Assembly: GCA_016875095.1 (NCBI GenBank)
Contig: VGSG01000003.1
Location: 1 to 64,000, forward strand
Reading direction: 5' to 3'
DNA length: 64,000 nt
Source: Deltaproteobacteria bacterium
GTDB taxonomy: Bacteria; Desulfobacterota; Desulfomonilia; Desulfomonilales; Desulfomonilaceae
Each line of letters opens with the position of its first letter. Position 1 is the stretch's first letter. The translations under genes were made by a program, and so were the position numbers. Positions 1-64,000 of this stretch are shown here, piece after piece. The notes under the pieces are model-generated. The model was not told where the DNA came from. It saw nothing but the letters and a program-made list of their open reading frames with translations, and searched no databases.

Positions 1-5
1 CTTGT

Positions 6-1286
6 TCAGACCCTTTCATTCAGCAGCATCTCGATCATACTACAGTCGAAGGTCAGTATCCCTATTTCCTCGCTGACCTTTTTCCGTTCCGAAAAGCTGT
101 CATCTATGAAAATCGCGTCCCTTTCCCTGATGTGAGCAGCCTTGGGCTCGGTGGAATCCAGATGAATAACTTCGTCGAAAAGGTGTTCGACACGATACGC
201 ATTGAGGGTTTCTTGAACACGCGCCGCGTGTCGGGTCAGCAAAACCAAGCGTTTCCCTTCATTTATGCACTGGTATAGGAATCTGATCAAGTCCACATTC
301 ACTTTCCCATTTAGGATAAGGGTGTCGTCGAGATCCACGTATACGGAGCTGAAGCTGACAGAGTGTCTGTAACGGTTCACCAGAGCACGGTCCATTTCTA
401 TATGGAGCAAATTTGGCCTGATCTCGATAGGGATTCCCTCCTGTTCGCACAAGCTGAGAAGAGGAAAATTCACTCCCTGGACACGATGAAACGCCATGGT
501 CCCGGCAATCCGTGGAGCGAACTCGAGCAACTTGTGGGCGCCATTCCTGTCCTGCTTCGTCTGGAAAAACCAGGCGCCATGAAACCTGAGCCTCCGGGCA
601 ATAGCCCGCGCATAGTCGAGAAACAGCCCATCTTGCGCAGGACGGCCGGCCATGGATATTCCGCTCCTGGTCCTAACACGTTCCCGCGCGCCGCAGAAAA
701 GCAATCCTCCTTGACGGCTGGAAAAACAATCGATCGTATATTCCTTGCCTGGCAAATACTCCAAGATCAAACGGTCGCGATCGCGACGTAGCGCCATCTC
801 AAGCTCCTCACCGTCTCGAATCAGGGAAGTGCCCTGCGAGCCCTGACCCCTGTCAGGCTTGAGGAAGACCGGATAGCGCTTGGCCTGATCCGCGTGCTCA
901 TAAACTTCAGGGACAGGGAGGACCTCGCCAAGTATCCGGTACGTATCTTTTTTTGAGCGGCTGATCAAACAGGTTTCCGGCGGTGACGATACCATCTTGG
1001 CTCGGACACGATCCACGTTTTCGGCCAGAGCAACAAGCACCTCATCATGCGCAGGAAATATGTAGTCGATATGGTTGCTTATTATGATCTCGTTGAGTCG
1101 ATCCACCCAATGGGGGTCTGCCACATCGGGAACCGAAAAATGCCTGGCATAAACATAAGGCGCATGATTTGAAACAGCCGCGCCGGCAGAAAACAACCGC
1201 ACCTCTTTGCATTGGCAGAGAGCCGACCTGATTTCGAGACCGATCTCAGTGCCACCAGGGAAGACCAGCACATTCAATACCTTCAT
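6..1286 (-). CDS. ATP-grasp ligase-like / HAD hydrolase fusion protein
   Basis: 426 residues. Residues 1-110 look like a Rossmann-type preATP-grasp domain (LNVLVFPGGTEIGLEI at the N-terminus). Residues about 110-300 look like an ATP-grasp fold: YPVFLKPDRGQGSQG (138-152) resembles the nucleotide-binding Lys/Gly-rich segment, LILEYLPGKEYTID (173-186) the following strands, and KLLEFAPRIAG (252-262) the metal-binding Glu region. Residues 312-426 form a short HAD domain with VYVDLDDT (Asp318 and Asp320), a Thr in LVLLTRH and an acidic FIDDS motif. The family knowledge suggests ATP-dependent carboxylate-amine ligation plus phosphate hydrolysis; the substrate is unknown. ATG start; the stop lies close to the left window edge. 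It stands alone, with no obvious partner gene. Confidence 0.75.
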   Translation of the reverse strand: MKVLNVLVFPGGTEIGLEIRSALCQCKEVRLFSAGAAVSNHAPYVYARHFSVPDVADPHWVDRLNEIIISNHIDYIFPAHDEVLVALAENVDRVRAKMVSSPPETCLISRSKKDTYRILGEVLPVPEVYEHADQAKRYPVFLKPDRGQGSQGTSLIRDGEELEMALRRDRDRLILEYLPGKEYTIDCFSSRQGGLLFCGARERVRTRSGISMAGRPAQDGLFLDYARAIARRLRFHGAWFFQTKQDRNGAHKLLEFAPRIAGTMAFHRVQGVNFPLLSLCEQEGIPIEIRPNLLHIEMDRALVNRYRHSVSFSSVYVDLDDTLILNGKVNVDLIRFLYQCINEGKRLVLLTRHAARVQETLNAYRVEHLFDEVIHLDSTEPKAAHIRERDAIFIDDSFSERKKVSEEIGILTFDCSMIEMLLNERV

Positions 1287-1518
1287 GGAGTCTCCGCCCT
1301 TCGCGCGTCACAGGATGGGACGTATGCGAGGACATTATACACGCTGACCCGGTATCACTCGAAGCTTTGTAGATAATCAAAGTGGAGTGATTGGGACTCA
1401 GACCCTCGCGGGGTAGTGTCCGGCCACGTCTTGCGCATTCGGGGTTCTCGCTGGTAAACTCTTAAGCTCGCGAAACCGCGGTCATTTGCGCTCGAAACGC
1501 CCCGCCGAGGACCCTGAA

Positions 1519-1863
1519 ATGGTCATTATCGCGCACTTGTCCCGAAATGGGCGTCCTGTGGCCGATATAACCTATCGGTCGGGAATGCACGTGGAAGTGC
1601 GTGTGGCTCAGGAATGTCTGATGGAGCACGTCGACGTGCCGCTCTGCCATTCGCCGAACATGGCGCTCAAAGGCACCTGGGAGGAATCTTTGGATCAGTA
1701 CTTTAACGAGGGGCAATTTGATTCGAAGGACTTCGTCTTTCCCGGGGAGATGCGACGAGTAGGCGCGGCTCGGGACCACAAATCCTTGTTCCGTCATGCG
1801 ACGATGTGCCTGTGGAAGGACCTGGAGTCTCTCGGCTGCCGGATCGATGTGGAATTCGTGTGA
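1519..1863 (+). CDS. Hypothetical protein, 114 aa
   Basis: A small soluble protein that I do not recognise. It begins MVIIAHLSRNGRPVADITY and has alternating hydrophobic and charged stretches typical of a real alpha/beta or beta-rich fold, with no signal peptide or membrane segment. The ATG at 1519 is preceded by GAGG at a suitable distance. An in-frame TTG at 1486 would add 11 residues. An overlapping open frame on the opposite strand runs into a dispersed repeat and is less protein-like. The downstream flank is repeat copy A. The gene is plausible but not backed by a recognised family. Confidence 0.5.
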   Translation: MVIIAHLSRNGRPVADITYRSGMHVEVRVAQECLMEHVDVPLCHSPNMALKGTWEESLDQYFNEGQFDSKDFVFPGEMRRVGAARDHKSLFRHATMCLWKDLESLGCRIDVEFV

Positions 1864-1888
1864 AAGCCCTCGGCTTGAGTATCTTTGT

Positions 1889-2046
1889 TCGGATCCACGT
1901 ATGGCGTGGTTTGGAGGTGAGATGAGTCTCCCCTCCAAGCTATTGCCCAACGATGCGCTCTTCCTCCCATTCTCCGACGCGAAGCCTCGGAGTGGCCACT
2001 GAAGCTGAGAAATTCCAAGATTCGTTGCAGCTCTTTCGTATGGCAG
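1889..2046 (+). repeat. Dispersed ~160-bp repeat, copy A
   Basis: This intergenic stretch aligns by eye with the reverse complement of 8331-8490 and of 53868-54020. Shared blocks include CGTATGG, AACGATGCGCTC, GCGAAGCC and, near the far end, TCGTTGCAGCTCT. The middle (1911-1938) is an inverted repeat with 12-nt arms, one mismatch and a 4-nt spacer. It lies between the hypothetical gene ending at 1863 and the end of the Do-type protease gene. No coding potential is evident; it is likely a non-autonomous dispersed element. Confidence 0.7.
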
Positions 2047-2047
2047 G

Positions 2048-2077
2048 TAATATAAGGGCGGGCTTACGACCCGCCCC
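2048..2077 (-). terminator. Probable intrinsic terminator of the Do-type protease gene
   Basis: Read on the minus strand, GGGCGGG-TCGTAAG-CCCGCCC (2056-2076) forms a perfect 7-bp GC hairpin and is followed directly by TTATATTA. It lies 24 bp past the stop codon of the protease gene at 2101, which is the expected place for its terminator. The U-tract is interrupted, so the efficiency is uncertain. Confidence 0.6.
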
Positions 2078-2100
2078 TGACGGTTCACGGTCGGAACGAT

Positions 2101-3582
2101 CTACTTCAGGTTACCGGCGAAAAAGAGGGTGTTGTTACCTCTCTGAACCTTTAGACGGACCACGTTGCTCTTCTTGGATTCTTGCAGGGCCGTTTTGAAC
2201 GACGCAACGTCGTCAACGACTTTGTCGTCCACTTCGAGAATGATGTCCCCGGCTTTCAGACCCATGGTTTGACCCACGCCGTCTCCTTGGACATCAGCCA
2301 CACGCACTCCCTTACCCTTTGGGAGGTTCAACTTCTCAGCAAGCGCCTGCGGGACCGGCTCAATAGCTATCCCAAGCTCGGTGCTTGACTTGCCCGACTC
2401 TGTCTCCTCCTGCGCTTCGGAAGCGATCTTCTTGGAATCTCGTTCGCCGACCATCACCTTCTTCTCAAGGGTAGAGCCCTTTCTAAAGATGGTGAGAGTT
2501 GCCGTGGCGCCCGGCTTTTCAACACCAACCATGTTCTTCAGTTGCGCGGCGCCTTCCACCGGCTGACCGTTGTATTTCAGGACGATATCTCCGGATTGGA
2601 CCCCGGCCTTTTCCGCAGGACTGCCGGAGATCACCTGGGAAACGAGAGCGCCCTTGATTTCCTCACGGCCGAAGGACTTGGCGAGGGATGGCGTGAGGTC
2701 CTGGATGTGCACGCCTAAGAGACCTCGGCGGACTTTCCCTTCTTTCAGGAGGGAATTCATGATGTGGGCCGCGGTGTTCGAGGGAATGGCAAAGCCGACT
2801 CCCTGGTAACCGCCGCTGCCTGTGGCTATTGCGGTATTGATTCCGATCACCTCACCATTCACGTTAACCAGGGGACCGCCGGAATTGCCCGGATTGATGG
2901 CCGCGTCGGTTTGGATGAAGTCCTCGTAGTCGATAATGCCCACATTGGTCCGGCCGGTGGCGCTGACGATCCCTGACGTGACGGTGCTGCTCAATTTGAA
3001 TGGATTGCCGACCGCGAGCACGATCTCGCCAACCCGCATCTTGCTGGAATCACCTAATTGGGCCACGGGAAGGTTGGTCGCGTTCACCTTGATCACCGCG
3101 ATGTCACTTTCGGGGTCCGCGCCGATAACTTTTGCGTCGAAAGTGCGCTTGTCCGGCAGGGTGACCTTAATTTCATCCGCGTCCTTCACGACATGAGCAT
3201 TCGTCAGAATAACGCCGTCGGCCGAGACAATCACGCCCGATCCCACGCCCTGACGACGAAACCCCTTTCCGCCGCCATAGGGTCCCTTGAAAAACTTCTT
3301 GAAGAGGTCGTCACCGAAGAACTCCTTGAACGGATGATCCTCCGGCAGCTTGTCGAACTGGCCTGCCCCCGGGCCGGCGCCTGCCATGGTCTTGGAAGAC
3401 ATGATATTCACAACGGCTGGGGTGACCTTTTGGGCTACCTCGACAAAGGCTTCGCCCATCTCTTTAAGGAAGGCGGGAGAGTTCTTGGCCGCGGGCGCCG
3501 GTAAGTACGCGCCTGAGACGAAGACCATAACCGCGGCGCATATGATCGTCACCGTCGCCATCCGTAAACCGTCCTTGTTCAT
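2101..3582 (-). CDS. degP: Periplasmic serine endoprotease, Do/HtrA (DegP) family
   Basis: 493 residues from the ATG at 3582, which has AAGGAGA at a good distance; an upstream in-frame ATG at 3675 would put 31 residues before the signal peptide and is rejected. Residues 1-32 form a signal peptide ending near APAA. The trypsin-like domain carries the full triad: His130 in TNAHVV, Asp160 in ESDIAV and Ser234 in NPGNSGGP. Two PDZ domains follow (about 295-385 and 415-490; GLLGVHIQDL and GLKAGDIILEVDD). By family knowledge it degrades or refolds misfolded envelope proteins. It is a single-gene unit, divergent from alanine dehydrogenase, and ends before a hairpin terminator. The symbol denotes the family; degQ-type assignment cannot be excluded. 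Confidence 0.93.
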   Translation of the reverse strand: MNKDGLRMATVTIICAAVMVFVSGAYLPAPAAKNSPAFLKEMGEAFVEVAQKVTPAVVNIMSSKTMAGAGPGAGQFDKLPEDHPFKEFFGDDLFKKFFKGPYGGGKGFRRQGVGSGVIVSADGVILTNAHVVKDADEIKVTLPDKRTFDAKVIGADPESDIAVIKVNATNLPVAQLGDSSKMRVGEIVLAVGNPFKLSSTVTSGIVSATGRTNVGIIDYEDFIQTDAAINPGNSGGPLVNVNGEVIGINTAIATGSGGYQGVGFAIPSNTAAHIMNSLLKEGKVRRGLLGVHIQDLTPSLAKSFGREEIKGALVSQVISGSPAEKAGVQSGDIVLKYNGQPVEGAAQLKNMVGVEKPGATATLTIFRKGSTLEKKVMVGERDSKKIASEAQEETESGKSSTELGIAIEPVPQALAEKLNLPKGKGVRVADVQGDGVGQTMGLKAGDIILEVDDKVVDDVASFKTALQESKKSNVVRLKVQRGNNTLFFAGNLK

Positions 3583-3772
3583 GTATGTCTCTCCTTCAAT
3601 AGTCATTAATTTACAGTTGTTTGACCCACACGCGGGGATTTGGTTCTCCCAAGATTTTGACACCCTTGGGTCCATCTGTTACGTTTGGCCGTATAACACA
3701 CCGAGATTACAAAGTGAAGGCTTGGCCCTGCAGGCGGAGAAAAACGGTTAATGCTCCCGTGAAAGGATCGAC

Positions 3773-4897
3773 ATGATCATTGGTGTGCCGAAGGAGATCA
3801 AGGAAGACGAGTACCGGGTGGGTATCGTGCCCTCAGGAGTGAGGATTCTTGCCGCGCACGGCCACAGCCTGCTTGTGGAAAGCGGCGCGGGGGAAGGCTC
3901 GCGCATTACCGACGCCGAATACGTGGAGGCGGGGGCCACAATCGTGAACCAGGCTTCGGAAGTCTACGGCCGGGCGGAGATGATCATGAAAGTCAAGGAG
4001 CCCCAACCGCAGGAGTACAAGCTCCTACGCGAGGGTCAAATCCTGTATGCGTATCTCCACCTCGCTCCGGCTCCGGAACTCACCCGAGCGCTCTTGGACG
4101 GAAAAATCATCGCGGTCGCATACGAAACAATTCAACTGCCGGATGGGACACTTCCTCTCCTGGTCCCTATGAGCGAAGTGGCAGGGCGAATGTCGGTGCA
4201 GATCGGGGCGCATTTCCTCGAAAAGACCCAGGGCGGTCGGGGGGTATTGCTCGGAGGTGTTCCAGGCGTGGGTCGCGGCCGTGTGACCGTTGTGGGAGCA
4301 GGTTCCGTAGGACGCGCCGCCACCAAGATAGCAGTGGGGCTTGGCGCTGAGGTTCATCTGATCGACCTGGATGTGAAACGGCTGATGTACATGGACGATA
4401 TCTTCGGCAGCCGCGTAACCACCATTATGTCCAACTATGACAACATTTACGAATCGGTGGTGAATTCTCATTTAGTTATCGGCGCGGTGCTCATCCCCGG
4501 GGCGCGCGCGCCGCGCCTGATCAGCCGGGACATGGTGCGGGACATGAAAGGGGGCGCGGTCATCGTTGACGTGGCCGTGGACCAGGGAGGCTGCGCAGAA
4601 ACCACCAGTCCCACGACGCATAGCAAACCCACGTTCGTGGTGGACGAGGTTATCCATTACTGTGTGCCTAACATGCCCGGCGCGGTAGCGCGCACTTCCA
4701 CCTTCGCGCTTACCAACGTCACTCTCCCGTACGCGCTCAAGTTGGCGGAACGAGGATTTGCATTTGCCGTGAGAGCCGATGCCGCCCTGGCAAAGGGGGT
4801 CAACCTTTACAAAGGACACGTCACGTACGAAAATGTAGCCTTGGCCCTTGGACTCACTTACGTAAGCCTCGATCAATGCGGCTTTGGCTTCTCATGA
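3773..4897 (+). CDS. ald: Alanine dehydrogenase (EC 1.4.1.1)
   Basis: 374 residues, the usual family length. It starts MIIGVPKEIKEDEYRVG, the family hallmark. The pyruvate/alanine-binding region has the conserved Lys in IMKVKEP and His in YLHLAP; the Rossmann NAD domain carries VVGAGSVGRAA (about 172-182) followed by an acidic LIDLD. It catalyses reversible NAD-dependent oxidative deamination of L-alanine to pyruvate and ammonium in the cytoplasm. The stop overlaps the start of the next gene (ATGA), so an M20 peptidase is translationally coupled, suggesting supply of alanine from peptides or N-acyl compounds. Confidence 0.95.
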   Translation: MIIGVPKEIKEDEYRVGIVPSGVRILAAHGHSLLVESGAGEGSRITDAEYVEAGATIVNQASEVYGRAEMIMKVKEPQPQEYKLLREGQILYAYLHLAPAPELTRALLDGKIIAVAYETIQLPDGTLPLLVPMSEVAGRMSVQIGAHFLEKTQGGRGVLLGGVPGVGRGRVTVVGAGSVGRAATKIAVGLGAEVHLIDLDVKRLMYMDDIFGSRVTTIMSNYDNIYESVVNSHLVIGAVLIPGARAPRLISRDMVRDMKGGAVIVDVAVDQGGCAETTSPTTHSKPTFVVDEVIHYCVPNMPGAVARTSTFALTNVTLPYALKLAERGFAFAVRADAALAKGVNLYKGHVTYENVALALGLTYVSLDQCGFGFS

Positions 4898-6123
4898 AAG
4901 ATTACGCGGCCCACGTCGATTGGATCGAAAGCCGACACGATCAGATGGTGAGCCTCGTGGAACACTGGGCCGCAGTCAACTCCGGCAGCTACAACGTCAC
5001 TGGACTCAATGCGTTGCTGGACCTTTTGATCGATGACTTCCGCGCGCTCGGCGGCGAAATGCGCTCGATTACGCTCCCTACTCAAACGGTTGTGGACTCC
5101 CGCGGGGAACCCACCGAGGCTCAGCTTGGCAAGGCCCTTTCCATTGTGAAACGCAGATCAGCTCCGTTCAAGGTTTTCCTCGGCATCCACTATGACACGG
5201 TATTTCAAGCGGATCACCCGTTTCAGGAGTGCTCGCGCCCGGCCGAAGGCCGTCTCAGAGGCCCTGGAGTCGCTGACGCCAAAGGCGGCCTCGCGGTGAT
5301 GCTGACGGCGCTGTCAGCGCTCGAACGCAGCCCCTGGGCGGCAAACATTGGGTGGGAGATCCTCATCAATCCTGACGAAGAGATCGGGTCCCCGGGCTCC
5401 GCCGACCTTCTAAGGTCTGCGGCAAAACGGAACCAATTGGGTCTGCTCTTCGAGCCTGCTCTTCCCGGGGGAGCGCTGGTCGGGTCGCGCCGCGGATCGG
5501 GGAACTTCACGGTGGTCGTCCGAGGCAAAGCCGCTCATGCCGGCCGAAACCCCGGCGAAGGGCGAAACGCCATACATCTTCTTGCTGAATTCATTGTGCG
5601 TCTCAATGAGCTTTACACCGGTCTGCCCGAAGTGACAGTAAACGTAGGGTGGATTGGCGGTGGAGGCCCGGCGAACGTGGCGCCGGATTTATGCCGGTGC
5701 AGATTCAACGTTCGGGTAACCTCGGAGGCCGATCGGGAAACCTTTGGAGGTAACCTTGCAGCGCTGATTGGTGAGTTGAACGGCCGTGACGGCTTCTCGG
5801 TTCGGCTCTTGGGCGATTTTGCCAGGCCGCCCAAGCCGCTGGACGACCTCACGCTACAGGCGCTCAAGCACATTGCCCGATGTGGCGAGGAAATCGGCCT
5901 TTCGCTCCAATGGCGCCCCAGCGGCGGGGCCGGCGACGGGAACATTTTGGCGGCCGAGGGCCTGACTACAGTTGACAGCCTTGGGGTCAGAGGAGAAGGT
6001 ATCCATACCTCGGAGGAATACCTCTTCGTGGACAGCCTGACCGAAAGGGCGCGACTGACTGCGCTTTTTCTGCTCAAATTGGCGTCCGGGGAGATCCGAT
6101 GGCTCGAAAAAGTGACAGATTAA
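4894..6123 (+). CDS. M20 family metallopeptidase (carboxypeptidase G2-like)
   Basis: 409 residues from the ATG at 4894, which overlaps the ald stop (ATGA); an upstream ATG at 4876 is possible. M20 zinc-ligand motifs are all present: FLGIHYDTVF, GPGVADAKGG, NPDEEIGS (catalytic Glu then zinc Glu), LLFEPAL, and a His near the C-terminus (GEGIHTSEEY). The lid/dimerisation domain contains KAAHAGRNPGEGRNAI. The family hydrolyses C-terminal or N-acyl amino acid bonds; the actual substrate is not determined. The coupling to alanine dehydrogenase hints at release of alanine for deamination, which is inference. Confidence 0.88.
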   Translation: MKDYAAHVDWIESRHDQMVSLVEHWAAVNSGSYNVTGLNALLDLLIDDFRALGGEMRSITLPTQTVVDSRGEPTEAQLGKALSIVKRRSAPFKVFLGIHYDTVFQADHPFQECSRPAEGRLRGPGVADAKGGLAVMLTALSALERSPWAANIGWEILINPDEEIGSPGSADLLRSAAKRNQLGLLFEPALPGGALVGSRRGSGNFTVVVRGKAAHAGRNPGEGRNAIHLLAEFIVRLNELYTGLPEVTVNVGWIGGGGPANVAPDLCRCRFNVRVTSEADRETFGGNLAALIGELNGRDGFSVRLLGDFARPPKPLDDLTLQALKHIARCGEEIGLSLQWRPSGGAGDGNILAAEGLTTVDSLGVRGEGIHTSEEYLFVDSLTERARLTALFLLKLASGEIRWLEKVTD

Positions 6124-6152
6124 GATAGAATCAATTCAGCAAATCATATGAG

Positions 6153-7040
6153 ATGAATGCCGAAAGACGCCGATATCCTGAGGATCACTGGATCAGGTCT
6201 CATGAACCTAAGCAGGCTCTGGACGCGTACCTCGATCAACAGAGCAAGGCGTACAGCCGCGCCAAGAACGAGCATATTCGAGACCTGCTTGGAGATCTCA
6301 GAGGAAAGCGCTTTCTCGATTACGGGTGCGGCGCGGGTTATTTCTCGGTGCACGCGGCTTTATCGGGCGCCGCGCAGGTCGTAGGAGTGGACGCGGAAGA
6401 GGCCGTTCTTTCAACCGCACGATATTTTGCTCGGCAAGAAAATGTGGACAAGCTTTGCCACTTTCTGCCGAGTGATCGATTACCTTTTTCCCCCCCTCAG
6501 GTTCGCTTCGACGTCATCCTCATGAAAGACGTGATCGAGCATGTGGAAGACGACCAGCGGCTGCTTGAGGATGCGGCCGCGCTGACAGAGCCGGGGGGCG
6601 CGATCGTAATAAGCACTCAGAATGCCTTGTCCATAAACTATCTCCTTGAAGGAACGTACCAGCGGGTGGCGCGCGGCGATCGGCGTTGGTTCGGGTGGGA
6701 TGATACGCATCTACGCTTCTATACTCCGCCGGCGCTCGGGTCAAAATTGAGACGCGCGGGATTCAAGCCGGTTCAATGGCGATCGGCGTACCTCATCCCG
6801 TACAAACTGCCTCGACTGCCCGGGTCAACGAAGACGTTCACCCGCATCGATGCGTTGAGTTGGCTGGACAAGACCCTGGGCCGCGTCTTTCCGTACAATC
6901 ATCTTGGGTGGAGCGTAATTGTCAAGGCCGTGGCGCGACCGGAGGTTCCCGCGAGAATCAGGGTGATGACTCCCTCTCCCGGAGAATTTGCGCCCGAAGC
7001 GGCTTGGGCGCCTCCCGCTGTTATCCTTCCACAAACGTAA
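6153..7040 (+). CDS. Class I SAM-dependent methyltransferase
   Basis: 295 residues. Motif I is RFLDYGCGAGYFSVHAA (about 53-69), followed by an acidic GVDAEE motif II region and DVILMKDVIEHVEDD, as in UbiG/Methyltransf_11 enzymes. The N-terminal DQQSKAYSRAKNEHI is typical of methyltransferases that act on lipid, quinone or glycan intermediates. The C-terminal part (from about 180) is rich in Arg/Trp/Pro and ends in a low-complexity tail. The substrate is unknown. It lies 29 bp after the M20 gene and its last 20 bp overlap convergently with the histidine phosphatase gene. Confidence 0.85.
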   Translation: MNAERRRYPEDHWIRSHEPKQALDAYLDQQSKAYSRAKNEHIRDLLGDLRGKRFLDYGCGAGYFSVHAALSGAAQVVGVDAEEAVLSTARYFARQENVDKLCHFLPSDRLPFSPPQVRFDVILMKDVIEHVEDDQRLLEDAAALTEPGGAIVISTQNALSINYLLEGTYQRVARGDRRWFGWDDTHLRFYTPPALGSKLRRAGFKPVQWRSAYLIPYKLPRLPGSTKTFTRIDALSWLDKTLGRVFPYNHLGWSVIVKAVARPEVPARIRVMTPSPGEFAPEAAWAPPAVILPQT

Positions 7041-7650
7041 GCCCGCGTTTCATGGCTCCTGCGTGATCCAGCACAGCGACTCGTCCATAAGGCTCCAGCA
7101 AATATACCGAGTCGTGGGGGACATTCACACGAAGGGCGATGTCGGGTTCCAGCTCCAGCCAGAGCTTCAGAAAGACGCGATTGACGGATGCGTGCCCCAC
7201 CACGAGCGCAATTTTCGAGCCCTTGTCCGCCTCGATCTCCGTTATGAGCGTGAACACACGGGATTCCGCGTCCTGGTAGCTTTCACCGCCGGGAGGCCGA
7301 TCTGTCCAGCTTGTCCTGATATGGCGTCTCCCGCGGACCACTTCATCTCGGGTTTTGTCGGTCCACGCTCCGCTGGAAAGTTCGATGAGGGCTTCCCGCA
7401 TGACGATCGGAATCCCCAGTTTTTCAGAATATATCTTCGCGCTGGAAACCGCCCTGCCCAGCGAGCTGGCATAGATCACGCGAGGTCTGTGGAGGGTCAG
7501 CTTCTCAGCCAGCGCTTTCACGGCAGCGAGCCCTCGAGAGGTAAGCTCGGAATCGGACTGCCCCATGATCAGACCATCTCTGTTCGATACGGTCTCTCCG
7601 TGTCGCGCGAGAATAATAAGCTTCGTTGAACGAACCGGCTCTCGATCCAT
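7021..7650 (-). CDS. Histidine phosphatase family protein (phosphoglycerate mutase-like)
   Basis: 209 residues from the ATG at 7650; an ATG at 7704 would add 18 basic residues but has no visible ribosome site. The RHG motif LIILARHGETVSN gives the phospho-accepting His; Arg in VIYASSLGRAVSSA, Glu in REALIELSSGAW and the second His in VVGHASVNRVF complete the active site. It is cytoplasmic. Family members include cofactor-dependent phosphoglycerate mutases, alpha-ribazole phosphatases (CobC) and general phosphatases; the sequence does not settle which. The 3' end overlaps the convergent methyltransferase gene by 20 bp. Confidence 0.85.
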   Translation of the reverse strand: MDREPVRSTKLIILARHGETVSNRDGLIMGQSDSELTSRGLAAVKALAEKLTLHRPRVIYASSLGRAVSSAKIYSEKLGIPIVMREALIELSSGAWTDKTRDEVVRGRRHIRTSWTDRPPGGESYQDAESRVFTLITEIEADKGSKIALVVGHASVNRVFLKLWLELEPDIALRVNVPHDSVYLLEPYGRVAVLDHAGAMKRGLTFVEG

Positions 7651-7799
7651 GCTTGGGCCCTTTCCGGATCTTGAAGACCTTTTTTCTCGGTTGCTCTCTC
7701 TCATATATATGCTAATACCGGGTCGAGTTGAAAAGGTAGCTCCACTCTGTGTCCGCCACAGGGCCGCTTTGAGTGGAGACTCATCGGAACGGGATCCGC

Positions 7800-8288
7800 A
7801 TGAGAGCGCTGGGAAACTTCATTCGCGCCGCGCTGAGCACCGCTCTGGGCTTCGGGTATTCTCCCTTGATACCAGGGACTATCGGCTCCTTACCTGCTAT
7901 GGCCCTGTTCTTGGCAATCGCCAAGACCGTTCCAACCGAGTTCCAGACATGGGCGATCGCGGCGTGCCTTCTGATCTCATGCTTTTTGTCGATACTCCTG
8001 GGCCCGTGGGCTCAACGATATTGGGGAAGGAAGGATCCCCGACAATTCGTCCTGGATGAAGTGGCAGGCTTTCTTGTCACGGTGCTCCTTTTCAGAACAT
8101 CCGACCCGCTTCAGACCGCGCTTTGGGCTTTCGTGGCCACGAGGTTCTTCGACATCGTGAAACCGTTCCCCGCGCGCCGATTTGAGGGTCTTCCCGGAGG
8201 CTGGGGCATCCTGCTGGACGACCTGGCGGCGTCTTTGTACGCGGCAGGAGCGTTGCACGCGGTTCACATGATTCTCGGATGGGTGTGA
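7800..8288 (+). CDS. pgpA: Phosphatidylglycerophosphatase A
   Basis: 162 residues from the ATG at 7800; a GTG at 7773 is an alternative. It is an integral membrane protein of the PgpA family: GFGYSPLIPGTIGSLPA near the N-terminus, VLDEVAGFLVT with the conserved acidic pair, RFFDIVKPFPARRFE, and GILLDDLAASLYA at the C-terminus. About four hydrophobic segments are visible. It dephosphorylates phosphatidylglycerol phosphate to phosphatidylglycerol in the inner membrane. It appears monocistronic, followed by repeat copy B. Confidence 0.9.
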   Translation: MRALGNFIRAALSTALGFGYSPLIPGTIGSLPAMALFLAIAKTVPTEFQTWAIAACLLISCFLSILLGPWAQRYWGRKDPRQFVLDEVAGFLVTVLLFRTSDPLQTALWAFVATRFFDIVKPFPARRFEGLPGGWGILLDDLAASLYAAGALHAVHMILGWV

Positions 8289-8330
8289 TTTCAGGCTAGT
8301 GGCATGGCGGCTCGGACCGGCGTCATACCA

Positions 8331-8490
8331 ACTGTCATAGCTAGAGAGCTACAACGAGTCATGAAAGCGTTCGACTTCGGCGAGCACTCCGGGGCTTCGC
8401 CTCGGAGATAGGCGGCACGAGCGCATCGTTGCGCAATAATTTGGAGGGGAGACTCGTCTCCCCTCCAAACCACCCCATACGTAATCCCGA
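8331..8490 (-). repeat. Dispersed ~160-bp repeat, copy B
   Basis: The reverse complement aligns with copy A (1889-2046), and copy C (53868-54020) is in the same orientation as this copy. The centre 8441-8468 is a perfect inverted repeat with 12-nt arms (TTGGAGGGGAGA and its complement) and a 4-nt CTCG spacer. It fills the gap between pgpA and the alpha/beta hydrolase gene. Confidence 0.75.
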
Positions 8491-8558
8491 GCCAGGAGAC
8501 CTCAACCCGACTCCTTTCATATGATGCGCTAATGAGCAAAATGAGGAGGCCTTCACGG

Positions 8559-9455
8559 ATGGGAACGGCAACCGGTGATGTCGTCGGCGCAGAACATTGG
8601 GTAGGCCGGGACGGCCTCCGGCTTTACCTATGGGAGAAGTGTCAAAGCAGCCATGCCAACAAGCCGGTTGTTGTCTTAGCTCACGGCTCCGCAACCGCCG
8701 GCCGTGAGAGTTTTGACCTCCAGGCTCCGGGAAAGCCCTCGTACAGCCTTATGGACTTCCTGGCTAAAGAGGGCTTCGATGTATTTGCGCCTGATATCAG
8801 AGGATTCGGGCGTTCAAGCCGTCCGGACGCGCATCTTACGACCCAGCTCGCCAGCGAGGACCTGGGCGCCGTCATTGACCACATCGCGAAATTGAGGGGC
8901 GCAACAAGGGTAAACCTTCTTGGCTGGTCCTGGGGCACGCAGTACTCGGGGATGTTCATCATGTCGCATTCGGATAAGGTGGACAAATACGTGAGTTACG
9001 CCCAAATGCATGTGGATAGCCCGGACATCGCACGGCGACGTCCCAGAATCGACATATTCCGATACAACCCTTATATTAGTATTCCGGAGGCCGCGTGGAA
9101 GCATCGTTTCTATTCCATGACGCCGGACGCGGTCAACGACCGTGACGTAGTTGACGCTTATGCCGGGGCCGCAGTATTGGCCGAGCCGCAAACGCCCACG
9201 GGCCCTCAACTCGACATGGTAACCATCATGCCGATGATCCATCCAAAGCTCATACCCGTTCCCACAATGATCATTCATGGAGAACACGACGACGTGGCCG
9301 ATCCGGATGGACTCCTTCCCTTCTTCCGGCAACTTCCAAATTCGTACAAGCGATACGTAATCGTCCCTGATGGCGGCCATATGCTGCACCTTCAAAAAGG
9401 CCACCGGCTGTTTCAGCGCGAAGTGGCCTGCTTCTTCAAGGCGCCTTCTCATTGA
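8559..9455 (+). CDS. Alpha/beta hydrolase
   Basis: 298 residues from the ATG at 8559, which has GAGGAGG nine bases upstream; ATGs at 8532 and 8541 have no such site. It shows the hydrolase fold: VVVLAHGSATAG oxyanion region, DIRGFGRSSRP, nucleophile elbow GWSWGTQ (Ser), Asp/Glu in IIHGEHDDVADPDG, and catalytic His in VPDGGHMLH. No signal peptide, so cytoplasmic. Family members are esterases, lipases, haloalkane dehalogenases and C-C hydrolases; the substrate cannot be deduced. No operon partners. Confidence 0.85.
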   Translation: MGTATGDVVGAEHWVGRDGLRLYLWEKCQSSHANKPVVVLAHGSATAGRESFDLQAPGKPSYSLMDFLAKEGFDVFAPDIRGFGRSSRPDAHLTTQLASEDLGAVIDHIAKLRGATRVNLLGWSWGTQYSGMFIMSHSDKVDKYVSYAQMHVDSPDIARRRPRIDIFRYNPYISIPEAAWKHRFYSMTPDAVNDRDVVDAYAGAAVLAEPQTPTGPQLDMVTIMPMIHPKLIPVPTMIIHGEHDDVADPDGLLPFFRQLPNSYKRYVIVPDGGHMLHLQKGHRLFQREVACFFKAPSH

Positions 9456-9541
9456 GCGGCCTCACGCGTCCGGAAAGGCTCCATCGGGGGCCACGGTATT
9501 GATCCGACGACGCTGATCCACTAATGTGCTTCTCTGTGGTT

Positions 9542-9574
9542 CTGCGGTTCGGGCGTCTTGTTCCCGAACCGCAG
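9542..9574. terminator. Strong hairpin, possible terminator
   Basis: Perfect 12-bp stem (CTGCGGTTCGGG and its complement) with a 9-nt loop, 86 bp after the alpha/beta hydrolase stop. It is followed by GAAAAATC rather than a T-run, so it may be an mRNA 3'-end stabiliser or a Rho-dependent processing site rather than a classical terminator. The remainder of 9456-9745 shows nothing else convincing. Confidence 0.35.
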
Positions 9575-9745
9575 GAAAAATCTTAGGCGTTCCCATCGAA
9601 GCCTTATTCCGCCGGCATCATGATACAAGCGTCATGAGCTATGGCAGGAGAACCTTCTTTTTGCATCGGGATACAGAATTCGGCATAAAGGCGCGCAGAA
9701 GGATGGGCGTGGAACGCTCGAAATTTCGCAAGGAGATTTGACCCT

Positions 9746-10081
9746 ATGGTTCTCAGGATAATCCCGCTACTCATCGCTTCCCTGCTTTTGGCCGCTCACT
9801 TCCTCCGACATGGAGACATCGGATTCATGGCGGTGTGTCTCCTGGTTCCTCTCATCTTGCTGATCAAGAAACGCTGGAGCCTCATACTCGTGCAACTGTC
9901 GGCCTATGCGGGCGCGGCGGTTTGGGTCTACACAGCCCTTCAGATCATCCGGGAGCGGATGATGTTCGGTCGGCCGTGGGGCGTGGCAGTGGTGATCCTG
10001 GGGGCAGTCGCCCTGTTCACCATCTTTGCGGGTCTGTTGCTTAATTCGCGCAACATGAAGGACAGGTATCCGTCTCGATAG
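9746..10081 (+). CDS. Small integral membrane protein, 111 aa
   Basis: Four hydrophobic segments are visible (about 5-20, 26-44, 49-67 and 77-98), with a short basic C-terminus (SRNMKDRYPSR). I do not recognise a family with certainty. AAGGAGA lies nine bases before the ATG, supporting the start. It sits alone between a hydrolase and a convergent MBL-fold gene. Confidence 0.65.
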   Translation: MVLRIIPLLIASLLLAAHFLRHGDIGFMAVCLLVPLILLIKKRWSLILVQLSAYAGAAVWVYTALQIIRERMMFGRPWGVAVVILGAVALFTIFAGLLLNSRNMKDRYPSR

Positions 10082-10164
10082 CTGAGCACGCCGGACAAGG
10101 AGACCTGAAGTCGATATCGGACTCGAAAACCACGTGCCCCGAATTAGCTCCGAGGCGCCCGTTT

Positions 10165-10180
10165 GGGGCTGCTGAGCCCC
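10165..10180. terminator. Small hairpin between convergent genes
   Basis: GGGGCT-GCTG-AGCCCC, followed by TTT, lies between the small membrane protein gene and the MBL-fold gene, which converge. It could terminate the plus-strand transcript; the T-run is too short for confidence. Confidence 0.3.
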
Positions 10181-10224
10181 TTTGGCCGTATCGAGTTCTC
10201 AAACCAATACGGAACGCTGGACTC

Positions 10225-10878
10225 CTATTTGATAAATGACTGAATGAAGTCGCGCGTTTGCTCTTTGTTCCCAAAGACGCCGAAATGCCCTTCCAGAAGA
10301 AGATCCGCGTCCAGGGCTATAAGCTTCCTGAGCGAAGCCTGATACTTCTCCTCATCGGACAGCAATGCCGGATGGATCGGTCCGTGGATGTCTTGGCCGA
10401 AAAGAACAAGCTTATCGCCAAGGCATGTCGTATAGACCACCGAGCCCGGGGAGTGGCCCGGCCAGTGAAGCGCTGTTACCTTGCCGCCACCGATCGTAAG
10501 GGTGGATTCCTCTCCTTGAAGTTTGATATCGATGGTCAGCGGTTCGAGCCGCGCGCCGTACCACGCCGCCGCGGTCACTTCAGAGTCACCGCGTTCAAGG
10601 TAGACCGCATCCAATTCATGAGCCACGATACGGCAACCGAATTCATTTCTCACCGCTTCCGCGCCGCCGGTATGATCGAAATGGCAGTGGGTGAGCAGAA
10701 GATAGTCGATCTGCACACTTGGACCTAAGCTCTCCACAATGTTTTTCTTCAACCGTGAATGGGCCTGTCCGCTCCCCGCATCCACAAGGGCTGCCTTTTC
10801 GCCGAAGCGGATGAGATAAACAGCGGCATCCGCAGGGTCGGTCAGCCCGCCGCCGCCCACTTGCCATAGATTCTCCAT
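10225..10878 (-). CDS. MBL-fold metallo-hydrolase
   Basis: 217 residues from the ATG at 10878; an in-frame TTG at 10893 is an alternative. It has the zinc motif LLLTHCHFDHTGG (HxHxDH), a His in WPGHSPGSVV, an Asp in LFGQDIHG and a C-terminal His in LEGHFGVFG, so the full two-metal set is present. The family includes glyoxalase II-like thioesterases, lactonases and flavodoxin-less oxidoreductase domains. No signal peptide. A candidate promoter with a regulator motif shared with the adjacent merR-type gene lies upstream (10957-11008), suggesting common regulation. Confidence 0.85.
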   Translation of the reverse strand: MENLWQVGGGGLTDPADAAVYLIRFGEKAALVDAGSGQAHSRLKKNIVESLGPSVQIDYLLLTHCHFDHTGGAEAVRNEFGCRIVAHELDAVYLERGDSEVTAAAWYGARLEPLTIDIKLQGEESTLTIGGGKVTALHWPGHSPGSVVYTTCLGDKLVLFGQDIHGPIHPALLSDEEKYQASLRKLIALDADLLLEGHFGVFGNKEQTRDFIQSFIK

Positions 10879-10956
10879 AATTCTTCCGCTCAATCCAGCC
10901 CCCTGGCCCCTGGTGGAAACGTACCGTAAAGCTGCGTGGAAGACGGACGAACACGG

Positions 10957-11008
10957 ATTGTGACGGCCTGAGCGATCGGAGTCAACACAACATGTTGATA
11001 TTGTAAAT
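10957..11008 (-). promoter_or_regulatory. Candidate promoter and operator of the MBL-fold gene
   Basis: On the minus strand TTGACT (10981-10986) is followed by a 17-nt spacer and CACAAT, a weak sigma70-like pair pointing at the MBL gene. Directly upstream of the -35 lies AATATCAACATG (10991-11002), with the palindrome CAACATGTTG (10988-10997). The same 12-mer occurs at 11917-11928, upstream of the MerR-type gene. GTCAACAC is also shared (10981-10988 and 11892-11899). Confidence 0.45.
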
Positions 11009-11065
11009 TAACCCAGAGACCGCGACGCATTTAGGCCCATTCGGGCAGGCAAAGTCCATTGACAA

Positions 11066-11806
11066 TCAGCGGGTTTCCGGTTCTGAGCCTGCCGCGTCTT
11101 GGCTCTCCGCCAGCCTCCTTATCTGAGCCGCAGTATGCTCTTTGCACAGCTTCCTGAACAGATGGTAAAAGTACAAGGCGGCAACCTCAAGGGCTTCCAC
11201 GCCCTTGTTGTGGAAAGCCTCGGAAGAAAGCTTACCCCAATAGATGCGAGCAAAATGTCCGTTCACTTGCTCCACGAGCTGCCTCAAGATATTAATCGAA
11301 ACCTTCAAGGCCTCACGGTCAAAACCGTCCTTGGGCCCGAGGCCGATAGCGTCCATTTCCACAATAAGCTTTCCGAGGGTGACGGCTTCGTGTGAGTAGA
11401 CCTTGGCGCCCTCCCTTATTTCATAGGTGATAATTCCCCATTCTTCGCCTCTGGCAAGCCATTTGGGGCCAAGCCCGGTGGCTTTCAGAAAGGCCTCCTC
11501 CCCCACAACTTCTTCGGTCAAGAGATGATCGCGCGGGGTAAAGTACTTGCTGTGGAGACGGAAAAGAGAACGTTCGAGAGACGACGCGCGTTTCTGTCGT
11601 CTCAAGATCTGCTTGATCACCGAAATTGAGAGCCCGTGGTTTTCTTGAAGCTCACGTATAAATCTTATCCGGTCAATATAAGTCGCGTCGTAGTCAGCGA
11701 GCTTCTTTCGTCTAAGCCTCGGTTTGGGGAGTAATCCTTCTCTGAGGTAGTACTGGACGGTGTCTCTGCTGACATCAGCGGCTCTCGCCAGTTCGCCAAG
11801 TCTCAC
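11066..11806 (-). CDS. MerR family transcriptional regulator
   Basis: 246 residues. The N-terminal winged helix-turn-helix is clear: MRLGELARAADVSRDTVQYY, LREGLLPKPRL, DRIRFIRELQENHG. A linker and an unrecognised C-terminal effector domain (about 90-235) follow, longer than in classical MerR proteins and with no Cys cluster, so a small organic or acyl-CoA ligand is more likely than a metal. GTG start at 11806; an upstream in-frame TAG excludes a longer form and AGAGG precedes it. The neighbours are an MBL hydrolase and, divergently, the beta-oxidation genes, so regulation of these is a reasonable inference. Confidence 0.85.
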   Translation of the reverse strand: MRLGELARAADVSRDTVQYYLREGLLPKPRLRRKKLADYDATYIDRIRFIRELQENHGLSISVIKQILRRQKRASSLERSLFRLHSKYFTPRDHLLTEEVVGEEAFLKATGLGPKWLARGEEWGIITYEIREGAKVYSHEAVTLGKLIVEMDAIGLGPKDGFDREALKVSINILRQLVEQVNGHFARIYWGKLSSEAFHNKGVEALEVAALYFYHLFRKLCKEHTAAQIRRLAESQDAAGSEPETR

Positions 11807-11866
11807 AGGATGCCTCTATTCATCATTTGAGGTGTGGAATTGGGCTGCACGGGGTCAGCCGGGCAG

Positions 11867-11934
11867 ACGATACCTTCGGGAGGGGGCCGTTGTCAACACC
11901 AAAAGAAGCAACATGAAATATCAACATGAAATAT
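11867..11934 (-). promoter_or_regulatory. Candidate merR promoter with tandem 13-bp operator repeats
   Basis: CAACATGAAATAT is repeated exactly in tandem at 11909-11921 and 11922-11934. On the minus strand these repeats lie 12 nt upstream of TTGACA (11891-11896), which is followed after 18 nt by TATCGT, giving a plausible promoter for the MerR-type gene at 11806. The junction of the repeats gives the 12-mer shared with 10991-11002. Confidence 0.5.
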
Positions 11935-11976
11935 TGGCAAGTTGAAAACGGTGTAGTGAGCGGCACACAATTATGC

Positions 11977-12004
11977 TTGACAATGCCCCTCACCACACTA
12001 TAAC
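11977..12004 (+). promoter_or_regulatory. Sigma70-type promoter toward the beta-oxidation genes
   Basis: TTGACA, 16-nt spacer, TATAAC on the plus strand. It points to the acyl-CoA synthetase remnant at 12169 and the FadJ-like gene at 12598. It lies 42 bp from the tandem 13-bp repeats of the divergent merR promoter, so one regulator could act on both directions. The rest of the 11807-12168 gap shows no gene. Confidence 0.55.
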
Positions 12005-12168
12005 CTCCCATGTTGTCTCCTCGAACCGGAGGATGATTACTTATCAGATCCGACACCTCGCGCCTAATCGCGTCGTTCGGTCGCGTACTTGACCGCCACT
12101 GATGTGAGAACCGGGTCAGCGCCCGCCCGCCATATGACCGCAACACCGGCCTGAGCGAGTTCAGGTCA

Positions 12169-12504
12169 GTGGCGGCCCGGTGTGTAAGGGGCTACGGGCG
12201 CAACGTCTTTCCACAGGAGATAGACCAAGCGCCGTATCTGAGCCTAAGAGTGATGGACGCGACGCCGGTCGGCATCGCGGATCAATACCGCGGAGAGACG
12301 GTCAAGGCTTTTGTGGCGCTCAAAGAAAAAGAGCCCGCGAGCGAAGAAGAGATCATAAGCTTTTGCAAAGAGCGCCTGCCCGCGTACAAGGCGCCCAAGA
12401 GCATGGAATTCGGAAAAGAGCTTCCCAGGTCCGCGGTAGGCAAGATTTTGCGAAAGGCGCTCGGGGAAGAGGAGACGGCCAAGAAAAAGGTGGAAAAAAC
12501 ATAG
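12169..12504 (+). pseudogene. C-terminal remnant of an acyl-CoA synthetase
   Basis: Only about the last 100 residues of an AMP-dependent acyl-CoA synthetase are readable: NVFPQEID, then GIADQYRGETVKAFVALKE, then RLPAYKAPKSMEF and the catalytic Lys region SAVGKILRKALGEEE. This is the small C-terminal domain of the ANL superfamily. The adenylation domain of about 400 residues with the P-loop-like TSGTTG motif is absent upstream; instead there is a promoter and about 160 bp of non-coding sequence. It probably arose by deletion. The reading frame has stayed open to its stop, so a translated fragment cannot be excluded. A full-length synthetase is encoded elsewhere (41142-42956). Confidence 0.75.
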
Positions 12505-12597
12505 CGTGGCCTAGGGCCCGGTCCGTTCTCCAAGTGCGACAAACGCTTGTGGGAAAATGGAAGGGCTCATCCACAGGCGAACAGGGAGTTGCAGGAT

Positions 12598-14727
12598 ATG
12601 AAGACCGATTACAAGACGATCAAAGTGGAATTGCGTGACGGCGTGGCCGTGCTGACCATGAATAACCCGCCGGTGAACCAGCTTTCAGAGCATTTTGTCC
12701 TTGAGCTGGCCCAGGCCATGACTGAGGCTTTCACAGACGCGAATGTAAAGGCTCTGGTCCTTACGGGCACGGGCAACAATTTCATAGCCGGCGCGGACAT
12801 TACTCAGTTGCAGGGTGTGAAGGACAAGCAAGCCCTCCAGCCGAAGGTGCTGGAAATGGCCCGCTTCCTCAACTCCATCGAAATGGCGTCGAAACCGGTG
12901 ATTGCCGCCATCAACGGCAATGCGCTCGGCGGAGGACTGGAGACGGCCATGGCGTGCCACTATCGTGTGGCCGCGGAAGAGGCCAAGGTCGGCCAGCCCG
13001 AAGTTCAGTTGGGGCTCATCCCGGGCGCAGGAGGCACTCAGCGGCTTCCACGGCTGATCGGTCTGCCCAATGCGCTGGAGATGATGACCGTCGGAAACCC
13101 GATCGACACCAAGAAGGGCCTGTCACGCGGGCTGTTGGACGAAGTGACGACCCCTGAAAATCTCGTGGACGCGGCGGTGAATGCGGCGAAGAAGTTCGTT
13201 TCAGGACAGCTCAAGCTCGAAGAGCGTCGCACACGGTTCAGAGTTTGGCGTCTGCCCAGCGCGGCGGAACAGAAAGCGGTGTGCAACGGCGCCAGATTCA
13301 TGGCTATGCAAAAGGCGCAAGGCTATATCGCGCCCTTCAAGGTCATCGATGCGGTGGAAAAAGGTCTGAGCTTTGACATCGAAAAGGATATCGAGCAAGA
13401 AGTGGACCTTTTTTGCGAATGCGCGCTCACGGATGTGTCAAGGAACCTGATCGGCATCTTTCTCAGCAGCAGGGCCGCGGGTCGGCTCCCACGCACGGAG
13501 GGGATCGAGCCGGCTCCCATAAAACGAGTCACCATGCTGGGCGGTGGCGTGATGGGTTCGGGTATCGTCAACTTGCTGCTGAAGGGCGGCTTTGAGACCG
13601 TATTGTGGGACATCAATGACGATGTGCTCCAAAAAGATGTCGCTGCCATTCGCAAGACATTCGCGTATCCGATCAAGAAGAAAAAGATGACGGAAGCAGA
13701 CCTGGACAAGATGATCCAGGGGCAGCTTCGAACCACGACCTCTCTGGAAGATGCCAAGGATGCGGACCTGGTGATTGAGGCCGTGGTCGAGAATATGAAG
13801 ATCAAGCAGGATATCTGGAAGAAGCTTGAATCCATATGCCGACCCGACACCGTATTTGCCACAAACACCTCCGCGCTGCCGATTTCCGAGATGGCCTCGG
13901 TGCTCCAGGACCCCGGTCGGATGATCGGGCTCCACTTCTTTAACCCCGCCGAGCGTATGCCGTTGTTGGAGATCATCTGCGCGGAGAAGACCTCCGATCA
14001 GACCCTTGCCACTTCAGTCGCCTTTGGACGAGCCATCAAGAAAGTTCCCGTTGTGGTCAATGACGGCCCCGGGTTCTATGTGTCTCGGCAGCTCGGGGGA
14101 CTATTTGGAGCAGCCGTGTATCTGAGCGCGGACGGTGTCGACGCCGCACAGATGGAGCGGGTCGTGAAGGAGTTCGGTATGCCCATGGGACCCGCGGCAT
14201 TGGCGGACCTCACGGGAATCGACATCAATTACCACGTGGGCAAGACTTTCGAGCAGAGACTGGGAGAACGATACAAGGTTCATCCGCTGACCGAGCTTAT
14301 CTATCAAACCGGGTGTTACGGTCGCAAGACCGGCGCGGGATACATGGACTACAGCGGGCCGAATCCTGTTCCAAATCCGAAGGTGATCGAGGTGGTTCAG
14401 AAATACTACGCGGACAACAACGTGCAGCCGAAAAAGGTCCCCGATCAGGAAATAGTCGATACCATGCTGGCGCTGGGCATAAACGAAGCCGCGCTCATCA
14501 TGGAAGAAGGGATCATAGATCGGCCCGCGGACATGGACTTGGCAATGATTTATGGGACGGGCTTCCCGCCTTATCGGGGAGGACTCCTACGTTACGCGGA
14601 CGCCTGGGGCGTGGGGAAGGTGCACGAGAAACTCCTCGAACTGGAAAAGAAGTACGGACTTCGGTTCAAGCCGGCGAAACTGCTAAAGGAAATGGCAGAG
14701 TCCGGCAAGACATTTTATCAAGCATAA
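12598..14727 (+). CDS. fadJ: Bifunctional enoyl-CoA hydratase / 3-hydroxyacyl-CoA dehydrogenase
   Basis: 709 residues from the ATG at 12598, preceded by GGAG; a TTG at 12547 is less likely. The N-terminal crotonase domain (1-190) shows IAGADITQLQ for the oxyanion hole, GGGLETAMACHYRVA and VQLGLIPGAGGTQRLP with the catalytic Glu. The 3-hydroxyacyl-CoA dehydrogenase domain (about 300-480) starts VTMLGGGVMGSGIV (NAD binding) with ENMKIKQ, TNTSALPI and GLHFFNPAERM; the C-terminal domain follows (GTGFPPYRGG). It performs the hydration and second oxidation of beta-oxidation in the cytoplasm. It is followed after 10 bp by an acyl-CoA dehydrogenase and then a thiolase, making a full beta-oxidation set. 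FadB versus FadJ type is not resolved. Confidence 0.93.
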   Translation: MKTDYKTIKVELRDGVAVLTMNNPPVNQLSEHFVLELAQAMTEAFTDANVKALVLTGTGNNFIAGADITQLQGVKDKQALQPKVLEMARFLNSIEMASKPVIAAINGNALGGGLETAMACHYRVAAEEAKVGQPEVQLGLIPGAGGTQRLPRLIGLPNALEMMTVGNPIDTKKGLSRGLLDEVTTPENLVDAAVNAAKKFVSGQLKLEERRTRFRVWRLPSAAEQKAVCNGARFMAMQKAQGYIAPFKVIDAVEKGLSFDIEKDIEQEVDLFCECALTDVSRNLIGIFLSSRAAGRLPRTEGIEPAPIKRVTMLGGGVMGSGIVNLLLKGGFETVLWDINDDVLQKDVAAIRKTFAYPIKKKKMTEADLDKMIQGQLRTTTSLEDAKDADLVIEAVVENMKIKQDIWKKLESICRPDTVFATNTSALPISEMASVLQDPGRMIGLHFFNPAERMPLLEIICAEKTSDQTLATSVAFGRAIKKVPVVVNDGPGFYVSRQLGGLFGAAVYLSADGVDAAQMERVVKEFGMPMGPAALADLTGIDINYHVGKTFEQRLGERYKVHPLTELIYQTGCYGRKTGAGYMDYSGPNPVPNPKVIEVVQKYYADNNVQPKKVPDQEIVDTMLALGINEAALIMEEGIIDRPADMDLAMIYGTGFPPYRGGLLRYADAWGVGKVHEKLLELEKKYGLRFKPAKLLKEMAESGKTFYQA

Positions 14728-14737
14728 GGATAGGATA

Positions 14738-16543
14738 ATGGCCGAACGTTTCATGAGCGAACGGAACCTGAAGTTCGTGCTGTACGAGGTCCTCGACCTG
14801 GAAAGCCTCACGAAGTTGCCCTACTACCAGGATCACAGTCGTGAAATCTTCGACCTGACGCTGGACACTGCGATACGCATGGGCCGCGACCTCCTTGCCC
14901 CCGCGTTTCAGGAAATGGACAAACAGCAGCCTCAGTTGGTGAACGGCGAGGTAAAGGTCCATTCGCTGGTCAGGACTTTCATGAAGGAGAGCGGTGAAGG
15001 CGGCTGGATCGGCGCGGGATTCCCTTACGACGCGGGGGGCCAACAGCTTCCCACAACTGTAGCCATGGCCGCGGGGTTTGTCTTCGGAGCAGCCAACTTC
15101 GCCGCGGGGGCGTATCCCCTGCTTACCACCGGCGCAAGTCACCTCATTCTTTCCTTCGGCTCCGATGAATTGCGGGAAATTTACGTCCCTCAGATGTTGT
15201 CCGGAAAGTGGCAAGGCACTATGGCTCTGACCGAGCCACAGGCGGGCAGCTCGCTTTCAGATATCACCACCCGAGCGGAACCGACGGATGAGGGCTATTA
15301 CAAGATCTTCGGCCAGAAGATCTTTATTTCCGCGGGCGATCATAGCGGCGTGGACAACGTGATCCACCTCATGCTCGCGAAGATCAAAGGCGCTCCCTTG
15401 GGCGTCAAAGGCATCTCGCTCTTTGTTGTTCCCAAGAAGCGACTTGATCCCGACGGAACTCTTGTTTCAAACGATGTGACCACGGTCGGCGTTTATCACA
15501 AGATGGGGTACAAAGGCTGCCCCATCACGCAGCTCAGCATGGGCGAGAACGGCGATTGCCGGGGCTATCTGGTGGGCGAGCCTCACAAGGGGCTTTCTTA
15601 CATGTTTCAGATGATGAATGAGGCGAGACTCGGCGTGGGCATGCAAGCCACGTCAATCGCCGCCGCAGCCTATTACGCTTCACTGGAATACGCGGGGGAA
15701 CGCCCCCAGGGACGCAAGATCGCAACTAAAGACCCAAGTCTGCCGCAGGTCCCCATTATTGAGCACGCCGACGTCAGGCGGATGCTTCTCTTTCAGCGCG
15801 CCATTACGGAGGGCTCTCTCTCGCTGCTTCTCCAGTGCTCGTTATACGCAGATCTGGCCGCGCATAGCGAGGGTGAGGAAAAGGAACGTTACGATCTCTT
15901 GCTCGATCTCCTGACTCCTGTGGCCAAGTCCTATCCGTCTGAAATGGGAATCCTTTCGGTGAGCCAGGGTCTCCAGATCCTGGGAGGATACGGGTACTGC
16001 GACGAATTCCCGCTTGAACAATATTATCGGGATATTCGCATTCATCCTATCCACGAAGGAACGACGGGAATTCAGGCGCTGGACCTACTGGGCCGAAAGG
16101 TGGTGATGAAGAACGGCGCCGCGGCCAGGCTCTACTTCGAAGAGGTCTACCAGGCCATCACGCCCGCGTTGCAGGACCCGACACTGAAGCCGTACGCGGA
16201 AAAACTGCAAGAGGCCTTGGGGACGCTCCAGGCAGTTACCACCCACCTCGTGGGCTTTGCGCTGAAGGGAGAAGTGGAACTCTTCCTGGCTGACGCCACG
16301 CTCTATCTCGAACTCTTCGGGATCATCGCCGTGGCCTGGCAGTGGCTCTTGCAAGGATTGGCCGCGCAAGAAGGATTGCAGGCCGGCCCCACGGAACAAG
16401 AGGCCCTTTTCTACCAGGGCAAGCTGATGACGATGCGTTATTTCTATCACTACGAGTTCCCCAAGATTCAGGGGCTCGCGACACGGCTCACGGACGGCGT
16501 GGCCGTAACCACGGAGATGAACAGGGAACTCTTCGCCGACTAG
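14738..16543 (+). CDS. Acyl-CoA dehydrogenase, long (601-aa, DmdC-like) type
   Basis: 601 residues, much longer than the typical 380. The standard core is present: MALTEPQAGSSLSD for FAD/substrate binding, FISAGDHSG, and IHPIHEGTTGIQALDLLGRK, where the Glu is the expected catalytic base. Extra sequence is found at the N-terminus (about 1-60) and at the C-terminus (about 450-601, helical). This architecture matches the family that includes 3-methylmercaptopropionyl-CoA dehydrogenase and long-chain acyl-CoA dehydrogenases. It catalyses FAD-dependent alpha,beta-desaturation, presumably passing electrons to ETF. It is in an operon between the FadJ-like gene and the thiolase. Confidence 0.9.
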   Translation: MAERFMSERNLKFVLYEVLDLESLTKLPYYQDHSREIFDLTLDTAIRMGRDLLAPAFQEMDKQQPQLVNGEVKVHSLVRTFMKESGEGGWIGAGFPYDAGGQQLPTTVAMAAGFVFGAANFAAGAYPLLTTGASHLILSFGSDELREIYVPQMLSGKWQGTMALTEPQAGSSLSDITTRAEPTDEGYYKIFGQKIFISAGDHSGVDNVIHLMLAKIKGAPLGVKGISLFVVPKKRLDPDGTLVSNDVTTVGVYHKMGYKGCPITQLSMGENGDCRGYLVGEPHKGLSYMFQMMNEARLGVGMQATSIAAAAYYASLEYAGERPQGRKIATKDPSLPQVPIIEHADVRRMLLFQRAITEGSLSLLLQCSLYADLAAHSEGEEKERYDLLLDLLTPVAKSYPSEMGILSVSQGLQILGGYGYCDEFPLEQYYRDIRIHPIHEGTTGIQALDLLGRKVVMKNGAAARLYFEEVYQAITPALQDPTLKPYAEKLQEALGTLQAVTTHLVGFALKGEVELFLADATLYLELFGIIAVAWQWLLQGLAAQEGLQAGPTEQEALFYQGKLMTMRYFYHYEFPKIQGLATRLTDGVAVTTEMNRELFAD

Positions 16544-16595
16544 ATCGCAGGGCCGATCCGAATGAGCTTACAGAGTGAATAAAGGAGATAAGCAC

Positions 16596-17798
16596 ATGAG
16601 AGAAGTAGTAATTGCAGGCTATCTGAGGACCGCTCAGTCTCGATCTCGTCCCAATGATCCTGCGCGGGACGTTTTTTGTCGATTGAGAGCCGACGAGCTG
16701 CTGGCAAAGCTCTTACCGGAGCTCATCAAGAGGATCGGCATCGAGGCCGCTGAGGTGGACGATTTCCTTGTGGGATCGGCCATGGGCGTCAGCGAGCAAT
16801 GGACATACGGTGGCCGCAACCCGATCTTTCTAGCCAACCTGCCCAACACCATAGCCGCGAAATTTCTCGATCAGCAGTGTGGATCATCCATGGCGGCGAT
16901 TCACGTGGGTTTCATGGAAGTCGCGATGGGATTCGCGGATATCGTCATGATCGGCGGCATGGAGCATATGACTCGAGTGCCAATGGGCGGGCCCTTGGTG
17001 GATCGTGGGGCTATCATGCCGAACATGTCGTTGTTTGCGGCTCCTGAATTCCTGCATTGGGACATGATGACCGCCATGAATATGGGGCTCACCGCCCAGA
17101 AGCTCTACAAACAGAGCGGCTTTACGCGTGAAGACATGGACAAGTGGTCTGTGAGATCGCATCAGCTTGCCGCAAAAGCTCAAGCAGAGGGTTTTTTCGA
17201 CGGCGAGATACTTCCGATTGAGGCCCCGCAGGCTGACGGCACAGTAATGACGGTTGACAAGGACCAGGGCATACGAGGCGACACGACCCTGGAAGGCCTG
17301 GCTCAGCTCAAACCGGCATTCAAGGAAGGTCATGAGATCACCGCGGGAAATTCCTCGCCCCTGAACGCGGCCGCCACCTCTATGATGCTCATGTCAAAAG
17401 AGACGGCCAAGAAAAAGGGCATCAAGCCGCTGGCTACTATTCGGTCAATCGGCTTCGCCGGAGTAGATCCCACTATCATGGGCGCGGGACCTGTGCCTGC
17501 GAGCAAGAAAGCGCTTGAAACCGCAGGGCTCCAGGCGTCGGACATAAATTTCTGGGAGATCAACGAGGCCTTCGCGATTGTGGCGTTGAACTGCATCAAA
17601 GAACTGGGCCTTAATCCGGACACGGTTAACGTCATGGGCGGCGGCGCCGCGATTGGTCATGCCCTGGGAGCCACGGGCGTCAGGCTTGTGGGCACATTAG
17701 CCCGAATCCTTGACAAGAAGGGCGGACGCTACGGTTGCGCGAATGCATGTGTGGGCGGAGGCCAAGGCGTAGCCACCATTATCGAGAAAGAGAATTAA
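16596..17798 (+). CDS. fadI: Acetyl-CoA acyltransferase (thiolase)
   Basis: 400 residues from the ATG at 16596 with AAGGAGA upstream; a start at 16575 is less likely. Catalytic residues are visible: nucleophilic Cys in DQQCGSSMAA, His in GGGAAIGHALGATG and the C-terminal Cys in NACVGGGQGVA. NEAFA is conserved in INEAFAIVAL. It cleaves 3-ketoacyl-CoA to acetyl-CoA and shortened acyl-CoA, or condenses in reverse. It is the third enzyme gene of the beta-oxidation operon, 52 bp after the dehydrogenase. The symbol is by operon context with fadJ; atoB/fadA type naming is equally possible. Confidence 0.88.
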   Translation: MREVVIAGYLRTAQSRSRPNDPARDVFCRLRADELLAKLLPELIKRIGIEAAEVDDFLVGSAMGVSEQWTYGGRNPIFLANLPNTIAAKFLDQQCGSSMAAIHVGFMEVAMGFADIVMIGGMEHMTRVPMGGPLVDRGAIMPNMSLFAAPEFLHWDMMTAMNMGLTAQKLYKQSGFTREDMDKWSVRSHQLAAKAQAEGFFDGEILPIEAPQADGTVMTVDKDQGIRGDTTLEGLAQLKPAFKEGHEITAGNSSPLNAAATSMMLMSKETAKKKGIKPLATIRSIGFAGVDPTIMGAGPVPASKKALETAGLQASDINFWEINEAFAIVALNCIKELGLNPDTVNVMGGGAAIGHALGATGVRLVGTLARILDKKGGRYGCANACVGGGQGVATIIEKEN

Positions 17799-17924
17799 GA
17801 GTTCTGATTCCTAACATCGGTCCCGGAGTTGGGTGCCATTCGCGTCATTCGGCGGAAGCCCATAGGCGTTAACTTGAAGGATCTTGGCATGTGATTTCAA
17901 ATAGTTAACTCAACTGCATCCCAT

Positions 17925-17957
17925 CACCCCGGACTTGATCCGGGGTTCGCCGGGGTG
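17925..17957. repeat. Palindromic repeat with nested arms
   Basis: CACCCCGG at 17925-17932 pairs with CCGGGGTG at 17950-17957, and CCCCGGACTTGATCCGGGG forms an alternative inner hairpin. It lies 126 bp after the thiolase stop, directly before a second palindromic unit, and could form the 3' end of the transcript. It resembles the short palindromic repeats scattered in many proteobacterial genomes. Confidence 0.55.
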
Positions 17958-17991
17958 ACGACTCGGAGTGATGAGGCCCTCCTTGAGGACC

Positions 17992-18084
17992 GTAGGATGC
18001 GGTGAGCCCGCGTTGCGCTGGCGAACCGCATCGCTCGCGGTCCGGGCTCGATTGATGGGGTTCGCTTCGCTCACCGCATCCTAC
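17992..18084. repeat. Inverted-repeat element with 16-bp perfect ends
   Basis: GTAGGATGCGGTGAGC (17992-18007) and its exact reverse complement (18069-18084) bound a 93-bp element. The interior contains further inverted segments (CGAACCGCATC, GGTTCGCTTCGC). It has the form of a palindromic MITE or REP-like unit and lies between the thiolase and the next acyl-CoA dehydrogenase gene, partitioning the block in two. No coding potential. Confidence 0.65.
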
Positions 18085-18149
18085 CACGCTAAGCTTAGCG
18101 TTGGATTTTGATTTGTGGGAAATATAGCGACTTTCGTAAGGGAGGCCCT

Positions 18150-19259
18150 ATGGCTGACTTCACTTTGGACGAGGATCAACGGCAAATTCAGGATATGGCC
18201 CGCAAATTCGCGGCGAACGAACTCAGACCTATTGCCCGAGAGTGCGATGAGGAGGCCGTGGCCCCTTCTGAGGTCCTGGATAAAGTATGGGAGCTCGGTT
18301 TCTGCGCGAATGCCATTCCCGAGAACTACGGTGGGTACGACTTGGGCCGATCGGCCCTCACGTCCGCCATCATGGTTGAGGAGTTGGCATGGGGTGATCT
18401 GGGGCTGACGATGGCGGCGCTTTCCCCGCTTCTCATGATGGTCCCCATATTGGAATTCGGCGCCGATGAGCAGAAAGAGGAGTGGCTTCCCAAATTCTGC
18501 GGCGAACGCTTCTTTCCAGGCACGGCAGCCATCATGGAGCCCAGAATTGTCTTTGATCCCCTTGAGCTGGGAACCACGGTGGAAACTCAGGGAGAGAACG
18601 TGGTCATCAGCGGCAAGAAATGCATGGTTCCTTTGGCGGATCAAGCCGAGCACATACTGGTTTATGCATCCCCAAGAAATGGAGACGCCCCGCAGCCGGT
18701 CAAGGCCGTCATTGTTGACAGGAACACCCCGGGACTCTCGATCGGGCCGAAAGAGAAGAACTTGGGCCTGAATGCTCTCCCGCTGTTTCCGGTAGCCTTT
18801 GACCAGTGCGTGGTTCCGGCCTCACGATGCGTGGGCCGCGACCGGGGGATCGATTACATGAAACTGCTCAACCTCTCAAGGGCCAATCTCAGCGCTATGG
18901 CTGTAGGCGTAGCGAGAGCCTCTCATGAGTACGCCCTGACGTACGCAAAAGAACGATTCGCATTTGGAGAGCCCATTGCGTGCCGGCAATCCATTGCGTT
19001 CATGTTGGCCGAAGCTGCGATGGAGATTGACGGCATGCGTCTTCTTGCGTGGCGGGCTGCCTGGCGACTGGACCGAAATGAGGATGCCACCAAAGACGCG
19101 GGACTGGCCAAGATGTATTGCGCGGAACAGGCAATGAAAGTCGTCGATTACGGCGTGCAGATCCTTGGCGGTCACGGCTATATCCGAGAGCATCCGGTCG
19201 AAATGTGGTTCAGGAACGGGAGAAGCTTCTCCATAACGGAGGGCTTGGCCATCGGGTGA
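18150..19259 (+). CDS. Acyl-CoA dehydrogenase, unusual short C-terminus
   Basis: 369 residues from the ATG at 18150 with GGAGG eight bases upstream. The overall fold is recognisable (MADFTLDEDQRQIQDMARKF at the N-terminus, GVQILGGHGYIREHPVEMW near the end). It ends SITEGLAIG, so the tail that normally runs beyond the catalytic Glu region (YEGTxEIQ and about 12 more residues) is missing. The usual TEP/TEAxAGSD segment is also degenerate (AAIMEPRIVFDPLELG). Together with the following dehydrogenase gene this suggests a non-catalytic or specialised subunit of a heteromeric enzyme, as known for some steroid and dicarboxylate acyl-CoA dehydrogenases; this is inference. Confidence 0.85.
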   Translation: MADFTLDEDQRQIQDMARKFAANELRPIARECDEEAVAPSEVLDKVWELGFCANAIPENYGGYDLGRSALTSAIMVEELAWGDLGLTMAALSPLLMMVPILEFGADEQKEEWLPKFCGERFFPGTAAIMEPRIVFDPLELGTTVETQGENVVISGKKCMVPLADQAEHILVYASPRNGDAPQPVKAVIVDRNTPGLSIGPKEKNLGLNALPLFPVAFDQCVVPASRCVGRDRGIDYMKLLNLSRANLSAMAVGVARASHEYALTYAKERFAFGEPIACRQSIAFMLAEAAMEIDGMRLLAWRAAWRLDRNEDATKDAGLAKMYCAEQAMKVVDYGVQILGGHGYIREHPVEMWFRNGRSFSITEGLAIG

Positions 19260-19335
19260 GAATCGACCTGATCTCTCTGACCTCCTGGAGCATAACCCAG
19301 TAAGGATCACGTAAACGCTTCGTGAGGATTTCGTC

Positions 19336-20541
19336 ATGATAGATTTTGAACTCAAGCCCGAGACAAAGCAGTTGCAGCAAATGACCGCGGCTGTCGCCAA
19401 CGGTGTTTTTCGGCCTGTTTCACGGTACTACGACGATCACGAGCACGAAAAGGTGAAGGAGCTTTACGCGCTCGTTGAGAGTATGACCCCACCCGTGCGG
19501 AAGGAGACGGAAGGCGAGGGCAAGAAGCGTTCCGGGCGAGGTCTGGCCCAGGGACCCGAACCCAATGTGGCGCTTGTGGTGAGCATGGAAGAATTGGCCT
19601 GGGGTGACACGGGCATTCTGCTCTGCTGGCCTCAGCGGGGTCTTGGCAATTCCGCGATAGAGGCGGTGGGGACTCCTGAGCAAAAAGCCCGATTCGCGGG
19701 CAAGTTCGCCGCGATGGCCATAACTGAGCCGGGGGCCGGCTCTGACACGGCCGCAATCACTTCCACCGCGAGACTCGATCCTGAAACAAACGAATGGATC
19801 ATCAATGGGGAAAAAATCTTTGTCACGTCAGGCTATCACTGCGATGCGGTGGTTGTCTGGGCAACGTTGGACAAAAGTAAGGGCCGAGCTGCGATCAAGA
19901 GCTTTGTGGTGGAAAAAGGCGTCCCGGGCATGACGGTCACCAAGGTGGAAAAGAAGCTTGGTATCAGAGCTTCCGATACCGCAGCGATTGTCTTTGAAGA
20001 TTGCCGCATCCCCTACGACAATATCCTGGGCAGCCCGGAAATCCAGAACCGCGGCGAGGCGGGCCTGGGCGGTGTGATGAAAACCTTTGACGCGACCCGA
20101 CCGGGGGTTGCCGCGATGGCCATCGGAGTGGCGCGGGCCGCGTTGGAGTTCACCAAGACGAAGCTTGAGTCGGAAGGGCACACGTTTCCCTACGGCAGAA
20201 GCCCGCTCCATCTGAATGCTATTCAGAAGTCCATTTTGGAAATGGAGGCCGAACTGGAAGTTGCGCGCCTTCTGAACCTTCGAGCGGCCTCAATGCTTGA
20301 CACAGGGATTAGGAACAGCCTTGAAGCGTCGATGGCCAAGGCAAAGGCCGGCCGAGCCGCCACTCTCGTGACTCAGAAATGCGTTGAAATCCTTGGACCG
20401 ATAGGTTATTCAAGGGAGCATCTTGTGGAGAAGTGGCTCCGAGATTGCAAGATCACTGATATCTTCGAAGGAACAGGCCAAATTCAGATGCTCATCATAG
20501 CCCGCAGCATCCTGGGATTTTCGCGAGACATGCTCAAGTAA
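19336..20541 (+). CDS. Acyl-CoA dehydrogenase
   Basis: 401 residues. It has AITEPGAGSDTAAITS (FAD/substrate loop), FVTSGYHCDA, VEILGPIGYSREHLVEKW and a canonical C-terminus KITDIFEGTGQIQMLIIARS with the expected catalytic Glu. The N-terminal third has an atypical basic/acidic insertion (about 52-75, KETEGEGKKRSGRG) between the first helices. It lies 76 bp after the shortened dehydrogenase and is probably co-transcribed. Oxidises an acyl-CoA with ETF as electron acceptor; chain or ring specificity unknown. Confidence 0.9.
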   Translation: MIDFELKPETKQLQQMTAAVANGVFRPVSRYYDDHEHEKVKELYALVESMTPPVRKETEGEGKKRSGRGLAQGPEPNVALVVSMEELAWGDTGILLCWPQRGLGNSAIEAVGTPEQKARFAGKFAAMAITEPGAGSDTAAITSTARLDPETNEWIINGEKIFVTSGYHCDAVVVWATLDKSKGRAAIKSFVVEKGVPGMTVTKVEKKLGIRASDTAAIVFEDCRIPYDNILGSPEIQNRGEAGLGGVMKTFDATRPGVAAMAIGVARAALEFTKTKLESEGHTFPYGRSPLHLNAIQKSILEMEAELEVARLLNLRAASMLDTGIRNSLEASMAKAKAGRAATLVTQKCVEILGPIGYSREHLVEKWLRDCKITDIFEGTGQIQMLIIARSILGFSRDMLK

Positions 20542-20971
20542 GTCTCTTGTGTCCCCGCCTTCACAGGAATAACATGTGACAGGCCAGATCCAATCCAGCG
20601 GGCCGCTCCGATCATGAACCGTCGAGTCGAGAAATTCTGCTCGGCGGTTTTTCGTTGTTGAGAATGCTTTTCCATTCCTTCTACCATACTGCTCCCTGCA
20701 CAATACCTTGGCGCAATGCGGTCAAGAATTGCGTTGAATTCCGGCTGGGCTTGTTCTATCGTCTCATAGATCGTGAATACCCGCGCGCGCTGCGAGCTTC
20801 TCACCATAGCTCTTGGCGCGCTGGCGGCCTCGCAAAACAGCCCATGCCCTTCGATCCCGTGGCGCAAGGCGAAACGGCTCGATGCGGTTCCGATAAGAGA
20901 TGCATTCGGATTTCGGTTGGCGACGTGTGATCCATTTACACATACGGAAAAGAGAACAAAGGAGAACCGCA
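20542..20971. other. Intergenic gap before the TRAP-gcv-selenoprotein cluster
   Basis: 430 bases without a supported gene. Open frames on either strand here have no recognisable domain. I looked for a glycine riboswitch (the conserved GGAGAG and CCGAAGG type core) because of the downstream gcv genes and saw none. AAAGGAGA near 20960 is the ribosome site of the binding-protein gene. The promoter of the cluster must lie here, but no convincing -35/-10 pair stood out. Confidence 0.5.
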
Positions 20972-21985
20972 ATGGCACAAGGTGGTCGAACGAAAGGCAA
21001 GAGCACGCTGGGACGACGGGGGTTTATGAAGGCGACCGCGGCGATGGGAGGCGCTTTTATCCTCGGTAATCCGATGAGCATTTGGGCACAGGCCCAGAAA
21101 AGGATTTCCATAGCCACCGGCGGGATGGGCGGCGTGTACTATCCCATGGGAGGAGGAATAGCCGCGGTGATCAGCAAGTACGTGCCCAACGTGGAGGCGG
21201 CAGCCGAGGTCACGGCCGCGTCCGTGGACAACTGCAAGCTGGTAGCCGCGAAGAAATCCGATCTTGCGATTATCATGGGCGACGTGGGCTACGATGCATG
21301 GGCGGGAACCGGCAAATTCAAGGAAAAGTTGCCGATCGTGAACTTGGCCGTCCTGTATCCCAACGTCACGCAACTTGTAGCCAGAGAGGGGAAAGGGATC
21401 AAGCAGGTTTCGGACCTGAAGGGCAAGACCATCTCCACCGGCGCTCCCGGAAGCGGAGTAGAGATCATCGCGTTGAGAATCCTCGAGGCCAACGGCATCG
21501 ATCCCGACAAGGATATAAAGAGGGACCGGTTGGGCGCCTCCGAATCCGCCGGCGCGGTGAAAGATGGGAAGATGGACGCTTATTTCTGGTGCGGTGGAGT
21601 GCCCACGGCTTCCATACTGGATCTGGCAGCTTCTCCAGGGATGAAAATCTCCCTTATCTCTGATGCGGACGCGGTTCCAAAGATGACGGCCAAGTACGGC
21701 CCTGTTTATTACAAGATCACGATTCCCAAGGGCACGTACCCGGGGGTTGAGCAGGACGTGGCGGTGAGCGCGGTGGCGAACCTCCTGATTGCCCATGAAG
21801 CCATGGACGACAAGTTGGTTTACGACATACTTGCCGCGATCTTCGATCACAAACCGGAACTGGTGGCCATACACAAGCAGGCGGAGAGCATAGACCTCAA
21901 ATCCGCTGTTGTGGGGTCGCCCGTTCCTTTCCATAAAGGCGCGATAAAATACTTTAAAGACAAAGGCCTGGACATTAAGACGTGA
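20972..21985 (+). CDS. TAXI family TRAP transporter solute-binding protein
   Basis: 337 residues from the ATG at 20972 with AAAGGAGA upstream; a start at 20900 is rejected because it would bury the signal. The N-terminus has a Tat-type motif, GRRGFMKATAAMGG, followed by a hydrophobic stretch and a probable cleavage after IWAQA, so export in folded form is likely. The mature protein starts KRISIATGGMGGVYYPMGGG, typical of TAXI proteins. It delivers an organic acid or amino acid to the membrane permease. The next gene (DUF1850) overlaps it by four bases, and the permease follows, giving a complete TAXI transporter. Confidence 0.92.
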   Translation: MAQGGRTKGKSTLGRRGFMKATAAMGGAFILGNPMSIWAQAQKRISIATGGMGGVYYPMGGGIAAVISKYVPNVEAAAEVTAASVDNCKLVAAKKSDLAIIMGDVGYDAWAGTGKFKEKLPIVNLAVLYPNVTQLVAREGKGIKQVSDLKGKTISTGAPGSGVEIIALRILEANGIDPDKDIKRDRLGASESAGAVKDGKMDAYFWCGGVPTASILDLAASPGMKISLISDADAVPKMTAKYGPVYYKITIPKGTYPGVEQDVAVSAVANLLIAHEAMDDKLVYDILAAIFDHKPELVAIHKQAESIDLKSAVVGSPVPFHKGAIKYFKDKGLDIKT

Positions 21986-22461
21986 TACAGAGTTCGGGAC
22001 GCGGCGCCAAAGCGCTGCTTCTGTTGCTCGTGATTCTTGCAGCAGCCCTTCTTACAGTGGGGCTCTGCAAGAATCTGCTTTTCGTGCAGATCGACAACCC
22101 GAAAGCGCTGGCGCGGGTCTCTGAAGGAGACGAACTCGTCCACACCTACACACACTCAATGTATCACGCGCTCGTGAGCGAAAGATTCAGGATAGAACGG
22201 GGACATTTCAGGCTCCTTCATGTGAAAACAGATAGTTACGCTGCTCTGGAATACTTAGGCTTGGAGAGAAAAGAAGAGCCTAACGCGCACGGCGCATTCA
22301 CTGAGTTCTCGATCCCTGCCGCAAGCATGGGCAGTCACATGCTGCGGCTGAACGATCGTGACATCTCACTCGGAACGGATCAGGACCGGGACGGGCGCAT
22401 CCGTGTGAAACTGGTGGAAGCGCCCCTGTTGGTGTGCCTCGCATCCTTCTTCTGGAGATGA
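21982..22461 (+). CDS. DUF1850 domain protein of the TAXI transporter
   Basis: 159 residues, GTG start overlapping the preceding stop (GTGA), so translationally coupled. One N-terminal membrane anchor (about 10-30) precedes a beta-rich domain: SEGDELVHTYTHSMYHALVS, then ERGHFRLLHVKTDSYAALEYLG. This is the DUF1850 family, commonly encoded between TAXI binding proteins and TRAP permeases; the role is not established. Three bases separate it from the permease gene. Confidence 0.8.
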   Translation: MIQSSGRGAKALLLLLVILAAALLTVGLCKNLLFVQIDNPKALARVSEGDELVHTYTHSMYHALVSERFRIERGHFRLLHVKTDSYAALEYLGLERKEEPNAHGAFTEFSIPAASMGSHMLRLNDRDISLGTDQDRDGRIRVKLVEAPLLVCLASFFWR

Positions 22462-22464
22462 CGT

Positions 22465-24417
22465 ATGGAAGACCGGAAGACCGAATGGGTCGCCGAAGAG
22501 CAGCTCAAGAAGGTCGAAGAAGTCATTGAAAAGGAAGAGGGCGTAACCCGAAAGCCCAATCCGTACTGGGCGACGGTCATTACGATCTTAGCGGTAGCCA
22601 CCTCCGTCTTTGCCATCTATTGCGCGGTCGGCACGCTCACCACCCAGGTCCTGCGCGGAGTGCACGTAGCGCTCGTGCTCACCTTGGTCTTCCTTCATTA
22701 CCCGGCGACTAAGAGATTCAAGTATTCCGTCAACGTCGCGGACCTGATTCTGATCGTCCTCGGTCTTACGGCCATCGGTTATATGCTCGTCGATTTTGAG
22801 GAGTTCATCTACCGAGCAGTCACTCCGGACATATGGGACGATGTGTTCGGTGTGATTCTGATTCTTCTGATTCTTGAAGCCACCCGCAGAACTTCCGGCT
22901 GGATCATGCCCTCTACGGTTTTGGTCTTTCTGGCTTACGCCTACGTGGGACCGTGGCTCCCTTCCCCTTGGACCCATCGCGGCTATGATCTGGAGCGGAT
23001 TGTCGGGCACATGTACATGACGCTGGAGGGCATTTTCGGCGTTCCCATCGACGTTTCCTCCACCTTTATCATTATGTTCTGCATCTTCGGATCGTTCCTT
23101 CGAGTCTCCGGGGCAGGCAGGTTCTATGTAGACTTCGCGTTCACCGCGATGGGCAGGAAAGCCACCGGCGCAGGTCGCACCGTGGTGATGGCCTCTTTCT
23201 TTCTGGCGGGCGGCTCCGGCAGCGGTGTTGCCGACACGGTTACGGTCGGGTCCGTCGCGTACCCCATGCTCCAGAAAGCAGGTTACGACAAGGAAAATGC
23301 CGGTGGGTTACTATCGGCCGGAGGGCTCGGCGCTGTGCTCACGCCACCGGTTATGGGCGCGGCGGCCTTTCTGATCGCGGAATTCTTGAGGATCACCTAC
23401 CTGGACGTCATCAAGATGGCAGCCATCCCTGCATGCCTCTATTACTGGTCGCTTTTGCTCATGGTGGAATTCAACGCCAAGAAGTTCGGGATCAAATTGG
23501 TGGAGGTGGAAAAATCTTACAGTCTGTGGACGCTCACGCGGATGTACGGATACCACTTCTTTCCGGTTTTAGCGCTGGTGATAGGGTTGGTTTCCGGATT
23601 CACGCCCGCGATGGCTGTGGTCTACGCGCTCTTAACCTGTTTCTTGGCGTGTTTTATCCGTAGAGAGACGTGGTTCACCCCGAGGAGGCTCATTGAGGCT
23701 CTCAAAGGTGGAGCCATGAATGTGCTCAATGTTGCGGCGGTGTGCGCGTGCGCAGGGATTATCGTGGGCGTGGTGAGCCTCACAGGATTGGGGTTGAAGC
23801 TTTCTACGATTATCATCACTTACGCCGGCGGAAGCCTTTTCCTCACCGCGGTGTACACCGCGATCCTGCTGTGGATAATCGGTCTCGCAGTTCCTATCAC
23901 CGCCACCTACATAATTGCGGCCGTCATTGCGGCTCCTGCCCTTACCAAGCTCGGGGCGCCGGATTTTGCCGCCCACATGTTCATCTTTTACTACGCGGTC
24001 TTGTCCGAGGTTTCACCACCCACAGCTCTATCTCCGTTCGCAGCCGCGGCCTTGACCGGCGGCGACCCCTTCAAAACGACCATGATGGCTTGGAAATACA
24101 CCACCGTGGCGTTTGTCGTTCCTTTCATGTTCGTTCTCGATCCCTCGGGCCACGCCTTGCTTCTCAAAGGTGAAAGTCTCTCCGAAACCTTGTGGGTCAT
24201 TGCCACTTCATTCGCGGGCGTTTTTTCATTTGCGTCCGCCGCATCCGGATGGCTCCTGAGGAGATCGACACGAATAGAGCGGGCAATGCTCGCGATCGCC
24301 GGATTATGTCTCGTTCATCCGGCTATATGGACCGATATGATAGGCTTAGCGCTGGTAGGCCTGGCCTTCTTGCTACAAATCATCCTGAAGGAATCCCAGG
24401 CTGTAACAGTGAAATAG
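22465..24417 (+). CDS. TRAP transporter permease, fused small and large subunits (TAXI type)
   Basis: 650 residues. A cytosolic N-terminal helix (1-30, EEQLKKVEEVIEKEEG) is followed by about 4 membrane segments corresponding to DctQ and then a DctM-like module with about 12 segments. Key motifs are SFFLAGGSGSGVADTVTVGS and GGLGAVLTPPVMGAAAFLIAEF in the first half and AVPITATYIIAAVIAAPAL and LSEVSPPTALSPFAAAA in the second, the inverted repeats of the DctM fold. It imports the substrate using an ion gradient. It is 30 bp upstream of gcvT, which suggests glycine, a methylamine or a related amino acid as the substrate (inference). Confidence 0.93.
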   Translation: MEDRKTEWVAEEQLKKVEEVIEKEEGVTRKPNPYWATVITILAVATSVFAIYCAVGTLTTQVLRGVHVALVLTLVFLHYPATKRFKYSVNVADLILIVLGLTAIGYMLVDFEEFIYRAVTPDIWDDVFGVILILLILEATRRTSGWIMPSTVLVFLAYAYVGPWLPSPWTHRGYDLERIVGHMYMTLEGIFGVPIDVSSTFIIMFCIFGSFLRVSGAGRFYVDFAFTAMGRKATGAGRTVVMASFFLAGGSGSGVADTVTVGSVAYPMLQKAGYDKENAGGLLSAGGLGAVLTPPVMGAAAFLIAEFLRITYLDVIKMAAIPACLYYWSLLLMVEFNAKKFGIKLVEVEKSYSLWTLTRMYGYHFFPVLALVIGLVSGFTPAMAVVYALLTCFLACFIRRETWFTPRRLIEALKGGAMNVLNVAAVCACAGIIVGVVSLTGLGLKLSTIIITYAGGSLFLTAVYTAILLWIIGLAVPITATYIIAAVIAAPALTKLGAPDFAAHMFIFYYAVLSEVSPPTALSPFAAAALTGGDPFKTTMMAWKYTTVAFVVPFMFVLDPSGHALLLKGESLSETLWVIATSFAGVFSFASAASGWLLRRSTRIERAMLAIAGLCLVHPAIWTDMIGLALVGLAFLLQIILKESQAVTVK

Positions 24418-24447
24418 GGGAGCCGTTCTCTCTCCAAGGACGAGACA

Positions 24448-25737
24448 ATGCCTCAGGGAAAAAGAACACCTCTCTATGATTGGCATGTGGCCCACGGCGC
24501 GACCATGACGGGTTTTGCCGGCTGGGACATGCCGGTTTGGTATCCCACGGGCGCTGTGGCCGAGCACCGAACAGTCATAACCAATGCAGGTCTATTCGAC
24601 ACCAGCCATATGTGCGCGGTTTCGATCTCCGGACCTGACGCGTTTGACCTGCTCCAGCTCTGTGTTACCAAGGATCTGAACGCCTGTGTCGGCGCTACGA
24701 AGCGGCCCCTGCAGCCGGGGGACGGGGTTTTTGGCGCATACCTCAACGAAAGAGGTGAGCTGATCGATGACACTATCTTATATATGATTGCTCAAGGCGC
24801 GTACCTAAGTGTCGTAAACGCCGGTCACGGGAGGGAGATTGCGGAGCATCTCAAAGCGAACAGGGGCGGACGAGACGCGCGCGTGGAAGAGATCAGCCAC
24901 AAGGTGGGCAAGATTGACCTACAAGGCCCTTTATCCGCCAAGGTGCTCAAGAAGGTTCTCAACGACCCGCTCACGGTTCTGAGCGACATACAATACTTCG
25001 GTTTCAAAGGATATTTTGAAGAGCAGCAGCAACCGAGCGATGTCAGGCTCATAGACGGCACACCGATCATGTTATCGCGAACGGGCTTTACCGGCGAATT
25101 CGGCTTTGAGATCTTGGTAAGTCGGGATCGACTCCTCTCCGTGTGGGAAAACATACTCCCCGCGGGACAAGACCAAGGCCTTATTGCATGCGGGCTCGCC
25201 GCCCGAGACTCTCTCAGGGCCGGGGGCATGTTACCTCTTTCGCATCAGGACATGGGATCTTGGCCGTTTATCAATAATCCCTGGACCTTCGTTCTGCCTT
25301 TTGATGATGAGGGCAAAAGCTTTACCAAGAAGTTTGTCGGCGATGTGGTCCTCGCGGAAAGGGAGAGGGCAGAGCACACCTATGCGTTTGTAGGATATGA
25401 TCCACGGAAGGTTTCAGGGAAAGGGCTTTCCGTTGTCATAGATTCCGGCGGTAACGAAATCGGCGTGGTATTGACCTGCGTGAGCGACATGGCCATAGGG
25501 CTCTCGAGCGGCCGGATTTTCAGCATTTCGAGCCCGGACAAGCCCAGGGACTTCAAACCCGGGGGCCTGAGTTGCGGCTTCGTGCGCGTAAGAACAGCGC
25601 TCGCTATCGGCCAGGAGGTCGAACTTCGAGACAGCAGGCGAACTATCAAGGTGAGAATCGTGGACGACGTTCGGCCGGATCGAACCGCTCGTCGTCCTAT
25701 ACACGATATGCTGCGAGATAAGGAGGAATTGAAATGA
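24448..25737 (+). CDS. gcvT: Aminomethyltransferase (glycine cleavage T protein)
   Basis: 429 residues, somewhat longer than the usual 360-370. MPQGKRTPLYDWHVAHGATM, FAGWDMPVWYP, GLFDTSHM and the catalytic Asp in GELIDDTILYMI are as in GcvT; RTGFTGEFGFEI and CGLAARDSLRAGGM are further family signatures. The C-terminal barrel continues to about 420. It transfers the methylene group from the aminomethyl-lipoyl H protein to tetrahydrofolate, releasing ammonium. AAGGA precedes the ATG and the stop overlaps gcvH (ATGA). Confidence 0.93.
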   Translation: MPQGKRTPLYDWHVAHGATMTGFAGWDMPVWYPTGAVAEHRTVITNAGLFDTSHMCAVSISGPDAFDLLQLCVTKDLNACVGATKRPLQPGDGVFGAYLNERGELIDDTILYMIAQGAYLSVVNAGHGREIAEHLKANRGGRDARVEEISHKVGKIDLQGPLSAKVLKKVLNDPLTVLSDIQYFGFKGYFEEQQQPSDVRLIDGTPIMLSRTGFTGEFGFEILVSRDRLLSVWENILPAGQDQGLIACGLAARDSLRAGGMLPLSHQDMGSWPFINNPWTFVLPFDDEGKSFTKKFVGDVVLAERERAEHTYAFVGYDPRKVSGKGLSVVIDSGGNEIGVVLTCVSDMAIGLSSGRIFSISSPDKPRDFKPGGLSCGFVRVRTALAIGQEVELRDSRRTIKVRIVDDVRPDRTARRPIHDMLRDKEELK

Positions 25738-26138
25738 TCGACACGAGCCAGCTCATCCTCCCTGACGACCTGCGTTACGGGGAGGACCATGAATGGGCGA
25801 GACTTGAAGGGGATAAGGTCCGGGTAGGCATCTCCGACTATGCTCAACAACAATTGGGTGACATAACCTTCGTGGAATTGCCGAATGTGGGTGACTCATT
25901 TGAAAAGGGACAACAATTTGGAGCTGTAGAATCAACCAAGGCCGTTTCAGACCTTTTTATGCCGATAGGGGGCGAGATCCTTGAAGTAAACCAGGCGATC
26001 CGCGAGACCCCTGAACTAGTGAACCAAGCCCCTTATGGAGGTGGGTGGATGATATTGGTGAAACCCACGCGAGTGGATGAATTTGATGAGCTTATGACCA
26101 AAGACGCTTACCGGGACATGGTTGGAAGGACGGAATAG
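25734..26138 (+). CDS. gcvH: Glycine cleavage system H protein
   Basis: 134 residues. The lipoyl-attachment loop is QFGAVESTKAVSDLFMP with Lys69 as the lipoylated residue; HEWARLEGDKVRVGISDYAQ and GGWMILVKP are conserved family segments. The protein shuttles the aminomethyl group between P, T and L proteins. Its start overlaps the gcvT stop and its stop TAG abuts the ATG of gcvPA, indicating tight coupling. No lipoate ligase or L protein gene is present in the window. Confidence 0.95.
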   Translation: MIDTSQLILPDDLRYGEDHEWARLEGDKVRVGISDYAQQQLGDITFVELPNVGDSFEKGQQFGAVESTKAVSDLFMPIGGEILEVNQAIRETPELVNQAPYGGGWMILVKPTRVDEFDELMTKDAYRDMVGRTE

Positions 26139-27470
26139 ATGCGGTACCTGCCCCATACTGAGGAAGACGTCACGACCATGCTCCAGGCGACAGGGGTAGA
26201 GAGTTTGGATGACCTTTTCGCGACGGCACCCGATTCCTGCCGCCGCGAGCGCGGCCTGAACCTGCCTGAACCTCTTGGAGAATTCGAGTTATGCGAGCGT
26301 GTGGGAAGCCTCGCTGGTCGTATGGGCGTCTCCCCGGAATACACCGTCTACTTGGGGGCAGGCAGCTACGAGCATTTTATACCTGCGTCGGTCTCCTATC
26401 TCCTTGGCCGTTCGGAATTCTCAACATCGTACACGCCCTATCAACCGGAAATGAGCCAAGGCACGCTCCAGGCCATATATGAATATCAGACGCTGGTCGC
26501 GCGTTTGTTGGGTATGGATGTGGCCAACGCTTCGGTGTACGACGGCGCGTCTGCGCTTGCTGAAGCGCTTTCGATGGCCGTTCGTATAACCAAGCGGGAT
26601 AAGGTTGCGGTTTCAAACCTGATCCACCCTGCGTATCGGCGAGTGGTTCAGACCTATTTTGAAACCACAGGTCATGAGGTGGCGCAGCTTCCGTACCTAT
26701 CAAACGGCAGAACAGACTTGTCCGAACTCGACAGGCTCGAAGGCCTGGCTGCCCTGGCCGTGCAATCACCGAACTTCTTAGGGTGTATCGAAGACGTGCA
26801 GGCGGCCGCAGACGTTGCGCGCCGCAAGCAGGCGCTTCTTGTGGTCACGTTTTCGGAACCTCTGGCGTACGGACTGCTAAAGAGTCCCGGAAGTCAAGGC
26901 GCGGACATTGCATGTGGAGAAGGTCAGAGCTTGGGCCTTCCTCAGTCTTTTGGAGGGCCCGGGCTTGGGATGTTCGCCGGCAAAATGGAACACGTGCGCA
27001 ACTTGCCCGGTCGTCTTGTGGGTCAGACAACGGACAAGGACGGCAATAGGGGCTTTGTTTTGACGCTCGCGACCAGGGAGCAACACATTCGCCGGGAAAA
27101 AGCCACTTCCAACATCTGCACCAACAACAGCCTCTGCGCTGTGGCCGCGGCGATGTACATGGCGTCCTTGGGTGCCACCGGGCTACGTGAAGTGGCTGCT
27201 CTGAACCGAGACAAAGCTGAGTACCTGAAAAGAAGATTGATTGAAACAGGCGCTGAAATACCCTTTGAAGCTCCCACATTCAACGAATTCGTAGTCAAGT
27301 TCGGGGATGACTTTAGCGCAACGTATGAACGCCTCCTGAACAAGGGGATTGTGCCCGGTCTCCACCTCGCTTCGCACTATCCGGAACTGACAGGCCATTA
27401 TCTGCTGTGCGTAACCGAAGTAAGAACCAAAGCCCAAATGGACACTTTGGTCAAGGAGATCTCCTCATGA
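26139..27470 (+). CDS. gcvPA: Glycine dehydrogenase (decarboxylating) subunit 1
   Basis: 443 residues, the N-terminal half of the split P protein. MRYLPHTEEDVTTML and LGAGSYEHFIPASV with YTPYQPEMSQGTLQ are hallmark segments; the later THREQ-like EQHIRREKATSNICTN also matches. It forms the alpha2beta2 P-protein with subunit 2 that decarboxylates glycine. The stop overlaps the gcvPB start (ATGA). Complete and without defects. Confidence 0.95.
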   Translation: MRYLPHTEEDVTTMLQATGVESLDDLFATAPDSCRRERGLNLPEPLGEFELCERVGSLAGRMGVSPEYTVYLGAGSYEHFIPASVSYLLGRSEFSTSYTPYQPEMSQGTLQAIYEYQTLVARLLGMDVANASVYDGASALAEALSMAVRITKRDKVAVSNLIHPAYRRVVQTYFETTGHEVAQLPYLSNGRTDLSELDRLEGLAALAVQSPNFLGCIEDVQAAADVARRKQALLVVTFSEPLAYGLLKSPGSQGADIACGEGQSLGLPQSFGGPGLGMFAGKMEHVRNLPGRLVGQTTDKDGNRGFVLTLATREQHIRREKATSNICTNNSLCAVAAAMYMASLGATGLREVAALNRDKAEYLKRRLIETGAEIPFEAPTFNEFVVKFGDDFSATYERLLNKGIVPGLHLASHYPELTGHYLLCVTEVRTKAQMDTLVKEISS

Positions 27471-28921
27471 CGCGCTTTCCGGGGGCTACGGGCCTTGTGC
27501 TCAATGAGCCGCTGCTCTGGGAAAAGGGCAAGCAAGGGCGGAGCGGGATGAGCATTCCTCCCCGCGACGTGGACCGCTCGCCATTTCCCGAAGAGCTTTT
27601 GGGGACACCGCCGGAATTCCCCGACCTGAGCGAAGTGGACGTCGTGCGCCATTACACGCGTCTGTCGCAATGGAATTTCGGCGTAGACACCGGGATGTAT
27701 CCGCTGGGCTCATGCACCATGAAGTACAACCCCAAGATCAATGAAAAGCTAGCGGGCTTGCCGGGATTTTCCAAAGCGCACCCTCTCCTTCCGCACCATC
27801 TCTGTCAGGGCGCTCTGGCTCTCATGTTCGAGCTGGAGCGACTGCTCGCGGAAGTTACGGGAATGCACGCGGTTTCTCTTCAACCGGCCGCGGGGGCCCA
27901 GGGCGAGCTGGCCGGGATGCTCATCATCCATGCCTACCACAAGAGCCGCAACTCGCAACGGTCGAAAATCATTGTGCCTGACACTGCTCACGGAACCAAC
28001 CCCGCGAGCGCGGCCATTTGCGGTTATCGGCCTGTGAAGGTCAAGTCGAATGAGCAGGGGGTTCTCACCCCCGAATCCATTGCAGCGCTTATGGATGAAG
28101 AGACCGCGGGAATCATGGTCACCAATCCGAATACCCTCGGTCTGTTTGAGGAGCATATCAGCGAAATAGGACGGATAGTCCATGAGAAAGGCGGACTGGT
28201 CTACTGCGACGGCGCGAACATGAACGCGCTCATGGGCATTGTCGATATGGGCAAGACCGGAGTGGACGTTCTTCACCTGAACTTGCACAAAACGTTCTCC
28301 GGGCCGCATGGCGGAGGTGGCCCGGGGTCGGGCCCCGTCTGCGTGAGAAAGGATCTGGAGCGATTCTTGCCGGTTCCCCGTGTCGTAGAGCAAGAAGGTC
28401 AATATGTTCTATCGGAGCAATTCCCCGAAACCATAGGCAAGGTGCATGCCTTCTACGGCAGTTTCGGGGTGCTGGTGAGGGCGTACTCCTACATTCTGAG
28501 CATGGGCCCGGAGTTGAAAAGAGCAAGCCAGCTCGCGGTCTTGAACGCCAACTACATTAAGGAACGGCTCAGAGGCGCGTTTCATCTGGCGTACGACCGT
28601 CCGTGCATGCACGAGTGTGTCTTTTCCGATAAACTCCAAAGGGCTCATAAGGTCACCACGCTGGATATGGTCAAACGCCTTATGGACTATGGTTTTCATC
28701 CACCTACCATCTATTTCCCCCTGGTTGTCGAGGGCGCGATCATGATCGAGCCGACTGAGACGGAATCCAAAGAGAATATCGATCTATTCATTGAGGCCAT
28801 GAAAGCGGTCGCGGAAGAAGCCGTGCAAAACCCGGAACTTCTGCGTTCCGCGCCGACGCGATGCAAGGTTAGAAGACTCGATGAGACATCCGCGGCAAGG
28901 AGCCCGTGTCTGACCGGGTGA
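27467..28921 (+). CDS. gcvPB: Glycine dehydrogenase (decarboxylating) subunit 2
   Basis: 484 residues from the ATG at 27467 that overlaps the gcvPA stop. The PLP-binding Lys275 lies in LNLHKTFSGPHGGGGPGSGP; GMYPLGSCTMKYNPK and DTAHGTNPASA are typical. The C-terminal tail from about 470 is basic. It is the PLP subunit of the P protein. Together gcvT-H-PA-PB give glycine + THF to CO2, ammonium and methylene-THF, lacking only the L protein (dihydrolipoyl dehydrogenase), which is not here. Confidence 0.95.
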   Translation: MTRFPGATGLVLNEPLLWEKGKQGRSGMSIPPRDVDRSPFPEELLGTPPEFPDLSEVDVVRHYTRLSQWNFGVDTGMYPLGSCTMKYNPKINEKLAGLPGFSKAHPLLPHHLCQGALALMFELERLLAEVTGMHAVSLQPAAGAQGELAGMLIIHAYHKSRNSQRSKIIVPDTAHGTNPASAAICGYRPVKVKSNEQGVLTPESIAALMDEETAGIMVTNPNTLGLFEEHISEIGRIVHEKGGLVYCDGANMNALMGIVDMGKTGVDVLHLNLHKTFSGPHGGGGPGSGPVCVRKDLERFLPVPRVVEQEGQYVLSEQFPETIGKVHAFYGSFGVLVRAYSYILSMGPELKRASQLAVLNANYIKERLRGAFHLAYDRPCMHECVFSDKLQRAHKVTTLDMVKRLMDYGFHPPTIYFPLVVEGAIMIEPTETESKENIDLFIEAMKAVAEEAVQNPELLRSAPTRCKVRRLDETSAARSPCLTG

Positions 28922-28982
28922 GCGGGAGGAGCGGCGGACAGAGGAGCTAGTGAAGGAGTGAGGAAGTTCAACGGAGAGGCGC

Positions 28983-29507
28983 ATGAGAGAATTTATGATC
29001 TTATTCCTGGTGGCAAAAGACAGACCGGGAATCGTGGATGACCTCTCGACCTTTTTGTTCAAGCGAAACGCAAACATAGAAGACAGCCGCATGGCGGATC
29101 TGGGCGGGCGTTTCTCCGCTATGGCGCTCTTCTCGTGCGCGCCGGAACATCTGGAAACCATAAGAAAAGATCTGGACAAACTAAGGAAGCGTGGCTTCGA
29201 GGTCTCGCTTCATGAAGCGGACGACCCGGCTTCGATTTCCAAGCGCCCGGAAATCCCGTTGAAGCTGGAAGTAGTGTCAATGGATCACCCTGGAATCGTT
29301 CGGAAGGTAGTGCATATACTCAATGACCACGGAATCAATATTTACGCCCTAAACACACAAGTTCTCAGGGCGCCGCTCTCCGGAGCGCCACTGTTCGATC
29401 TGAGTCTGGAGGCGGGAGTGCCCCCTGAGGTTGCAATCTCCCGGGTCAAAGAAGAGCTCAACCGGCTCGCGGCAAAAGAAAATCTGGATTTGAATTTTCT
29501 TAGATAA
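28983..29507 (+). CDS. Double-ACT domain protein, GcvR-like
   Basis: 174 residues with two ACT domains: EFMILFLVAKDRPGIVDDLS (from residue 3) and LEVVSMDHPGIVRKVVHILN (about 95-115), each with the ligand-binding RPGIV or HPGIV turn. The arrangement matches the GcvR group of glycine cleavage repressors, which lack a DNA-binding domain and act through another factor; small-molecule sensing (probably glycine) is the expected role. It is 61 bp after gcvPB and 13 bp before the selenoprotein gene, so both seem part of the same transcript. Confidence 0.85.
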   Translation: MREFMILFLVAKDRPGIVDDLSTFLFKRNANIEDSRMADLGGRFSAMALFSCAPEHLETIRKDLDKLRKRGFEVSLHEADDPASISKRPEIPLKLEVVSMDHPGIVRKVVHILNDHGINIYALNTQVLRAPLSGAPLFDLSLEAGVPPEVAISRVKEELNRLAAKENLDLNFLR

Positions 29508-29520
29508 GGAGATCACATCT

Positions 29521-30399
29521 ATGAGCGCAGCAGAGAAGATCGTCGATGGGTATCGATTTCTTCCACCCAGTCTGGCGGCCTGGGTGCAGAGCTTCATCCC
29601 GGACGAGGATTTCAGCGGACCGATCCCGTGGACCCCGCTTTCCAAGCCGGTGAAGCAAGCCACCATTGCCTTGGTCACCAGCTCGGGTATTAGCATGAAG
29701 ACCGATCCGCCCTTTGACATGGAAAGGGAGAAAAGAGAGCCGTTGTGGGGTGACCGATCCTTCAGAAGCATTCCGAGAGACGCCACCGAAAAAGACGTCA
29801 ATGTGAATCATCTCCACATCAACACGGGATATGCCCTTCAGGACATCAATGTCATATTGCCGCTCACCAGGATGAAAGAGCTTGAAGCCGATGGCGCCAT
29901 AGGGCGTCTGGCGCCCACTTCTTATTCCTTCTACGGATTTCAATGGAATAACACTGAGTTCCTAACCGAAGCCATCGATCCGATGTGCAAGAACATGAAA
30001 GCGGAAGGGGTGGAAGCGGTGATTCTCACACCGGCCTGACCCTTCTGTTGCCAGTCCGTGGGACTGGCCGCCCGTCGTTTGGAGGAAGCCGGATTGTCTA
30101 CGGTAGCGCTGACCCCCACCCCGGATTGGCATAGAACAGTGGGCATTCCGCGGTCCGCCGCTATAGAATACCCTTTCGGAAGACCTTTGGGTCAAGTGGG
30201 AGACAAAGAAGGCCAACGCAGCGTGCTGCTGGAAACCCTATCCGTGCTGGAGAACGCGAAGCGGCCGGGAGAAATCCGACACCTCTCTTTTGCCTGGCCT
30301 GAAGAACCCAAAGAGACCAAATGGCAGCCACCTGAAATGAGTCCTCTTATCAAAGTGTATTTGGATGAAATCAAAGCCGCGCGAAAGGCGAAGGGATAA
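29521..30399 (+). CDS. Selenoprotein of the glycine/sarcosine/betaine/proline reductase subunit B family (UGA = Sec173)
   Basis: The open frame of 172 codons from the ATG at 29521 (AAGGAGA upstream) meets TGA at 30037-30039 and continues in the same frame to a TAA at 30397-30399, giving 292 residues if the TGA is read as selenocysteine. Around it the sequence is VILTPA-U-PFCCQSVGLAARR, matching the Sec-x-x-Cys redox motif context of GrdB/PrdB-type proteins, with Cys176 and Cys177 after Sec173. Codon use and composition do not change across the TGA, and the downstream part (VGIPRSAAIEYPFGRPLGQ) is needed for the family fold. A hairpin at 30050-30068 fits a bacterial SECIS. No GrdA, GrdC, GrdD or selA/selB genes lie nearby. 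The natural substrate is unknown; glycine or a derivative is suggested by the adjacent gcv genes. Confidence 0.85.
30050..30068 (+). promoter_or_regulatory. Bacterial SECIS-like hairpin
   Basis: GCCAGTCC-GTG-GGACTGGC is a perfect 8-bp stem with a 3-nt loop beginning with G, inside the coding sequence. The loop starts 18 nt after the UGA (30037-30039), within the distance range known for bacterial SECIS elements, in which a G among the first loop bases contacts SelB. It is the feature that supports recoding rather than termination. Confidence 0.7.
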
Positions 30400-30570
30400 C
30401 TGGGTGCGCCCGGGAGTGACCAACGATAGCTCGACTCCATTCACCATGCCTCAGGGAACGAAGAAATCGCCTGTCCAAGAAGAGCTAAAGCCGCTCTTGC
30501 GTTATCGCGCGCGCATGGCATGGTGACGCTCTGTCCGGCGGAAATGAGGAATCACAAATACAGGATTATC

Positions 30571-30795
30571 ATGGCCAGGAAGAAAGACTGGACGAAAACC
30601 ATGCACGGCTCCCAGCTCCTTGGGCCGGGAGACATCATTCGGGTCATGGACCGGGGAGCGCCGATTCAATGTCGGGTGCTGTCGTGCCTGGCCTCCGAAG
30701 ACGGAAGTTGCTTTGCCCGAATCGAAATACTCGAAGGGGACCGAAAGGGAGAACGAATCAGCGCGAAACTCGCAGTCAATCCTGACCGAGCGTGA
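30571..30795 (+). CDS. Small basic hypothetical protein, 74 aa
   Basis: Begins MARKKDWTKTMHG and is mainly beta-rich (GDIIRVMDRGAPIQCRVLSC and ARIEILEGDRKGERISAK), perhaps a small barrel domain of the kind that binds nucleic acid or regulatory ligands. AGGA lies six bases ahead of the ATG; an upstream in-frame start at 30520 is possible. I do not recognise the family. It follows the selenoprotein gene by 171 bp and may or may not belong to that transcript. Confidence 0.55.
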   Translation: MARKKDWTKTMHGSQLLGPGDIIRVMDRGAPIQCRVLSCLASEDGSCFARIEILEGDRKGERISAKLAVNPDRA

Positions 30796-30899
30796 AAGAT
30801 AGCTTAAGATAGGGGCTCCTATAGGAGCGCACTGAATTTGGTTCTCACTCGAAAAATCCAGGGACGTTGGCGAGTTGAAAACCTGTGGGATTCACCGCA

Positions 30900-30948
30900 G
30901 GGGCGTGATTCATCGCGCCCTCTTTTCGGGCGCGATGAATCACGCCCC
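30900..30948. repeat. Perfect inverted repeat, 21-bp arms
   Basis: The arm at 30900-30920 (starting GGGGCGTGATTCATC) is exactly complementary to the one at 30928-30948, with a 7-nt TCTTTTC spacer. It lies 80 bp past the 3' end of hrcA, between convergent genes, so it may act as a transcript end or be a dispersed palindromic element. A shorter 14-bp palindrome (GCTCCTATAGGAGC) lies at 30817-30830. The rest of the 30796-31028 gap shows nothing else. Confidence 0.65.
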
Positions 30949-31028
30949 TACGCTAATCATAATCTGAGAGAAAGGCATTTCTATAGGACGCGTCAGGTTT
31001 CAGCTTGTTCGACCCGACCTGCAAGCTG

Positions 31029-32078
31029 CTACAGCGGAGTTTCGACAGCCGACCTGAGCACGGTGGCGAGCACCCGGCCCGTCGATATCACCAGCGGGAT
31101 CACGGTCTGGTAGTTCATGCGCTTGGGACCGATGACGCTAATGCTTGCCAGCGCGGTCTCCTCAGCTCGAATGGGATAGGCGACGATGGCGCACGTGGAG
31201 ATTTCGCTGAGACCATGCTCAGCGCCGATGAAGATTTGAACGCCGCGGGCTTCGAGCGTTTTGTCCAGTATTTTCAACAGGCTCGACTTCTCCTCGAACG
31301 TTACGAGCAGGGCCCGAAGCTGCTCAATGTCCGCGAATTCCGGCTCCCCTAGAATGTTAGTCTGGCCCTCTATGTAAATCTCACGTGTCCCTTCCTGAGA
31401 CAGGATAATGTGACCCAAGCGCAGCGCCTTGGTCAGCATCGCGTCCATCCGGGTCTTGTCTTTGAGAAGCTCCTGTTCGACGCGCTCACGGGCCTGACTA
31501 AGGTCCAGATCCTTGAGCATGTCGTTGATCATACGGCTGTAACGCTCCAAGTTCTCCTGGCTCAGGCCGTCCTCGTCGAAGATCATCTTATTCTGAACAT
31601 AACCGGCTGAAAAAACCAGCACCACCACGATGCGATCATCCGAAACTTTGATGAATTCAATGCTCTTGAACGTCTGTTCGCGCGGGGCCGTTCCCGTAAC
31701 CACGCCCGCTTTCCTGGAAAGCTCCGCCAATACCGACGAAGAATGGCGCAGCACATTTCTTACGTCCACGCCCCCCTCCCTGATCAGGGCCTCGATATCA
31801 GGACGATTCTCTTGAGGACTAAGTTGTCCTGCTCGCAGCATCGCGTCCACGAAAAATCGATACCCTTTGTCAGTAGGGACTCGTCCCGCGCTTATGTGCG
31901 GTTGGCTGATGTAGCCCGTCTCCACAAGCTCGCTCATAATGTTCCGTACTGTGGCTGCTGACAGATCGACTTCCTTTTTCCTAGAGACGGTCCGCGATCC
32001 CACCGGCTCACCCGTAGCTATATATTCCGAGACGATAACCTTGAGAATCGTGGACGATCGAGCTTCAAGCCGATTCAT
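31029..32078 (-). CDS. hrcA: Heat-inducible transcription repressor HrcA
   Basis: 349 residues. The N-terminal winged helix shows MNRLEARSSTILKVIVSEYI, TGEPVGSRTVSRK and LSAATVRNIMSELVETGYIS, followed by QPHISAGRVPTDKGYRFFVD, an HrcA signature. The C-terminal GAF-like domain and dimerisation part run to IGPKRMNYQTVIPLVI. HrcA represses chaperone operons by binding CIRCE elements. The usual grpE-dnaK genes do not follow; the gene stands alone, and I see no CIRCE inverted repeat (TTAGCACTC-N9-GAGTGCTAA) upstream of its start, so autoregulation is not evident. Confidence 0.93.
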   Translation of the reverse strand: MNRLEARSSTILKVIVSEYIATGEPVGSRTVSRKKEVDLSAATVRNIMSELVETGYISQPHISAGRVPTDKGYRFFVDAMLRAGQLSPQENRPDIEALIREGGVDVRNVLRHSSSVLAELSRKAGVVTGTAPREQTFKSIEFIKVSDDRIVVVLVFSAGYVQNKMIFDEDGLSQENLERYSRMINDMLKDLDLSQARERVEQELLKDKTRMDAMLTKALRLGHIILSQEGTREIYIEGQTNILGEPEFADIEQLRALLVTFEEKSSLLKILDKTLEARGVQIFIGAEHGLSEISTCAIVAYPIRAEETALASISVIGPKRMNYQTVIPLVISTGRVLATVLRSAVETPL

Positions 32079-32180
32079 CAGTTACTTCCTTCAAAACCAT
32101 TCCTGCGCTAAGAGTCCGGCTATCAGATTAATCATGGGTTCGCTGTCCGTCAAGACAAACCTGTGAACGCTCGCAGCCGG

Positions 32181-32996
32181 TCATCGCATGGCTTTCAGAT
32201 GGTTCGCGAAAGATCCGTAAGTCCCTTTCGGTGCCGCTATCACCGGGCCGTCCACCCGGGATCCGTCCAGGTAATCGCCCACGTGAAATCGTTTGCCGTC
32301 CAGGAATCGGATTTCTCCACCAGCGGCTTCAAGAATGATACTGCCGGCCGCCAAATCTCGAACAGTAAGATTCTTCAAGACGCACGCGTCAGCCGCTCCT
32401 CTGGCAACATAGGCCATATGACCCGCGGACGAACCGAAATTCCTAATCTTTCCAGGGAAATCGCTCGTGAAATCCTGATGGAAGCGTGAGTACACCAGGA
32501 CAAGACTCTCATTATCTATGGTGGACTTCTCCCGCACTCGAATCGGTTCGTCGTTCAGCAGCGCTTCCCGTTGCGCATACGCAGAGTAAAGCTCTCCGGT
32601 GACGGGGAGGTAGAGAAAGCCCAGCACAGGCCAAAAGAGCTCAAAGAGAGCCGCGCTGATCCCCCACACTGGTAGACCCGCCTGAAAAGAGGCGGCGCCG
32701 TCCAAAGGATCGACTATCCATATGAAACGAGGGCACTCATCGCTCGCGACCTGCTCGGCGTTGAGTTCTCGTAAGAAGCAGTGTCCCTCGAAACTGCCCT
32801 TGATCTTCGACGAAATCAATCCCCAGGCGGCATTATCCGCTTCGGTTACAAGGTGGTCGTCGAATTTCAGGCCCGGATCCCCATGGCCGTAAAGCTCCAT
32901 AAGCAGAGCCCCGCTCTTTCGCAACGTATTCTCCACAAACTCTTTGAGCGTCCAGAGTTCGGGTTCTGTCAGGGATCCGCCGTCGTCCTTCTTCAT
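32181..32996 (-). CDS. Inositol monophosphatase family protein
   Basis: 271 residues from the ATG at 32996; the open frame continues 81 codons upstream, but that part is low-quality sequence of the adjacent intergenic region. Metal-binding motifs are LVTEADNAAW, FIWIVDPLDGAASF (WIVDPLDG, here with Ala where many members have Thr) and LTVRDLAAGSIILEAAGG. It removes phosphate from inositol, nucleotide (CysQ/3'-phosphoadenosine) or fructose bisphosphate-type substrates; specificity is unknown. Positioned 103 bp upstream of hrcA in the same direction. Confidence 0.85.
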   Translation of the reverse strand: MKKDDGGSLTEPELWTLKEFVENTLRKSGALLMELYGHGDPGLKFDDHLVTEADNAAWGLISSKIKGSFEGHCFLRELNAEQVASDECPRFIWIVDPLDGAASFQAGLPVWGISAALFELFWPVLGFLYLPVTGELYSAYAQREALLNDEPIRVREKSTIDNESLVLVYSRFHQDFTSDFPGKIRNFGSSAGHMAYVARGAADACVLKNLTVRDLAAGSIILEAAGGEIRFLDGKRFHVGDYLDGSRVDGPVIAAPKGTYGSFANHLKAMR

Positions 32997-33562
32997 GGTG
33001 TTCTCCGTAGGTTCTCTTATCTGTTCGAGGATGCCTCCTCCAGCAAGCGCAGCGCCGTCGTGATTACGCCCGCTCGCATGGCGGCGTATCCGTGTTGATA
33101 AAAGGAACAGCGCCCGGCGGAAAAAGCCGGTGGACCACAGCGGCTCAATGGCCGATACTGGAAGTGAGCCGGCATTAAGTCCCCGCGTTTTGTCGGCCGC
33201 GTCCGGACGCGGAAGCCGGATCTTCGTGCCCACGGCCATCGCGCGTGTGGAGGCGAGGGAAAGCGCCGGCAGGGACGCCGGCGCCTACCGACCACGGCGT
33301 TCGCGCCCGGGGAGGCGAGATCGAAGCAAGAGCTGTTCGGGGACGAGCGCATGCGCTGAGAGTGGTTCCGAGTCTTAAAGCATTGGCGGATACTCTAAAT
33401 TCCCAGGAACCGGCCTGTCAAGATCCGGAATGAGAGGGAAAGGCGAGAAGGCTTTGAAAGAAATGCCAAGAGCTCTCCTAAACAGGCGCTGCGCCGTAGG
33501 TCCAAGAGGACCGTGTGCCATGCGGAAAGTGAGGCGAGCCAATATTGGCGCGGGGTTTTCTC
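32997..33562. other. Gene-free stretch with a short palindrome
   Basis: About 570 bases with no gene I would support; open frames on both strands are Arg/Ser/Pro-rich and lack domains. GCGCCGGC at 33263-33270 and GCCGGCGC at 33277-33284 form an inverted repeat with a 6-nt spacer, the type of short palindromic unit that recurs in GC-rich genomes. The downstream end abuts the rpsP promoter. Confidence 0.45.
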
Positions 33563-33591
33563 TTGACACGATGCGGAGGCCGGGCTAATAT
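33563..33591 (+). promoter_or_regulatory. Sigma70-type promoter of the rpsP operon
   Basis: TTGACA, 17-nt spacer, TAATAT, an almost perfect vegetative promoter, 50 bp upstream of the rpsP ATG. AGGAGG (33624-33629) is the ribosome site. Its strength fits a ribosomal-protein operon. Confidence 0.8.
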
Positions 33592-33640
33592 CATTTATTT
33601 AACACGGGAGACATGGATTTTTCAGGAGGTTTTGCTCCTT

Positions 33641-33898
33641 ATGCCTGTAACAATCCGTCTGGCTCGATACGGAGCCAAAAAGAAACCGATTTACCGAATC
33701 GTAGCCTCGGATTCCCGCTCCCCCAGGGACGGCCGGTTCCTCGATTCTCTGGGGACGTACGATCCCTCCAACAAGGTCAGTGGGGTGAATCTCAACGTGG
33801 AGGGTATTCAGGCCTGGATTTCCAAGGGAGCTCAGGTTTCCGATACCGTCAGGAAGCTCTTGAAGCAGTCTGTCCGCAGCGCAACCTCTGAACAGTAG
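33641..33898 (+). CDS. rpsP: 30S ribosomal protein S16
   Basis: 85 residues from the ATG at 33641, which has AGGAGG 12 bases before it; longer in-frame forms extend into the promoter. [20 protein letters not shown] and [15 protein letters not shown] are diagnostic of S16, a small-subunit assembly protein binding 16S rRNA. It leads the operon rpsP-khpA-rimM-trmD-rplS-rnhB. Confidence 0.97.
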
Positions 33899-33960
33899 AC
33901 CCTTGCTCGGCCGGCGGTTCGCGACCCGCTCGGACCCGCCTTCCGGAAAGAGAGGGACGG

Positions 33961-34191
33961 ATGAAGGAGCTCATCGAGTACATCGCTAAGGCGCTGGTGG
34001 ATCATCCTGAAGAAGTAACCGTTTCTGAAGTGGAAGGCGAAATAACCTCGGTCCTTGAGCTCAAGGTGGCCAAGTCGGACTTAGGGAAAGTAATCGGCAA
34101 GCAGGGACGAACCGCGCGGGCCATGCGCACTATATTGAGCGCGGCGTCGACCAAGATGAGGAAGCGAGCCGTGCTGGAAATCCTCGAATGA
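33961..34191 (+). CDS. khpA: KH-domain RNA-binding protein KhpA
   Basis: 76 residues. A single type II KH domain carries the GxxG loop in [32 protein letters not shown] is the usual N-terminus. KhpA-type proteins sit between rpsP and rimM in many bacteria and bind diverse RNAs, sometimes with a KhpB partner. It is 62 bp after rpsP. Confidence 0.92.
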
Positions 34192-34252
34192 GGCCCAGTC
34201 CCATACCACGCGAATCGTCTCTTGGCCGGCTCCTGTCACATTACCGCTGAGG

Positions 34253-34759
34253 ATGCGCTCGAATAGACTGGTCGTCATAGGAGAGGCTGTAAAACCTTTC
34301 GGAATCCGGGGAGAACTCAAGGTTCATCCGTTCACCGAGTCCTTTGAAGCCTTTGAAAGATCGCCCATCCTGGTCCTCGGTAACGTCCCCTATCGAGTGC
34401 GGAGCTTCAGGAAACACAAAGGAGCCGCTCTCATATCCTTTGAGGGAATCGATACGCCTGAAAAGGCGCGGGAACTGGTGGGCAGGCTGGTGCAAACCGC
34501 CGAAGAGAATCTGCCGCCCAAGGATGATGACGAGTATTTCTGGTTTGAGCTCATCGGTATGAAGGTCCGCACCGTGGACGGCCGGGACCTGGGCGCGGTG
34601 GCAGACCTGATGCGCACCGGCGCGCATGACGTGTTGCAGGTGGAAGGCGATTACGGAGAGGTCCTCCTGCCGATGATCGAACAGGTTGTGCTGGAGGTGG
34701 ACACAGAGAAAGGGGAAGTGCTTGTGGACCCACTGGAGGGGTTGATCCCGGATGTATGA
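34253..34759 (+). CDS. rimM: Ribosome maturation factor RimM
   Basis: 168 residues. The N-terminal barrel shows VIGEAVKPFGIRGELKVHPF; the PRC-barrel half contains EYFWFELIGMKV and GAHDVLQVEG, and the protein ends LEGLIPDV. It acts in 16S rRNA processing and 30S head assembly and binds ribosomal protein S19. It overlaps trmD by 8 bp, which suggests translational coupling. Confidence 0.95.
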   Translation: MRSNRLVVIGEAVKPFGIRGELKVHPFTESFEAFERSPILVLGNVPYRVRSFRKHKGAALISFEGIDTPEKARELVGRLVQTAEENLPPKDDDEYFWFELIGMKVRTVDGRDLGAVADLMRTGAHDVLQVEGDYGEVLLPMIEQVVLEVDTEKGEVLVDPLEGLIPDV

Positions 34760-35498
34760 GGTGCGCATCCTAACTATTTTTCCGGAGATCTTCGACTCTT
34801 TCCTCGGATTCGGCAATCCCGCGAGAGCAATCCTGGCAAGGCTCCTGAACGTGGAGCCGGTGGATCTCAGGCAATTCGCCCTGGACCGCCACCATTCAAC
34901 GGACGACTATCCCTACGGCGGCGGCGCCGGCATGGTCATGAAACCGGAACCGCTGGTCCGAGGAATAAAGCATCTTCGCGCGAACATGTTCAGTCCCCGG
35001 GTGGTTCTGATGACCCCCCAGGGGAGGCTTTTCAAGCAGGCGGATGCTCAAGAGCTTGCAGGGGCCGACAGCCTGGCCCTTGTGTGCGGCAGGTACGAAG
35101 GGATCGACGAGAGGGTCAGATCCTTTGTTGACGATGAGATCTCGGTGGGGGATTATGTGCTGTCCGGCGGCGAGACCGCGGCGATGGTGGTGATCGACGC
35201 AATCTCCCGCTTGATACCCGGGGTGCTGGGCACGGACAGCCGGACGGACGGCGATTCCTTTTACGACGGGCTGCTCGAATATCCGCAGTACACCAGACCG
35301 CGGGAATTCGAGGGCCTTGAGGTTCCATCGGTCCTCCTGGAAGGAGACCACGCGAAAATAAGGCGATGGCGCAAGCAACAGGCGCTGGCCCGTACGCTGG
35401 CTCGGAGGCCGGAGCTGTTGGGACGGCGAACGCTGGACCCTTCGGAGATCGAGTTACTTGAAGAGATCAGATCTGAGACGATTAACGGAGAATCATAA
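34752..35498 (+). CDS. trmD: tRNA (guanine37-N1)-methyltransferase
   Basis: 248 residues. The SPOUT trefoil-knot motifs are present: [28 protein letters not shown] and [11 protein letters not shown], forming the deep knot that binds S-adenosylmethionine. It methylates G37 of tRNAs with a G at position 36, preventing frameshifts. It overlaps rimM at its 5' end and its TAA overlaps the rplS ATG. Confidence 0.97.
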
Positions 35499-35839
35499 TG
35501 AACATCCTGGAACAATTGGAAAAAGAACAAATCCGGATGGACCTTCCGGCCTTCAGACCCGGTGACACCGTAAAGGTCCATGTGAAAATAGTGGAAGGTG
35601 GCCGCGAACGCATTCAGGTCTTCGAAGGCGTGTGCATAGGGCTTAACCGTAAGGGCGCTCGCAGCACGTGCACGGTGCGCAAAATCTCGTACGGCATCGG
35701 CGTGGAACGAGTGTTTCCTTTGAACTCTCCGATGATTGATCGGATCCAACTGGTGACCCAGGGCAAGGTAAGAAGATCCAAGCTCTACTACCTGAGGCAA
35801 CTCAAGGGTAAGGCTGCCAGAGTCAAAGAAAAGCGGTAG
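35498..35839 (+). CDS. rplS: 50S ribosomal protein L19
   Basis: 113 residues. [27 protein letters not shown] and [20 protein letters not shown] are diagnostic of L19, which sits at the 30S-50S interface. The start overlaps the trmD stop. Standard length and no defects. Confidence 0.97.
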
Positions 35840-35851
35840 AAGGTTGCCGCT

Positions 35852-36529
35852 GTGCCTCGCGGTCGAAGATCCACGCGCGGCGAGGAGATGAGCGGGCCCG
35901 TAATGCGCCCCTCTTGCGCGTTCGAGGAGGAAGCTGCCCGGCTGGGGGCTTCACGGATCGCGGGGATCGATGAGGCGGGCAGAGGGCCGCTCGCGGGTCC
36001 GGTTGTGGCTGCCGCGGTGGTGATACCCTATGCGGCGCCGATCCCTGAACTGAATGACTCGAAGATGCTGGCTGAAGAGGCGCGGGAGCGCCTCTTCAGC
36101 CTTATCATGGATAGAGCTCTCTCAGTCGGCGTAGCCCGCGTTCCCCCCGAAGAGATCGATCGGATCAACATCTATCAGGCCACCAGGCTTGCCATGAGCA
36201 TGGCGGTCAAATCAATGTCTCCCCTTCCCGATTACCTCCTCATCGACGGCCCCCTCTCTCTTGACCTCAATATCCGGCAGCGATCCATCATAAAAGGCGA
36301 CCGGCTCTGCTATTCGGTGGCCGCAGCGAGCATCGTGGCCAAAGTAACCCGGGACCGGATCATGCTGGAACTCCATGAGCAGTATCCCCAGTACGGATTT
36401 GACTCCCATAAAGGTTACGGCACGAAGGCTCACATGCAAGCGCTCGAACGTCACGGACCCTGCTCGGCGCACAGAAAATGCTTCCGAGGCGTGCGAGAGC
36501 GCCTGCCCACGCCTCTGTTCCGAGAATGA
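35852..36529 (+). CDS. rnhB: Ribonuclease HII
   Basis: 225 residues with a GTG start preceded by AGAAGG; ATGs at 35888 and 35903 would give slightly shorter proteins. The acidic catalytic residues are in IAGIDEAGRGPLAGP (Asp, Glu), in LLIDGP (Asp) and in KVTRDR (Asp). It removes ribonucleotides and RNA primers from RNA-DNA hybrids. It is the last gene of the rpsP operon and converges with the AsmA-like gene, leaving 34 bp between them. Confidence 0.94.
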   Translation: MPRGRRSTRGEEMSGPVMRPSCAFEEEAARLGASRIAGIDEAGRGPLAGPVVAAAVVIPYAAPIPELNDSKMLAEEARERLFSLIMDRALSVGVARVPPEEIDRINIYQATRLAMSMAVKSMSPLPDYLLIDGPLSLDLNIRQRSIIKGDRLCYSVAAASIVAKVTRDRIMLELHEQYPQYGFDSHKGYGTKAHMQALERHGPCSAHRKCFRGVRERLPTPLFRE

Positions 36530-36563
36530 CGCCAGGTTTCGCAAGAGCCACGAGGTCGCAGCG

Positions 36564-39500
36564 CTATTGCACCATAGGGGTATAGGATCCGATGGGCGCC
36601 AATCGCACGTCCGGCGAGTGGGAGGGGCCGCTGACGAGGAAGGTGGTGGTAAGTATCTTACCATTGCGGCTGAACAGATTGCCGAAGATCCCTGAGAAGA
36701 GCGTATCCAAACCCACGAGGGGCGCAACATTCACCCGGAAGTCTATTCGTCCTTGATCGGCAAAGTACACGCCGGTGGAATCGATGTGAGCGGAATCGGA
36801 TTCGAGCTTCAAATCCTTAATCCTCCACCTCTCGTCATGCACGTCCATGTTCCAAACCAGGCGTCTGTAGGGCAGGCCGCCCGCGATGAGGTCAGGGAAT
36901 CGTCCCCTTACAATGGAGCCGAAATTGATCAGAGAGAATATTTTCGAGAGAACCTCGAACCGATAGATCATCCCGTCCTTAAGCCGCACTTCAGCCGAGC
37001 CGGTCTTGTAGACTCCGTTGTTTTCCCGTCTCGGGGTCGTGTGCCATTCCATGTGACCGTCCACCCACATGTCACCCTCGATCTTGAGGTAATTCGGATC
37101 GAGGAAACCGGACCTCTCGATCTTGAGGTGATCTCCATGAAAGTCAACTCGAAGCGGTGTTCTCGCGTTCGCTCGTACATTGAACAGCGCGGAGCCTCGC
37201 ACCGCGCCGTCCGCAAAGCTGAGCTTCCACTCCGGGACTCTGAGCAACCCGCCTTCACCGGTAAGGTGCGCGTCGAAATCCGAGAAAGTGCGGTATTGGG
37301 TCTTGCCTTTGGCGGCCTTGATGACCGCCCCTCCTTTGCTGCGCGCCAGGAAGAGAACAGCGGTATTGATCTGCAACCATTCGCCCCACGTATAGGGACT
37401 CACGTGCCCTGGGGGCCTGACGAAATCAGTGGTGTCCAGAAACGGGAAATCGAGTTTCACCTGTACGGTGGGGTTCGCGAAATCTGAGATAGAGCACGTC
37501 CCGCTGAAGAGTGAATTCCCCATCTTGGCCCGTTCCACGGCTGCGTGGAAGGAGTTTTCTCTCCATCGGATTTTCGCGGTCAGCCCCTTGCTCGGCTTGG
37601 GAAAATTGAAAATCTGGGCCGAAACGTGGCTTAAGGTAAAATTCGCCTCCACACTCGGCCACTGAGATCGATCGGGCCCGGCCTTGATCGTCGCGTCTCC
37701 TTCGATCCGCCCTCCAGGCTCCAGTTCCAGAGCAGGCGCCGCCAGCGGGAGCAGATCTTGGGTAAGGAGGCCTCTTGGAGGCAGATGGATATTGAACACA
37801 GCATGTCCCGACTTATCCACGAACCCTTTGATCGAGACCCTCACATTGCTAGAACTCAGGTAACCTTCTTCAATCTTGAGCCCATCAGGTCCCCAAACGC
37901 CGGCCGCTTCCATGACAAGAGGAATCCCGGGGTTCTTGTCAACTACCCACCCCACACGCACTCGGTTCTTTTCAAAATCGAGCCTGCCGGAGACGTGAGG
38001 CTGCTGCGGTTTTCCCTTGAGGGTCAAGTTGCACGACACCGCGCCGGTCACTCGAACCGAAGCCGGCAGCAGCCTGAACGCAACCAGGTCTGATGGAGCA
38101 GTCTTCGCGGCCAATTCGATGCTGATATTTCCCGGTGAATACTCTCCGTTCAGCTCGGCCTCGGTCTTCCCCACAAAGCCCTTGATGGAAGAGAAAAGGA
38201 TCTGGGAGCCTGCAAAGCTCACCGAGCCCTTCACGTTTCTCAGCGGAAAAGCCGCCCCTTCGATTCCGCATGAGAATTCACTTAAGCTCAACTTCCCTTC
38301 CACACTCGGTTCTTTGAGCTTGCCCTTCAATGCCAGTTGTGCGGAGATGCGGCCCGTGGGGTCTCTTAGCTTTTGAAATGACGCAGGGAGGCGCGCTGCG
38401 ACGGCCTGCTTCTCCAGGATCGGCCTCAGATCCTGCGAGGTCCCGTTCACAGAGACGAAAAGGTCCATGTTCGGCGTTGCGCCAAGATTTCTTACCGATC
38501 CGTTAAGCTGAATGGGTGAATTTCCCAAGGTGAGTCGAAACCCCTCAAACGAAGCCTCGTGGCTGTCCATCCGCAGTCGGCCGAACGCGTCCTTTAGCGG
38601 GACGCTCAGTCCCGGCACGAACCCGGATACGTTTTCCAGAAAAGCCTCCACCGACTGGATCCCCTGAATAAAGTCCCCGTTCCGCAGGTCTTCAAAGGTT
38701 CCGCTCCACGTTCCCTTGGTCATCACCCGGCCTCGCACGCCTGCTTCCAAGTAGGATTTCCGATCTTCAGGCTTGAGCAGCCCAAGCGGAACCAGATGCC
38801 CAAATCGTCCCAGGTCCAGATCAATGGCTTTGAAAGTCACCGTCGGTCGTGGATGATCGCCGAGGAAATCAGGAACTCGCACCTCCAGGGACAGGTTGAG
38901 GCCCGGAAGGGTCAGCTCCCGCACATCCACGCTCAGATTCCCGTCCTTTACTTCTGCCCCAAATTTTGCTCGCGCCCGATCTACGAGCACACGCTTGAGG
39001 AAAACGGATCTCGGGTCGATCTGCCCGTCCTGGATCTGTATCCATCCATCGAGGCGCCAGTCTTCCCATGAGCCTTTCATGGTGAGTTTCAGGTCCGCCA
39101 GACCTCCGGCCAGAGGTATCTCGCGCCCGAAAGTCGCCAATAGAGCCCTAAGAGGGGGAACCTGGCAACCGCTGAGCGTAACATCCAGATCAGCGCTTCG
39201 GTGGCGCCGTGAGCGGAACGATACGGACCGCGCAAGAAGCTGGAAAACGCCTGCTCCGTTGTCGTAAGGAACAGAGCCTCTCACCGAAGCATATTCCACA
39301 TCGTGGAGTCTCACGTTTCGGGCCTCGACCTGAATCCCCTCGAGCAAGCGCTCCTCCGGGCCGGCGGAAGGATCCTGCGCCGTTTGAACGCGGCCGGACT
39401 CGATGGTGAATAGGCGAATCACCGGGCTCAGAAGCGAACCCGCAGTCACCCGGCGCAAACGCTCAGCGGGATGTCCTCCGTCCCATTTGATCGCTCGACG

Positions 39501-39908
39501 AGGGACCACCAGGAGCGGTTCCACAATCCGCATGCGCTCGAGAGAGATGGAACCCCATGCCAGGGGCGTGAGACGCACGTCCACGGCGACGGTCTTCACC
39601 CCTGAATGCATGCCGCTCCCGGGAGGCCCGTCGCAGGTCAGGCCGGTCACGGTAAATCTGGCCGTGTCCGCCGAAAGCCAAACCAGATCGCATGATGTAT
39701 ATGTGATGACCAGTCCTAGATCTCGCTGCACACGCGGCAGCAGCAGACGAGCGAGCTGCTCGCCTGTCAAGGTGAGCCTCAAAAAGACGACCGCGCCCAT
39801 ACACATGAACACCACTGACAGCACGAGCATCAGCAGCGCTTTGAATAACCGCTTTGAGCCTGAATCACGAGGCGGCGATGACGGTGTTGTGGGTGGGCGA
39901 TTTACCAT
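36564..39908 (-). CDS. Large AsmA/TamB-like envelope protein, 1114 aa
   Basis: One N-terminal membrane helix (about 22-45, ALLMLVLSVVFMCMGAVVFL) is followed by a long periplasmic beta-rich region. LTLTGEQLARLLLPRVQRDL right after the helix is the AsmA-type start, and the later repeating beta-strand pattern and C-terminal AsmA-like part (LKDGMIYRFEVLSKIFSLIN) fit the YhdP/AsmA family of bridge-like lipid transporters between inner and outer membrane. Lipid transport is family knowledge; no direct motif proves it. The gene is convergent with rnhB and is preceded by a Rho-N-domain gene 44 bp upstream. Confidence 0.82.
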   Translation of the reverse strand: MVNRPPTTPSSPPRDSGSKRLFKALLMLVLSVVFMCMGAVVFLRLTLTGEQLARLLLPRVQRDLGLVITYTSCDLVWLSADTARFTVTGLTCDGPPGSGMHSGVKTVAVDVRLTPLAWGSISLERMRIVEPLLVVPRRAIKWDGGHPAERLRRVTAGSLLSPVIRLFTIESGRVQTAQDPSAGPEERLLEGIQVEARNVRLHDVEYASVRGSVPYDNGAGVFQLLARSVSFRSRRHRSADLDVTLSGCQVPPLRALLATFGREIPLAGGLADLKLTMKGSWEDWRLDGWIQIQDGQIDPRSVFLKRVLVDRARAKFGAEVKDGNLSVDVRELTLPGLNLSLEVRVPDFLGDHPRPTVTFKAIDLDLGRFGHLVPLGLLKPEDRKSYLEAGVRGRVMTKGTWSGTFEDLRNGDFIQGIQSVEAFLENVSGFVPGLSVPLKDAFGRLRMDSHEASFEGFRLTLGNSPIQLNGSVRNLGATPNMDLFVSVNGTSQDLRPILEKQAVAARLPASFQKLRDPTGRISAQLALKGKLKEPSVEGKLSLSEFSCGIEGAAFPLRNVKGSVSFAGSQILFSSIKGFVGKTEAELNGEYSPGNISIELAAKTAPSDLVAFRLLPASVRVTGAVSCNLTLKGKPQQPHVSGRLDFEKNRVRVGWVVDKNPGIPLVMEAAGVWGPDGLKIEEGYLSSSNVRVSIKGFVDKSGHAVFNIHLPPRGLLTQDLLPLAAPALELEPGGRIEGDATIKAGPDRSQWPSVEANFTLSHVSAQIFNFPKPSKGLTAKIRWRENSFHAAVERAKMGNSLFSGTCSISDFANPTVQVKLDFPFLDTTDFVRPPGHVSPYTWGEWLQINTAVLFLARSKGGAVIKAAKGKTQYRTFSDFDAHLTGEGGLLRVPEWKLSFADGAVRGSALFNVRANARTPLRVDFHGDHLKIERSGFLDPNYLKIEGDMWVDGHMEWHTTPRRENNGVYKTGSAEVRLKDGMIYRFEVLSKIFSLINFGSIVRGRFPDLIAGGLPYRRLVWNMDVHDERWRIKDLKLESDSAHIDSTGVYFADQGRIDFRVNVAPLVGLDTLFSGIFGNLFSRNGKILTTTFLVSGPSHSPDVRLAPIGSYTPMVQ

Positions 39909-39952
39909 TGGGGAAATGGGGGCGCGGCGGCCACCGGGAACAATGCGACTGA

Positions 39953-40285
39953 TTATTGACGCGTCTTCTTCTTCAGCCGAGAGATCTTTCTGCGCAGAGC
40001 GTCCAGCCGCTTGCGCGCTGCTCCCTGGCCCCTTTCCTCTTCCTTGATGCGCTTCAACTCGCCTACTTTGGCTTTTAGCTCCCGGACACTCGTGGACTTC
40101 TTCTTGGCGCCGGTGTCCGCGATCCCTTTGTGCTCTTTGAGGATCCGAATCAGCTCCTCCTTGTTCATGCCGTGAACACCCTGGACACCGGGTATCTGGA
40201 GGGCTTCTTCACGGAGCTCCTTAACGGTCCACTTATCGAGAGCTTTAGTCTTCTTATCCTTCATTTCCTTCTTTTTCTCAGCCAT
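39953..40285 (-). CDS. Rho termination factor N-terminal domain-like protein
   Basis: 110 residues, highly charged (Lys/Glu). The middle, WTVKELREEALQIPG then MNKEELIRILKEHKG, has the helix-extended-loop-helix pattern of Rho_N/SAP-type domains. The C-terminal half (from about 70) is a basic coiled coil ending KKISRLKKKTRQ-like. AGGAGG precedes the ATG. It probably binds RNA or DNA; a specific role is unknown. 44 bp separate it from the AsmA-like gene. Confidence 0.7.
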   Translation of the reverse strand: MAEKKKEMKDKKTKALDKWTVKELREEALQIPGVQGVHGMNKEELIRILKEHKGIADTGAKKKSTSVRELKAKVGELKRIKEEERGQGAARKRLDALRRKISRLKKKTRQ

Positions 40286-40416
40286 GCTTCCTCCTGGGGC
40301 AGGTCCAACCTCTGCGTTGAGCCGGAATTATGGACAAAAATCCGCAGAAATACAACACGAGCAACAGAAGTGGTTGCAAAACCAAGCTTTCTGAAGAAGG
40401 AGCTGGGGAGGCTGTT

Positions 40417-40677
40417 CTATCTTGGGCTATGCCAAGGCATGGGGACCGATGGAACGGGAACGTAAGGGTAGGAAACCCAATACACCGGTGTAGTGGGCCA
40501 AGTGAACGGGTACGCGTTCCACACGAACGGATTAGCCTGGAAAGGGGCGCCAACGGGGGCGACATACTGAAGTCCCCCATCAGGCATAATAGCCCCTCCG
40601 GGAGCAACATTGAACTGGGCCATCACTGGGAAGCAAAACGCTACAACAAGTATTGTCGCAAGCAGTAGTCTCTTCAT
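40417..40677 (-). CDS. Small secreted Pro/Tyr/Trp-rich protein
   Basis: 86 residues from the ATG at 40677 with GGAGG upstream; an earlier in-frame ATG at 40707 is less likely. The first 21 residues (MKRLLLATILVVAFCFPVMAQ) read as a signal peptide with cleavage at VMA. The mature part is low in charge and rich in Pro, Trp and Tyr (YPFTWPTTPVYWVSYPYVPV), which suggests an extended or surface-binding structure. No family recognised. It lies in the same direction as neighbouring genes but with wide spacing. Confidence 0.6.
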   Translation of the reverse strand: MKRLLLATILVVAFCFPVMAQFNVAPGGAIMPDGGLQYVAPVGAPFQANPFVWNAYPFTWPTTPVYWVSYPYVPVPSVPMPWHSPR

Positions 40678-40725
40678 TATCGGTCCTCCATTGATTTCTG
40701 GGGTCAATTGCCATGATGAGCACGA

Positions 40726-41109
40726 TCAGACCATCTGAGATCGGGCGAACTGAAGGATCTCATCGGCAAATTGGATCGCGTTTTCGCTCTGTATGTGTCC
40801 ATAGTGCTCGAAGGGAGCCCCTTCCGAATGCCAGGGCGGGTACCGTGTCGGGATGTAGAAATTGTCTAACACGTGGGCCTTGTTAATCAGATCTTCCGGA
40901 GGCCGGGAAGATAGTTCGGCTATCAATTCAGCGACCATGTGACCCCAAGCCTTTTGTCTCTGAAACGGATGCAGGGCTTTGACTGCCTTTTCCGCGGCTT
41001 GATGCGCTGCGAAACATGCCCACTCGTGGCGTCCATCAGATTGGGACGATCGGGCTTGCTCAAGGTCTCGAATCGCCTGGGCCAGCCAGTCTCGCGATCG
41101 ATCGGCCAA
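40726..41109 (-). CDS. HEPN domain protein
   Basis: 127 residues. The N-terminal DWLAQAIRDLEQA and the CFAAHQAAEKAVKAL helix are typical of HEPN proteins, and YIPTRYPPWH near residue 91-100 contains an Arg-x4-His pair like the HEPN RNase motif. Such proteins usually form a toxin-antitoxin pair with a MNT nucleotidyltransferase; no such partner is adjacent. The gene lies 32 bp after the acyl-CoA synthetase stop and could be at the 3' end of the liv operon. ATG start; the stop is close to 40726. Confidence 0.75.
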   Translation of the reverse strand: MADRSRDWLAQAIRDLEQARSSQSDGRHEWACFAAHQAAEKAVKALHPFQRQKAWGHMVAELIAELSSRPPEDLINKAHVLDNFYIPTRYPPWHSEGAPFEHYGHIQSENAIQFADEILQFARSQMV

Positions 41110-41141
41110 GAGAACCTCCTACTGACCGAGCGCTCCCCTCG

Positions 41142-42956
41142 TTACCCAGCCTTATACATTGCTTTGATCAAATCGCCGAACTTCTCGTTTACCGATTTGC
41201 GCTTAACCTTCATGGTCGGCGTGACTTCACCGTCTTCTTCGTACAACTTTTTCGGCACAATGGTGAATTTTTTCAGCGTTTCCACATGAGCAAGGCCTTT
41301 GTTCACTTCTTGCACCTCGTTGTCGATGAGTTCAACGATTTCAGGCGCTTTCGTGAGGCTCTCGTACGTCGTGAAGGGGATCTTGTGATCCTGCGCGTAC
41401 TGGACCACGTTTTCTTCATCGAGCACGATGAGCGCGGAAAGGAATTTCATGCGGTCGCCGATGACGATCGCGTCGTTGATGTACGGGCTGAACTTGAGCT
41501 GATTTTCAATGTTTTGCGGCGCGATGTTCTTGCCGCCCGCGGTAATGATCAAGTCCTTCTTACGGTCCGTGATCTTCAGGTACCCTCGTTCGTCGAGCTC
41601 TCCCACATCGCCTGAATGGAGCCAACCGTCGGCAAGGGTCTCTTCGGTGGCTTCGGGACTACGGAAGTATCCCATGAACACGTTCCCACCTCGGACCAGG
41701 ATTTCGCCGTCCTCGGCCAGCCGCACCTCCACTCCGGGCAAAGCTGGCCCGACGTTTTCAGGTTCCACAATGTCGCCCTGATGGATGCACGTGGGGCCCG
41801 ATCCTTCTGTCTGGCCGTATACCTGTCGCAGGGGCACCCCGATGCCGTTGTAGTACTTGAGCACATCAGGCGATATGGGCGCTGCGCCGGATATGGCAAG
41901 GCGACAACGCTCGAATCCGAGACGCTCCCTCAGCTTGTAAAACACCAGCGCATTCGCGAGGAAGCGCAGCAGCCGTAATCCGGCCGGAATGCTCTTGTGC
42001 GTAAGTTGATATTCCGAATACCTTCTGCCGATGCGCTCCGCAAGCACATATGCCACTTTCTTGAACCAGGTCGCGTTCGCGACGCGAATTCGGATTCCCG
42101 AGTAGTACTTCTCCCAGATCCTGGGCACCGCGAAGATGACGGTGGGAGAAACTTCTCGAAAATTGGCCATCACCGTGTCCGGGCTCTCGGTAAAGTTCAC
42201 GGTGTAACCGAATCGTAGAGGCATGAAGACCGAAAACATGCGCTCCGCGATATGGCTGAGCGGGAGGAATGAAAGGAGCTGGTCGTCTTCGGCCACCGGC
42301 ATGGCCTCACCAATGGACCAGGCAGTCCACGCGATGTTGTTGTGGGAGAGCATCGCTCCCTTGGGCGGCCCGGTGGTCCCCGAAGTATAGATGATCAAGG
42401 CCATCTCTTCCGGTTTGATCTTGCCGACCATCTCCTCGAAGAGCTTCGGCTGCTTCCGGTTGACTTCCCGGCCTTTCTCCAGCAGCTCGTCGAATGTGAT
42501 CACCATGGGATCGGAAAAGCCGCGTAGGCCCTTGGTGTCGATAACGACAATTTTGCGCAGATCCGGCGTGTTCTCTCGGAATATCAAAGCCTTATCGAGC
42601 TGCTCTTCGTCCTCCGCGATATACACTTTGGCCGACGAATGGCCCACCACATACTCGCACTGGACAGGAGCGCTGGTGGTATAAATGCCTACGGTAACCG
42701 CGCCGAGAAACATGGTCCCGAGATCGGAGTACAGCCATTCCGGACGGTTTTCGCCGATCACCGCGACTCGGTCGCCCGCGGTCACGCCAAGAGCGCTCAG
42801 GCCAAGCGCAACCTCCCGGACCTTGTCCAAGTATTCACCCCAGGTAATATCACGCCATATGCCCAGGTACTTGTATCTGAGCGCTACCTTGTTCGGGCGC
42901 TTAGCGACCCGTTCCAAGAACATCCGGGGCACGGTTGTTGGTGTGTATTGAGTCAT
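41142..42956 (-). CDS. AMP-dependent acyl-CoA synthetase (long-chain or aryl type)
   Basis: 604 residues. The ANL motifs are complete: IYTSGTTGPPKGAMLSHNN (P-loop), YGQTEGSG, LHSGDVGELDERGYLKITDR and DLIITAGGKNIAPQNIEN; the C-terminal domain carries KVKRKSVNEKF. The GGKNIAPQ variant is typical of long-chain fatty acyl-CoA synthetases of the FadD15/ACSL type. It makes an acyl-AMP and then the CoA thioester. Because it directly follows livF by 44 bp in the same direction, it probably activates the acid that the ABC transporter imports. Confidence 0.92.
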   Translation of the reverse strand: MTQYTPTTVPRMFLERVAKRPNKVALRYKYLGIWRDITWGEYLDKVREVALGLSALGVTAGDRVAVIGENRPEWLYSDLGTMFLGAVTVGIYTTSAPVQCEYVVGHSSAKVYIAEDEEQLDKALIFRENTPDLRKIVVIDTKGLRGFSDPMVITFDELLEKGREVNRKQPKLFEEMVGKIKPEEMALIIYTSGTTGPPKGAMLSHNNIAWTAWSIGEAMPVAEDDQLLSFLPLSHIAERMFSVFMPLRFGYTVNFTESPDTVMANFREVSPTVIFAVPRIWEKYYSGIRIRVANATWFKKVAYVLAERIGRRYSEYQLTHKSIPAGLRLLRFLANALVFYKLRERLGFERCRLAISGAAPISPDVLKYYNGIGVPLRQVYGQTEGSGPTCIHQGDIVEPENVGPALPGVEVRLAEDGEILVRGGNVFMGYFRSPEATEETLADGWLHSGDVGELDERGYLKITDRKKDLIITAGGKNIAPQNIENQLKFSPYINDAIVIGDRMKFLSALIVLDEENVVQYAQDHKIPFTTYESLTKAPEIVELIDNEVQEVNKGLAHVETLKKFTIVPKKLYEEDGEVTPTMKVKRKSVNEKFGDLIKAMYKAG

Positions 42957-43000
42957 CTCACCGCCAAATGGACATTCTTTTCAATGATAACCTAACCTAC

Positions 43001-43765
43001 TCAGCGCCACCTCTTCTTGCGCTTGTATCGGGCTTCTCCGCGGACAGCCTCTTCTTTTCGGATACCCAGGTAGAATTCCTGGACGTCTTCGTCATTCATC
43101 AGCTTCTCCGGCGGCCCTTCCATCACGATGCGGCCGGTCTCCATGATGTACGCGTGGTGCGCCACGCTCAAGGCTTTGTGCGCGTTCTGTTCCACGAGCA
43201 GGATCGTGGCGCCGTCGCGATTAATGGCGCGTACGATCTCGAATATCTCGGTAACTAGAATGGGAGAAAGCCCCAATGAAGGCTCATCCATCATCATAAG
43301 CGACGGTTTGGACATGAGCGCCCGCCCGATGGCAAGCATCTGCTGTTCGCCTCCGGAGAGGGTCCCGGCCTGCTGTTTGAGCCGTTCCTTGAGAAGGGGG
43401 AAATAGATGAACACCCTGTCCAGATCTTCCGAAACGGACTTGTCTCGGCGAGTATAAGCCCCCATCATGAGGTTTTCTTTCAACGTCAGTTCCGGGAAAA
43501 CTTCACGTCCCTCCGGAACGTACGCAATCCCTAACGGAACTATTTGTTCGGTTTCCAGGCCGTCGATTCGTTTCCCGTTGAACCATATGGTCCCTTTGTC
43601 CGGCTGATCGTCCAGGTACCCCATTATGGTTTTCAGCGTTGTGCTCTTGCCTGCGCCGTTCGCGCCGAGTATGGCGCGGATCTCGCCCCGTTCCACTCTA
43701 AGGGAGAGACCTCTGACTACCATGATTTTACCGTAGTAGATTTCGATGTTTTTCGTTTCAAGCAT
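43001..43765 (-). CDS. livF: Branched-chain/organic acid ABC transporter ATP-binding protein (LivF-type)
   Basis: 254 residues. Walker A GANGAGKST, signature LSGGEQQMLAIGRAL and Walker B LMMMDEPSLGLSP are intact, as is the H-loop-like LVEQNAHKAL. IYYGKIMVVRGLSLRV at the N-terminus is LivF-typical. The C-terminal tail is basic (KRKKRWR). It forms the ATPase pair with LivG. Follows livG by 53 bp in the operon. The naming is by family; the transported substrate is unknown. Confidence 0.93.
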   Translation of the reverse strand: MLETKNIEIYYGKIMVVRGLSLRVERGEIRAILGANGAGKSTTLKTIMGYLDDQPDKGTIWFNGKRIDGLETEQIVPLGIAYVPEGREVFPELTLKENLMMGAYTRRDKSVSEDLDRVFIYFPLLKERLKQQAGTLSGGEQQMLAIGRALMSKPSLMMMDEPSLGLSPILVTEIFEIVRAINRDGATILLVEQNAHKALSVAHHAYIMETGRIVMEGPPEKLMNDEDVQEFYLGIRKEEAVRGEARYKRKKRWR

Positions 43766-43818
43766 AGTTGTCGCCGATTGGAAAGAGGCGCCTCTTCGGG
43801 ACAGGGAGAGGAAGCGCG

Positions 43819-44589
43819 CTATTGTTGACCGAGATAAGCCTCAAGGACCTCCGGATTTTTCTGGACCGCGTTGGGCGCTCCCTGCGCCAGTTTTACGCCG
43901 AAATTGAGCGCCACGATCTCGTCAGAGATATCCATCACCAGGTTCATGTCATGCTCTACCATGATGATGGTCACCTTGAAATCATCCCGGATGTCCCTGA
44001 TCCAGAACATCATATCTCTTTTCTCTTCCTGGTTCATGCCCGCGCTGGGCTCGTCCAGGAGCAACAGCGTCGGCTCCATCGCGAGCGCCCGCCCCAACTC
44101 AACGAGCTTTCGCGTGCCGTACGGGAGCGCCAGGACAGGGATATCCCTGGCAGACTCAATCTCAAGGAATTCGATGATCCGCTCTACGCGCTCCCGGTGC
44201 TCTCGTTCCTCGCGCGCGGCCGGCGAGCGCCGTGTAAGAAACGTGGCGCCGGTGAACACGTTGGTCTTCATGTGAATGTGGCGGCCCAGGAGGAGATTGT
44301 CCATGGTGGTCATGTGGCTAAAAAGCTCGATATTCTGAAAGGTTCGGGCGATGCCCATACTTGCCACCTGGTAGGGCTTCTTGCCCACGAGCTCTTTGCC
44401 CTGAAAAGTGATACTCCCTTGATTCGGCCGATAGATCCCGGTGATGCAGTTGAACACAGTGGTTTTGCCGGCCCCGTTAGGGCCGATAATGGAGAGAATA
44501 AGGCCCTGTCGGACATCTATGGAGATGTGGGTAAGCGCAGTCAGGCCGCCGAATGATATACTGAGATCCTGTATGGATAGAAACGCCAT
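43819..44589 (-). CDS. livG: Branched-chain/organic acid ABC transporter ATP-binding protein (LivG-type)
   Basis: 256 residues. Walker A is GPNGAGKTT, Walker B LLLLDEPSAGMNQ; the signature region reads LPYGTRKLVELGRAL, the LivG variant of the C-motif. FGGLTALTHISI and IARTFQNIELF are family segments. Partner of LivF. Translation starts at 44589, downstream of a strong hairpin that separates it from the binding-protein gene. Confidence 0.93.
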   Translation of the reverse strand: MAFLSIQDLSISFGGLTALTHISIDVRQGLILSIIGPNGAGKTTVFNCITGIYRPNQGSITFQGKELVGKKPYQVASMGIARTFQNIELFSHMTTMDNLLLGRHIHMKTNVFTGATFLTRRSPAAREEREHRERVERIIEFLEIESARDIPVLALPYGTRKLVELGRALAMEPTLLLLDEPSAGMNQEEKRDMMFWIRDIRDDFKVTIIMVEHDMNLVMDISDEIVALNFGVKLAQGAPNAVQKNPEVLEAYLGQQ

Positions 44590-44627
44590 GATGTGCAGTT
44601 GCGCCTCGATTCACCGCTCATGAGAAT

Positions 44628-44650
44628 GGGGGCGCCCCCGCGGCGCCCCC
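44628..44650. terminator. GC hairpin between binding-protein gene and livG
   Basis: GGGGGCGCC-CCCGC-GGCGCCCCC is a perfect 9-bp stem with a 5-nt loop. It lies 37 bp past the stop of the binding-protein gene (minus strand) and has no clear T-run after it. Such hairpins often cause partial termination and protect the abundant binding-protein mRNA, so lowering livGF expression. Confidence 0.5.
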
Positions 44651-44686
44651 GAGAAGATTATGCGGGACAAAAACTCGCCGGAAATC

Positions 44687-45868
44687 CTACTTGCCCGCGT
44701 AGGTCAACCAGTCCGAAATCTTAATAGGCTTGCCGTCATCCCCACACTTGGCGAGGTACACCGACTTCATCCCTTGACGTTCGGTCGGGGAGTAGGTGAG
44801 GTCGTGGCCAAGCCAATCATTCCAGCGCTGTATGCTTTCCATGGCCTTCACGAAAGAGTCAGGATTCAGATCTTTGCCCGCTCGGCGTAGACCTTCCAAG
44901 AACGGTTCGGCAAAGAGGAATCCCGCCTGGAAGAAGATGCCCCGATACTTTTCCTGAGGAGCGAATTTCTCCGTAGCGTCCATGTATTTCTTAAGCCGGT
45001 CAAGGCTCTGTTGATTCAGGAAGTTCGCGTAGACCACGTCCTTCCACAGGCCCTTCGTTATGTTGAACATGAGTTCGGAGTCCGAGAGGGTGGTGCTGGA
45101 AATCCACTGAGGGCTGAACCCCATTGCCTTAGACGTGCCAAGGATTATGGCCGCATGCTTGGGGAGAATCCAGAGGATGACCGCATCTGCGCCGGCCTCT
45201 TTCATTTTCAGCGCATGAGACTTGAGGTCCGTGTCCGTCACCTCCACAGGCACCTCAGCCACCAGCTTGATCCCTTTTTCTTTGGCGTACTTCTGAGCGC
45301 CCTCTAGTCCCTGCTTGCCATAGTCGTCATTCTGATAGAAGAAAGCGATCTTCTTCTTGCCCATGGTTTCCGTCGCGTACTGCGTCAGCAGGTACGCCTC
45401 GTGAATGTACAGCGGGTACACTGCGAAGAGGTACTTCTGGAACGGGTCGATCCAATGTGTGGAGCCCGTGGATGGCGCCACCCAGATGACCTTGTTCTTC
45501 ATCAGGTCATCCCGCACCGCCATTCCGCAGGAAGTTCCCACGCCCCCGACCACGGCAAAGACTCCTATGTCCTCAATGAATTCCTTGCCTATGGCCTTGG
45601 TTTTGGCAGGTTGATATGAATCATCCCTCAGGAAATATTTGATTTTTCTTCCGTGTATGCCACCCTCCGAGTTCACGAGCTCAAAGAGGACCCCCGTGCC
45701 TCTGGCTACCGCGCCCCAGAGTGCCGCGGGACCGGTCTGCGGTCCCCACTGACCGACCAGGATTTCAGTGTCGGTGACGCCTCGGACCTTTTCCGCGGCC
45801 ATAAGAGCGCCCGCGGACACCATCAGGCACAGGCTCAAGCATAACGTCAACCATAAGACTTTTCTCAT
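44687..45868 (-). CDS. Branched-chain-type ABC transporter substrate-binding protein
   Basis: 393 residues with an N-terminal signal peptide (about 1-24, LWLTLCLSLCLMVSAGALMA). The mature domain starts VRGVTDTEILVGQWGPQTGP, the periplasmic binding-protein type 1 pattern of the LivJ/HAAT family. IAFFYQNDDYGKQGLEGA and ADAVILWILPKHAA fit the hinge regions. AAGGAGG stands before the ATG, suggesting strong expression. In anaerobes such proteins often bind aromatic or fatty carboxylates rather than branched-chain amino acids; the neighbouring CoA ligase supports that, by inference. Confidence 0.93.
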   Translation of the reverse strand: MRKVLWLTLCLSLCLMVSAGALMAAEKVRGVTDTEILVGQWGPQTGPAALWGAVARGTGVLFELVNSEGGIHGRKIKYFLRDDSYQPAKTKAIGKEFIEDIGVFAVVGGVGTSCGMAVRDDLMKNKVIWVAPSTGSTHWIDPFQKYLFAVYPLYIHEAYLLTQYATETMGKKKIAFFYQNDDYGKQGLEGAQKYAKEKGIKLVAEVPVEVTDTDLKSHALKMKEAGADAVILWILPKHAAIILGTSKAMGFSPQWISSTTLSDSELMFNITKGLWKDVVYANFLNQQSLDRLKKYMDATEKFAPQEKYRGIFFQAGFLFAEPFLEGLRRAGKDLNPDSFVKAMESIQRWNDWLGHDLTYSPTERQGMKSVYLAKCGDDGKPIKISDWLTYAGK

Positions 45869-45973
45869 CTTTACCTCCTTCGAAGAAACAGTGAGGGAAT
45901 GTTGAGACTTTCACAGGGCCTGCTCCGCTCGAATCCGGCCTCAGAATGCTTATGCAGGGTCGATTGGAGTGAG

Positions 45974-46450
45974 CTAGCCCTTGTACCATTTGCCCCCTTC
46001 CTTGAGGAAAGTTAGAACGCTTCGTCTTTCCATGTCCGGCGCGCCTTCGCCGGCCAAGAGCACCAAAACCCTGACCACAGCAAGCTTCTCCACATTGGGC
46101 AGGTTTTCCGGGTCGGGCCTGTCAACCAACTCCATTACCTCTTCGATCACGAAACGTTTTACCTGTATCGCATTTCCACGGATCATCTCCTGGTACATCG
46201 GATACGTGTAACTTCGCTTGAAAACCGAAGAAGGCGCGATCAGATTCCAGACTCCCTGCAGATCGCCAGCCATTTCAGCGTCGAAGTACGCCTTGACCGC
46301 GCTGATCAGATCGGCCTTATCGTCGGCGTAAGCCTGCGCGCCGATCATTCCCGCGACAAGAAGCAAGAGCATCGCAACGGCCGCAGCGGCCCGTCCGGGC
46401 GGCAGCGGGAACCCAATACCGGTTGGACGGATCCGGACCACGCTTCTCAA
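45974..46450 (-). CDS. Secreted NTF2/SnoaL-like small protein within the liv operon
   Basis: 158 residues from a TTG that overlaps the livH stop; an internal GTG at 46441 or a later ATG at 46372 is also possible. A hydrophobic segment (about 21-40, AAAAVAMLLLLVAGMIGAQA) reads as a signal peptide. The mature part, from DDKADLISAVKAYFDAEMAG, has the helix-helix-beta pattern of an NTF2-like cone (NLIAPSSVFKRSY, VRVLVLLAGEGA, LTFLKEGGKWYKG). An NTF2-like protein encoded within a liv operon is unusual. Function unknown. Confidence 0.65.
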   Translation of the reverse strand: MRSVVRIRPTGIGFPLPPGRAAAAVAMLLLLVAGMIGAQAYADDKADLISAVKAYFDAEMAGDLQGVWNLIAPSSVFKRSYTYPMYQEMIRGNAIQVKRFVIEEVMELVDRPDPENLPNVEKLAVVRVLVLLAGEGAPDMERRSVLTFLKEGGKWYKG

Positions 46451-47325
46451 ACTTTCTTCTCGTAATGTTTCACGAAAAGGCCCGAGGGCTTCACGCAGAG
46501 AATCAGCACAATCACCGCGAAAGCGACCACGGACTTGAACTCAAGCGACACGTACCCACCGAAGAAATTTTCAATCAGCCCCAGCAAGTACCCGCCGATG
46601 GCCGCACCGGGAAGGCTGGTCATGCCTCCCAGCACGGCCGCGGCGAACCCTTTCATCATGGGATCCAACATCATGTTGGGGTCGAGAGTGGCAATCGGTG
46701 CGATCAGCATCCCCGCCACCGCTCCGGTCACTGAGCTGAGACCCCACGTAAAGGTAAGAATGCGACGAGTCGGGATTCCCATGGCCCGAGCGGCAAAGGC
46801 GTTCTGCTGCACCGCCTTCATTGCCACACCCACCTTGGTGTAACGGAAAAAGAGAAAGAGCAGAAACATCATGATAACGCTGGTAACAAAAGTCCAGATG
46901 TTGATCTCCGTGATCATCACGCCGCTCACCATGATACCCGAGTACTCGGAGAAGGGCACAGGGAACGGGTTCTGATTAGCCCCCCATTTCCAACCCGCGA
47001 TCCCGTACAGGATCATCTCCGCGCCGAGCGTAATGACGATTAACCCCAGGACCGTCGGGTCTTTTGCGGGTCTGAGAAAGGCCAGTTCAAGGGCGCAGCC
47101 GAGCAGAAAAGAAAAGACGATCGTGATTGCCGCCGTCGTCCAAAAGCCGATTCCATAGCTCTGGATCATCGAGAACGCCACAAATGTCGCGACCATGGCC
47201 ATTTCGCCCTGAGCGAAGTTCGGCACCTCGGAGGTCTTGTATATGATCACCATGGAGAGGGCCACCAGAGCGTAGCAGGCCCCGATAGCAAACCCGCCTA
47301 TTATCAGATCGAAAAAGATGCCCAT
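46447..47325 (-). CDS. livH: Branched-chain/organic acid ABC transporter permease (LivH-type)
   Basis: 292 residues with about eight membrane segments. MGIFFDLIIGGFAIGACYAL at the start, VPNFAQGEMAMVATFVAF, the conserved TLGAEMILYGIAGW and the EAA-like RAMGIPTRRILTFTW with GGMTSLPGAAIGGYLLG are LivH features. GGAGAAGGG precedes the ATG. It starts 10 bp after livM and its stop overlaps the NTF2-like gene. Confidence 0.93.
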   Translation of the reverse strand: MGIFFDLIIGGFAIGACYALVALSMVIIYKTSEVPNFAQGEMAMVATFVAFSMIQSYGIGFWTTAAITIVFSFLLGCALELAFLRPAKDPTVLGLIVITLGAEMILYGIAGWKWGANQNPFPVPFSEYSGIMVSGVMITEINIWTFVTSVIMMFLLFLFFRYTKVGVAMKAVQQNAFAARAMGIPTRRILTFTWGLSSVTGAVAGMLIAPIATLDPNMMLDPMMKGFAAAVLGGMTSLPGAAIGGYLLGLIENFFGGYVSLEFKSVVAFAVIVLILCVKPSGLFVKHYEKKV

Positions 47326-47335
47326 CCCTTCTCCC

Positions 47336-48385
47336 TTAGAACGGCCACGTTCTCCAATAGCGTTTAGTCCTCAGGTAAATGCCGTGCATTCCCAGCGGCT
47401 CGAATATGACGATCGCGATCATGATGGCGCCGATAACAATACTTTGGATATTGGGTATGCCCTCCGGGGTCAAGAACCGTTTTGACACTTCAAGCAAGAA
47501 AGGGCCGATCCCGGGGGCTTCTTGGATGACCAAGAGCTTGAGCTGGAGATAGGTGAGCAGCGCTGCTCCCAAGATGGAACCCATGACCGACGCGAGCCCG
47601 CCGACAATCACCATGGCCAGGAACGTTATGGAAAGAATCAGGTTGAAACTGCCCGCGCTCACGTGTTCCAGTGCAAAAGCCATCAACGCTCCCGCGATCC
47701 CGGTGTAGAATGCGCTTACCGCGAACGCGAGAGTCTTGTAGTACGGCAAATTGATTCCCATGGCTTCAGCCGCGACTTCGCTGTCCCTGATTGCCACGAA
47801 GGCGCGACCGACCCGCGACTTTACGAGATTGACCGCGGCTATTGCGAGTATCACCGTAATCGTCACAATTACCGCATACTGCGCCGCGCCCGTGTCTGCC
47901 ACGAAGGGTCCCACTGACATGGGAGGCGCCTTGATGCCCATGTGGCCGCCGGTGAAATCCGAATGGCTGATAACCTGGGTCACCGCCATGCCGAAACCCA
48001 GCGTGGCGATGGCAAGATAAGGGCCTTCCAGCCGCAAGGACGGCAGGCCCAGCACAAAGCCGAACACAGCGGAAATGAAACCCGCGGCAGGCAACGCAAA
48101 GATGAACGGCACACCGGCCTTCACCATAAGAAGAACGCACGAATAAGCCCCTATGGCAAAGAACCCCGCGTGTCCCAAGGAAATCTGACCAGTATAACCC
48201 ACCAGGATGTTCAGCCCAATCGCCACGATGGAATGGATGGCGATCAGGTTAAGAACATAGAGGGTGTAAGCGCCGGCGAAGAACGGCACGATAGCCAGAA
48301 CCGCGAGGAATACGACGGTGGCCACCAGGACGGTATTTGTCCTGAATAGCTGTATATCTTCGAAGTAGTCGCGTTTCATATCCAT
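47336..48385 (-). CDS. livM: Branched-chain/organic acid ABC transporter permease (LivM-type)
   Basis: 349 residues with about nine membrane segments. AIGLNILVGYTGQISLGHAG, LPSLRLEGPYLAIATLGFGM and the EAA-type loop AAEAMGINLPYYKTLAFAVS with GGLASVMGSILGA are diagnostic. It is the first gene of the minus-strand operon livM-livH-NTF2-livJ-livG-livF-CoA ligase. A candidate promoter sits about 115 bp upstream. Confidence 0.93.
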   Translation of the reverse strand: MDMKRDYFEDIQLFRTNTVLVATVVFLAVLAIVPFFAGAYTLYVLNLIAIHSIVAIGLNILVGYTGQISLGHAGFFAIGAYSCVLLMVKAGVPFIFALPAAGFISAVFGFVLGLPSLRLEGPYLAIATLGFGMAVTQVISHSDFTGGHMGIKAPPMSVGPFVADTGAAQYAVIVTITVILAIAAVNLVKSRVGRAFVAIRDSEVAAEAMGINLPYYKTLAFAVSAFYTGIAGALMAFALEHVSAGSFNLILSITFLAMVIVGGLASVMGSILGAALLTYLQLKLLVIQEAPGIGPFLLEVSKRFLTPEGIPNIQSIVIGAIMIAIVIFEPLGMHGIYLRTKRYWRTWPF

Positions 48386-48499
48386 GGTGGACCCCTGAGA
48401 TCTCGCGCGGGCGTGTGCAAGGAACAGCGCGTTCAGAGCGGTGACCTTCTACGGAACCTCACTTGGCGAGCAGATGATTGAAAGAATAAAAACCGCATC

Positions 48500-48528
48500 T
48501 TTTTAGCAACAGGGCGAGATCTTGTCAA
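48500..48528 (-). promoter_or_regulatory. Candidate sigma70 promoter of the liv operon
   Basis: On the minus strand TTGACA (48523-48528) is followed by a 17-nt spacer and TAAAAA (48500-48505), 115 bp upstream of livM. The -35 is perfect, the -10 matches 4 of 6 positions. Confidence 0.5.
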
Positions 48529-48574
48529 GCGGCGGACGCTCAAAGCCTCCCAGGGCGCTGAGGCTCGGAGCCGA

Positions 48575-49063
48575 CTACTCCGGAATCAGATCAAATCTCT
48601 GTTCCCAAATGATAGTCGCCCATTGGCTCACCTCGTGCTCCTCCGTCAGGACGAACCCTTTCTGCTCGTAGAGGCGCCGAGCCGCATCAAGGCCCCGGAA
48701 AGTCCACAGGAAAATCCTTGAGAAACCTGCCACGCGACAGAAGTCAACCGCCTGACTTATCAGCGCCTTGCCGACTCCCAGGCCTTGAAACCGCGGACTC
48801 ACAATGAACCACCGAAGGCGAGCGCCCTCGGTTGAAGCAGACTTGCCGTCGATAGCAATGGCGCCTGCAAATGCTCCGTCAACGAGAGCCGCGGAAAGGA
48901 AGTCCCTCCCTTGCCGGAACTCGGCCATGAAGTCGGAAAGCTCCCTTCCTACCTGTGTCTCGAATGAGACGTCAAACCCCCAGTGTTGGTGATAATAAAC
49001 CGCGTGCAGTTCTACGACCTTGCCGATCACGCCCGGGAAGTATCCACTGAAAACTAAGTTCAT
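48575..49063 (-). CDS. GNAT family N-acetyltransferase
   Basis: 162 residues. The acetyl-CoA loop is seen in ARLRWFIVSPRFQGLGVGKA (Q/RxxGxG/A), followed by FLWTFRGLDAARRLYEQKGF in motif B. YYHQHWGFDVSFETQVGREL near the N-terminus resembles the MarR-GNAT type. Acetylates an unknown amine. It sits upstream of livM with the same orientation but with a promoter between them. Confidence 0.82.
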   Translation of the reverse strand: MNLVFSGYFPGVIGKVVELHAVYYHQHWGFDVSFETQVGRELSDFMAEFRQGRDFLSAALVDGAFAGAIAIDGKSASTEGARLRWFIVSPRFQGLGVGKALISQAVDFCRVAGFSRIFLWTFRGLDAARRLYEQKGFVLTEEHEVSQWATIIWEQRFDLIPE

Positions 49064-49187
49064 GTCCTCTACCTAAGCACCCGCAATTCGTGAAACCATT
49101 GCAATGGCTGCTGTTGAATGGCTTTGTCAGTCTCATTGCCAGCGCAGCTCCGGATGATGACCGGAAAGCGGACCGCAGGCTCGGAAG

Positions 49188-49229
49188 CCCGCAAGCGCTG
49201 GAAGCGCTTGCAGAAGCGGGGAGTTTTTT
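49188..49229 (+). terminator. Terminator-like hairpin on the plus strand
   Basis: GCAAGCGCT-GGA-AGCGCTTGC (49191-49211) is a perfect 9-bp stem; 12 nt later there is a T6 run (49224-49229). The direction fits a plus-strand transcript, yet both flanking genes are on the minus strand. The distance between stem and T-run is longer than ideal. The surrounding 49064-49284 gap has no supported gene. Confidence 0.35.
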
Positions 49230-49284
49230 GCGGAGGGGCCTCCCCGACCATTCTTCCAAAATCCTCCGGCTTTTCAAGCCCCGC

Positions 49285-49977
49285 CTAGCGGCTTGCGCGG
49301 TTCAGGATGTCGACGACCTTTTGCGCGGCCGGCGAGAGCTTCCCCTTTCCTTGGAAAAAGATGTCGATGAGCGAGAGATCCGATCCGTAAAAAGACTCAT
49401 TTGCCGCCCAGTCAACCTCCAGGATGCTTCCTTTTATTGCGATGCCTGCGAAAAGCCCCTTGGCTCGCGAATAAGAGAGCATGCCCGCTGAGAGGTCGAT
49501 ATCGGCGGAGGCGGACGCGTCTCGACCTACGGGGCCTGCTGCCACCGACGCGTCCGCGCCGATGGTTATTCGATCGCGGAACAGGCTACGCAGATTCACA
49601 TCGCTCATCACCAGGAGAACCAGGTCAGTAGACTGTATACCGACCTGCCAGCCGAAACTGCCGCCGAGCAGCCTCACGAACGCGGGCGGTCCCCATTTGC
49701 CCTGAGATGGGTTGCGTCGCAGAATAATGCCTTTGCCGTAGTGGCCCCCGACACCTAGGCCGGCTTTGAGCACAGCGGGAAGAACCACGATCGCCCGGCT
49801 GCGTCGGAGCAGATCCGCGGGAATGCCCCCGTCCGTCGCATCTAACATATCGTTGAGCGCACGAGCGCATTCCTCCAGGCGGCTTTCCAGCTCAGCCCTC
49901 GGAGCCGAGAACGCGGCATCCGGATTGGCGCCTATGGCTAGGAGCGCCAAGATGAAACAGACTCCCGGTCTCAGCAT
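49285..49977 (-). CDS. SYLF-domain (YSC84-like) lipid-binding protein
   Basis: 230 residues with a signal peptide (1-24, ending AAFSA). Mature sequence LRRSRAIVVLPAVLKAGLGVGGHYGKGI and IGADASVAAGPVGRDASASA, YSRAKGLFAGIAIKGSILEVD and FYGS are the SYLF/YSC84 family core (Ysc84 actin-binding type domain binds phosphoinositides in eukaryotes). In bacteria the proteins are periplasmic or outer-membrane associated with unknown function. Monocistronic as far as visible. Confidence 0.85.
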   Translation of the reverse strand: MLRPGVCFILALLAIGANPDAAFSAPRAELESRLEECARALNDMLDATDGGIPADLLRRSRAIVVLPAVLKAGLGVGGHYGKGIILRRNPSQGKWGPPAFVRLLGGSFGWQVGIQSTDLVLLVMSDVNLRSLFRDRITIGADASVAAGPVGRDASASADIDLSAGMLSYSRAKGLFAGIAIKGSILEVDWAANESFYGSDLSLIDIFFQGKGKLSPAAQKVVDILNRASR

Positions 49978-50066
49978 GAGGTCAATGCATTCCTAAAGCT
50001 GCTCAGCTTTCCTGCGAAGGCCGTGAGAGGCCCGGCAGCTCTGAAAGCAATTTGAGGCAGAAGACT

Positions 50067-50555
50067 CTAATCCCAAGGAATTCTCGGTTTAACAGGCTTT
50101 TCCAGGTCTTCCCATACGATGCCGAACCTTTCTTTAAACAGAGGTCCGAGGCGCTTGAACAACTTTTTCCAGTGACTCTGGCCTTGATCCAGCCCTTCAA
50201 GTATCTCGGCGGTGAGCTCGCGCAGCGATCCCAACTCCTCCTTCGGGAGAAACGACACTGCCCCCAGTTGCAGCGAACGGTTGAGGCTGCGGATGTCCGT
50301 GGCTCGCGCGGTAAGCATCGCGGCCGACAATCGTCTGGCGCTGCACTGCTCAAGGAGCTGGAATCCGTTGACCCCCATAATATCCAGGATGACCAGATCG
50401 AAGTTTTCGCGCTCTATAAGCTTACTTGCGTTTTCATAAGTTGTTGCGGTTACGATGTCACCGTCGAAGAGCTGCTCTTGCACTATTTCCAAAATATCCG
50501 GCTCGTCGTCCACGGCAAGAATCCTCTTGCCTTTGAGTATTTCAAAATCACCCAT
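50067..50555 (-). CDS. Receiver-domain response regulator without output domain
   Basis: 162 residues. The CheY-like receiver begins KRILAVDDEPDILEIVQEQL; the phospho-acceptor Asp is in FDLVILDIMG, the Thr in AAMLTARATD and the Lys in SFLPKEELGSL, so all conserved residues are present. After about residue 122 there is only a short amphipathic helix-rich tail (WKKLFKRLGPLFKERFG) without HTH. It starts 39 bp after the TRAP permease stop and is probably the last gene of that transcript. A linked histidine kinase is not in the window. Confidence 0.85.
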   Translation of the reverse strand: MGDFEILKGKRILAVDDEPDILEIVQEQLFDGDIVTATTYENASKLIERENFDLVILDIMGVNGFQLLEQCSARRLSAAMLTARATDIRSLNRSLQLGAVSFLPKEELGSLRELTAEILEGLDQGQSHWKKLFKRLGPLFKERFGIVWEDLEKPVKPRIPWD

Positions 50556-50594
50556 ATGGCTGTCTCCCTGTTCATGTCAGAGTTAGATCACACA

Positions 50595-52556
50595 TTATTG
50601 CACAGGCGCTGTTTGCCCCTTCTTGAAGCTGACCCACTGAAAGCCCAAAACGACAACCAGGAGACCGAAGCCGATGAGGTCGGTTATCATCCCGGGAATA
50701 ATGAGGGTCAGGGCGGCCGCGAAGAGAACGATCCTCTGAACGACCGGCACATGCGTGAGGAGCCATCCCTGTACGGCCGCCGCGAGACTCATTGTCCCCA
50801 GCAGGCCGGTGATGACCACCATAGTGATCTCGAAGGTAGTGCCTTGCAGGACCATCGCGGGACCGTAGATAAACATGAAGGGGACGATGAAGCCCGCAAT
50901 GGCAAACCGCATGGATTGCCACCCAACGTTCCAGGGCTTCGCATTGGCGATGGCGGCAGCGGCAAAGGCAGCTAGGGCCACAGGTGGGGTCAGGGCCGAA
51001 AGACACGCAAAATAGAAGACAAAGAGATGGGCCGCGATGGGAACAATGCCAAATTCCCTGGTCAAAGCCGGCGCCAACACGGATGCGGCAATAGCATAGG
51101 CCGCGGTAGTGGGCATTCCCATCCCCAGCACGACTGCAACCGCTGCGGTGAAGATCAGCGCGACGAGGAGATTCCCCTGAGAATAGCTAAAGATGATCAT
51201 TGCGAATTTCTGCCCCAAACCTGTCTGGGTTAGAACTCCGACGATAATCCCCGCCGCGGCGCAGGTGGCGATGATTTCTATGGCTCCCCGGGCGCCGTCT
51301 GAAAGTGTCTTGAGGATGGCCCTGAACCCCATGCGGGTCTCCCTGCGCACCCAACTGGCGAGAATTAGTGTGATAATGCCGACCATAGCAGCGCGGTACG
51401 GTGACCACATGAGAACCATAAGGCAGACTAAGAGGGCGATCAGCGGTATGAGCAAATAGCCCTTCTCCAGCATGATCTTCCTGAAGACCGGCATTTCTTC
51501 GCGGGTCATACCCCTCAGTCCGGATTGCGCTGAGTAAAAGTCGATCATCCAATACGCCGAGTTGTAGTAAAGCAGGGCGGGGATCACAGCAGCCAGGCAC
51601 ACATCCGAATAGGGCATGTGCAGGATTTCAGCCATGAGAAACGCGCCCGCGCCCATGACCGGGGGCACGATCTGCCCGCCGCTGGAGTTCATGGCCTCTA
51701 TAGCCCCCGCGATAGTCCCCCGAAATCCGGATGCCTTCATCAGGGGGATGTTAAAGACGCCATCCACAACCACGTTGGCCACGGACGAGCCTGATGCCGT
51801 TCCTATCAAGGCGCTGGACACAATGGACACCTTGGCCGGGCCTCCACGCGCACGCCCGGCAATGCATCGTGCAAAATCGACAAAGAACTTGCCCGCGCCG
51901 GACGCCTCCACAAAAGCGCCGAAAAGGACGAAGAGAAAAATGTAATGGGCCGACGCCTGAATGGGAAGGCTCAAAATGCCGTCCAGGCTGAACAAATAGG
52001 TGAACATACGTTCCCAAGAGTAACCCCTGTGATAGAGGAGGCCGGGCAAGTAATTGCCGAAATGGCCATAGAGGATGAACACGATGGTCAAGATGGCCAG
52101 TGGCAATCCGGCTGTCCGCCTGGTCATTTCCCAGACGCCGGCGACAAAGAGAACGGAAAAGAAGAAGTCCCAGTTGGTCGGAACAACCCCAACACGGTAT
52201 ATCCATTCATCGAAAACGCTGAAAATATATACGGCCGGCGCCACAAGCATCAGCATGCACAGATAGTCCACGAGATGTGGCTGGTCTTTGCCCAGATTCC
52301 TGGCTGCCGGGACAACGGCGAATAAGAGAATGCCACCTAAGACCACATGCAACGTCCGAAAGTACCATGGATCTATAGGATGAATCGTAAGGACCCAGAT
52401 GTGGAAGAGGCTCGTAATCACTCCGAGAACGGCCACGATGATTGAAAACGGCTGTTTCAGCGGACGTCCGCCGGAAACCTCCAGGTCCTTGATGTGCATC
52501 TCCTCCAGCTTCTTCTCGACGTCTTTGATATCGACAGGGGCAAACTGTTCAGCCAT
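50595..52556 (-). CDS. TRAP transporter permease, fused (TAXI type), second system
   Basis: 653 residues from the ATG at 52556 (a TTG at 52562 is an alternative). It has a cytosolic N-terminus, about four DctQ-type and twelve DctM-type membrane segments, with SALIGTASGSSVANVVVDG, GGQIVPPVMGAGAFLMAE and ALTPPVALAAFAAAAIANAK as DctM-type repeats. It resembles the permease at 22465-24417 but is clearly diverged. It is encoded 233 bp after its binding protein, without DUF1850. Confidence 0.93.
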   Translation of the reverse strand: MAEQFAPVDIKDVEKKLEEMHIKDLEVSGGRPLKQPFSIIVAVLGVITSLFHIWVLTIHPIDPWYFRTLHVVLGGILLFAVVPAARNLGKDQPHLVDYLCMLMLVAPAVYIFSVFDEWIYRVGVVPTNWDFFFSVLFVAGVWEMTRRTAGLPLAILTIVFILYGHFGNYLPGLLYHRGYSWERMFTYLFSLDGILSLPIQASAHYIFLFVLFGAFVEASGAGKFFVDFARCIAGRARGGPAKVSIVSSALIGTASGSSVANVVVDGVFNIPLMKASGFRGTIAGAIEAMNSSGGQIVPPVMGAGAFLMAEILHMPYSDVCLAAVIPALLYYNSAYWMIDFYSAQSGLRGMTREEMPVFRKIMLEKGYLLIPLIALLVCLMVLMWSPYRAAMVGIITLILASWVRRETRMGFRAILKTLSDGARGAIEIIATCAAAGIIVGVLTQTGLGQKFAMIIFSYSQGNLLVALIFTAAVAVVLGMGMPTTAAYAIAASVLAPALTREFGIVPIAAHLFVFYFACLSALTPPVALAAFAAAAIANAKPWNVGWQSMRFAIAGFIVPFMFIYGPAMVLQGTTFEITMVVITGLLGTMSLAAAVQGWLLTHVPVVQRIVLFAAALTLIIPGMITDLIGFGLLVVVLGFQWVSFKKGQTAPVQ

Positions 52557-52794
52557 GGCCAATTACCTCTCTCTGAGTCAATGGTCTCCCAAGACGTCAT
52601 TCAGAAGCGCAATCGGACGTCTCTGAAGCACGACGCTCCAGCCCCTGAGACCGGGCCGCATGAAAGCCCTCAGCCGTTTCACGTATGAGCCGCGGACCAA
52701 ATCGTCTTCTTGATCCCGCCTGTGCGCCGGGCAAAGGCGCCTCGCGGCTAAACTCTGTTTGCATCAGTCCAAACGGCGCTTTGATCCGCGTGAT

Positions 52795-53781
52795 CTATTT
52801 GGGAGGAAGGAGCTTCTCAGGCAGCTTAATCCCCTTCTCCTGGTAGTACTTGACCGCGCCCGGATGCAGTGGGACAGGGCTGTGGACGACGTTTTCCACT
52901 TTCACTTCCTCAGCGGATTTGTGCGCGGCAATGAGCATGTCCACGTTTTCAAAGGTCTTCTTGACGACTTCGTAGACAAAGTCGTCAGGCGTGTCTTTGT
53001 GCACTACCATGAAATTCCAGAGAGTCAGGGTTTCCAGGTCCTTGTCCTTGTTGCTCTTGTAGGCGCCCTTGGGCATGTTCCCTTTGGCGAAATAAGGGTA
53101 CTTGGCGATGAATTTGTCGCACACGTCGTCAGGTACGCCGTACACGCTGGCCTCGTGGGTGGTTTCATATTCCGTTATCGTGACCCACGGCAGCCCCACT
53201 GATTGGCCATTGGCATCCAGCATACCGTCCTTGAGCTGCGCATTCAGATCCGCGGAACTGGCGTTCACGATCCGCTTGGGTTTGACGCCGGCCATTTCGA
53301 TAATTATCGGCCAATACGTTGCAGGAGTTCCTCCTATGGGTCCGACTCCGACGCTCTTGCCATTGAGATCCTTAATGCTCTTGATGCCGGAATTGGCCGG
53401 GGAGTACATCTGAAAAAAGGTGGTGTACATGGGAAAGATAGCGCGCTGGTTCTGATATGTCTTACCCTTGGCCCAACCTTCGCCGGCCCAACCCTCCGCT
53501 GCCGGCCCGTTGGTGACCATGCCGAAATCCAGCTTTTTGCCGTCAATGAGCTGCACATTGTGCACCGGCCCGCCTGTCGACTCCACGTTGCCCGGTATCC
53601 CCATCTTGTCATTGAGCATCTTGGTGAACCCACCCGCCCAGACAAAGTAGGTTCCTCCGACCGGGGCCGCTCCGACCGTTACCGACTTCGGCCAATTCGC
53701 CTTTGGTTGCGCAAATCCCAAGGAGCAAATCAAGAGCATCAGCATCACCACAAGGGTCAATCCGATGAATCCTCTTTTCAT
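52795..53781 (-). CDS. TAXI family TRAP transporter solute-binding protein, second system
   Basis: 328 residues from the ATG at 53781 with GAGGAGG upstream. A Sec-type signal peptide (1-22) ends LGFAQ. The mature part shows SVTVGAAPVGGTYFVWAGGF and VESTGGPVHNVQLI, with GKSVGVGPIGGTPATY and LPEKLLPPK at the end. It is the binding protein of the transporter made with the permease downstream. No twin-arginine motif, unlike the first system. Confidence 0.92.
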   Translation of the reverse strand: MKRGFIGLTLVVMLMLLICSLGFAQPKANWPKSVTVGAAPVGGTYFVWAGGFTKMLNDKMGIPGNVESTGGPVHNVQLIDGKKLDFGMVTNGPAAEGWAGEGWAKGKTYQNQRAIFPMYTTFFQMYSPANSGIKSIKDLNGKSVGVGPIGGTPATYWPIIIEMAGVKPKRIVNASSADLNAQLKDGMLDANGQSVGLPWVTITEYETTHEASVYGVPDDVCDKFIAKYPYFAKGNMPKGAYKSNKDKDLETLTLWNFMVVHKDTPDDFVYEVVKKTFENVDMLIAAHKSAEEVKVENVVHSPVPLHPGAVKYYQEKGIKLPEKLLPPK

Positions 53782-53822
53782 GAAAACCTCCTCTTGCATG
53801 TTGTGGGCAGTGCTAATCGCCA

Positions 53823-53851
53823 AAAATAGCACAAGGTATCCAACCTGTCAT
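53823..53851 (-). promoter_or_regulatory. Candidate promoter of the second TAXI operon
   Basis: On the minus strand ATGACA (53846-53851), 17-nt spacer, TATTTT (53823-53828), 41 bp upstream of the binding-protein ATG. A moderate match to the sigma70 consensus. Confidence 0.4.
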
Positions 53852-53867
53852 TGATATTATATCGACC

Positions 53868-54020
53868 CCTATGGCCGGAAAGCCACAACGAAACACTCAA
53901 GTCCTCGGCGTCCGCGAGCGCTCCGGGGCTTGGCCTCGGAGCGCTCGGCATGAGCGCATCGTTGAGCGACATCCTGGAGAGCAGATGAGTCTCTGCCCCA
54001 AAGATCGCCATACGTAAACC
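53868..54020 (-). repeat. Dispersed ~160-bp repeat, copy C
   Basis: Aligns in the same orientation with copy B (8331-8490) and as reverse complement with copy A (1889-2046): shared blocks include CCGGGGCTTGGCCTCGGA, GAGCGCATCGTTG and CATACGTAA. The central palindrome is degraded here (CTGGAGAGCAGATGAGTCTC). It lies upstream of the second TAXI operon, in a 366-bp gap (53782-54147) that otherwise holds only the candidate promoter and a CCGGGG/CCCCGG hairpin around 54083-54102. Confidence 0.65.
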
Positions 54021-54147
54021 TTATCAGGCCTGCTTCGAGCCCACAACCTTCACAGGAATGCGCTTTCAAAGAAGGTTCCCCCGGGCCGGGGCTTTTTCCC
54101 CCGGTCACTGAATCGATACATTCCTGCAGATCCTCGTGCGCTTTACC

Positions 54148-54711
54148 TCAAAACGACTTGGGCCTCCCTCGAGCATCGAGCGCTGGGGAAGCGGGTTCTG
54201 TTCCCGGAAGGGTGGCGGCGCCTTTCCGGAGTAGGTCTTTTTTCGCGTCCGACAGCATCCGGATGTGGGCCTGTTCCTGCTCGATGAGCTGGTCGATTTC
54301 TCCCTTGCCTTTGGGATCCGGAAGAATTGATTTCATCCCGAGGAAGAAGGCTACTGAATCCTTTTCAAACAACAAAGCCATATCGAGCGCTTTTTCCGGG
54401 GTGTCCACCCCCGTAAGCCGTGCGAGAGCCGATTCCCCCGAAAAGACATGCGTGTCCGCCGCGGCCTGGAGATAACCTTCGGCCAGTCCTTCAGGATCCC
54501 AGGCAAGATCCGAGAGAGAGGGCGCCAATGCGCTCCGCAGCCCCCTGAAGAGTTCGACGTGGCTCTGTTCCATCCGAGCCAGCTCTTGGAAAAGGGCTTT
54601 GAGGCTCGCCTTGTCACTTCTTGAGGCAGCCCCCTCGTAAAAGGCTTTTCCGTTCTCTTCTATTCGCACGGCCATGGCGAATACGTCATCCGCAGTCCCG
54701 AAAACCAACAT
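54148..54711 (-). CDS. Ferritin-like / rubrerythrin-type domain protein
   Basis: 187 residues. Two ExxH metal-ligand pairs are visible: MEQSHVELF and EQAHIRML, with further Glu in IEENGKAFYEGAAS and LFEKDSVAFFLGM, i.e. the four-helix-bundle di-iron pattern. It lacks the rubredoxin-like Cys module of rubrerythrin. A role in peroxide detoxification or iron handling is family-level inference. The tail from about 160 is Pro/Ala-rich. Confidence 0.82.
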   Translation of the reverse strand: MLVFGTADDVFAMAVRIEENGKAFYEGAASRSDKASLKALFQELARMEQSHVELFRGLRSALAPSLSDLAWDPEGLAEGYLQAAADTHVFSGESALARLTGVDTPEKALDMALLFEKDSVAFFLGMKSILPDPKGKGEIDQLIEQEQAHIRMLSDAKKDLLRKGAATLPGTEPASPALDARGRPKSF

Positions 54712-54809
54712 AAGAGCCTCCTTGATCGTATTGAATCAACCGGAAATGTTCGCGGAGTGTGTATGCTACAGGTAAGGCATTTCCCGGCTCACGACAAGCT
54801 CCGGGGGCC

Positions 54810-55820
54810 TTAGTCCAGTGGCCGGTAGATGTTCAGCCCTATCTTCTCGCTTCGCGAGCACACTGTTTGATTGCCGCCTGTTGAAGCCACCAGCATTGTC
54901 TGCCCGGACTTAGACGGACCGAGGTTTTGGGACAAGTCGGCAGTGATGGTGAGCTTGTCCCCATCAACGGACAGGGTGACGTTCTTGAACTGCCCTTTCC
55001 TGCCGACCGTGGCCTTGCCGGATTCGGATCGGTACACATTGAGCCCGATTTTTTCTTCCCGCCCGGGAATAGTCTTATTGCCGCCTGTGGACGCCACAAT
55101 GGTGTTCTTACCGGACTTGGACGGACCGAAATCCTGGGACAGATCCACGGTCACGGTCAAAGTATCCCCTTGCGCCTCGAGATGCACGTTTTTCATACCG
55201 GAAGGCTGTCGCGCTCCGGCGGCAGGCTTTTTTGCAGGAGCGCGGTCCGGCTTCGGTCTCGGAACCACGCGGCCAGCCTTCTCGGCCCTTGCGCCCGGTT
55301 CTTCTTGTCCTCGAAGGGGATCTTCCGGCAGATCCAGCCATTGGAGCACAGCCGCTGATTCGTCCAGGAGGAGAGTTCGGATTTCGGGTCGAAGGCGCGC
55401 GAGACTTTGAAGACGTTCCTGAGTCAAGATCGCCGAGTTCCAACCGAGCTTGGCTAGCTGCGGCGAGATCTGCTCCGCAGTCTGCTCGGGATGCTTCGTT
55501 ATGAGTTCGAGAGCGTCTCTGACAAATGCCCGAGCCTTTTCAAAATCGCGGAAAGCCTCGTCGAAGGACTGGACCACCTCCACCACTTCGGCCATGTCTC
55601 GGGAATTGATAATTCCTTGCTTTGGGTCTGTGATCAGAGGCTTCCATCGTGCGGGGGTCGGTTCGCTCTCCGGCCCATAATAGGTCCGGAAATCCTCAGC
55701 GCTGATATAATACTCAAATCCATCCTCGGTTCGGACCCGATACGGAGAACTCGTAGCGTCAATCAATTCAACCACTATGCCGGGTTTTGAACCGAGGAAC
55801 TGTCGGTAACGTTCCGCCAT
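54810..55820 (-). CDS. Unrecognised protein with a duplicated C-terminal domain, 336 aa
   Basis: AAAGGAG precedes the ATG; the protein has no signal peptide. Residues 1-70 (YRQFLGSKPGIVVELIDATS) are a small beta domain, 70-165 are helical (DEAFRDFEKARAFVRDALEL, LTQERLQSLARLRPE), and 170-215 is a Pro/Lys/Ala-rich linker. The C-terminus holds two tandem copies of about 55 residues: DTLTVTVDLSQDFGPSKSGK with ASTGGNKT and EKIGLNVYR, then DKLTITADLSQNLGPSKSGQ with ASTGGNQT and EKIGLNIYR. I do not recognise the repeat family. No obvious partner genes. Confidence 0.65.
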   Translation of the reverse strand: MAERYRQFLGSKPGIVVELIDATSSPYRVRTEDGFEYYISAEDFRTYYGPESEPTPARWKPLITDPKQGIINSRDMAEVVEVVQSFDEAFRDFEKARAFVRDALELITKHPEQTAEQISPQLAKLGWNSAILTQERLQSLARLRPEIRTLLLDESAAVLQWLDLPEDPLRGQEEPGARAEKAGRVVPRPKPDRAPAKKPAAGARQPSGMKNVHLEAQGDTLTVTVDLSQDFGPSKSGKNTIVASTGGNKTIPGREEKIGLNVYRSESGKATVGRKGQFKNVTLSVDGDKLTITADLSQNLGPSKSGQTMLVASTGGNQTVCSRSEKIGLNIYRPLD

Positions 55821-55903
55821 TCAAGCTCCTTTGGCAAGGCTGTGGGACCTTCGTTCAGGGGATTCCCGGCCTGCGCCGGCAAGTTACCAGTCATTTCTAA
55901 CGC

Positions 55904-56395
55904 TTATCGCTTACGTTCCGATCCACTTTGCACCGGATAGCCGGCCTTAGTCCAGCCCTCCAACCCGGATGTCATTATCCGAAGGTTCTCGTACCCCAGT
56001 TGGGCCAGAAAGGCGGCCACCTGTTCGGCCATGTGGCACTCGGGATTAGTACAGTAGACTATTATCCCGCCTTCTTTAGGGAGCATGGGCTCCAGGCGCG
56101 GAAATCGCTCTTCCTTTCGCGCGGAAGGCATGGAAAGAGCGCCCTTGATGTGGCTATCCTGGAAGTCTTCCTCATCACGCGCATCCAGGAAGATCGTGGC
56201 GCCGTCATCCAGAGATTGCCGAGCCTCTTTTTCGTCAATTACCCGGATCTTCACTCCCGAGTAAACCACCTCTTTCGGAGGCGCGTACAGGAGCGGAATT
56301 CCCGCAGGAGAAAACAGATTGAAGATGACCCCCAGAGCGGCTGCCGCCACTACAATAACCAGCGCCTTCAGGACAACGGCCAACCATTTTGTCAT
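55904..56395 (-). CDS. Membrane-anchored rhodanese-like protein
   Basis: 163 residues. The N-terminal helix (about 5-27, AVVLKALVIVVAAAALGVIF) anchors it to the membrane, followed by a single rhodanese domain: IFLDARDEEDFQDSHIKGAL (acid-Ala-Arg CH2A motif), IIVYCTNPECHMAEQVAAFL with the active-site Cys, and SGLEGWTKAGYPV at the C-terminus. It may transfer sulfane sulfur or act as a thiol-dependent sensor on the periplasmic side. Divergent from the acyl-CoA dehydrogenase gene. Confidence 0.87.
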   Translation of the reverse strand: MTKWLAVVLKALVIVVAAAALGVIFNLFSPAGIPLLYAPPKEVVYSGVKIRVIDEKEARQSLDDGATIFLDARDEEDFQDSHIKGALSMPSARKEERFPRLEPMLPKEGGIIVYCTNPECHMAEQVAAFLAQLGYENLRIMTSGLEGWTKAGYPVQSGSERKR

Positions 56396-56567
56396 ACCGA
56401 AGACTCTAGCACCCGCATTCGTCGGCTTTCAACCCAAATCCTGTGGAAAGCTCTTTGCTATTGACAATTGCGGCGGCGATTCCTACCAATAGTGCGACCT
56501 TTTTCTACGGTTCGGAGGGGGCTCCGAGCCCGCTCGACAATCAGATTGCCCTACTGAGGTTAACACT

Positions 56568-57719
56568 ATGGACTATTTGCTCACCGATGAACAGAAGATG
56601 GCCCGCGATATGGCCAGGAAATTTGCCGACAGCGAACTCAAACCCATCGCTGACCGGCTTGATCGAGAACATACCCATTCTCCCGAGGTGGTCAAGGCCC
56701 TGGGAGAGATGGGCGTAATGGGTGTGGCCGTTCCCGTGGAGTACGGGGGCGGCGGCATGGATTACGTCTCTTACGCCCTCATCGTGGCGGAAATCTCGCG
56801 CGCGTGTGGAGGAACGGGCACTCTCGTTGCCGCGCACAATTCCCTTTACTGCTACCCGATGCTGAAGTTCGGCGCCGAACAGCAAAAGCAGAGATATCTG
56901 GTCCCGGCGGCGTCAGGGCAATCGGTAGGCTGCTATGCGCTGACCGAAGCCAACGCGGGGAGCGATCCCGCGGCCTTGCGCACCACGGCCAGACTCGACG
57001 GGGACTCGTGGGTGATCAACGGCGAGAAGAAGTTCATCAGCAACGGTAACATCGCGGACTACGTCGTTTTCGCTGCCACGACGGACAGGTCCAAAGGTTA
57101 CAAGGGGATCAGCCAATTCGTGTGCGATGTGAGGGAGACCCCCGGTTACAAGGTGGGTAGAGTGGAAGAAAAGATGGGGATCAATGCGTCGGGCACGGCA
57201 GAGCTTATTTTCGAGGATGCCCGGATCCCGAAAGAGAATATCCTTGGCGAACCGGGATCGGGCCTGCGCCAAATGCTGGCGACTCTGGACAGCGGCCGCA
57301 TCAGCATAGCTGCTCAAGCGCTTGGAATCGGCCGCGCGGTCCTGGAGGAATCCTTAGAATACGCCCAGCAACGGGAGCAATTCGGTCGACCCATTTCGGA
57401 CTTCCAGGCGATTCAATGGAAATTGGCGGATATGGCCACTCAGCTCGACGCCGCGGAACTCCTGATTTGGAGAGCCGCTCTGCTTGAAGACAAGGGACTT
57501 CCCTTTGAAAAGGAAGCGGCCATGGCCAAGATGTTCGCGTCCGACGTGGCGATGCACGCGGCGATCGAAGGCGTGCAGATCCTCGGCGGTTACGGGTACT
57601 GCAGGGATTATCCAATGGAACGCCACATGCGCGATGCGAAAATCACCCAAATATACGAAGGCACCAACGAGATCCAGCGCCTCGTGATCGCAAGAAACCT
57701 GCTCAAGAAGAGGAAATGA
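56568..57719 (+). CDS. Acyl-CoA dehydrogenase (short/branched-chain type)
   Basis: 383 residues, standard length. CYALTEANAGSDPAAL, FISNGNIADY, EYAQQREQFGRPIS and the C-terminal KITQIYEGTNEIQRLVIARN with the catalytic Glu are intact. It is like the butyryl-, isovaleryl- or glutaryl-type enzymes of anaerobes. The stop overlaps the meaB start (ATGA), indicating coupling with a mutase-chaperone gene and suggesting a propionate/branched-chain-related pathway (inference). Confidence 0.92.
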   Translation: MDYLLTDEQKMARDMARKFADSELKPIADRLDREHTHSPEVVKALGEMGVMGVAVPVEYGGGGMDYVSYALIVAEISRACGGTGTLVAAHNSLYCYPMLKFGAEQQKQRYLVPAASGQSVGCYALTEANAGSDPAALRTTARLDGDSWVINGEKKFISNGNIADYVVFAATTDRSKGYKGISQFVCDVRETPGYKVGRVEEKMGINASGTAELIFEDARIPKENILGEPGSGLRQMLATLDSGRISIAAQALGIGRAVLEESLEYAQQREQFGRPISDFQAIQWKLADMATQLDAAELLIWRAALLEDKGLPFEKEAAMAKMFASDVAMHAAIEGVQILGGYGYCRDYPMERHMRDAKITQIYEGTNEIQRLVIARNLLKKRK

Positions 57720-58708
57720 GACCTCGGACAACAACCGTGCTCGCGAACAAGATCATACAAGGCGACGTAAGAGCGGTGGCGCGGCTGATACGCCGGATCG
57801 ACGACGGAGATCCCGAGGTAATCCCGGAGCTGCGCAAGCTCTATCTTCATGCCGGACGATCCCACGTCATCGGCTTTACGGGCTCGCCCGGCGTCGGGAA
57901 ATCCACTCTTGTGGACCGAATCGTTTCCCGGTTCAGAGGGGACGGCAAGACCGTGGGTATTATTGCGGTGGACCCCACCAGCCCATTCAGCGGCGGCGCG
58001 ATCCTCGGGGATCGGATCCGCATGCAGCGGCACTTCCTCGATGCGGGGGTCTTCATCAGGTCTATGGCAACGCGAGGCTCCTTTGGCGGGCTCACCAGAT
58101 CCACCGCGGATGCCATCGTGGTCTTGGAGGCAATGGGCAAGGACGTGGTCATTGTGGAGACTGTGGGGGTGGGCCAGGATGAAGTGGATATTGCCCACAG
58201 CGCGCATACCACGGTTCTGGCTACCGTGCCGGGCATGGGAGACGATATCCAGGCCATAAAAGCGGGCCTGATGGAGATCGGCGATCTGTTTGTGGTCAAT
58301 AAGGCCGACAGAGAGGGCGCGGCCAAAACGATCCGCGAGCTGAGAACTATGCTGGAGATGTCCTCCGAACGATACGCCGCAGACGGATGGATGCCGCCGG
58401 TTCTAGCCACACAAGCGGCGAACGACGAAGGTATTGACGAGCTATATCAGGCTATCCTGGAGCATCGACGGTTCCTGGAATCAGGAGGGGGAGAAAAGCT
58501 GTGGAAGCGGCAGCAGACCAGGGTCTATAATCAGCTCGTGGACCTGCTCAAGGAGCATCTCCTGGGACGGGCTCTTCAAAAGATTGGGGACAGGCCCGCG
58601 CTCGCAGGCATCGCGGACCGGATTGTCGCGGGAGAGACCGACCCGTACAGCGCGTGCCAGGAGCTGGTGGAACGCTTGCTTGGAGAGGCGAAAGGTGACT
58701 CCCAATAG
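57716..58708 (+). CDS. meaB: Methylmalonyl-CoA mutase-associated GTPase MeaB
   Basis: 330 residues. P-loop GSPGVGKS at 56-63, DPTSPFSGGAILGDRIRM (switch region and Asp), VVIVETVGVGQDEVDI (G3-type), and NKAD in LFVVNKADREG (G4) are all present. It protects and reloads the B12-dependent methylmalonyl-CoA mutase. No mutase gene is found in the window, so the partner must be elsewhere. Its last 14 bp overlap the following gene (if GTG start) and its start overlaps the dehydrogenase stop. Confidence 0.93.
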   Translation: MRPRTTTVLANKIIQGDVRAVARLIRRIDDGDPEVIPELRKLYLHAGRSHVIGFTGSPGVGKSTLVDRIVSRFRGDGKTVGIIAVDPTSPFSGGAILGDRIRMQRHFLDAGVFIRSMATRGSFGGLTRSTADAIVVLEAMGKDVVIVETVGVGQDEVDIAHSAHTTVLATVPGMGDDIQAIKAGLMEIGDLFVVNKADREGAAKTIRELRTMLEMSSERYAADGWMPPVLATQAANDEGIDELYQAILEHRRFLESGGGEKLWKRQQTRVYNQLVDLLKEHLLGRALQKIGDRPALAGIADRIVAGETDPYSACQELVERLLGEAKGDSQ

Positions 58709-61130
58709 GACCTCGAACTGGATGGACATCGATCCCGCGTGGTTGATGCGCATCTTCACAGTGATTCCGGTGGTGGTGATCCTCCTTGCCGGCTGCGGAG
58801 CGCTGTGGCTCTATTTCTTTGTGCATTCGCTTCTCCCGGAAAGCGAGTCCGAAGTGGTGGCGCCTGAATTACGGGCCGAAGTCCGGGTGATGAGAGACAT
58901 CAACGGCATCCCCGGCATTGTGGGTGAGAACGAAGAGGACCTCGCGTTCGTGCTGGGCTACGTGATGGCTCAGGACCGTCTCTGGCAGATGGATTACCTC
59001 AGACGAGCGTCCCAAGGCCGATTGGCGGAGATCCTCGGGCCCGAGCGCCTCGATGACGATCAGCTTATGCGAATGCTCCAGTCCGCGCCCCAGTCCGAAG
59101 ATACACCGGCCCGACTTGGAAAGAGCGGGCAGGCCTGGCTCCACAGCTTTGTCAAAGGTGTGAACACCTTTCTTTCAAATCATGCGAACAAGCTCCCCGT
59201 GGAGTTCTCTCTCCTGGAATATCGGCCCGAGCCCTTTACGCCTCAGGACGTGCTCCGACTCTTTCTCGCGCTCGCGTGGGAGACCTCGCCCGCGGGCAAA
59301 GTCGATCCCGCGATGACTAAGATCCTCGGGCGTCTTGGAAAAGAGCGGGCGCTTGAATTCTTCCCCCGCGACCCTTCTGTATGGCCTCCTTTAGTGTCTC
59401 CGGATCTGGAAAGCTGGGAGCCGACCGGCATACTCTTTGGCGCCCCTTCAGGCCGCGCTCAAATGATGCGCGTTCCGGGCCTCCGGAGCGGTTGCGCGTG
59501 GGCTGTGGGAGGCGCTCGAACACGCAGCGGAAAGCCCATGACCGGCTATGCTCTGTATCAGGTGTTGTCCGCTCCCGGGTTCTGGTACAGGGCCCGACTG
59601 GCAACCCCGGAATTCCACTTGGCAGGGGCCTTTGTCCCCGGGCTGCCTGTGGCTTTGGTGGGCGCAAACAGACGCCTGACCTGGGGATGTGTCTCAGCTC
59701 CGGCGGATGATGCGGATCTTTACATCGAACGGCTCGATTCGGATGAGCCGCGGCGCTATTGGCGCGTGGACCGGTGGCGAGACCTGCGGCCGCGGCAGGA
59801 AACTTATCGGGTGAAAGGAAAGCGGTCGGTTGTGAAGACCGTGCTTTCAACCGAGACTGGGCCGCTGGTCTCCAATCCTTTCAAGGAGAGGGCGCTGTCA
59901 CTGCGCTGGACCGGCCAACAGGGGCTGGGGCTGTTTTCAGCAATGTACGCGCTCAATCGCGCCGGCAATGGAGATGACGCGCGAGCCGCGCTGAAAGCTT
60001 TGATCGCGCCATGCATGAACGTGCTCTGGGCGGATGAGAACGGCTCCTTCGGCGCTCAAATGGCCGGACGAATTCCGGTGAGGCCGCCGGAAAGCGATGG
60101 CATAGCGCCCATGCCTGCATGGACGGGCGTGCAGGATTGGCTTGGGTTCATACCGTTCGAGGAGCTTCCCTCGCTCAAGAATCCGCCCGGAAACGCCGTC
60201 ACAGTGGCTGACGATCGTCCACGCGGCAATTTGGCTTCTATGTTTACCGGTTGCTACTGGAGCGACGATTCCAGATTGGCTCGGGTGGCCGCGCTGCTGG
60301 CCAAGACGCCGGAGCATCACAAAGAGACATTCCAAGAGATACAAGGCGACACGCTTTCGCCACTCGCGTCGCAGCTTACGCCGCTGGCGCTCAAAGCAGT
60401 CCGTGAGAGCAAGGAACAGGACTCCACGTTCCGAGCCGCCATAGAAGCGCTGCAGTCGTGGGACTTCAAGATGAACGCGGATTCGTCGCCCGCTGCAGTC
60501 TTTGGCCTATGGTATCAGTCCCTGACTGAGGAGCTTTTTCTCAAGCCGCTTGGAAAGACGGCGTTCGAAGGATACGCGCAGTATCCGCTCCTGCCCACGG
60601 CGGTTCTCAGGAGGATCTTAGCAACGGACGCGGACAAGGCCGCGCACGAGAACGGCTTGCAGCAAGTGATCCGGAAGAGTTTTCAGCACGCGCTTTCCCG
60701 CGGCAAGAGCCTGATGGGCGACGACCCGAAGAAGTGGAAGTGGAGCGACATTCACACCACGGTCTTCTATCATCCGCTCACTGCCCGGTCTCGATTCCTG
60801 GAGTTGCTCTACCATGTGGGCCCGTTGGCCGTCCCCGGTTCGGGCGATTCCATAGATTGCGCGGGCTGGTCGCAGGTCTATCCGTTCCACGTGGTCGAAG
60901 GGGTCTCGCTGCGGCAGATTGCCGACATGACTCAGCCCCCTCAACTCTTCGCGAGCGCCGCGATGGGCATGTCTGCGCATTTCTTCTCGAAGCATTACAA
61001 AGATCAGACCCCTGCGTGGCTCACCGCTCGTACCTTTCGCGAACCTATCCTTGTCACTGATGTCAGAAAACAAGGCTTCAATCCGGTTCTGTTCAAGAAA
61101 GGCGGCCCTCAGCGGCTGAGCCGCGAGTGA
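58695..61130 (+). CDS. Penicillin acylase family Ntn-hydrolase
   Basis: 811 residues from the GTG at 58695 (GGAGAGG eight bases upstream); an ATG at 58722 gives a 9-residue shorter protein. The N-terminus has one membrane anchor or signal (FTVIPVVVILLAGCGALWLY). Then VMRDINGIPGIVGENEEDLA and YVMAQDRLWQMDYLRRASQG are typical alpha-chain segments. The autocatalytic Ser begins RSGCAWAVGGARTRSGKPM, aligning with SNNWAV-type maturation sites of the penicillin acylase/acyl-homoserine lactone acylase family. It hydrolyses amide bonds of N-acyl compounds in the envelope; the substrate is unknown. It is coupled to meaB. Confidence 0.85.
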   Translation: MTPNRTSNWMDIDPAWLMRIFTVIPVVVILLAGCGALWLYFFVHSLLPESESEVVAPELRAEVRVMRDINGIPGIVGENEEDLAFVLGYVMAQDRLWQMDYLRRASQGRLAEILGPERLDDDQLMRMLQSAPQSEDTPARLGKSGQAWLHSFVKGVNTFLSNHANKLPVEFSLLEYRPEPFTPQDVLRLFLALAWETSPAGKVDPAMTKILGRLGKERALEFFPRDPSVWPPLVSPDLESWEPTGILFGAPSGRAQMMRVPGLRSGCAWAVGGARTRSGKPMTGYALYQVLSAPGFWYRARLATPEFHLAGAFVPGLPVALVGANRRLTWGCVSAPADDADLYIERLDSDEPRRYWRVDRWRDLRPRQETYRVKGKRSVVKTVLSTETGPLVSNPFKERALSLRWTGQQGLGLFSAMYALNRAGNGDDARAALKALIAPCMNVLWADENGSFGAQMAGRIPVRPPESDGIAPMPAWTGVQDWLGFIPFEELPSLKNPPGNAVTVADDRPRGNLASMFTGCYWSDDSRLARVAALLAKTPEHHKETFQEIQGDTLSPLASQLTPLALKAVRESKEQDSTFRAAIEALQSWDFKMNADSSPAAVFGLWYQSLTEELFLKPLGKTAFEGYAQYPLLPTAVLRRILATDADKAAHENGLQQVIRKSFQHALSRGKSLMGDDPKKWKWSDIHTTVFYHPLTARSRFLELLYHVGPLAVPGSGDSIDCAGWSQVYPFHVVEGVSLRQIADMTQPPQLFASAAMGMSAHFFSKHYKDQTPAWLTARTFREPILVTDVRKQGFNPVLFKKGGPQRLSRE

Positions 61131-61153
61131 TCCGACGATTCCTCCCAACATGG

Positions 61154-62326
61154 TTATCGACGTTTCGGGCTGGGGGAAGCCGTGTTCAGGGCCTGGTTGT
61201 GGAAGACAAGCAGCGCCAGGCTTCCAGGGCCTTGGTTGAAGATATAGTCGTGCGGGCCGCCCAGGACAAGGTAGCTGTGGGGGATGCCTTCAGATTCCAG
61301 CATTCGGCTCATCTTTTTCACTGAGGGCGCGAGATAGTCCCGATCGCTCGTGACCAGTTGTATGGATCGGTCCTTGAGCAGGGCTCGATTCTTGACCACG
61401 AGCTCCCTATATTGATCCATAAAGGGGCTGAAAGAGCCTTGCAGCGAACCGATACTCCTGAAGATATCCGGATACTTGAAACCGTAATACATGGACCGGG
61501 TCCCTCCCATGGACACCCCGTCCACTCCGATCATTCCCGGAGCTACCCGGTAATGCTTGATGAGCGAGGGGATAAGCTCCTCCATGATGAACAGCTCATA
61601 GTCCGGGTCTTCCAGCCGCCCACCCGCGGTCAAGGGCGGAGAATAGGGGCAGGCAAGGATCACGCCTTGAAACGGGTGAGCTTCCAGTCGCTTGTTGAAC
61701 TCGCGGACCTCTTGAGCCGAAGCTAGGCCCCTGAAGTCTGAGGCTTGCAGCTTATTATTCTTAAGCGCCACCATCGCCTGATCGGTCTTATAGTACCCGA
61801 TCCATGCGAGCGCGCCGTCGCGGGGCGGTCTCGCGCACTCTCCCGCGCCGCCGAACGCGATGACCAGCGGGTATGTCCTGGCGGGATCTTGTCCGTAATC
61901 AACCGGGAGCCCGATGGCCGCAATGGCGCTGGGCACATGCCGCGATTTGAGGACCAAGTACTCGGCCGGAGTGCGGTACCCTTCCAGCTTCTCGGTAAAA
62001 GCTGCGCCGGGCTCTCTCGGCGCCGCAATGTCCGGTTCAAGGCGCGCAATGGCGCGGGGGGTTCGCGCATTTGCCTTCTGGTCAGAGGGTTCGGTGGCGA
62101 ACGCACGTGGCCCTGGACGAATTACTTTGGGGCCTGTCTCGGTTGGGGCTGGATCTTTCTGCGCGATTGCCGGAGAGGGGGAAGGATTCGGGTCGGGAGA
62201 AGGGCCGCGAGAGGTATTCGAAGTCCGGGCAGGTTGATCCGACGATCCGAGGCAACCCGCAATCGCAATTGCCAGGAGCGGCAGGAAGCAGACCCTACAC
62301 GCCTTTGTAATACGGAACCTGTTCAT
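61154..62326 (-). CDS. Esterase-like lipoprotein (alpha/beta hydrolase)
   Basis: 390 residues. The lipobox LAIAIAGC with Cys25 marks a lipoprotein; a Pro/Ser/Ala-rich linker (residues 30-100) follows. The catalytic domain has VIAFGGAGECARPP (oxyanion), nucleophile elbow GVDGVSMGG (Ser272) and a C-terminal His in GGPHDYIF. It is of the esterase D/PHB-depolymerase type. The neighbouring gene (62366-63484) is related in overall plan, and the two are probably a duplicated pair. Confidence 0.82.
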   Translation of the reverse strand: MNRFRITKACRVCFLPLLAIAIAGCLGSSDQPARTSNTSRGPSPDPNPSPSPAIAQKDPAPTETGPKVIRPGPRAFATEPSDQKANARTPRAIARLEPDIAAPREPGAAFTEKLEGYRTPAEYLVLKSRHVPSAIAAIGLPVDYGQDPARTYPLVIAFGGAGECARPPRDGALAWIGYYKTDQAMVALKNNKLQASDFRGLASAQEVREFNKRLEAHPFQGVILACPYSPPLTAGGRLEDPDYELFIMEELIPSLIKHYRVAPGMIGVDGVSMGGTRSMYYGFKYPDIFRSIGSLQGSFSPFMDQYRELVVKNRALLKDRSIQLVTSDRDYLAPSVKKMSRMLESEGIPHSYLVLGGPHDYIFNQGPGSLALLVFHNQALNTASPSPKRR

Positions 62327-62365
62327 CAGCGTGTCGAAGGCCCTGCGCCAAAGGTGTGGCTTAGG

Positions 62366-63484
62366 CTACCAGAGCCCGGGTAGCAGACCGGCGCCTGTGC
62401 GGATCGGCGGCTGAGGCTCATCGCTCGCAGCCGCGCGCTCGGGGGCGTCCGGTGATTCCTGAGCCGCGACCCGAGTGCGTGGCAGGTCCTGATTGATGCC
62501 CAAAGCCAGGAAATTCTGCTTGAATCGCTGGGAAAACCAGTACAGCGCCTGATGGCCGTTGGGATAGCGATACGCGCAGTACCCGTGGCCGCAGCTCTTG
62601 AAAACGCTCACGGTGACCGGGAAACCCGCGCCCCTCATGGATTGAACAAGATGGTACAGGCGACCGCCATTGCTATAGGTGTTGCAGCCATCCCGCTCGT
62701 TGGTATTGATGTTGTACGCGATGCCTCCGGCTTTCTTTATCCGTTGGATGTTCTGTTCAAAGACCGGGTTTGTGGTGGGATAGCTTCCAAGATCGGTCTG
62801 TTGGCCTCCCACATATGCGAAGATCTCGGGATGGCGGGCTGAGATCATAATTGCTTGGGCAGCGCCCGCACACGCGCCGTCAATGCCCCTGAAGCGACGA
62901 TCGGGCACGGTGCGGTAATGCGCATCTATGAACGGGATCACTTCTTCGAGGAGGTACTTCTCATACTGGCCTGTCGCGCCCCCCCCGGGATTCCATAGCG
63001 ATACCACGATCAGGTCCTCATACGGGCTCTCGGAAAGCCACCGGTTGAACAAGGCGAGCTCTTCGTCGGTGATATTGTCTTGGAAGTCGGTCTTGGTGAG
63101 TTTCCCAGCCTGGAGATGGTCCATGGTGAGTGGGGTTTTACACCAGACAGACCAGTATGTTGCGCCGCCTTTTTCCGGTCCGTTGTCCCATCCTGATTTC
63201 CCGCCAAGGAGATAAACCACGCCGTACCGACGATTGACGTTGGTCTCGTAGTCGTCCGGAAGGATCACATGGACCGGGAATGGGCTGGAAACCGTCCCTT
63301 GCTTGGATTGGACGCTCCGGTAGGTGTCCGAATGAACTCGGACCACTTCAATGTAGTGCTTTGTCCTGAGGAATTTGGTTCGAGCCTCGATCTGGGCCCA
63401 CGGCTCTTCACGAGGCGCTGCCCAAATGGGAAATCCCACAGCCACGATAAGGACCACGAGCAACAATTTCATGGCTACTTTCAT
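62366..63484 (-). CDS. Secreted esterase-like protein with Cys at the nucleophile position
   Basis: 372 residues from the ATG at 63484 (GGAGG six bases upstream). Signal peptide 1-22, ending WAAP. The fold matches the neighbouring lipoprotein esterase: VVYLLGGKSGWDNG, ERALLPF-like VIPFIDAHYR and the elbow GIDGACAGA, where Cys205 replaces the expected Ser (GxCxG instead of GxSxG). A putative catalytic His lies in SCGHGYCAYRYPNGHQ. The tail from about 345 is Pro/Ala-rich. It could be a Cys-dependent hydrolase like dienelactone hydrolase, or an inactive binding protein. Confidence 0.8.
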   Translation of the reverse strand: MKVAMKLLLVVLIVAVGFPIWAAPREEPWAQIEARTKFLRTKHYIEVVRVHSDTYRSVQSKQGTVSSPFPVHVILPDDYETNVNRRYGVVYLLGGKSGWDNGPEKGGATYWSVWCKTPLTMDHLQAGKLTKTDFQDNITDEELALFNRWLSESPYEDLIVVSLWNPGGGATGQYEKYLLEEVIPFIDAHYRTVPDRRFRGIDGACAGAAQAIMISARHPEIFAYVGGQQTDLGSYPTTNPVFEQNIQRIKKAGGIAYNINTNERDGCNTYSNGGRLYHLVQSMRGAGFPVTVSVFKSCGHGYCAYRYPNGHQALYWFSQRFKQNFLALGINQDLPRTRVAAQESPDAPERAAASDEPQPPIRTGAGLLPGLW

Positions 63485-63521
63485 AATTTCCTCCGAGTCG
63501 AGTTCGACAATATCAATCCGG

Positions 63522-64000
63522 CTACCGCACCTGTATGTTGTAAACCTTTACCGGGAACCCCTGCTGATCCACGGTATCAGACGAAACCGGATCCATCAAT
63601 ATCACGCTGCTCTTCACAGCTACCCCCCGTATAGCGCAACGGATGTACAGCGGATAGGTTCCCGGCGGGCCCGCCTGTATTTTGGCTTCCAGCTCATGCG
63701 TCTTGTTCTCGCCCCACAGTTCGATCCATTCTTCCGCCATGGGAACTTTGGTCTTGATCTTGTCCTGCGTTATGGACAGAACCGTGCTGCCTCGACCGTA
63801 TATCTTCCCAGGTCTGGCGGAAACCAATTTCAGACCGTGCGGATCGGGCGCGGACAGCGTTATGCCGCCATAATCCGACTCCTTGCCCTGATTCCGCGCT
63901 GCAACCTTTACGGAAAAAGTCTGGCCCGAGGCCACCGTAGCCGGGATTTTTACGTCAATGATTTTGGGTTCAGCGTCCTTGAGGAAATCAACCTCAAAGA
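63522..64000 (-). CDS. Partial gene: beta-sandwich type protein, cut by the window edge
   Basis: The frame is open from the edge to the stop at 63522, at least 159 residues; a GTG at 63935 is only internal. Visible sequence such as IIDVKIPATVASGQTFSVKV, LKLVSARPGKIYGRGSTVLS and PPGTYPLYIRCAIRGVAVKS has the alternating pattern and spacing of CARDB/immunoglobulin-like extracellular domains. It ends VYNIQVR. The start and any signal peptide lie outside. Same strand as the two esterase-like genes upstream of it. Confidence 0.6.
   Translation of the reverse strand, partial: FEVDFLKDAEPKIIDVKIPATVASGQTFSVKVAARNQGKESDYGGITLSAPDPHGLKLVSARPGKIYGRGSTVLSITQDKIKTKVPMAEEWIELWGENKTHELEAKIQAGPPGTYPLYIRCAIRGVAVKSSVILMDPVSSDTVDQQGFPVKVYNIQVR

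Follow-up and report, generated by a model that had tools for sequence, protein, structure and literature searches.

A putative solo selenoprotein of the GrdB/PrdB superfamily encoded beside glycine cleavage genes in a deltaproteobacterium

RESULTS

The Locus and Its In-Frame UGA

The window analyzed here is a stretch of 64,000 nucleotides from the genome of a deltaproteobacterium of the Desulfomonilaceae (contig VGSG01000003.1). On its forward strand, a reading frame runs from the ATG at 29521 to the TAA at 30397–30399, and its sole in-frame stop before that point is the TGA at 30037–30039. A further 119 sense codons follow this TGA, giving a total product of 292 residues with the TGA at position 173, in agreement with the coordinates at which the original prediction had the frame stop and then continue. 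An open run of 119 codons is expected by chance in about 1% of cases at the local G+C content and, therefore, is not decisive on its own. The gene is the last of a same-strand run comprising a TAXI-type TRAP transporter, gcvT, gcvH, gcvPA, gcvPB and an ACT-domain gene, and it is probably co-transcribed with the latter. The features of the locus are as follows:

20900–24417, + strand: TAXI-type TRAP transporter (NMT1_3 binding protein, small protein and DctM permease), upstream of gcvT; PF16868, PF06808
24448–28921, + strand: gcvT, gcvH, gcvPA and gcvPB, glycine cleavage, closely spaced; PF01571, PF01597, PF02347, PF21478
28983–29507, + strand: ACT-domain protein gene, directly upstream of the selenoprotein gene with a 13 bp gap; PF13740/PF01842, spacing and strand
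29506–29511, + strand: Shine-Dalgarno-like AAGGAG, 9 nt upstream of the ATG at 29521; from sequence
29521–30399, + strand: coding sequence of the 292-aa PrdB-like selenoprotein, predicted Sec at residue 173; single frame with the TGA read through, orthologues with the same in-frame TGA, PF07355 and TIGR04483 matches
29809–29811, + strand: His97 codon; invariant in solo, PrdB, GrdB and Cys homologues
29842–29844, + strand: Asp108 codon; invariant in the same four groups
30037–30039, + strand: TGA, predicted selenocysteine 173 codon; conserved at this column of the family, selA, selB, selC and selD in the genome
30046–30048, + strand: Cys176 codon, partner of Sec173 in UxxC; Cys in 42/45 solo rows, all PrdB rows and both Cys homologues
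30050–30068, + strand: SECIS hairpin, 8-bp perfect stem, loop GUG at 30058–30060; pairing retained in the family well beyond the level of synonymous-codon shuffles and of slid registers

Conservation of the UGA and of the Sequence Downstream

Among the 88 distinct members of the family that were read, 87 carry TGA at the exact Sec column. The one exception (L078, G385:C12:67357-68037) has GGA (Gly), in a genome with selA, and since its hairpin is intact the GGA is most simply a recent change or an error. Identity to the orthologue of Desulfomonile sp. M47 is 72% before the UGA and 76% after it, and the corresponding Ka/Ks values, computed from nearly saturated synonymous sites, are ~0.10 and ~0.08; purifying selection thus acts on both sides of the codon. 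Homologues with Cys in place of Sec, which the original prediction had proposed to look for, were found in two Alphaproteobacteria, Haematobacter and Roseomonas (motifs NCPICHQ and NCPVCHQ).

Matches to the protein were found in 10 of 41 genomes (40 relatives and the host genome) and in 99 of 395 genomes of the phylum, about a quarter of the sampled Desulfobacterota-type genomes, and there are also family members in Chloroflexota and in one gammaproteobacterial assembly. In one genome the C-terminal part of a window-type gene is partially duplicated (L088, G347:C159:8027-8287), about 1.2 kb past the complete gene.

The AlphaFold2 model, produced from 61 family members, has a mean pLDDT of 95 and a pTM of 0.93. 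It places residue 173 in mid-fold between a strand (166–170) and a helix (174–189), with one predicted fold spanning the UGA, and a stop at residue 172 would therefore cut that fold. Searches of the PDB by sequence and profile returned only chance matches to designed proteins, and a Foldseek search of the model against the PDB returned nothing at E≤0.001.

Selenocysteine Machinery of the Host

The host genome (4.7 Mb, estimated to be 100% complete) contains selA, selB (above cut-off), selD and a tRNA-Sec with the anticodon TCA. The full selB is on contig 36; a second selB-like match (L024, G000:C73:47-940) scored 184 bits, below cut-off, and covers model positions 1-273. The selD match (L031, G000:C7:103502-104416) holds one in-frame TGA, based on which the SelD of this organism is itself probably a selenoprotein. 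Presence of selA was considered as a correlate of the gene and discarded as uninformative, since 38 of 40 genomes are positive. UGA still serves as the ordinary stop of gcvT, gcvPA, gcvPB and rimM in the host genome, which argues that its code has not changed.

These data bear on three outcomes that the original prediction had named as contrary to its reading of the UGA as Sec. The genome does have the selenocysteine machinery; homologues do not consistently end at residue 172, since the UGA is held in the same column and the part downstream is conserved; and a separate downstream gene with its own start is not apparent, as the only possible start for a second ORF, the GTG at 30058, lies within the hairpin loop and no Shine-Dalgarno sequence was found upstream of it. 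Machinery, conservation and the SECIS hairpin described below all agree with Sec at this position.

The SECIS Hairpin

The hairpin was located exactly where, and with the pairing that, the original prediction had given it: 30050–30057 pairs with 30061–30068, and the distance from the UGA to the loop is 18 nt. The inner seven pairs were all formed in 69 of 86 sequences, which are related and not independent, compared with a mean of 4 and a maximum of 10 in 300 synonymous-codon shuffles, the shuffle being the control for the encoded amino acids. Similarly, the mean folding energy after the UGA was −16.1 kcal/mol for the natural sequences vs. −10.8 kcal/mol for the shuffles, and five control windows within the same genes showed no such difference. 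Pairing was 92% in register and fell to 15–46% when the partner strand was slid by 1–3 bases. Several pairs of the stem varied on both sides across the family, and the first base of the loop was G in all sequences read. The pairing thus goes beyond what coding for the protein would produce, and the hairpin is a SECIS element. An Rfam scan of 29400–30900 gave no match, as expected if the library is without a model for a SECIS of this type.

Relationship to GrdB and PrdB

The protein matches the Pfam GRDB family (PF07355; E=4e-13, 49.8 bits vs. a gathering cut-off of 22), and its best NCBIfam model is PrdB (TIGR04483; E=1e-40), for which its 139.6 bits are well short of the cut-off of 300. Its score against the GrdB equivalog (TIGR01917) was 52.5 bits vs. 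a cut-off of 602.2, and the GrdB models align to the C-terminal half only. A tree was built with GrdB as the outgroup and with plasmid-borne reference PrdB genes, of which three adjoin prdA. In this tree 47 other rows, the window protein among them, form a clade apart from PrdB (support 99/91). A constraint joining the window group with PrdB was rejected (p-AU 0.018). Some branches of the tree are long, and the exact branching order is therefore less sure than the separation of PrdB from the solo proteins.

All groups have in common the Sec/Cys column, His97, Asp108, Pro114, Gly125 and Glu188, and Cys176 is nearly as constant. The Sec-x-x-Cys motif that had been recognized after the UGA is thus present as Sec173-x-x-Cys176, and its Cys is conserved in 42 of 45 solo rows. 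One clade (L083, L087, L101, L105, and L114) keeps Sec and has Asp-His at the site of the UxxC Cys (UPLDHQSVGL), which indicates that the UxxC pair is not essential for every member. Another solo clade (L054, L133–L136, and L053) has a longer C-terminal region, with frames of ~300–440 aa. For a single family member there is also a match to the model of the UGSC selenoproteins (E=3.8e-6), hinting that UGSC and PrdB/GrdB are remotely akin.

Partner Subunits

HMM searches of the host genome for the GrdE/PrdA family (PF09338) and the GrdA family (PF04723) found neither, and so for these two families the earlier observation that the companions of GrdB are not adjacent extends to the whole genome. 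Both families were absent in 14 of 16 genomes carrying a window-type protein, the host included, a count that should be read with the fact that some of the searched genomes are 83–97% complete and that a pyruvoyl partner of strongly diverged sequence could escape an HMM-based search. In the remaining two carriers, G005 and G289, a grd set is present elsewhere in the genome. As positive controls, the same searches gave matches in five further genomes picked for their GrdB hits; PF09338 was found in seven other genomes, in each case as the grd-type version, and the controls are thus grd-bearing rather than PrdA-bearing.

Because both equivalog cut-offs were missed, the protein fell outside the PrdB clade and the partner families were not found, we do not consider it to be GrdB or PrdB proper. 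The label "GrdB/PrdB-like" of the original prediction therefore holds for the type of protein (Pfam GRDB, NCBIfam PrdB) and not for either enzyme in the strict sense. By these sequence comparisons, the window protein belongs to the GrdB/PrdB (PF07355) superfamily as a "solo" member outside true PrdB.

Gene Neighborhoods in the Family

None of the window's neighbors was found beside any of the other orthologues examined. There was also no neighbor family common to most loci, and several of the families seen at six loci are housekeeping genes of one related group. Conserved neighborhood was rejected as a guide to the substrate, as there is no shared partner gene, and so was a role of the family in glycine metabolism, as glycine cleavage genes adjoin in the window only. 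The glycine link that we infer for the host organism may be real there, yet it is no property of the family.

Individual loci have neighbors of other kinds. In the UPLDHQ clade, acyl-CoA dehydrogenase or enoyl-CoA hydratase-like genes adjoin the gene at the loci whose neighbors were read (L155 and L159). In another solo clade a copper-type P-ATPase gene precedes it (L147, L150, and L156), with a c-type cytochrome gene between the two in L150, and at L054 a DUF547-like gene and then TVP38/MerA-like fusion genes lie downstream.

DISCUSSION

We are highly confident that the locus encodes one 292-residue solo selenoprotein with Sec173 directed by the hairpin, most likely a free-standing thiol/selenol reductase. 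SelB and tRNA-Sec would decode the UGA at 30037–30039 as Sec173, directed by the hairpin at 30050–30068, and we infer that Sec is actually inserted. In the chemistry of PrdB and GrdB, a pyruvoyl partner holds the amino acid that Sec attacks. A reaction of that type is unlikely for a protein with no pyruvoyl partner, and the lack of both the partner (PrdA/GrdE) and GrdA points to a free-standing thiol/selenol reductase rather than a subunit of an amino-acid reductase. By analogy, the catalytic cycle may begin with the selenolate of Sec173 attacking or reducing the substrate, after which Cys176 would form a selenenylsulfide to resolve the intermediate, and a donor of the thioredoxin type would re-reduce the enzyme. 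In the members with UPLDHQ, other thiols would have to resolve the intermediate because Cys176 is missing.

A narrower role, in which such a free-standing redox enzyme detoxifies thiol-reactive compounds or metal(loid)s, is possible but rather doubtful. It is suggested by a nearby gene for a MerA-like flavoprotein in two genomes, G005 and G012 (named from reading of the sequence, with no profile match), and by the copper-type P-ATPase before the gene in three genomes of another clade and arsenosugar-type genes opposite it at three Syntrophaceae-like loci (both likewise named from sequence reading). However, no neighbor is common to most loci, many of which have housekeeping or acyl-CoA genes, and there are no detoxification genes of this kind beside the gene in the window.

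We consider it improbable that the protein is a functional subunit of a glycine, proline or betaine reductase whose partner is divergent or unlinked. Membership of the superfamily, the common core residues and the placement of the gene after the glycine cleavage genes of the host are consistent with such a role, but PF09338 and PF04723 were not found in the host genome by searches whose positive controls match, the protein does not fall within the PrdB clade, a grouping that the AU test rejects (p=0.018), and the glycine cleavage linkage recurs at no other locus.

Termination at the UGA, with the locus representing two genes or a decayed gene, merits almost no credence: other genes of the host do end normally at UGA, but this UGA is conserved across the phylum and beyond, the downstream part is under purifying selection, the SECIS is conserved, the second ORF is without a ribosome-binding site, and one fold spans the site. 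Equally negligible is the possibility that an altered code or unspecific read-through places some other amino acid at the UGA, since UGA stops most of the genes checked and both the TCA-anticodon tRNA-Sec and the SECIS are present.

The solo selenoprotein has several known relatives. Selenocysteine-containing PrdB-type proteins with UxxC are already known and are among the commonest selenoproteins of marine metagenomes: 42 Sec-containing UxxC "PrdB" genes were reported from the Sargasso Sea (PMC1088965), and 235 Sec and 110 Cys forms from GOS (PMC2398784). These papers took the family (pfam07355) as proline reductase, and GrdB and PrdB have been listed with the five bacterial selenoproteins of widest distribution (PMC9312934). 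The window protein shares with the marine proteins the domain family, Sec in UxxC, a short PrdB-like length and abundance; the difference is that they are called proline reductase, whereas it falls outside the true PrdB clade and is without PrdA. To the PrdB proteins of Acetoanaerobium, Terrisporobacter and Enterococcus (TIGR04483) it has ~33–35% identity, with Sec-x-x-Cys, His97/Asp108 and a similar length in common, but PrdB adjoins prdA, and the window protein both scores below the PrdB cut-off and branches outside PrdB. With GrdB (TIGR01917) it shares a homologous C-terminal half, Sec in UxxC and the conserved His and Asp; unlike it, GrdB has ~430 aa and needs GrdE and GrdA, neither family of which was found in the host genome. 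Also related are the plasmid-encoded proteins of Haematobacter and Roseomonas annotated as "Glycine/sarcosine/betaine reductase selenoprotein B family protein," which are also solo genes of this family, but have Cys in place of Sec and sit on a long branch. Kivenson et al. (PMC8318568) do not discuss the family, and our literature search found no paper that sets the partnerless members apart or assigns them a function.

For annotation, the immediate consequence is a correction, as standard gene calling terminates this protein at residue 172. For the family, we see even chances that the solo PrdB-like selenoproteins constitute a distinct and widespread family that has no pyruvoyl partner and acts on a substrate other than an amino acid. 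If this is true, most "PrdB" selenoproteins outside the Clostridia are misnamed. With 14 of 16 carriers lacking both GrdE/PrdA and GrdA, a PrdB without a partner poses the testable question of what such an enzyme reduces.
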